Positions 1 to 23,557 of a stretch of DNA of 23,557 bases are shown piece by piece (positions within the stretch are counted from its first letter, which is position 1; the number at the start of each line of letters is the position of its first letter). Both the position numbers and the translations under genes were made by a program. This DNA is from a virus. The notes beneath the pieces are model-generated. The model was not told where the DNA came from and searched no databases. It saw nothing but the letters and a program-made list of their open reading frames with translations. The DNA lies in the IMG/VR virus record IMGVR_UViG_3300043395_002168, positions 1-23,557 of that record. One strand, given 5' to 3'.

Positions 1-35
1 GACGTAAACCTAACTGCACCCTACGAGAGGATAAA

Positions 36-536
36 GTGACTGAACTAAACGCCTTACTGGCGAACCTAAACAAACTGTTGATTGAAGTAGACACAAAGTT
101 GAATGAGTTCACAGGGGATAATCCGCCTATTGACGAGGTTGGCTCCACGCTCATTGAACTGCATTCCCTCAAGGGAGCCTTTGGCGATGTTTACTCCTCT
201 TACTCTGCTCGCGCTACGCGGCTATTTCAAGAAGCGCAAGTTGAAGACATGGCATACGGCGAAAACCGCATTGAAGTCCGCACTGCATCCGATAGGAAAC
301 AGTGGGAACATCCCAAACTGATTGCAGAAGTTGCGCGGCGTCTCGTATCTGAATCAATTGATATGGACACTGGCGAAGTGATGATGTCCCCCGAGGAACT
401 TATCGCAAAAGTATTGGATTTTGTTCAACCCTCATACTGGCGGGTTAAGGAACTCTCAAAAATCGGCATCAACGCAGATAAGTTCTGCGAAGTCGGCGAA
501 TACAAAACAAACATCATTGTACGAAAGGCAAAGTAA
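36..536 (+). CDS. Hypothetical phage protein upstream of the recombination genes
   Basis: This 166-residue protein is not recognised. It begins with GTG at 36, preceded by a good ribosome binding site (GAGAGG at 25-30, five bases before the start). The first ~60 residues look helical and leucine-rich. The middle contains RIEVRTASDRKQWEHPKL, and a conserved-looking stretch around MDTGEVMMSPEELIAKVLDF is followed by a short C-terminal part ending in basic residues. There is no signal peptide, membrane segment or cysteine cluster; a single Cys lies near the end. It sits five bases before the Rad52-like gene, and its position suggests a small accessory protein of phage DNA recombination or replication. 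That role is inferred from context only. Confidence 0.75.
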   Translation: MTELNALLANLNKLLIEVDTKLNEFTGDNPPIDEVGSTLIELHSLKGAFGDVYSSYSARATRLFQEAQVEDMAYGENRIEVRTASDRKQWEHPKLIAEVARRLVSESIDMDTGEVMMSPEELIAKVLDFVQPSYWRVKELSKIGINADKFCEVGEYKTNIIVRKAK

Positions 537-541
537 TAGAC

Positions 542-1339
542 ATGGCAACGGCAAAGAAAGCAGCACAGGATTCGTCCGCAGAAGCAGTTGTGCAAGAAGT
601 GGAAGTAGCAGTAATGCCATCTCATGACGAGTGGAGAGCAGAGCGTGAACGGGAGGAAAAGCGTCACGCGCAACAGGTAGCACAGATGGCGAAAGACCTT
701 TCTGAACCATTTGCCCCCGAGGTTGAAAAGGTACTCAAGAAGGGCGGTGCATCACTCACATACATTCCTGTCAGCGAAGTAATTACGCGCATGAATAAGG
801 TTTTTGGCATTGATGGATGGAGCAGCGAAATCATCAAATGTGAGCGTGACGCCCATGACCCTGACTTCATCGTTGCATGTGTGCGTATTACTGCATACAC
901 CCATGGTGACCGTTTTGTGAGCATCTCCAAGGATGGTTATGGCGGTCAAAAAATCAAGCGCACTAAGCAGGGCGACATTGTTGACTTGGGCGACGAGTTC
1001 AAGGGTGCGGTTTCGGACGCATTGAAGAAAGCGGCACAGCAGTTCGGTATTGGTCTCTACCTTGCACGAAGCGAGGAGGCTCTTAGTCTTGATGAGGCAG
1101 AGGAAGCAGCAGCATCAGCGCCACAGGTAAGTGAGATGTATCCAAAGTTCAAAACGTTCTTGGATAAGTTCACCCCCGAGCAAAAGGGTGAGGTAAAGAC
1201 GTTTTGGAGCAAGTACAGCAGTGGTCGCCCAACTCCTAAGCCACACGAGTTCACGGATAACGAACTTCAGGCACTTATTGCAGAATGTGTCCGAATTGAG
1301 TTCGGTGGCATCGCAGTGAATGATTCAGTCAGTGAGTGA
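542..1339 (+). CDS. Rad52/Rad22-family single-strand annealing protein
   Basis: This is predicted to coat single-stranded phage DNA and anneal complementary strands, acting with the nuclease encoded next. Residues 1-50 are a charged, probably disordered leader. Residues ~52-180 carry the Rad52/22-like core: YIPVSEVITRMNKVFGIDGW at 74-93, a central beta region with YTHGDRFVSISKDGYGG near 119-135, and GDEFKGAVSDALKKAAQQFG at 150-169, followed by IGLYL. This last helix is the most diagnostic Rad52 feature. The C-terminal ~80 residues (WSKYSSGRPTPKP region) are probably accessory. At 265 residues it is typical of phage Rad52-like annealing proteins. The start is ATG at 542, just after the previous stop. 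The family call rests on motif recognition without a database search. Confidence 0.85.
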   Translation: MATAKKAAQDSSAEAVVQEVEVAVMPSHDEWRAEREREEKRHAQQVAQMAKDLSEPFAPEVEKVLKKGGASLTYIPVSEVITRMNKVFGIDGWSSEIIKCERDAHDPDFIVACVRITAYTHGDRFVSISKDGYGGQKIKRTKQGDIVDLGDEFKGAVSDALKKAAQQFGIGLYLARSEEALSLDEAEEAAASAPQVSEMYPKFKTFLDKFTPEQKGEVKTFWSKYSSGRPTPKPHEFTDNELQALIAECVRIEFGGIAVNDSVSE

Positions 1340-2096
1340 TTTGATTCCTCCTCCGCATTTGTCGGCGTCGTCAATCTCCACGTTTCAGCAATGTCCCCTA
1401 AGGTATAAGTACTCTCGTATTGATGAGTTGCCCGAGCCACCAACAGAGGCGTCTCTTATGGGCAACTTTGTCCATGACATACTTGAGAATCTATATAAAG
1501 CAGAAGCATCTACGCGGACATTGGCAACAGCCCGAATGCTTGCTGCGAACATTTGGACTGAGTATGAAGAGCGGGCATCGCGAGTCGCAAGGACGCCTGA
1601 GGCAATTCGTCGTTTTCGCTGGAATTCGTGGTGGTGTGTGGAGAAATTATTCTCCATGGAAGACCCAACTCAGCGCGAATTTGACGGTCTGGAACACGAG
1701 ATAAACCACGATGTCAATGGTGTCAGGGTCAAGGGGTTTATTGACCGCTGGCATTTAGTTGACGACGCAATCGTTATTGGCGACTACAAGACTGGAAAAA
1801 CTCCTAAACCGCATTACGCTGGCGATAAGTTCTTTCAGTTGTTGCTCTACGGGGTAGTTCTCCAAGAGCAACTGTCAAAACCAATAGATTCTGTGGAGTT
1901 GCTTTACATCAAGGATGGGGAGCGTCTTCACAAGTCACCAACATCGGAAGACATCCAAAATGTCTACGACACGGTATTAGAAGTTAGAACAAGTATTGAA
2001 GACCGATGTGCAACTGGAGAGTTTGAATATAAGCCTTCCAGACTGTGCGATTGGTGTTCGTTTAAATCAATATGTCCATACTGGAGAAAGAAATGA
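1320..2096 (+). CDS. PD-(D/E)XK nuclease of the RecB/Cas4-like type with a probable Fe-S cluster
   Basis: This is a predicted DNA exonuclease that would process ends for the annealing protein upstream. Visible motifs are an N-terminal FQQCPLRYKY with Cys25; MGNFVHDILE, supplying the GxxxH-type motif I; VKGFIDRWHL; the active-site GDYKTGK, giving the D-x-K pair; QLLLYG as the QxxxY motif; and a C-terminal CDWCSFKSICPYW with Cys243, Cys246 and Cys252. One N-terminal plus three C-terminal Cys is the arrangement of the 4Fe-4S staple in Cas4, AddB and related phage nucleases. Its 258 residues fit the family. It overlaps the Rad52-like gene by 20 bases if ATG 1320 is used; a GTG at 1332 is an alternative start giving an 8-base overlap. 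Cas4 itself is unlikely because there are no other cas genes. Confidence 0.88.
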   Translation: MIQSVSDLIPPPHLSASSISTFQQCPLRYKYSRIDELPEPPTEASLMGNFVHDILENLYKAEASTRTLATARMLAANIWTEYEERASRVARTPEAIRRFRWNSWWCVEKLFSMEDPTQREFDGLEHEINHDVNGVRVKGFIDRWHLVDDAIVIGDYKTGKTPKPHYAGDKFFQLLLYGVVLQEQLSKPIDSVELLYIKDGERLHKSPTSEDIQNVYDTVLEVRTSIEDRCATGEFEYKPSRLCDWCSFKSICPYWRKK

Positions 2097-2608
2097 ATGA
2101 CGATACATTCGCCCGTGTAGTAGCGGAAGATGTTAAGAACCGTGCAACTCAACCACAGAAGGAATACCTTCAACTGCCTGAAAACTGGAGTCGTTGGCAG
2201 CGTGCACTCAAGACGCTAGAAACAAACCTTAATGACCAACTTGGAAGTATCTATTCCTATGAGCAGGAGCAAATCAGGACGTTTAAGGCTCTTGGCTCGG
2301 ATGGCGTAAAACTGATTGCTGAGGCAACGGCAGAGTTTGAGGCACGACGCAAGAAGATTGAGCGCTTTAAGTTCCATGTAACTAATAGGCTTGATGAAGT
2401 AACGCGCATGATTGCTGTCGGTGGTGAAGCCGTTGATGAGCGATTGAAGGCTGTTGATTTCCTTCGTCGTGCTATTGAGAAGCATCGTTCAATGATGATG
2501 TCGTATGACCTTGAGCCGACACCGATTGATGGTGCTTTGTGGGCTGCGTTGGATGGACGATGGGAATTTGAGAACCTATCCGAAGAGGACATTCTTTCGT
2601 TCTCATGA
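2093..2608 (+). CDS. Hypothetical helical protein in the recombination operon
   Basis: This protein is not recognised. I start it at ATG 2093 rather than the upstream in-frame ATG at 2072. ATG 2093 forms an ATGA overlap with the nuclease stop and has GGAG at 2083-2086 six bases before it. The resulting 171-residue product is predicted mostly helical and charged, with heptad-like stretches between about residues 40 and 130 (for example FEARRKKIERFKFHVTNRL) and an acidic C-terminus (FENLSEEDILSFS). There are no cysteines, membrane segments or enzyme motifs. It is translationally coupled on both sides, to the nuclease and to the PAPS-reductase-like gene, so it may belong to either partnership. 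A structural or adaptor role is possible but is only inference. Confidence 0.8.
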   Translation: MNDDTFARVVAEDVKNRATQPQKEYLQLPENWSRWQRALKTLETNLNDQLGSIYSYEQEQIRTFKALGSDGVKLIAEATAEFEARRKKIERFKFHVTNRLDEVTRMIAVGGEAVDERLKAVDFLRRAIEKHRSMMMSYDLEPTPIDGALWAALDGRWEFENLSEEDILSFS

Positions 2609-3768
2609 CACGGCAGCGAATGTTCCTTGATATTTCGTGCGTGGATGCTGCGCGCGAACGCATGCGCCATGTCTACGACACGTTTGACACTGTTTGTGTT
2701 CAGTTCTCTGGAGGAAAGGATTCAACTGCAGTCCTTTATCTTGCAAAGGAGATTCACGAGGAGCGCAACCTCGGACCAGTCAAGGTCATTTTCCGTGATG
2801 AGGAAATGGTGAGCCCACTAGTTATTGACTTCATTATGAAAGTTCGTGACTATGACTGGGTTGACATGGAATGGTACTGCCTTCCAGTCGGACAGGAAGT
2901 ATGGGTTCTTGGCAGGCGCGAGTACTGCCTTCTTTGGTCGCCAGAGCGAGCCAAGAGAGACATGCTTGTAAGGGAAATGCCACCATTCGCTATTCGTGCT
3001 GAGCATTTTGGGATTGACCCATCTCGCCCAATCCCTGAAACAATTGACTTCTATACCATGCAAGGTAAGCGTGGCAGAACGGCATTTATCACTGGCGTAC
3101 GCGCAAACGAATCAATGATTCGTTATCGCTCGTGCGTTCAGAAACTGCATGAAAACTACATCAATATTCCATTTAGAATGAAAAAGTCAGTGCCGCTTAG
3201 GTTTGCGAAAGTGATTTACGACTGGACGACAGATGACGTTCTTAAGTTCATCACCGAAGAGCACGGCGGGGAATACTGTGAATATTACGACCTTGCCGCG
3301 ATTACTGGGAGTAATACTCGTGTTGGAATCCCACTACATGCCGTCGCATCGCGTCGCATTGGGGATGTTGTCGCAACAGAGCCAGAATTTTTTGACAGGC
3401 TCTATGAGTGCTATCCGCATATTGATGCACAGCGCCGTTGGTGGAGTGAATTCAATATTGAGGCACTAATTGCGCAATATGTTGAGGGTGGATGGGATGG
3501 TGTGCGCCAATGCATTGACGACAACATGCTTACCCCAGGAATGCAAGGTGCCGCAATGAAATTTGCAGGTGAATTTAGGAAGAAGCAGGCGACAGACAAA
3601 TTCGGCTACCCGCTTGACTCCCTCATCCGTACGCTGTTGCTGAATGAGTTCCAAGTAACTTCACCCAACCCTGTCGGACCGAAAACGCGTGCACACACGC
3701 TGCGAACTCTTGCCGCGCAGCAAGAACAAGACCAAAATGACATTGACAGTCTGGATGATTACAAATGA
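2605..3768 (+). CDS. PAPS-reductase-like N-type ATP pyrophosphatase (IbrA-like)
   Basis: This belongs to the adenine nucleotide alpha hydrolase superfamily that includes PAPS reductase, DndC and prophage IbrA. The PP-loop FSGGKDST lies at residues 34-41. GVRANESMIRYR at 164-175 and YDWTTDDVLKF at 205-215 are the other motifs usual in phage and IbrA-like members. The C-terminal KRxxECGLH cysteine motif of true assimilatory PAPS reductases is not seen, so reduction of PAPS to sulfite is unlikely. Activation of a substrate by adenylation, possibly linked to sulfur or base modification, is the more general expectation. The protein is 387 residues, with several scattered Cys. It starts at ATG 2605 in an ATGA overlap with the preceding gene and ends in another ATGA overlap with the ParB-like gene. 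The family is clear; the substrate is unknown. Confidence 0.87.
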   Translation: MTRQRMFLDISCVDAARERMRHVYDTFDTVCVQFSGGKDSTAVLYLAKEIHEERNLGPVKVIFRDEEMVSPLVIDFIMKVRDYDWVDMEWYCLPVGQEVWVLGRREYCLLWSPERAKRDMLVREMPPFAIRAEHFGIDPSRPIPETIDFYTMQGKRGRTAFITGVRANESMIRYRSCVQKLHENYINIPFRMKKSVPLRFAKVIYDWTTDDVLKFITEEHGGEYCEYYDLAAITGSNTRVGIPLHAVASRRIGDVVATEPEFFDRLYECYPHIDAQRRWWSEFNIEALIAQYVEGGWDGVRQCIDDNMLTPGMQGAAMKFAGEFRKKQATDKFGYPLDSLIRTLLLNEFQVTSPNPVGPKTRAHTLRTLAAQQEQDQNDIDSLDDYK

Positions 3769-4310
3769 ATTACTCCGAAATGCCCCTAAACTCCATTAAG
3801 CCTGCTCCGTGGCGTGTCAACTATGCACTAAAGCCAGACATGCTGCTTCTTGCTGAGTCTATGAATGACTATGGATGGCTCCAGCCAATTGTTGTACAGA
3901 AGTCAACTAGTCATATTATTGATGGTTTCCACAGGTGGGTTACTGCGCAGGATTCTAATTTTGTTAAGAAATACGGCAAAAATGTTCCCGTTATCATCGT
4001 TGATGTTGACAATGTTGATGCAATGATTATGCACGTACGTCTCAATCGTGCCCGTGGCAATATTTTTGCAAAGCCGTTCAGTAAATTAATCAGAACACTT
4101 GTCGTATCTGACAAGTACAGCGCAGACGAAATTGCTGACATGCTCAATATGTCCGCTGATGAATTTGACCTGATGCTTACTGGCGGACTCCTTAAGCAAC
4201 GAAAAATTCCACAACACCAATACTCAAAAGCATGGGTTCCCGTAGAGGCACCGAGTAAAGGCGAATTAGATAATCAGGTTATTGAACGCCCACCTAATGC
4301 TGATAGATGA
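3765..4310 (+). CDS. ParB/sulfiredoxin-fold protein (IbrB-like partner)
   Basis: This 181-residue protein has a ParB/Srx-type N-terminal domain. It opens with PLNSIKPAPWRVN, then ESMNDYGWLQPIVVQ, then the signature IIDGFHRW with DGFHR at residues 53-57. A helical segment follows (SADEIADMLNMSADEFDLML, about 124-143), consistent with a helix-turn-helix. The ParB fold can bind nucleotide, act as a nuclease-like enzyme, or recognise DNA. It is much shorter than a partition ParB and no parA lies nearby, so chromosome or plasmid partition is unlikely. The ATGA overlap with the PAPS-reductase-like gene argues that the two work together, as in the IbrA/IbrB pair of E. coli prophages. The C-terminal ~40 residues are polar and probably flexible. 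Confidence 0.85.
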   Translation: MNYSEMPLNSIKPAPWRVNYALKPDMLLLAESMNDYGWLQPIVVQKSTSHIIDGFHRWVTAQDSNFVKKYGKNVPVIIVDVDNVDAMIMHVRLNRARGNIFAKPFSKLIRTLVVSDKYSADEIADMLNMSADEFDLMLTGGLLKQRKIPQHQYSKAWVPVEAPSKGELDNQVIERPPNADR

Positions 4311-4330
4311 TTTATTGGACAAATTAATTG

Positions 4331-4339
4331 TGGTAATGT
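4331..4339 (+). promoter_or_regulatory. Candidate extended -10 promoter at the early/structural boundary
   Basis: TGGTAATGT matches the extended -10 form TGN-TANNNT, in the only gap of the region between the coupled 542-4310 block and the structural genes. A TTGGAC upstream is too close (13 bases) to be a normal -35, so this would have to work as an extended -10 promoter. Evidence is sequence resemblance only. Confidence 0.25.
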
Positions 4340-4340
4340 T

Positions 4341-4368
4341 GGTCAGTCTCGCATTTGGAGGACTGGCT
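4341..4368 (+). promoter_or_regulatory. Hairpin around the ribosome binding site of the Arg-rich gene
   Basis: GGTCAGTC (4341-4348) can pair with GACTGGCT (4361-4368) to give an 8-bp stem with two G-U pairs and a 12-base loop. The loop holds most of the GGAGG Shine-Dalgarno at 4357-4361, and the start codon at 4370 is immediately after the stem. It could tune translation of the first structural-block gene. No U-tract follows, so it is not a terminator. Confidence 0.35.
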
Positions 4369-4369
4369 G

Positions 4370-4786
4370 ATGCCCACAAGCAATCTGACAGAAGATGTTG
4401 AATTTTTAACTGACGTTGACACCCGTGGTGACGTTGTACGCCGCGCGCGTTTCATTCGTCGTCCACGGCGAGTTAATGGTCGTAACGTTCCCGGCAACGC
4501 TCGGTATTACCGTCGTCGTCAGCGTGAACTTCTGGCTGGTAGGCGCGCAGCGCAGCGAGCCGAGCGCGGTGGAGCACGGGCTGCTGCTGCTGGTCGGGCT
4601 GCACGCTCTGCTGGAGGGCGCGCCGCTCGTGCCCCACGTGGTGCTGGAGGAGCGGCACCTGCTGGTGGTGAGCGGCGTGCAGGATTTCTAACACGGCTTC
4701 GTCGTGGAATCCGCAACGTTGCTCGGCGGGTGGAGGCAAACCGTCGTACAAGGCGTGAGCGAGCAAATCGTCCGCCAACACGATAG
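4370..4786 (+). CDS. Arginine/alanine-rich basic protein (protamine- or histone-like composition)
   Basis: I start this 138-residue protein at ATG 4370, with GGAGG at 4357-4361 eight bases before it; an in-frame TTG at 4355 overlaps the Shine-Dalgarno and is rejected. Residues 1-20 are acidic and normal in composition (TSNLTEDVEFLTDVDTRGD). The rest is dominated by Arg, Ala and Gly, with runs such as RARFIRRPRR, RAARSAGGRAARAPRGAGG and TRLRRGIRNVARR. The DNA of the middle (about 4540-4680) is clearly more GC-rich than its surroundings, yet third codon positions are mixed, which fits coding in this frame. It lies directly before the head-tail connector. A nucleic-acid-binding or virion-internal condensing role is plausible but inferred from composition and position. 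Confidence 0.75.
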   Translation: MPTSNLTEDVEFLTDVDTRGDVVRRARFIRRPRRVNGRNVPGNARYYRRRQRELLAGRRAAQRAERGGARAAAAGRAARSAGGRAARAPRGAGGAAPAGGERRAGFLTRLRRGIRNVARRVEANRRTRRERANRPPTR

Positions 4787-4800
4787 GGAGGTGACCAGCC

Positions 4801-5433
4801 ATGCTGGTATCCGTATCTGACCTCACCAAGTACATGGATATCCGATTCAGCAACCGTCAAGAAGAGGCTGCTGAGTTCGTACTTGAGGGTCTTCAAAGTG
4901 AACTTGAGTTGTATCTTCGCCGACCTATAGAACCTACGGTTTTTGAGGAAACGTATGTTCTTGAGTCAAATCATACTGGCGTACCTATGTCATCATTCTT
5001 CACGAATGAGTCATCTGCGTCAACGGATACGGTAAGTATGGTTTCTTATATGCAACCACCTCAAACTGTTTATTTGCGTAACTCTCCAGTTATTGAAGTT
5101 GAAGAAGTAACACTACGCCAGCAAGGTTCAGCAACTGCCACAACCCTTACCGAGGGGATTGATTACGTCGTACGCCGTTACGGTATTGACGTTTTCCGTG
5201 GATTCGCTAACGATGTAATCACGGTGTCTTATACGGCAGGACTTGCTGGTGAAGGAATCAAGGTCTTCAAATTAATGATTCTCCGCGCTGCGACAAGAGA
5301 AATGCAAAACATGCACGATGATGTCGTCGGTATTAAAGATTTAGAGACGCGTAACGTTGCCCCACTTGAGACTGGTTTCCTTGAGAAGGAACTGCTTGCC
5401 GTAAAGCGGTGGCGCAGGAGCCGAGTCGCTTGA
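4801..5433 (+). CDS. Head-tail connector protein, gp6-like
   Basis: This 210-residue protein fits the phage head-tail connector (HK97 gp6/gp15-like) family: an alpha-helical start with LTKYMDIRFSNRQEEAAEFV, an EGLQSELELYLRRPIEP helix and turn near residues 29-45, a central beta region, RNSPVIEVEEVTLRQ, and VSYTAGLAGEG followed by a helical C-terminus. The YTAGL motif before the final helices is common in these connectors. It would attach below the portal and start the neck. The start is ATG 4801 with a strong GGAGGTGA Shine-Dalgarno at 4788-4795. It is the first clear virion gene in the window and leads straight into tail completion genes. The portal and capsid genes expected nearby are not seen. 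Confidence 0.75.
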   Translation: MLVSVSDLTKYMDIRFSNRQEEAAEFVLEGLQSELELYLRRPIEPTVFEETYVLESNHTGVPMSSFFTNESSASTDTVSMVSYMQPPQTVYLRNSPVIEVEEVTLRQQGSATATTLTEGIDYVVRRYGIDVFRGFANDVITVSYTAGLAGEGIKVFKLMILRAATREMQNMHDDVVGIKDLETRNVAPLETGFLEKELLAVKRWRRSRVA

Positions 5434-5912
5434 TTCGCATCAAGATTGACTGTGATGCCGATGATGCCATTGAGTATCTGGATGGCATGATTGCGCGTAG
5501 CCAAGACTTTACAGTGGTGTTTCAGTGGGCAAAACGCTACTTGGCGCGAGCCAATGCAGAAAACTTTACGTCTAGTGGTTTACCAGCAGGTGGATGGTCG
5601 CCACTTTCGGCACGTTATGCAGCATGGAAGGCAGTCAGATTCCCCGGCATGCCAATCATGCAGCAAACTGGAAAACTGTTCCGCGACCTTGCGAGCCTTA
5701 ACAGTGCACCGAATGAGATAAATCTAACTAGTGCAACATTTGGCACCAAGATTGAATATGCTAAATTTCACCAGTACGGAACTACTAGAATGGCAAAACG
5801 GCAGATTGTTTTTGAGCCCCCCATGTTCGCACGCGAACTGGCGGATAAGGCTGCTAAACATGTTGTTGGTTCTGGTGGTCGCGGAGTCCGCAGATTTTTT
5901 GGTGGTGCATAA
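5430..5912 (+). CDS. Virion morphogenesis / tail completion protein, gpS (gp10)-like
   Basis: The protein resembles the phage virion morphogenesis family (P2 gpS, Mu gpG). Visible features are GGWSPLSARYAAWKAVRFPG, MQQTGKLFRDLASL, then KIEYAKFHQYGTT and a downstream VFEPPMF, matching the family order W-x-PL, TG-x-L, YA-x-x-HQ-x-G and the final P-x-x-F region. It would help complete the tail and join it to the head. Two starts are possible. TTG 5430 forms a TTGA overlap with the connector stop and has GGAG at 5417-5420 nine bases before; GTG 5409 would add seven residues. I prefer TTG 5430 (160 residues). A glycine/arginine-rich tail ends the protein. Confidence 0.78.
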   Translation: MIRIKIDCDADDAIEYLDGMIARSQDFTVVFQWAKRYLARANAENFTSSGLPAGGWSPLSARYAAWKAVRFPGMPIMQQTGKLFRDLASLNSAPNEINLTSATFGTKIEYAKFHQYGTTRMAKRQIVFEPPMFARELADKAAKHVVGSGGRGVRRFFGGA

Positions 5913-6508
5913 TGCCTAATGAACAAGACATCGTTATGTTCGGCGCACATTTCGCCAAAAAAGTTGTCAACGACTATCTTGAGTATGACATCCCAACTCG
6001 GCTCACCCGCTACCGTAACGCATGGAACGTAGACGATTACACGCTGCCAGACCCAGAAAAGTACCTCGTGTATGAACCAATTGCCTTAGACCACTGGCCG
6101 ACGCTTATTACTGTCGTCATTTCCACGAATTCCTTTGACAGACTTTTGAACTATGGGGCTGGAGACCCGCTCTATCGCGTCTCATACTCTATGCGTACCT
6201 ATATTTGGGCTAAGACCGAGGGTTCAGAAGAAGTCACCCTGATGCGCGACAGGTTGTCAACTGTTGTCCGCTCATCATTACTAGATTCTCCATGCATGAA
6301 GGGTTTGAGTGAACCAACCGTAGATGTCATGCTTGATGAAAGCACGGTGCGTGAAGAGTTTTCTGACCTGACTCTGATTAAGGGTGACCGTGTACTTGCG
6401 GGCGCCTACATAGGGTATGATTTGTATCTAAACGAACTTATTTATCGTCAACCAATTGCAGGACTAAATGCAATTGACGCTGAGTTTTACAACATGCGAG
6501 GAACATGA
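5912..6508 (+). CDS. Probable tail terminator or neck protein (not firmly recognised)
   Basis: This 198-residue protein has no motif I can name with certainty. It begins with a helical segment (DIVMFGAHFAKKVVNDYLEY). It then has a mixed alpha/beta middle with DHWPTLITVVISTN and a DPLYRVSYSMRTYIWAKTEG strand pair, then VTLMRDRLSTVVRSSLL, and a final beta part with DLYLNELIYRQPIAGL. An alpha/beta layout of this length between the tail completion gene and the tail sheath is what a tail terminator (gpU-like) would have. The start ATG 5912 shares one base with the previous stop. The role is inferred from position and secondary-structure impression. Confidence 0.6.
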   Translation: MPNEQDIVMFGAHFAKKVVNDYLEYDIPTRLTRYRNAWNVDDYTLPDPEKYLVYEPIALDHWPTLITVVISTNSFDRLLNYGAGDPLYRVSYSMRTYIWAKTEGSEEVTLMRDRLSTVVRSSLLDSPCMKGLSEPTVDVMLDESTVREEFSDLTLIKGDRVLAGAYIGYDLYLNELIYRQPIAGLNAIDAEFYNMRGT

Positions 6509-6867
6509 TGCCTGAGAAAAAAGTATGGAACTCACAGGAGCATCCGATTATCTGCGATACGCACGGAACCTACCTGAAGCCCAAAAAGAGTCTCTGGGTT
6601 GCCGATAATGAAATCCTTGAAGGTCTCATCAATCAGAAACTTGTTGTTGTTGTTGGTGAACGGGCTGAGAGCATTGTCGTTAGCGAACCAGCACAGGTAG
6701 CAGAAGAAACTCCCTCAACGAAGACGCGCTCAAGCCGTTCTAAGAAAAATACGGAAGAAACTCCTGAGCAAGAGCAGGAAGTTGAAGTACAATTACCAGA
6801 AGCGTCAAATACTGAAGTTATTGAAGAGGCTCCAACCGAAGCAATACTTCCTGAAGACGAGCAATGA
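6505..6867 (+). CDS. Hypothetical protein with acidic, Glu/Pro-rich C-terminal half
   Basis: This 120-residue protein is not recognised. It starts at ATG 6505 in an ATGA overlap with the previous gene (a second ATG follows at 6508), with GAGG just before. Residues ~1-55 form a small globular-looking part (WNSQEHPIICDTHGTYLKPK, then ILEGLINQKLVVVVGE). Residues ~55-120 are low-complexity and acidic with a short basic patch, KTRSSRSKKN. The last base codes sit at the edge of a strong hairpin. It lies immediately upstream of the sheath gene, so it may be a small virion or assembly protein. No function is claimed. Confidence 0.65.
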   Translation: MMPEKKVWNSQEHPIICDTHGTYLKPKKSLWVADNEILEGLINQKLVVVVGERAESIVVSEPAQVAEETPSTKTRSSRSKKNTEETPEQEQEVEVQLPEASNTEVIEEAPTEAILPEDEQ

Positions 6868-6898
6868 TTTAGGTATACTCGCTGAGGATATCTAAATC
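6866..6898 (+). promoter_or_regulatory. Strong stem-loop upstream of the sheath gene
   Basis: GATTTAGGTAT (6866-6876) pairs with ATATCTAAATC (6888-6898) over 11 base pairs with one G-U. The 11-base loop can form a further CTC/GAG stem. It begins at the preceding stop codon and ends 17 bases before the sheath Shine-Dalgarno (GGAGG 6916-6920). No U-run follows, so it is not a standard terminator. It also contains TATACT (6874-6879), a possible -10 box. An RNA stability or processing element, or an operator, are the main options. Confidence 0.45.
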
Positions 6899-6927
6899 AA
6901 GGTTTCAATTAGCACGGAGGATGGCGA

Positions 6928-8430
6928 ATGCCCGGTGTACAGATTACAACCGCAGTACGTACAGGACCAGCAGTAACTGGCGTTGCACCTGATTCAACAT
7001 TCTTTGTTGTAGGTGAGACACAGCGCGGAAAGCAGAACACCGCTGTCCTCGTTACCAGCCTTGACGAGTACGTCACCCAATTCGGTGGGTATGAAGCAGA
7101 TAAGCACACGTACAACGCTGTGCGGATTTTCTTTGAGGAAGGCGGCGCAAACTGCTATGTTTCGCGTGCAGCAAATGCTGCTTGGGACACTGCGACTGTG
7201 CTTGTTGAAGACGCAACTGATGAGACCAAGGGAATCACGGTTTCTGCTGCTGGAAGCGGTGAATGGGGCAATGACATCTCGGTTGTTGTTTCTGCGGGTG
7301 ACGGTGTTTTCAACGTGGAAATCCAATACGGCGCCGATAACGAAGTTATCGCTAGCAAGAGTGACCTAACTACAATTGCCGAAGCAATTGAATGGTTTGA
7401 AAACAGCACTGCAGCCAAGCGCTATGTGCAAGTTGCCCTCGCCGCTGATACTGACGACACGAACGCGCTTGGCGCTGGCACATACAACCTAAGCGGTGGC
7501 ACCAACGAAGAAACTGTTGCTGTCGCTGGAGTCGTAAGCGCTCTCGCTGCCTTCACCGAGGAACTTGGAGGTGGCTGTGTTGCTGCGCCAGGTTTTGCAA
7601 CTGGTTCCGACACCACGCTCTACGATGCTCTCAAAAACCATGCTGTAAGCCAGAATCGCATTGCTTTGCTCTCCTTCAAGAAGGGCGAGACTAAGGCAAA
7701 CGCTATTTCTAACTCGGAATCATACGGTGCCAGCGATGACACTGGTCACGAGAACGTTGCAATGTACTTCCCATGGGTTACTTTCCCCTCAGGAACAGGC
7801 GTAACACTAAGTGCTTCTCCCGAAGCATACGTCGCAGCAGTCCGCTCAAAGACCCACAACTCAACTGGGCCATGGAAGGCTTACGCTGGAGTTGAGTCAA
7901 ACTCCCGTTTTGTCACTGGTGTCGCAACGGCACTCAGCAAGGCTGACGGCGACGAACTTGACGCGGCTCGCGTAAACCCAATTCGCATCATCGCAAATGA
8001 TGTACGAATCTACGGTGCCCGCTCGCACGCAGGCGCAGGGACAGCGACAAGCGAAGCACGCGAATCGCAGTGGCGTTTCATTACCGCACGCGAAACAATC
8101 AACTACGTGGTCAACCAAGCAAACATCGCACTGGAGCCACTTGTTTTCTCAACGATTGATGGTCGTAAGACAATCTACGCCGACATCACCGCTGCTTTGC
8201 AGTCGGTTCTTGAGCCAGTCCGCATCGCTGGTGGTCTATATGAAGGTTTCTCGCCAACTGGCAAGCGCCTTGACTATGGCTACACCATCAAGGTTGATGA
8301 CACTCTGAACCCAGCAAGCCAACTGGAAAGTGGTCTTGTCAAGGCTCAGGTCGGTATTCGCGTCTCCAGCATTGGCGACAAGATTACGGTCAACATCATC
8401 AAGTCAAACCTGACAACGGCTCTGGTATAA
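6928..8430 (+). CDS. Contractile tail sheath protein
   Basis: This 500-residue protein is the contractile sheath subunit. The N-terminus PGVQITTAVRTGPAVTGVAP, followed by TFFVVGETQRG, SLDEYVTQFGGY and VRIFFEEGGANCYVSRA, is the standard sheath opening. A variable middle domain follows, then the conserved C-terminal part with NDVRIYGARSH, SQWRFITARETINYVVNQ, ALQSVLEPVRIAGGLYEGF, and a last strand-rich SGLVKAQVGIRVSSIGDKI. The start is ATG 6928 with GGAGG seven bases upstream; an ATG at 6921 is out of frame. It is followed by the tube gene, the usual order. The sheath stores the energy for tail contraction and marks the element as a myovirus-type phage. No stop or frameshift interrupts it. Confidence 0.95.
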   Translation: MPGVQITTAVRTGPAVTGVAPDSTFFVVGETQRGKQNTAVLVTSLDEYVTQFGGYEADKHTYNAVRIFFEEGGANCYVSRAANAAWDTATVLVEDATDETKGITVSAAGSGEWGNDISVVVSAGDGVFNVEIQYGADNEVIASKSDLTTIAEAIEWFENSTAAKRYVQVALAADTDDTNALGAGTYNLSGGTNEETVAVAGVVSALAAFTEELGGGCVAAPGFATGSDTTLYDALKNHAVSQNRIALLSFKKGETKANAISNSESYGASDDTGHENVAMYFPWVTFPSGTGVTLSASPEAYVAAVRSKTHNSTGPWKAYAGVESNSRFVTGVATALSKADGDELDAARVNPIRIIANDVRIYGARSHAGAGTATSEARESQWRFITARETINYVVNQANIALEPLVFSTIDGRKTIYADITAALQSVLEPVRIAGGLYEGFSPTGKRLDYGYTIKVDDTLNPASQLESGLVKAQVGIRVSSIGDKITVNIIKSNLTTALV

Positions 8431-8440
8431 CGGAGGAACA

Positions 8441-8908
8441 ATGCCTGATTCAATGCGTAAACTCGCAGCACAACGCCAGATTGTGGCGAAGATTTCCCCC
8501 AGTGTGTCTGGAACAGGGCAACTCTTCCCCGACTACTTTACGCAGGTATCGGGCGGAGAAATTTCTGCCTCTGTGGAAAAGGTCTACCACGGCAAGTCGC
8601 TGTTCCCCGAAACACTCTGCGCTCCAGCAGAAATCGGTGACATCACTGTAACTGGCTACGTCTCGTACGATGCTACCTTCCTTGCCAAACTGCAAGATTT
8701 GCGTCAACTCGTCGGTCGTATCTATTACGATATTACTGTTCAAGTTTTTGACTGTGACCTTAATGTCCCTGGCGCTGACCGCTTCTACTCCAAGGCTCTC
8801 CTTGTTGGGTTGAGTGAAGGTGAAGGCGATGCCTCATCGGGTACACCAGCAACGTTCGCTCTTACCTTCAGTATCTCCACTGTTTCGGTTCCAGCAACTT
8901 CTGCCTGA
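8441..8908 (+). CDS. Tail tube protein
   Basis: This 155-residue protein follows the sheath directly, with GGAGG at 8431-8435 and ATG 8441, and has the size and beta-rich character of a contractile-tail inner tube subunit. Visible segments include YFTQVSGGEISASVEKVYHG, FPETLCAPAEIGDITVTGYV, LRQLVGRIYYDITVQVFDCD and a final TPATFALTFSISTVSVPA. The E-I/V-T-V-T-G pattern and the closing beta strand match tube proteins such as the P2 FII or XkdM type. It would form the DNA conduit inside the sheath, polymerising on the baseplate around the tape measure protein. Position between sheath and chaperone makes the assignment firm. Confidence 0.88.
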   Translation: MPDSMRKLAAQRQIVAKISPSVSGTGQLFPDYFTQVSGGEISASVEKVYHGKSLFPETLCAPAEIGDITVTGYVSYDATFLAKLQDLRQLVGRIYYDITVQVFDCDLNVPGADRFYSKALLVGLSEGEGDASSGTPATFALTFSISTVSVPATSA

Positions 8909-8913
8909 TTTTT

Positions 8914-8936
8914 TTACGAGTTGTACCTGCTCGTAA
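8914..8936 (+). promoter_or_regulatory. Inverted repeat after the tube gene
   Basis: TTACGAG (8914-8920) and CTCGTAA (8930-8936) form a perfect 7-bp stem with a 9-base loop, straight after the tube stop codon and a run of seven T residues. The T-run comes before, not after, the stem on the plus strand, so it does not look like a normal terminator. It may damp transcription or protect the abundant sheath/tube message. Confidence 0.35.
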
Positions 8937-8945
8937 TAGCCATCG

Positions 8946-8954
8946 TGCTAGTCT
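8946..8954 (+). promoter_or_regulatory. Candidate leaderless promoter of the tail chaperone gene
   Basis: TGC-TAGTCT fits the extended -10 TGN-TANNNT. Its hexamer (8949-8954) lies exactly at -12 to -7 relative to the A of the ATG at 8961. The gene has no Shine-Dalgarno sequence, which is the arrangement of leaderless transcripts common in Actinobacteria. No good -35 is visible at 17-18 bases. This is an inference from spacing and the lack of a Shine-Dalgarno. Confidence 0.35.
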
Positions 8955-8960
8955 CGCTGC

Positions 8961-9476
8961 ATGGAAGAACCCACATTTAACATCGTAAGCAATCTGTCAG
9001 ACGACGCTGCTGGTGACCCATCAAACAACGTGCTTTCTGCGTTGAAGGCTGTCATTAGCAAGAGCGTTAAGCGACCAGATGTATTCATTGAAGTTCCAGA
9101 ACGACCCGGTGTAAATATCCGTGTTTCGCCAAACATTACGCAACATCAGTTGCGTTCATGGCGTAAGAATGCTGGTGAAGATACAAAGGCTGGCATGGAC
9201 ACGGTCAAGTTCGCATGCGCAGTTGTTGGTCATACAACCACGGGCATCACCATGAATGGTGAAGTCGTTACTGATGACCGTGGTGTTGAGTTGACATTTG
9301 CGTCGCCCGAGATTCTGGCAATGACAAATACTCAGCGTCCGCTGCCAGATTGCGTTAAGGCATTTTTTGGCATTGAGCCACACATTGAGGCAGCGGCAGT
9401 TGCGATTATGGAAGCGGCTGGTTATGGGGACACGGTGGACACTGCGGACCCTACGAAGACGTCCTCTACGAACTAG
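8961..9476 (+). CDS. Tail assembly chaperone, G-type short product
   Basis: This 171-residue protein sits between the tube and the tape measure gene, the position of the gpG-type tail assembly chaperone that keeps the tape measure protein soluble during assembly. It starts at ATG 8961 without a visible Shine-Dalgarno. Residues 1-60 are polar with VLSALKAVISKSVKRPDVFI. Then come RVSPNITQHQLRSWRKNAGE, FACAVVGHTTTGITMNGE and a helical end LPDCVKAFFGIEPHIEAAAV. These chaperones are poorly conserved, so the call relies mainly on position, size and the -1 frame extension that follows. The last codons (TADPTKTSSTN) overlap the frameshift region, and the stop is the TAG at 9474. Confidence 0.8.
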   Translation: MEEPTFNIVSNLSDDAAGDPSNNVLSALKAVISKSVKRPDVFIEVPERPGVNIRVSPNITQHQLRSWRKNAGEDTKAGMDTVKFACAVVGHTTTGITMNGEVVTDDRGVELTFASPEILAMTNTQRPLPDCVKAFFGIEPHIEAAAVAIMEAAGYGDTVDTADPTKTSSTN

Positions 9477-9655
9477 AAGAGGACGTCCGCGTCATCAACG
9501 CCGCCCGTTTGGGTGAGTTGTTCGGTACAGACCCAATTGCCTTGTTGAACTGCTCTGAAGAAGAGTGGTTGATTAGATTCGCCTGTGCTAAAGTTATAGA
9601 GAAAGACCGTGAGCGACAGGCTAAAGAGGCTGAGAGAACTCGGGGTAAATTTTAA
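8961..9655 (+). CDS. Tail assembly chaperone, GT fusion by probable -1 programmed frameshift
   Basis: The -1 frame relative to 8961-9476 is open from 9389 to the TAA at 9653-9655 but has no ATG start or Shine-Dalgarno of its own. It encodes an acidic/helical piece with AARLGELFGTDPIALLNCSE, EEWLIRFACAKVIE and a charged end (RERQAKEAERTRGKF), which resembles the T domain of phage gpGT proteins. The shift must occur between 9389 and 9473, because TGA codons close the -1 frame at 9374 and 9386. The best candidate is C-CCT-ACG at 9449-9455, where the proline tRNA can re-pair from CCT to CCC; T-GGG-GAC at 9425 is weaker. Using that site, the fusion is about 231 residues. Two products in a set ratio are normal for this chaperone pair. 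The exact slip site is uncertain. Confidence 0.72.
9458..9487 (+). promoter_or_regulatory. Stem-loop likely stimulating the -1 frameshift
   Basis: GACGTCCTCT (9458-9467) and AGAGGACGTC (9478-9487) are perfect inverted repeats that form a 10-bp stem with a 10-base loop. The loop holds the zero-frame TAG stop at 9474. The stem begins five bases after the CCT codon (9450-9452) of the candidate slippery site, close to the spacing used by frameshift-stimulating structures. The same bases code in both frames. Confidence 0.6.
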
Positions 9656-9679
9656 GCAGTTTTCGCTTTTGGGGTTCAC

Positions 9680-12600
9680 ATGGCTGAGCAAGTCACCATT
9701 AAAATTAACGTAAAGGCTGACACTGCTGTAATTGAACGCGTGCGAGCGCAATTAGCATCATTATGCCGCGAGGCTGATGATTGTAGTAATACTTTTGATA
9801 AGTATTCAAAAAGGCTCAACGACACTAGCAAATCACAGAAGCGGCTTACCGAGACCACAGATAATCACTCCAGCGCCGTAAAGCGACTTTCTGGGGCGCA
9901 GCGCAGAAATAGCAAGGACAATGATTCATTCATCAAGCAACTCTTCAAGATGGATGATGTCGGCAAGAAACTATTAGGTGGGCTTCAGGGTCTCATAAAA
10001 TTTGGTTTTAAGTATGTCGCCATTGAGGCTGCTGCTGCCGCTGCTGTTATTGGTTCTGCTGGTCTCCTTTTCAAAACTGGACAATTGTTCGCCAAGGGCT
10101 ACCAAACAGCCTTGGCTGGGGTTTCATACGCCCTGACCGCATTGGTTGCTGCAGGTTCGGCGTTTCTTGCAGTTCAACAGCAGTTTGCATCAATTCAATT
10201 TGCCCCAATGTTTACCAAGGGGCTAGTCAATACTCAAGATAGGTTTGAGGCTGCTGACCTCGCAATGCGCAGTTTTGTTAATTCATCAGAACTTGCAGTA
10301 TTTGGCACGAAAGCACTTACAGCGTCATTTGCTGAAATGGCAAAGAACGTCAATCCACAGCAACTCGGGCAGGTAACTGGCGCAATGCGTACGCTTGGAA
10401 ACGTTGCTGCTGGCATGGGTGGCGACATCGGCAAGAACTTTCAAGAAGTTTCCAAGTTCGCTGCTGCTTTCCAAAAGGAAGGAAAGTTAACTGATGCCGT
10501 AAAGAAGCAGGGCGAGGGTCTTAGCCCAATTTTCAAGAAAGTAATTGAAGAACAATCAAAAGCGGGTAATACAACTTTTGAAAAGTTCATGTCAACGCTG
10601 GGCACAAATAAGACGTTTGCCGAGGCTTATGGTGGGCAACTAGATGCAGTGAATAATACTGTCATGGGACACCTCAAGGGCGCGATGACTGACCTTAAAG
10701 CAACATTGACCGATATGGGTGGACCGTTGCTGGAGCCATTAGGCAATGCAATTACCCATATAAAACATCTTATTGAAGCGCTCCTGCAGCGTGTACGTGG
10801 AAGCGTACAGGAGATTGGTAGTGGAAGCCTAATAAATGGGATGGTCAAGGGGGTAGAAAAACTAACCCTTCTCCTCGGACGCCTAATGACCCATGACGTC
10901 ACTAAGGCTGGCGACGCCATTGACAAAATGAAGGGTGCGTGGACGGCAATAACTGGTTTCTTTGAAAAGATTCAGGACTATCTGCGCCCACTCCAAGATG
11001 CTGCTTCAGTTCTTTGGCAGGCGCTGCAACCAATTCTGCAGGCGTTCGTCGGCAACTTTAATTCTACAATACAAACGCTTTCCAAGTCACTTGTTGACAA
11101 TAAGGAAGAAATCGTTGGCTTTACTACGGAGATTGCAAAGTTCCTTACGGCATTTGGAAATTTTGGAACTGTTCTAAAGGAAGCATTCATAAAGGCTCTT
11201 CCAGTACTAAAACAACTCGCAAGTATTTTGACGATGATATTCACTATTCTTACCAAAGTTTTTGGTTTGATTAATAAAATTGGCGGACCACTTGGGGGTA
11301 TCGCTACATTGGGTGCTGCATTCTTGGGTATGCGCGCTCTAAAAATTGGGGCAAAGGGCGTCAAGGGAAAAGTAGATAGCAAAATCGGAAGCATGATGCC
11401 TGGTGGCGGCGGAGTTATGGGTGGGGGTGTTGTAGGTCAGAACGTCGCAACAATGAATGTTAATGCTGGGGTTGTAAACATGTCTGGCGGCGTTGCTGGC
11501 GGAATCGGCATATCGCCACTAAATGCCCAAGGCGGGGTTGGGACGAACCCCTATGGTCCGATGATGCCAACGTCGCCGACTGGTTTTCGTGGTGCCTACG
11601 GGGTGGCACGCGCTGGAGGGGTAGGCATGTTTGGCGCAGCACGCGCTGGGGCTGGTTCATTTTTTGCCAATAGTCCTTATGGACCAATGGCAATGATGGC
11701 TGGTGGGACAATGCTTGATGCCGTCAATCAGTCACAGTTTGGCAACAATCCGTATCTAGGTGCTGGCGCAAATATGCTCCAAACTGGTGGAATGTTGCGA
11801 ATGATGGGAGCAAGTGCGCCTGTCGCTGCAGGTGCGGCGACGGCAGTTGGAGCATGGAAAGTTGGCGGCGCACTATCAAGCAAGTTCTTTGGCAATGATG
11901 ACAGCATAAAGGGCAAACTTGGCGGTGCGGCAACGGGAGCGCTGGCTGGTGCAGCAATCGGCTCCATCGTCCCCGGTATCGGTACTGCTGCTGGGGCAGC
12001 AATTGGTGGTCTTGTTGGTGGAGTTTCTGGTTGGCTGAATGCTGGGAAAAATAAGAAAAAAGCCCGCAAGGCTGCGGAAGAATTTGTTGACGGATATTCA
12101 AGCGCAATTGACCAAGCGTTCAAGGACGGCGATGTTGCGGCACTTAACGAACTCAAAGATTCCTATGTTGAGCAAGCAAAGGCTGCAGCAAAGGGAAATA
12201 TTGATGTATACAACGAGAAAATTAAAGAGTTTGAACCAGAACTAGAGAAAATTAATCAGCGGATAGATACGTTTACAAAGAACGCTGAACAAATGAGTCA
12301 CTGGCTCGGCATGAGCACTGACACTATGAACCAGATTTCTGAAGTTACAGGAATCAACTTTCAGAACAGGCTGGTTAGCGTTTTTGAAGTAATAGGTCGC
12401 GCAGGCGAAGATTTTGGTCTAAATCTTAAAGAAGTTCTCGGAAACATTCTTGCCGACATTGACCAGAAACAAACATCTGCAATTCTTGATTTGATTGAAA
12501 AACCAGGGCAGATGGCAGAAATGGGCAAACAACTTGATGCGGCTCAGGCAGCAATTATGAGCGGGGATACATCACAGGGCGCACTAGACGAATACATCAA

Positions 12601-13357
12601 GCAGCAGTTTACTTATGCTCAGGCACAGGCTGGCGGAGACCCCATGAAAGGTCTTGCTCTTGCCATGGATGTTATTAGGAGTCAGGGCGGTAAGGGTGGT
12701 GCGCTTGAAGGAAAAACTGACATTTTGATGAGTCGCATTAACGAGATGGGTCTTCTTGACCCGCAAAATCTTGTCAATATTGCTCAGCAATCTGGTCAAG
12801 TTGACCTAATGGCACAAGAGTTAATGACACTTTTAGGTCCTAATGCAAAAGATGCACAGGGCAACGCAATTACTCTTGATACTACCAAAAATACGTTGCT
12901 TAATCAGATTGCTACTGGCGGTATTGCTGCATTCACGCAACAAGAAGAGATGCTGAAAAGTTATGGATTAACAAAAACTGGTCAGGGCGGAGGTATTTCT
13001 GCATCCGACTTCTTGCGGTATGGCTTTGGTGGTGCTGCCCAACTTCAAACTGGCGCGAATATGGCACTTGGTGCGCAAAGTTACTCAAATGGTACGTACG
13101 GCGGAGGCGGAGTAGCACTTTCTGCTCCAGTAGGAACAACTGGTGGAATTTCAACTGCTACAGGGACACTTCAGCCAACTTCATCTGTTCAGAATATTCA
13201 GGTTGGCGAAACGAAAATTACTGTTAGCGGAATCTTGAGCCCATCTGAAGCCGAACTTATTGCGAACGCTGTCGCGAAGGTTCAGAATAGTTATGGCGAA
13301 CGGCGCGGTAGCGGTCGCGGCGGCTTGGGTGGCGGCGTCGGAGTAACGGCGAGTTAA
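9680..13357 (+). CDS. Tail tape measure protein
   Basis: This 1225-residue protein, the longest in the window, follows the chaperone pair and precedes the baseplate genes, which is the defining position of the tape measure. Residues 1-100 are charged and helical. A hydrophobic stretch spans about 112-170 (EAAAAAAVIGSAGLLF onward) and another about 505-555 (LTMIFTILTKVFGLI). A Gly/Met/Ala-rich section runs at about 570-720 with PYGPM appearing twice. A glycine-zipper-like segment at about 750-785 has GALAGAAIGSIVPGIGTAAG. A charged helical region and a Gly/Arg-rich tail (GSGRGGLGGG) complete it. No lysozyme, peptidase or transglycosylase motif is visible. It would set tail length and enter the host envelope at DNA injection. 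By ~0.15 nm per residue the tail would be roughly 180 nm. Confidence 0.92.
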   Translation: MAEQVTIKINVKADTAVIERVRAQLASLCREADDCSNTFDKYSKRLNDTSKSQKRLTETTDNHSSAVKRLSGAQRRNSKDNDSFIKQLFKMDDVGKKLLGGLQGLIKFGFKYVAIEAAAAAAVIGSAGLLFKTGQLFAKGYQTALAGVSYALTALVAAGSAFLAVQQQFASIQFAPMFTKGLVNTQDRFEAADLAMRSFVNSSELAVFGTKALTASFAEMAKNVNPQQLGQVTGAMRTLGNVAAGMGGDIGKNFQEVSKFAAAFQKEGKLTDAVKKQGEGLSPIFKKVIEEQSKAGNTTFEKFMSTLGTNKTFAEAYGGQLDAVNNTVMGHLKGAMTDLKATLTDMGGPLLEPLGNAITHIKHLIEALLQRVRGSVQEIGSGSLINGMVKGVEKLTLLLGRLMTHDVTKAGDAIDKMKGAWTAITGFFEKIQDYLRPLQDAASVLWQALQPILQAFVGNFNSTIQTLSKSLVDNKEEIVGFTTEIAKFLTAFGNFGTVLKEAFIKALPVLKQLASILTMIFTILTKVFGLINKIGGPLGGIATLGAAFLGMRALKIGAKGVKGKVDSKIGSMMPGGGGVMGGGVVGQNVATMNVNAGVVNMSGGVAGGIGISPLNAQGGVGTNPYGPMMPTSPTGFRGAYGVARAGGVGMFGAARAGAGSFFANSPYGPMAMMAGGTMLDAVNQSQFGNNPYLGAGANMLQTGGMLRMMGASAPVAAGAATAVGAWKVGGALSSKFFGNDDSIKGKLGGAATGALAGAAIGSIVPGIGTAAGAAIGGLVGGVSGWLNAGKNKKKARKAAEEFVDGYSSAIDQAFKDGDVAALNELKDSYVEQAKAAAKGNIDVYNEKIKEFEPELEKINQRIDTFTKNAEQMSHWLGMSTDTMNQISEVTGINFQNRLVSVFEVIGRAGEDFGLNLKEVLGNILADIDQKQTSAILDLIEKPGQMAEMGKQLDAAQAAIMSGDTSQGALDEYIKQQFTYAQAQAGGDPMKGLALAMDVIRSQGGKGGALEGKTDILMSRINEMGLLDPQNLVNIAQQSGQVDLMAQELMTLLGPNAKDAQGNAITLDTTKNTLLNQIATGGIAAFTQQEEMLKSYGLTKTGQGGGISASDFLRYGFGGAAQLQTGANMALGAQSYSNGTYGGGGVALSAPVGTTGGISTATGTLQPTSSVQNIQVGETKITVSGILSPSEAELIANAVAKVQNSYGERRGSGRGGLGGGVGVTAS

Positions 13358-13365
13358 GGGTATTT

Positions 13366-14157
13366 ATGGCAACGATTGATAACAGAAACCATGCTGCGCG
13401 AGTCTATGGTCAAACAAAACGTGCCGCCTCTGGTACCCAAGTTGTGAAAATTCAGCGGTCAAATATTTCGCGCGTAATTACTTTTGACAACGAGCAGCAG
13501 CAGGCTTTTATTCGCCTTCTTCCAGTTCAGTCAGATGACACAATATACGAGTTCCACTTTCCGTATTCACCAGTAAACATCACATATGATGGTTTATCAA
13601 ATGAAATTGCGGAAATTGAAAGACCAGGCGCTACGGCAATAGTTGCGTATAAAAAACATCAACTCCTCAAAATATCATTTGACTTTGTATTAGCAGTTCC
13701 GTTTGACGGCGTTACTACATCAATTGATTCAGACATAGCACTTATGCGCAAAATTGCGGAACACGTAGCGCGTCCAGTTCAAGTCTTCAACCTGGACAAG
13801 ATGTTTGAACGGACAGCACTGCGTCGTTATCAGCCAGCAAACACGCGACATCGCTCGTACGTAACAAAATTCCGTATTGCCGATTTTTCGGTAACAAGCG
13901 CTAAACGGAATCCATCTGGTGGGATAACACAAGCAGATTGCAAACTCACCCTTATTGAGGATGTCAATCCGAAGATTGACGTTGCTTTAATACCAAAATT
14001 TGTTCCACCACCATCTATACCTAAAAAGACGACAACTACAACAAAAACAACAGCAACGGAAGTTCCTAAAGCCTCTACCACAACCAATAATACGGCTAAT
14101 ACAAAGCCAGCATGGGCGCTGAAGGGCGGCGGAACAATCCCCGCTAAGTACAGATAA
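13366..14157 (+). CDS. Baseplate or tube-initiator protein following the tape measure
   Basis: This 263-residue protein occupies the slot of the XkdP/gp53-type protein that links the tail tube to the baseplate hub. Residues ~35-150 include FIRLLPVQSDDTIYEFHFPY, SNEIAEIERPGATAIVAYKK and LLKISFDFVLAVPFDG, a strand-rich region typical of these proteins in which a pattern of PxxI/V-x-Y-D-G leads to an E-I-x-RPG motif. Residues ~205-245 are a Thr/Lys-rich low-complexity linker, and the end is GGGTIPAKYR. No LysM domain is visible, unlike many XkdP relatives; the linker may replace it. AAGGG lies shortly before ATG 13366. Function is inferred from position and fold impression. Confidence 0.68.
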   Translation: MATIDNRNHAARVYGQTKRAASGTQVVKIQRSNISRVITFDNEQQQAFIRLLPVQSDDTIYEFHFPYSPVNITYDGLSNEIAEIERPGATAIVAYKKHQLLKISFDFVLAVPFDGVTTSIDSDIALMRKIAEHVARPVQVFNLDKMFERTALRRYQPANTRHRSYVTKFRIADFSVTSAKRNPSGGITQADCKLTLIEDVNPKIDVALIPKFVPPPSIPKKTTTTTKTTATEVPKASTTTNNTANTKPAWALKGGGTIPAKYR

Positions 14158-14158
14158 T

Positions 14159-15445
14159 ATGATTGATGCAAATATTTTTAGACCAGTAGGCGCTCCTCCG
14201 CCAGGATATCCGTACGCGCAAGCGATAGTTGAGTACGGCAATATCAATATGCTTAATCGTCCGCGTGTAGTGAATGCTGATGGAAGCATCTCAACCGTTA
14301 GGTCAATCAGTTTTTCAGAAACCTACAGTGTTTTGTTTGGTCCAGACAAACTGCGTCATGTGCTTATTCCCACCGTCCATGACGATGGTTACATTATGTC
14401 TGATGACGCCGCGATGAAAAGGTATCGCAAAACTGGGCGACATCTAGGTATTTTTTCTACAAAAACTGATGTGAACCGTTATGCAATCATGCTTCATGAC
14501 ATGGAACAGGCGCGTCTAAATAACGAGGATTACGAGCAACCATTCAAGCATCCAGACCAAACTGCAATTTATGATGCCGTAACATCATTTCGTGTTAACT
14601 ACGCCTTGACTGCTGGCGCTGAAATAAGCGTAGATTTTGCTGATTTCCAAGGTCAAATGTTTAAAAATAACTACTTTCAAATTGGACAGCAATACTTTTA
14701 TAGAAATGAACCATTCCAAATGGCATCTGTGGAAGTTGGGCAGGGCGAAGGAGAGTACTGGAACGTAAAGTGCAAGTTGCGCACTTGGCAGCAGCAGCAG
14801 ATGAAGGAAGACCTACATCCAGAAAACTATAAGTCTGCCAATGGTTATGAATTCGCTCAAAAAATGGCATTTAAGTATGGGCTTGTGTTTATCGGGGAAG
14901 AAGTTAAAGGCAAGCAGCAGCAGATAAAGGTCAAAGCAAAAAACAATAAAGAAAGTTCTTGGGACGTTCTACAGCGTGCCGCTGGGGATAATCAGTACTA
15001 CTGCTTCATCGCTGATGGGAACCTGTTTTTTTGTAGCCCCAAATTTTTACTTGGAAATTGGGGCATAGATGAGGTCAACATCTTCGGCAAGATGTTCAAG
15101 TACGTACCACTAATTTACCCCACGCCAGAGACGGAAAAACGATTCCTCTTGATGGGTCTACCAGAGATGCGGTCATCTTTTGATTCCGTAAAAGATGGCG
15201 AAGGCAGCGCACAATTATGGCGTGATAATGCTACGCAATTGCGAGCAGGAATGACGGTTTATGTGAAAAATATGGGCGGGTACGACGGTGGGTACATCAT
15301 TAGTTCCGTTGACTATGCGGAAGGCGTGCCAGAACCAGTATCAATCAGTTTCTCCACGATTGAAAAACTTGCCCCAGAAGATAAGAAAAAAGTTGAAGAA
15401 AAAATATCTGAGGTTACTGTGATTAGTGGAAGTGGTGGAACCTGA
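14159..15445 (+). CDS. Baseplate hub protein (gpD/gp27-like) with an extra N-terminal domain
   Basis: This 428-residue protein has two parts. Residues ~130-428 have the character and position of the contractile-tail hub (gpD, gp27, XkdQ type): YALTAGAEISVDFADFQGQM, a beta domain with EYWNVKCKLRTWQQQQMKED, a helix-containing middle with SSWDVLQRAAGDNQYYCFIA and GNLFFCSPKFLLGNW, and a closing beta part with LRAGMTVYVKNMGGYDGGYI. Residues ~27-120 differ: GNINMLNRPRV, NADGSISTVRSISFS, HVLIPTVHDDGYIMSDDAAM and RYRKTGRHLGIFS. That pattern recurs, as I recall it, in internal virion or polyvalent proteins of other phages. It would form the central baseplate trimer. It starts one base after the previous stop, without a clear Shine-Dalgarno. 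Confidence 0.75.
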   Translation: MIDANIFRPVGAPPPGYPYAQAIVEYGNINMLNRPRVVNADGSISTVRSISFSETYSVLFGPDKLRHVLIPTVHDDGYIMSDDAAMKRYRKTGRHLGIFSTKTDVNRYAIMLHDMEQARLNNEDYEQPFKHPDQTAIYDAVTSFRVNYALTAGAEISVDFADFQGQMFKNNYFQIGQQYFYRNEPFQMASVEVGQGEGEYWNVKCKLRTWQQQQMKEDLHPENYKSANGYEFAQKMAFKYGLVFIGEEVKGKQQQIKVKAKNNKESSWDVLQRAAGDNQYYCFIADGNLFFCSPKFLLGNWGIDEVNIFGKMFKYVPLIYPTPETEKRFLLMGLPEMRSSFDSVKDGEGSAQLWRDNATQLRAGMTVYVKNMGGYDGGYIISSVDYAEGVPEPVSISFSTIEKLAPEDKKKVEEKISEVTVISGSGGT

Positions 15446-15729
15446 TGGCGTACAACTATTTTTCTGAACCAGATTTTTATTCATCAAGCAAGAGTCTTGT
15501 ACCTGCAGGTATTCATATTGGTATTGTCAAAAGTTCTAGTTCTGCAACAAAGTCTGTGATGGTTTTGGTTCCTTCAATTAACGATAATGACGTTATCGGA
15601 CCATGTAGAATTGTTATTCCGCTTATTTCTGGAGCGACCGCAGTCATGCCAGCAGTCAATACTAAAGTTGTTGTTGCATTTCTTGACGGCAACTATGACC
15701 AGGGAGTTTGTTTAGGCAAACTACAGTAG
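15445..15729 (+). CDS. Short OB-fold baseplate spike base (gp5/gpV N-terminal domain-like)
   Basis: This 94-residue protein starts in a TGATG overlap with the hub gene. GIHIGIVKSSSSATKSVMVL, then GPCRIVIPLISGA, TKVVVAFLDGNYDQGVCLGK show the beta-barrel pattern of the OB domain at the base of contractile-tail spikes (gpV, gp5 N-terminal domain), in particular V-V-A-F-x-D-G-x-x-x-x-G near the end. Such domains sit on the hub trimer. Here the protein stops right after the OB domain: no needle beta-helix or PAAR tip follows. Either the tip is encoded elsewhere or this phage uses a minimal spike. The call rests on pattern and position. Confidence 0.68.
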   Translation: MAYNYFSEPDFYSSSKSLVPAGIHIGIVKSSSSATKSVMVLVPSINDNDVIGPCRIVIPLISGATAVMPAVNTKVVVAFLDGNYDQGVCLGKLQ

Positions 15730-15767
15730 GTATGCCGTAGGGCGCTGTTCTGTGGGAGAATAAGAAA

Positions 15768-16070
15768 ATGGACATGCTTTCAAGTCCATTGCGATTCAGC
15801 AATGGTGCAGCAAAACTTTTTACTGAAGGCACGGACGAGTATTACGCTGAACTCCTGTCAAGAATTATGCAGATTGAACCAGGTGAATTCCCAATCTCCA
15901 TTTTTTTTGGTATTCCCGACCCAACATTTAGCGGACTGAATAGAGCCACACTCGCTGAATTGGCGTCTCAATTTGTGCCAGAAATTGACATAACATCAAT
16001 TTCAAGCACAATTAGTGAAGACAATCTAGGCGAGGAAACGCTTTTAATTTACTTTGAGAGGGCAGAATGA
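15768..16070 (+). CDS. Baseplate wedge protein, gp25/gpW family
   Basis: This 100-residue protein fits the GPW/gp25 baseplate family. It has SSPLRFSNGAAKLFTEGTDE at the start, EYYAELLSRIMQIEPGEFPI in the middle, FGIPDPTFSG, then a helix and a closing strand EETLLIYFERAE. The order L-R-F, helix, I-M-Q-x-x-P-G-E-x-P, G-x-x-D and final beta strand matches family members of about 100-130 residues. It would sit between the inner baseplate and the first sheath ring and help start sheath assembly. The start ATG 15768 has GGGAG at 15752-15756; the 38-base gap before it holds nothing else recognisable. Its last codon overlaps the baseplate J gene start (ATGA). Confidence 0.82.
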   Translation: MDMLSSPLRFSNGAAKLFTEGTDEYYAELLSRIMQIEPGEFPISIFFGIPDPTFSGLNRATLAELASQFVPEIDITSISSTISEDNLGEETLLIYFERAE

Positions 16071-17257
16071 CATCGCCAGACTTTAGAGAGTATGTTGACC
16101 TTACGATTTATGACACAACTCCTCAGGCTTTATACGACGAGGCAGTTACATATGCCCAGACTGCTTTACCAGAGTTTGAACCGCGCATTGGGACAATTGA
16201 GGATGCCCTATTGCAGAGCATGGCTTATGTTGGCGGAGTCTTAGCGACTGGAATAAATCGCCTGCCCAACGGGATAATGGAGGGCATGTGTCGGCTCCTT
16301 GGGTTTAATCGCCTAGAGGCAGAATTTGCGACGGGGAAAGTAACTTTTACCACAAGTGTTAACACGGGTACGGTAATCCCAAAGGGGACAGTAGTTACAT
16401 ACGATACATATAATGATGGAATTACAACGTCCTATCCATTTTCTACTGATAGCGATTTGATTATTCCTTCAGAGTCAGATTCTGGCAATGTTACAGTTAC
16501 CGCAACAGTTGCCAGCAAGTATCCAGCACTGCTTGCTGGTCAATCCCTGACACTTGTATCGCAAGTTCCTTACGTAATTGCCACGGAAATGTATGACGAC
16601 CTTTCCGTTGGTGCAGACTCAGAATCACCAACTGCATTTTTCACACGGGCAGCGCAGTATTTTGCTTCACTCAATACAACTATTGCTACAGCCTCACAAA
16701 TGTCTAACTATATTGTGAGTAACTACTCAACTGTGCCAGTAGTTAAGGTTTATGACCTAACTGACTCCTCGCTCATGTTATTTAGCGAGGCTGATGCGCC
16801 GGGGAAAGTAACTGTTTGTGTATGCAATACAAATGGCGATGCCTTGACATCCACGGTAAAAACGGAATTAGGCGACGACCTATCAGACAGGTGTGTTGCT
16901 GGTTTAACAATCTCCGTAATTGATATGGATGAGTTTGATGTGGCAGTAAACATTGCCATTTCTGTCCTTGATGGATTTGCCCCAGCAGAGGTATCCGCAG
17001 CCGTAACTGCAGTCATTGACTCCTACTTAAGCCATACGGGCTGGGATTTTCAGGAAACAATCAACAAGAACATTCTTATTGCAAAGGCATCACAAATATC
17101 TGGCGTTAAGTACGTGTCTAGTCTTAATATGGTCTTAAACGTGAACGCTGCTGGAAAAGCCGACGAAGAAGAAGTTGGTGGTTCCCCGACTGGAAACATA
17201 ACAATGCTCAAAAAGGGTGTTATCCCAATAGGTGCTGCTGATGTTTCTGTCATCTAA
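16067..17257 (+). CDS. Baseplate J-like wedge protein (gp47/gpJ family)
   Basis: This 396-residue protein is the baseplate J homologue. Features in order: an N-terminal helix region with TPQALYDEAVTYAQTALPEF, then RIGTIEDALLQSMAYVGGVL, MEGMCRLLGFNRLEAEFATG, a beta region VTFTTSVNTGTVIPKGTVVT, the PTAFFTRAAQYF and TTIATASQMSNYIVSNYSTV stretch, and a C-terminal GWDFQETINKNILIAKASQI. Family members assemble with gp25-like and gpI-like proteins into the wedges around the hub, and the three genes are consecutive here. It starts in an ATGA overlap with the gp25-like gene, which points to coupled expression. No truncation is seen. Confidence 0.88.
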   Translation: MTSPDFREYVDLTIYDTTPQALYDEAVTYAQTALPEFEPRIGTIEDALLQSMAYVGGVLATGINRLPNGIMEGMCRLLGFNRLEAEFATGKVTFTTSVNTGTVIPKGTVVTYDTYNDGITTSYPFSTDSDLIIPSESDSGNVTVTATVASKYPALLAGQSLTLVSQVPYVIATEMYDDLSVGADSESPTAFFTRAAQYFASLNTTIATASQMSNYIVSNYSTVPVVKVYDLTDSSLMLFSEADAPGKVTVCVCNTNGDALTSTVKTELGDDLSDRCVAGLTISVIDMDEFDVAVNIAISVLDGFAPAEVSAAVTAVIDSYLSHTGWDFQETINKNILIAKASQISGVKYVSSLNMVLNVNAAGKADEEEVGGSPTGNITMLKKGVIPIGAADVSVI

Positions 17258-17272
17258 TCGTGGGGGTTCGTA

Positions 17273-18508
17273 ATGGGGCTGACGGTAAACGCGCTAGCAG
17301 AGAGCGACTGGACATTTACGGGTTTTGCAGTTCCGTCATCATGGACTGCAACCGATGCGACCCTGCATACCACCCTATCTGAATATAAGTATCAGGGTTA
17401 TGGTTCACTCAAAAGCACCCTCACAGCAACTTCTGCAACAATTTTATTTAATGACGACCTGTCCTCAACTACAGCCAAAACAACTGCAGATTATGTAGCG
17501 GGAAAGATTGAATCTTTTGTCTGGTGTCGCGCTACAGCAACAGCAATAATTACTCCACAGTTAACTATTACGCGAACAATGGGTGGTACGCCAGTAGAGG
17601 GTGTTGACATCTTCACAGCCTCAGGCACACCTATAGCCCTAACCTCTGGAGACTGGTACCTAGTTAGGACTGACCCAGTGTCTATCCCAGTTACTCCAGC
17701 AACGGCAACGTATAGCATTTCCTTGCAATATGTAATTTCTGGAGGAACTATTGGTTCTTCGGTATTTCTGCATTATCCAACAGCGTATGAACAATTGGCT
17801 TTTTTGCGGAACACATATTTAATGAACTGTTGGAGTAATATTCCTGCATTATTTCAAGATAAGGAAACTGAACTTCCACTTCCAAGTTATGCACTGCTGC
17901 GATTTATGGAAGTTGGCATGCAGGCGCATGGTGTAATTAATGATATTGCCGCTGGATTCCAGTATCAAGATATTTCCGAGGGCAAAGACGAAACTAACCA
18001 AGATACGTTAAGCATTCTTGTGCAACCATCTGAAATTCCCCGTGACTATATTTTCTGGGTAGCGCAATTCACTGGCACTCAACTGCTCAACCCAACTGCA
18101 GGGGCAACGCCATGGGCAAATATTCCAAGTACGTGGGATGGGATTGACCTTATTGATACCGTAGATGACCCTGATGACGTTGTTGCGTGGGGTTCTCTTC
18201 AAGGTTTTGCCCCAGAAATTGCAGGTCTTGATGACTTCTTCAGGTGGCAGGTGGCTTCAGGTTACTACGGATATGCGGCAGGCTCTATTGCTGCAATCCG
18301 TGAAGCAACAAAGCGCGTGCTTGGCGGAACAAAAACTTGCACAATCACGAAGAATTATCTTTCATCGCCATGGCGTATTCGCATTCAAACAAAACTTGCC
18401 GAAACGCCTGATGCCACAACAGTTGGAGAATCAATTGACGAAATGCTTCAATTGATGGAACCTGCGCGTCCTTTAGGCGTTGTCCTTACCCACGAAATTA
18501 TTGCATAG
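17273..18508 (+). CDS. Tail protein, P2 gpI-like, with an N-terminal beta-rich domain
   Basis: This 411-residue protein ends in the gpI-type wedge domain, which runs from about residue 175: LAFLRNTYLMNCWSNIPALF, LPSYALLRFMEVGMQAHGVI, LSILVQPSEIPRDYIFWVAQ, FFRWQVASGYYGYAAGSIAA and a closing TTVGESIDEMLQLMEPARPL, which is typical of the C-terminus. P2 gpI alone is about 180 residues, so residues 1-170 are an addition. They are beta-rich and Ser/Thr-rich, with SDWTFTGFAVPSSWTATDAT, then YQGYGSLKSTLTATSATILF, and SSVFLHYPTAYEQL at the end, the look of a carbohydrate-binding-module-like jelly roll. The gene starts at ATG 17273 with GGGGG just upstream and probably attaches fibres to the baseplate. 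Confidence 0.78.
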   Translation: MGLTVNALAESDWTFTGFAVPSSWTATDATLHTTLSEYKYQGYGSLKSTLTATSATILFNDDLSSTTAKTTADYVAGKIESFVWCRATATAIITPQLTITRTMGGTPVEGVDIFTASGTPIALTSGDWYLVRTDPVSIPVTPATATYSISLQYVISGGTIGSSVFLHYPTAYEQLAFLRNTYLMNCWSNIPALFQDKETELPLPSYALLRFMEVGMQAHGVINDIAAGFQYQDISEGKDETNQDTLSILVQPSEIPRDYIFWVAQFTGTQLLNPTAGATPWANIPSTWDGIDLIDTVDDPDDVVAWGSLQGFAPEIAGLDDFFRWQVASGYYGYAAGSIAAIREATKRVLGGTKTCTITKNYLSSPWRIRIQTKLAETPDATTVGESIDEMLQLMEPARPLGVVLTHEIIA

Positions 18509-18511
18509 TTG

Positions 18512-18517
18512 TATACT
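18512..18517 (+). promoter_or_regulatory. Candidate -10 box upstream of the tail fibre gene
   Basis: GTATACT occurs in the 34-base gap before the fibre gene, about 25 bases upstream of its start and just before a TAGGAG Shine-Dalgarno (18531-18536). The same heptamer occurs at 6873-6879 before the sheath gene. No convincing -35 is seen at normal spacing, so this is weak. Confidence 0.2.
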
Positions 18518-18542
18518 TAACAAGCCGCCGTAGGAGATTTGT

Positions 18543-20036
18543 ATGACAGCCTCACAGACAACCCGCCTTGAATTATGGACGTGGGAAAGTAGCAACGACG
18601 AATTTACCCGTATCCAGATGACTGACTCTCACGAGCAACTGGAGGAATTTGCTGCCAAGTTCATGACTGGTGAAGGCGCTCCGTCGGTGACAACAGATGC
18701 AACGACAAAAGCATTCTACTGGGATACAACTAATGGCGTTTTGTATTTCCGTGGGACGACTAGTGGGGGGAGTAGTCACTCATGGACGCAGGTTTCCCAT
18801 TCGTATGACGTCGCAACGCAGATTACTGGAAATGCAACGGCTTCTGCTGGTACTGGAGCCGCCCTTGCCAGAGCGTCACACGTACACAGCGTCAGTACCG
18901 CAACAGCAATAGATATTGGTGCCACCTCATCTACGGGAAGCGGCAGTGCACTTGCTCTTGCTAACCATATTCACGCCATCCCTGCTGGACATATTACCAA
19001 CGCCATGATTTCTTCGTCTGCGGCGATTTCGTCAAGCAAGATTTCTGGGTCGGTTGCGGCAGCGGATAAGTGGAATACGGCGCGGACAATCACACTTGCA
19101 GGAGATTTAACTGGCTCTGTAACTTTTGATGGAAGCGAAAATAGAACGCTGACAGCCGTTGTAGTTGATGAAAGTCATGAGCATGCTTCTCAATACCAGC
19201 CACTTGATTCTGACCTTACTGCTCTCGCAGGACTTGCCACGACTGGATTTATTGTTAGAACTGCAACTGGAACTGCAACTACACGCAGCCTTGGCGTATC
19301 TGGTTCTGGAATAACAATTTCTAACGCAACTGGTGTCGCTGGCGACGTAACAATAACTCTTGCATCAGCATCAGCAAATACGGCATCACATCTTGTTTTA
19401 CGCGATGCTAGTGGTAACTTTTCGGCTGGAACAATCACTGCTGCGCTCTCAGGAAATGCAACAACTGCATCATCATGGCAAACGGCACGCACTATCACTG
19501 TAGACGGCGACGCATCTGGAACTGTAAGTATTGACGGCTCTGCCGCTGCAACATTGACACTAACTGTCAGCAATGCCGCACAGGCATCAAAGTGGACGAC
19601 CGCTCGCACAATCACACTATCTGGCGACGCATCAGGTTCCGTAAGCATTGACGGAAGTAGCGCAACAAATACCCTCTCGGCGACTGTCGCTACTGCTACC
19701 GCACTACGGACATCACGCACCTTCACATTTACTGGAGATGTGGCAACCGCGAATGATGGGTCAACAGCAGTAACCGCATCGTTTAACGGTTCCGCTGACC
19801 CATCCTTTACCCTGCGCGTGAAGAATGACAGCCATACTCACGACACCCGTTACTACACAGAAACCGAAATCCATGCCGCCAAGTTGTATCAATACGCTAA
19901 TAACACGAGCGGTACGGGAGCGGCACTTCCATCAGAAGCAGGACGCACAACGCCTCGCATCTTCGTCCAATCTACTGAACCAACGTATACCTCACCTGCC
20001 GTAGCCGTGACTGGCGATATTTGGTTCCAAATCTGA
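18543..20036 (+). CDS. Tail fibre protein with HxH motifs and internal repeats
   Basis: This 497-residue protein is a probable trimeric tail fibre. Residues ~30-85 include a common fibre attachment segment (PSVTTDATTKAFYWDTTNGV, then LYFRGTT). Residues 91-149 hold two related ~29-residue units ending in SHVHS and NHIHA. A block around 205-235 has SHEHASQYQPLDSDLTALAG. Four copies of an ARTITLAGDLTGSVTFDGS-type repeat begin at residues 177, 312, 351 and 388. SHTHDTRYYTETEIH (430-444) precedes the last ~50 residues, which end in AVTGDIWFQI. HxH motifs are known in fibre tips such as that of T4 gp37, where they hold metal. Composition is rich in Ala, Ser, Thr and Gly. The start ATG 18543 has TAGGAG upstream. 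Host-binding is inferred from the family. Confidence 0.85.
   Translation: MTASQTTRLELWTWESSNDEFTRIQMTDSHEQLEEFAAKFMTGEGAPSVTTDATTKAFYWDTTNGVLYFRGTTSGGSSHSWTQVSHSYDVATQITGNATASAGTGAALARASHVHSVSTATAIDIGATSSTGSGSALALANHIHAIPAGHITNAMISSSAAISSSKISGSVAAADKWNTARTITLAGDLTGSVTFDGSENRTLTAVVVDESHEHASQYQPLDSDLTALAGLATTGFIVRTATGTATTRSLGVSGSGITISNATGVAGDVTITLASASANTASHLVLRDASGNFSAGTITAALSGNATTASSWQTARTITVDGDASGTVSIDGSAAATLTLTVSNAAQASKWTTARTITLSGDASGSVSIDGSSATNTLSATVATATALRTSRTFTFTGDVATANDGSTAVTASFNGSADPSFTLRVKNDSHTHDTRYYTETEIHAAKLYQYANNTSGTGAALPSEAGRTTPRIFVQSTEPTYTSPAVAVTGDIWFQI
19071..19815 (+). repeat. Four degenerate coding repeats in the tail fibre gene
   Basis: Copies begin at 19071, 19476, 19593 and 19704 and encode W-x-T-A-R-T-I-T-x-x-G-D-x-x-G-S-V-x-x-D-G-S units of about 30-39 residues. 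Copies two and three are adjacent (117 bases apart) and the closest in sequence; copy one is separated by about 400 bases. They are structural fibre repeats, not a CRISPR or mobile element. Confidence 0.75.
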
Positions 20037-20239
20037 TGACCATGGGGCGAGTACATGTCTTCTCTGACGGAAAGTGGCGTCAAGTAAAAGCCGCATACGC
20101 GTGGCGTAATGGCTGGGTTGCCGTTCGTTCACTCCAAGTCATGTCAGACACTGGGTGGGTGCGCATCTCGTTTGCTGATGGTTCAGAAACACTAGATACC
20201 GTAGATAATTGGGACGAACTATTGGCGTTGGCGGCTTGA
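20036..20239 (+). CDS. Small Trp-rich fibre-associated protein
   Basis: This 67-residue protein starts at ATG 20036 in a TGATG overlap with the fibre stop; an upstream in-frame TTG at 20021 and a later ATG at 20042 are alternatives. It carries three short degenerate units of the type G-x-W-x-x-V-x-x-x-Y: DGKWRQVKAAYAWR, then NGWVAVRSLQVM, then TGWVRI. This pattern is common in short phage tail-tip or fibre-associated proteins. The C-terminus is acidic (DTVDNWDELLALAA). It probably binds to or caps the preceding fibre, which is inference from coupling and motif. Confidence 0.65.
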   Translation: MTMGRVHVFSDGKWRQVKAAYAWRNGWVAVRSLQVMSDTGWVRISFADGSETLDTVDNWDELLALAA

Positions 20240-20240
20240 C

Positions 20241-20573
20241 ATGTCTGCTGACCAGAAGATTGACCTCCAACTTGATTTTGCTCTGACTACACGACTCCTG
20301 CTAGCGGTATTTGGTTTTACTACATTTGCTAATGCGGAAATGATTATTCCTGGGCTTGTTGCGCTTGCTGCGGTTGGTGTTGTCCTTTTCCATATGCTTG
20401 TAGGAAAGTACGTCGTGCATCGCCATATCTATATAGCCGCGATGTCAACTTGGGGAAGCGCAATTATTGCCTGTGCAACTTATGACGCCGGGTTGATGTA
20501 TGTGTCAATGTTTTTGTGTTTATATATATATGAACTATTTGTGTTTAAAAAGTGGGGCTTAATTCATGCCTGA
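20241..20573 (+). CDS. Multi-pass membrane protein, holin candidate
   Basis: This 110-residue protein is strongly hydrophobic. Likely membrane segments are about residues 13-31 (FALTTRLLLAVFGFTTFANA region), 33-55 (IIPGLVALAAVGVVLFHMLV), 62-81 and 83-103 (MYVSMFLCLYIYELFVF). The short N-terminus is charged (SADQKIDLQLD) and the end is KKWGLIHA. It starts one base after the previous stop, without a strong Shine-Dalgarno. Small multi-pass phage proteins between fibre and lysis genes are often holins, but no endolysin is in the window and the family is not recognised, so holin is only one option. Confidence 0.6.
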   Translation: MSADQKIDLQLDFALTTRLLLAVFGFTTFANAEMIIPGLVALAAVGVVLFHMLVGKYVVHRHIYIAAMSTWGSAIIACATYDAGLMYVSMFLCLYIYELFVFKKWGLIHA

Positions 20574-20895
20574 CATGACAAATCTCATCGTTGTCCTTGG
20601 CTCTATTGCTACTGCCATAATTTCGGCAGTAGTTGTCATACGTGGTCAGAAGGTTTCTGCAAACGTTGACCTAAAAGGCGTTCAAAACGAACAAGTTAAA
20701 ACAATTTTTGATGGGTACGGGAGCATCGTTGATGACTTGCGTGCAGAAGTTATACGCCTCAAGGAAGTGATTGAGGGGCTACAATTAGAACAAGACGAAT
20801 GCCTAAAGAAGAATGATGCTCTTCTGGCAGAGGTTGAGTCGTTGAAGCAACGCATACATCACTTGGAGGTCAACAATGGAAGAACCGCTGAGTGA
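20566..20895 (+). CDS. Single-pass membrane protein with coiled coil
   Basis: This 109-residue protein starts at ATG 20566, overlapping the previous gene by eight bases. Residues ~6-26 form one hydrophobic segment (LIVVLGSIATAIISAVVVIR), followed by residues ~50-105 with clear heptads (LRAEVIRLKEVIEGL, then LLAEVESLKQRIHHLEV) that predict a coiled coil. An N-terminal anchor with a long cytoplasmic or external coiled coil is seen in some phage holin-accessory and spanin-like proteins. Pairing with the multi-pass gene upstream suggests a lysis or membrane function. I do not assign a family. Confidence 0.65.
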   Translation: MPDMTNLIVVLGSIATAIISAVVVIRGQKVSANVDLKGVQNEQVKTIFDGYGSIVDDLRAEVIRLKEVIEGLQLEQDECLKKNDALLAEVESLKQRIHHLEVNNGRTAE

Positions 20896-21124
20896 GGACG
20901 AAATTCTCCAAAATTTTACGGAGATGGTCAAGGGCGCGCTGCCTGACAAGGTTGTTACAAACTTCATAATTATTGCAGAAGTTGTTGGTGGCTCGGAGAA
21001 TGACCTGAGTATCGCAACTTCTGATGGCATGACCCCGTGGCTCGCGAATGGGATGCTTCAGGCTGGGATGGACATGATTGCCATGGGCTATCCAGTGATG
21101 CAGGATGAAGACGACGACAGTTAA
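20876..21124 (+). CDS. Small acidic hypothetical protein
   Basis: This 82-residue protein is not firmly recognised. ATG 20876 has GGAGG about seven bases upstream, inside the preceding gene's end. It starts with an acidic helix (EEPLSEDEILQNFTEMVKGA), has VVTNFIIIAEVVGGSENDLS, a motif DGMTPWLANGMLQAGMDMIA, and an acidic end QDEDDDS. The sequence F-x-x-x-A-E-V-x-x-x-x-x-x-x-L-x-x-x-x-S-D-G-x-x-x-W resembles small proteins often seen among late genes of phages of Gram-positive hosts. No function is known to me. Confidence 0.65.
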   Translation: MEEPLSEDEILQNFTEMVKGALPDKVVTNFIIIAEVVGGSENDLSIATSDGMTPWLANGMLQAGMDMIAMGYPVMQDEDDDS

Positions 21125-21131
21125 TAGTTAT

Positions 21132-21141
21132 AGTAATTACT
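21132..21141 (+). promoter_or_regulatory. Palindrome in the AT-rich gap before 21211
   Basis: The 86-base gap 21125-21210 is AT-rich and has no gene. It holds the perfect palindrome AGTAATTACT, plus TATAGT (21129-21134) and TAAAAT (21179-21184) as weak -10-like boxes, with no convincing -35. It is the largest non-coding gap in the right half and a plausible place for a promoter or operator of the distal fibre genes. Confidence 0.25.
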
Positions 21142-21210
21142 CATGAAAAATTACCACTACGCAAAGGTATTTTTGGTCTAAAATCAGAGTATCTGAGTCT
21201 CGGAGAACCC

Positions 21211-21558
21211 ATGATTGCTGGTATTTACAACATAACGTGCGAACAGGGTTCTACTTTTACGCGCACGTTTACAATACAAAACCCAGATGGAACAGTTTAC
21301 CCTTTATCTGGTTTTCAGGCACGAATGCAAATACGGCGCGATGTTGAATCGTCTACAGTGATGTTCAGTGCCACCACGGAAAATGGCTGTATCCAGATTG
21401 AGCCAACTGTTGGGGAAATCATCGTAGATTTAAGTGCTACGCAGACGGCAAGCATCACCAGAAATGGTGTTTATGACCTTGAAATTTATTCAGATGATGG
21501 ATTGGTTTACAAAGTTGTCAAGGGTTTATTCCGACTTGATAAAGAGGTAACGCGATGA
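21211..21558 (+). CDS. Beta-sandwich structural protein, BppU-like N-terminal type
   Basis: This 115-residue protein has the pattern Q-G-x-T-F-x-x-x-F-x-x-x-x-x-D-G-x-x-x-x-L-x-G-F-x-A-R-M-Q-x-R, seen here in EQGSTFTRTFTIQNPDGTVY and LSGFQARMQIRRDVESSTVM. This is followed by TENGCIQIEPTVGEIIVDLS, ATQTASITRNGVYDLEIYSD and a C-terminal GLFRLDKEVTR. I know this from small phage proteins encoded next to fibres and from the N-terminal domain of some upper baseplate proteins. It likely connects fibres to the baseplate or decorates them. ATG 21211 has CGGAG upstream. It ends in an ATGA overlap with the next small gene. Function is inferred from the pattern. Confidence 0.68.
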   Translation: MIAGIYNITCEQGSTFTRTFTIQNPDGTVYPLSGFQARMQIRRDVESSTVMFSATTENGCIQIEPTVGEIIVDLSATQTASITRNGVYDLEIYSDDGLVYKVVKGLFRLDKEVTR

Positions 21559-21731
21559 GTGGTGAAAACATTATCATCGTAGAAGAACTTAGAAACGTTG
21601 TAACCGTTGACGAAAGTGCTCCCACACAAATAACCGTCAGCATTAATGGAAGCCCACTTAGGGCATCATCCACAACCCTCCTACATGGTGTCGGTGCGCC
21701 GTGGACAATCATAATTGACGTGGAGGCATAG
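21555..21731 (+). CDS. Small protein resembling the first part of a fibre-hinge protein
   Basis: This 58-residue gene starts at ATG 21555 in an ATGA overlap and ends at TAG 21729-21731. It reads GENIIIVEELRNVVTVDESA, TQITVSINGSPLRASSTTLL and HGVGAPWTIIIDVEA. The V-x-x-x-x-x-V-V-T-V start and the G-x-G-A-P near the end are features I associate with the first half of short fibre proteins whose second half continues with G-D-Y-Y-I-D. That second half is the next gene here. It has no membrane segment. The assignment as a split partner is inference. Confidence 0.65.
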   Translation: MSGENIIIVEELRNVVTVDESAPTQITVSINGSPLRASSTTLLHGVGAPWTIIIDVEA

Positions 21732-22069
21732 TGCCTGGTTTCATCGCGTCCGACTACGGTTCAATTGGTGACTACTACATTGATGTTGAGACTGGCGATT
21801 TTTATGGTCCGAAGACAGACGCAGGGTGGCCAGACACGCCATTTTTCACCGCTATCACGACTGCAACACAGCAAAATGAACGCTATGTACATAGTCAGGG
21901 TTCACCTTCGTCAACATGGTCAATAACCCACCCCTTGGGAGGTAGACCATCAGTTACAGTAGTTGATACTGCAGGAACAGTGGTTATTGGTGAGGTAACA
22001 TATAATAGCAACACGCAGGTTACTGTGAATTTTACATCAGCATTTTCTGGGTTCGCATACCTCACATAG
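21731..22069 (+). CDS. Short tail fibre / receptor-binding-type protein
   Basis: This 112-residue protein starts at GTG 21731, sharing one base with the previous stop, with GGAGG at 21722-21726 four bases before. Residues 10-33 carry GSIGDYYIDVETGDFYGPKT, the widespread fibre motif G-D-x-Y-I-D-x-x-T-G-x-x-Y-G-P-K. Residues ~60-112 form a small beta domain with WSITHPLGGRPSVTVVDTAG, then VVIGEVTYNSNTQVTVNFTS and FSGFAYL. The same type of C-terminal domain ends the next, larger fibre. It is probably a baseplate-distal or accessory host-binding protein. The motif is firm; the role is inferred. Confidence 0.72.
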   Translation: MPGFIASDYGSIGDYYIDVETGDFYGPKTDAGWPDTPFFTAITTATQQNERYVHSQGSPSSTWSITHPLGGRPSVTVVDTAGTVVIGEVTYNSNTQVTVNFTSAFSGFAYLT

Positions 22070-22084
22070 TCAAAGGTCGGTTTA

Positions 22085-23371
22085 ATGGCTACCAAATTTG
22101 TAACAAATCTTGACCTCGTTCAGAACCAGATTCTCAACGGACGGTTTGAGAGCGTTGCCAGCGACCCTGCAACGGACAACTTTGAAGGTCGCCTCATCTA
22201 CAATACAACCGAAGACACAATCAAGGTGTACTCGGGTTCAGCATGGCGGAAGATGCTTCATGGCATTTCGTCTGCTGGCTCTGCTTCTGAGGCTCTCACA
22301 ATCAGCGAGTCCAATGGCGCAGTAACAATCACGCCAAACCTTGCTACGTCGTCCGACGACGGCGTGATGTCCGCTGCGGATAAATTAAAACTAGACAATG
22401 CTACCGATGCGGCGACCGCGCTCCGACTAGTTATCCGCGATGCTGACGGACAGGCAAAGTTTGGCACCCCAACGCACGACTCGCATGCTGCCACAAAGGG
22501 CTACGTTGATGCTGCTCGCTCAGGTCTTGATGTCAAGGCTTCTGTCCGTGCAGCCACGACCGTAGCGGTAAACCTTTCAACAGACCTTGCTGCAGGGCAG
22601 GTTATTGACGGGGTGACCCTTGCCGAGGGTGACCGAGTCCTTGTTAAGAACCAAACAGGTGGTGGGCAAGCCGATAATGGCATCTATGTTGCCCCTGCAT
22701 CTGGAGCCGCTAGCCGCGCAACCGATGCGGACAGCAGCGCCGAAGTTACGACAGGAATGTTTACCTTCGTTTCTGAAGGTACCGTTAACGCTGATTCTGG
22801 CTGGGTTCTGACTACCAACGACACAATCCTCCTCGGCACAACCGCCCTTGCCTTTGCGCAGTTCTCTGGTGCGGGTCAGATTACTGCTGGTGCTGGTCTA
22901 ACCAAGACTGGCAACACTATTGACGTCATTGGGACAAGCGACCGCATCACTGTAAATGCTGATTCGGTTGACATTGCCTCTACATACGTCGGTCAGACAA
23001 GCATCACGACACTCGGCACCATCACTACGGGTACGTGGAATGGCACCGATGTAGCGGTTGCTGACGGTGGTACTGGTTCTTCTACAGAGTCTGGCGCACG
23101 GCAAAACCTTGCTGTTGGCGGAACTCAGGGCAGTGGCGTATCAACGCCAGTTCTTGCACGAGTTGTAGCCAAGACAATCGGCAATAACTCGGCAACATCA
23201 TTCACCGTGGAACATGGTCTTGGGACGCGAGACGTTACTGTTCAGGTTTATGATGCCGCAACATATGACACCGTTATTTGTGATGTTGTTCGTACTGACA
23301 CAAATAACGTCACGTTTGGATTCTCGGTTGCCCCAGCATCAAACGCTTACCGCGTAGTAATCACAGGTTAA
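22085..23371 (+). CDS. Tail fibre protein with conserved fibre modules
   Basis: This 428-residue protein is a phage fibre of a widespread modular type. It has GRLIYNTTEDTIKVYSGSAW (35-54), GVMSAADKLKLD (93-104), the DSHAATKGYVDA hinge (132-143), GLDVKASVRAATT (147-159), and GDRVLVKNQTGGGQADNGIY. A mid-part with GQITAGAGLTKTGNTIDV follows, then TLGTITTGTWNGT and VADGGTGSSTESGARQNL. The end, from about residue 370, is a small beta domain with FTVEHGLGTRDVTVQVYDAA and VVRTDTNNVTFGF. These modules are known from many cyanophage and pelagic phage fibres. It is probably a trimeric fibre or receptor-binding protein. ATG 22085 has a weak AAAGGTCGG site upstream. Confidence 0.85.
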   Translation: MATKFVTNLDLVQNQILNGRFESVASDPATDNFEGRLIYNTTEDTIKVYSGSAWRKMLHGISSAGSASEALTISESNGAVTITPNLATSSDDGVMSAADKLKLDNATDAATALRLVIRDADGQAKFGTPTHDSHAATKGYVDAARSGLDVKASVRAATTVAVNLSTDLAAGQVIDGVTLAEGDRVLVKNQTGGGQADNGIYVAPASGAASRATDADSSAEVTTGMFTFVSEGTVNADSGWVLTTNDTILLGTTALAFAQFSGAGQITAGAGLTKTGNTIDVIGTSDRITVNADSVDIASTYVGQTSITTLGTITTGTWNGTDVAVADGGTGSSTESGARQNLAVGGTQGSGVSTPVLARVVAKTIGNNSATSFTVEHGLGTRDVTVQVYDAATYDTVICDVVRTDTNNVTFGFSVAPASNAYRVVITG

Positions 23372-23379
23372 GAGGAATC

Positions 23380-23557
23380 ATGAATCTGACTGAACAACAG
23401 AAAGCGCTAGTTGCATCATATGTTCGGACAGCAATTTCTGCGGGGATTGCTGTCTATCTAGCAGGAAATCATGATGCTAAGGCGATTGCCTACGCTGCTT
23501 TTGCTGCTATTGCTGGTCCGCTAATGCGCTGGTTGAATCCAAACGATAAGGCTTTTG
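23380..23557 (+). CDS. Small membrane protein, holin candidate, cut by the window edge
   Basis: An ORF starts at ATG 23380 with AGAGGA shortly upstream, nine bases after the fibre stop, and runs off the right edge after 59 codons. The visible part has NLTEQQKALVASYVRTAISA, a hydrophobic Ala-rich region GIAVYLAGNHDAKAIAYAAF, then AAIAGPLMRWLNPNDKAF. One or two membrane helices with a short amphipathic start are consistent with small phage holins, which often follow the last fibre gene. Because the end is missing, the call stays open. Confidence 0.55.
   Translation, partial: MNLTEQQKALVASYVRTAISAGIAVYLAGNHDAKAIAYAAFAAIAGPLMRWLNPNDKAF

Follow-up and report, generated by a model that had tools for sequence, protein, structure and literature searches.

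The window analysed here is a whole 23,557-nucleotide stretch of viral DNA (IMG/VR record IMGVR_UViG_3300043395_002168), a 23.6 kb fragment from a virus. Two genes on its plus strand, here called A and B, are located between a recombination module and the head-tail genes. Gene A (2605..3768, +) encodes a protein of 387 amino acids with the PP-loop ATP pyrophosphatase fold of the PAPS-reductase/CysD/FAD-synthase type. Gene B (3765..4310, +) encodes 181 amino acids, forming a ParB/Srx-fold N-terminal domain (residues ~1-98) followed by a helix-turn-helix (HTH) domain (~100-145). The stop codon of A and the start codon of B overlap in the four nucleotides ATGA (3765..3768, +), which implies translational coupling. 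On the 5' side, the pair is preceded by genes for a Rad52-type annealing protein, a PD-(D/E)XK nuclease and a 178-aa protein without an assigned role. The annealing protein and the nuclease (PDDEXK_1, 1.3e-35) together occupy 542-2096 and constitute a compact phage recombination pair. On the 3' side lie an Arg/Ala-rich protein, the head-tail genes and then a contractile tail set. The Arg/Ala-rich gene (4370-4786) directly follows B, encodes a low-complexity protein, retains its position in close relatives and is accompanied by a long open frame on the complementary strand. A first-pass annotation, made from the DNA letters, had described the gene overlap, which is exact in its reading frames and coordinates, and had placed the pair in a contractile-tail phage. 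The latter assignment is supported by Baseplate_J (2e-21) and Phage_base_V (4e-5) domains, and weakly by a sheath-like domain (9e-5, below the Pfam cut-off). No ParA was found among the window proteins scanned, which represent part of the open reading frames.

Protein A matches PAPS_reduct in Pfam (9e-9) and phrog_2302 in PHROG (1.5e-71). As the first-pass annotation had read, it carries SGGKDS at residues 35-40, has GVRANES and lacks ECGLH; GVRANES is located at residues 164-170. Among 94 diverse A sequences, R19, SGGKDS 35-40, D65, E67, W111, R166, E169, R173, D206, D211, Y228 and R239 are invariant. Since relatives of A number 543 in viral contigs and SGGKDS is present in all 215 collected A proteins, the pattern formed by A and B is not due to chance. 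No alignment column of the 94 sequences holds an invariant cysteine; the best is C92 (82%), which is otherwise replaced by Ala, Thr or Gln. The ECGxH motif, with E. coli CysH as the positive control, occurs in one of the 215 proteins and is absent from window A. E. coli CysH itself has ECGxH and has lost the PP-loop that every one of the 215 A proteins keeps. In three contigs, a LAGLIDADG-domain intein interrupts A just before C92 (L138:5759-7861, also L139 and L140), and C92 would be its +1 residue. The 701-aa A proteins of these contigs were considered as A-B fusions and rejected because their extra length is the intein; no convincing natural A-B fusion was seen.

A single-sequence query with A against solved structures returned nothing useful, and only a deep profile gave matches, to CysD (3e-9), FAD synthase (5e-9) and, far behind, PAPS reductase (3e-3). 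CysD also outscores CysH in the comparison with the A family, and no CysH model is among the NCBIfam hits of A. The PADLOC and NCBIfam searches gave weak partial matches only. The AlphaFold model of A (pLDDT 91.7) most closely resembles the PAPS domain of human FAD synthase (Z 17.0), followed by APS reductase (15.4) and CysD (14.8). A PP-loop-type fold is thus common to A and the APS/PAPS reductases (Z 14-15, against Z 17 for FAD synthase), and the fold alone is not decisive; the reductase question is settled by the sequence and the motifs. The lack of an invariant cysteine and a profile far closer to CysD and FAD synthase than to PAPS reductase indicate, at the level of sequence, that window A is not a sulfonucleotide reductase and that naming it as one is a mistake. 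An active-site comparison, named beforehand as a refuting test of the first-pass reading, likewise places A outside the ordinary sulfonucleotide reductases.

Protein B matches ParB_N in Pfam (5e-6) and phrog_2159 in PHROG (4e-34). Residues G37, D53, G54, R57, P75, N94, G98 and E133 are invariant in its family. The DGFHR signature reported earlier is located at residues 53-57, so that D53, G54 and R57 of a DGxHR motif, which also occurs in sulfiredoxin and SerK, are among the invariant positions. The catalytic glutamate of the ParB CTPases (ENxxR, C-motif 3) is present in none of 98 B sequences, and window B has Leu93 at this position. In the AlphaFold model of B (pLDDT 85.6, weak after residue 140), 142 residues align with KorB (Z 14.4). 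The N-domain aligns with ParB and Noc (Z 11-12), while sulfiredoxin and the serine kinase SerK align less. B is therefore composed of a ParB_N domain and an HTH domain, and has the fold of the ParB partition CTPases without their catalytic glutamate.

The first-pass annotation had proposed a search for the gene pair across phage genomes, and this search found A and B retained together. Both are present in 48 of 48 related loci that extend 3.5 kb or more upstream, a set anchored on the neighbouring head-tail gene and not on A or B. In addition, each of the 23 long contigs has a single strong copy of both genes, side by side. Over all groups, B lies within 1.2 kb downstream of A in 182 of the 210 loci with room downstream: 45/46 in other viral contigs, 75/78 in bacterial genomes, 7/8 in isolate phages and 55/78 in window-clade contigs. 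In the window-clade exceptions, A adjoins genes that we read from their sequences as SNF2-type helicase, DUF932-like or dcm-type. Contigs that appeared to lack B (L028, L037 and others) were rejected as evidence of its loss: the only long record of this kind (G012, a 138 kb relative) keeps A at 86,243 and a single B at 17,939, 68 kb apart, and the others are fragments. A and B are thus core genes of a large aquatic phage group, co-retained and nearly always adjacent. Pairs of this type also occur on bacterial chromosomes, as in E. coli ybdNM.

In many phages, a third gene, encoding another ParB protein (ParB1), immediately precedes A. In window-type phages, ParB1 relatives are encoded elsewhere in the genome; a strong match is present in 17 of the 23 long contigs, and those without one are mostly shorter records. 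Genes near A and B are tied to DNA and include SNF2-type helicase, HNH, GNAT and terminase genes, with GNAT genes found after B in some loci. The helicase gene immediately precedes A at roughly 19 of 80 bacterial loci and in two phages of Streptococcus (L143, L085 and others). A gene of the histone-deacetylase family (amidohydrolase) is inserted between ParB1 and A in several contigs (L023:1959-2825, L047:7078-8004). At 15 of 88 loci, the gene after B is weakly glycosyltransferase-like (L033:10002-11075 and relatives). In one contig, a fusion of a ParB_N domain with an N6/N4 DNA methylase is encoded downstream of the ParB1-A-B module (L126:10360-11664).

In Bclasvirinae and their relatives in Gordonia, the stretch to the left of the terminase opens with a homologous first gene, ParB1, after which comes one of several cassettes. 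The slot of Heathcliff reads ParB1-x-x-A-B-terminase, and its relatives are alike. In Rhinoforte and Saguaro, which represent the Rosebush group in this comparison, the slot reads gp1-DpdA/TGT-QueC-QueD-QueE-FolE-terminase. In phage Rosebush, the DpdA-QueCDE-FolE gene set is proven to yield dPreQ0 at ~28% of Gs (PMC6884629). The slot of Waleliano reads ParB1-Tet_JBP-ADDT-Ploopntkinase3-terminase (5.5e-6, under the curated cut-off, for Tet_JBP; 1.4e-8 for ADDT; 7e-73 for Ploopntkinase3). The first genes of all compared slots, of the A/B, DpdA and TET/JBP types, are homologous. Among named phages, 46 carry A, 39 carry DpdA and 22 carry ADDT with zero overlap, an exclusivity that follows subclusters and is confounded by subcluster phylogeny. 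Heathcliff has no annotated queuosine genes in its 28-68.6 kb region or at its left end. In Mycobacterium phage Serendipitous, gp2 (L318:813-1730) is annotated as a queuine tRNA-ribosyltransferase and matches Tet_JBP (2.6e-7, under the curated cut-off); the label is likely a misannotation. Gordonia phage Shatter holds ABC-like and tRNA-methyltransferase genes in the slot. It is the Pipefishvirus homologues, ~35% identical to window A, that share the slot with proven modification genes; the window pair itself sits in another place.

Because relatives of A and B occupy a slot in which sister phages carry proven or predicted modification genes, we consider the pair most likely to be a phage DNA-modification cassette, one that would use adenylation and not thiol chemistry. 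Among the roles considered, this one has the best support, drawing on the slot exchange, the co-retention of the pair, the non-thiol PP-loop of A and the DNA-related neighbours. The first-pass annotation had left three options side by side; the positional exchange with modification cassettes favours DNA modification, and a transcription regulator or an anti-host system is less favoured. Several caveats apply. The slot argument rests on the more distant homologues, the window phage itself contributing nothing to it; morons with various functions could share the slot, as Shatter illustrates; and the same pair lies on bacterial chromosomes, where for E. coli ybdNM a modification role is only conjectural. 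The literature searched contains no report on the DNA chemistry of a phage with A and B.

In the proposed mechanism, B, together with ParB1, would bind and present phage DNA or a nucleotide, by analogy with the ParB-like DpdB described as serving DpdA in preQ0 insertion (PMC12839542). A would use ATP to adenylylate a group on the base or nucleotide, releasing PPi, and the adenylylated group would then be displaced by a nucleophile or further decorated. The GNAT acetyltransferase, HDAC-like and glycosyltransferase-like (weak) genes near the pair may supply lineage-specific end products. The benefit would likely be to shield phage DNA from host nucleases. Carbonyl adenylylation has precedents in TilS acting on tRNA and GMP synthetase acting on XMP. 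More tentatively, and with considerable doubt, A might be a cysteine-free, DNA-acting PP-loop enzyme that adenylylates a base carbonyl, which an amine or other group then replaces while B and ParB1 present the DNA; this would be a new kind of hypermodification of DNA bases, common among viruses but misnamed 'cysH'.

Roles in transcription control, phosphorothioation or sulfur metabolism have a lower probability. The pair could act as a transcription co-activator like IbrA/IbrB, with B binding DNA by its HTH and A sensing or altering a nucleotide, thereby switching phage or host genes. The resemblance to IbrA/IbrB claimed in the first-pass annotation reflects real homology, since profiles built from window-clade sequences only detect E. 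coli YbdN (3.3e-14) and YbdM (3e-21), and the two genes are nearly always adjacent. Window A, however, has no match to DUF3440 (PF11922), which YbdN matches as the positive control (2.6e-32). With its YbdN-homologous PP-loop domain and adjacent YbdM-homologous partner, and without this domain, A is best classed as a separate subfamily and not as an IbrA; the link read from these sequences is one of homology, from which a common function may but need not follow. The ParB-like HTH of B would suit a regulator, and such pairs are annotated as prophage gene expression co-activators in Rhizobium and Streptococcus phages and in PMC4490671. Yet A has a complete PP-loop enzyme motif in which every residue is invariant, which is odd for a pure regulator, the pair forms a core set beside structural genes, and it also occurs in FCL-2, a phage described as not lysogenising (PMC4541368). 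A co-activator also leaves the slot exchange with modification enzymes unexplained, and we regard this role as unlikely.

Still less probable is a nucleotide-pool or anti-defence function, in which A and B would produce or break down an adenylylated signal or nucleotide able to block host immunity, leaving DNA unmodified. Such a function would fit the fold relatives of A, FAD synthase and CysD, which make soluble adenylylated compounds, and the ParB/Srx superfamily, which includes NTPases and kinases. The DNA-binding-type HTH of B, the DNA-linked neighbours and the slot common with DNA-modification genes argue against it.

DNA phosphorothioation, in which A would take the part of DndC/SspD and B that of DndB, is very unlikely. 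The DndC relationship raised in the first-pass annotation holds as a weak similarity over the PP-loop, DndB belongs to the ParB superfamily (PMC10853773), and phosphorothioation was suggested in passing for a PAPS-reductase-like gene of a mycobacterial prophage (PMC8092301). However, DndC has a distinctive cysteine dyad (PMC10853773), of which the 94 A sequences show no conserved equivalent, and this lack of a conserved cysteine disfavours the reading. Moreover, A scores 23.7 bits against TIGR03183 (DndC), for which the curated cut-off is 290.4, and DndD, DndE or a desulfurase was not seen beside the pair. A role for A as an auxiliary metabolic gene, a PAPS reductase (cysH) that feeds sulfur assimilation in the host, as its Pfam and PHROG names and the frequent reports of cysH as a core viral auxiliary gene (PMC9301287) would have it, is highly improbable given the near-absence of ECGxH, a PP-loop that CysH lacks, the better score of CysD, the NCBIfam result and a constant partner that is ParB-like and not a sulfur gene.

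A and B are usually mislabelled as a sulfur-metabolism gene and a plasmid-partition gene. Existing phage annotations list the pair as IbrA/IbrB co-activators or the A gene as a PAPS reductase, and viral cysH commonly appears in lists of core auxiliary genes (PMC9301287). In a literature search that omitted most subscription journals, we found no paper proposing DNA modification for a phage ParB and PAPS-reductase pair. The cysH/PAPS reductase genes are ranked with the most widespread auxiliary metabolic genes of viruses and are taken as a sign of viral sulfur cycling; should the A family make up a large share of viral cysH and modify DNA, this reading would be wrong for those viruses. If true, the DNA-modification role would also provide a testable function for ybdN/ybdM (ibrA/ibrB) of E. 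coli, a pair that has long lacked an explanation. A and B are carried by easy model phages of M. smegmatis.

Four known systems offer a comparison. CysD and the PAPS-like domain of FAD synthase, which form an adenylylated product and PPi, are the best profile matches of A and among its best fold matches; like A, they keep the PP-loop and have no ECGLH-type catalytic cysteine. Their identity to A is low (<20%), and A differs in its additional C-terminal helical part and in its ParB-like partner. With regard to the KorB/Noc/ParB CTPases, the N-domain and HTH of B align with KorB, whereas B lacks the catalytic glutamate of ENxxR and has a DGxHR motif, and no C-terminal dimer domain is confidently modelled. 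The DpdA-QueCDE-FolE and TET/JBP-ADDT-P-loop kinase cassettes of Bclasvirinae use the same slot behind ParB1 as the A/B homologues, but the enzymes are completely different. IbrA/IbrB and E. coli K-12 YbdN/YbdM are likewise homologous pairs of a PP-loop and a ParB-like protein, adjacent and overlapping, with the A-type gene before the B-type gene. YbdN has DUF3440, which is not detectable in window A, whereas in window-type phages ParB1 is encoded as well and the pair belongs to the core genes.
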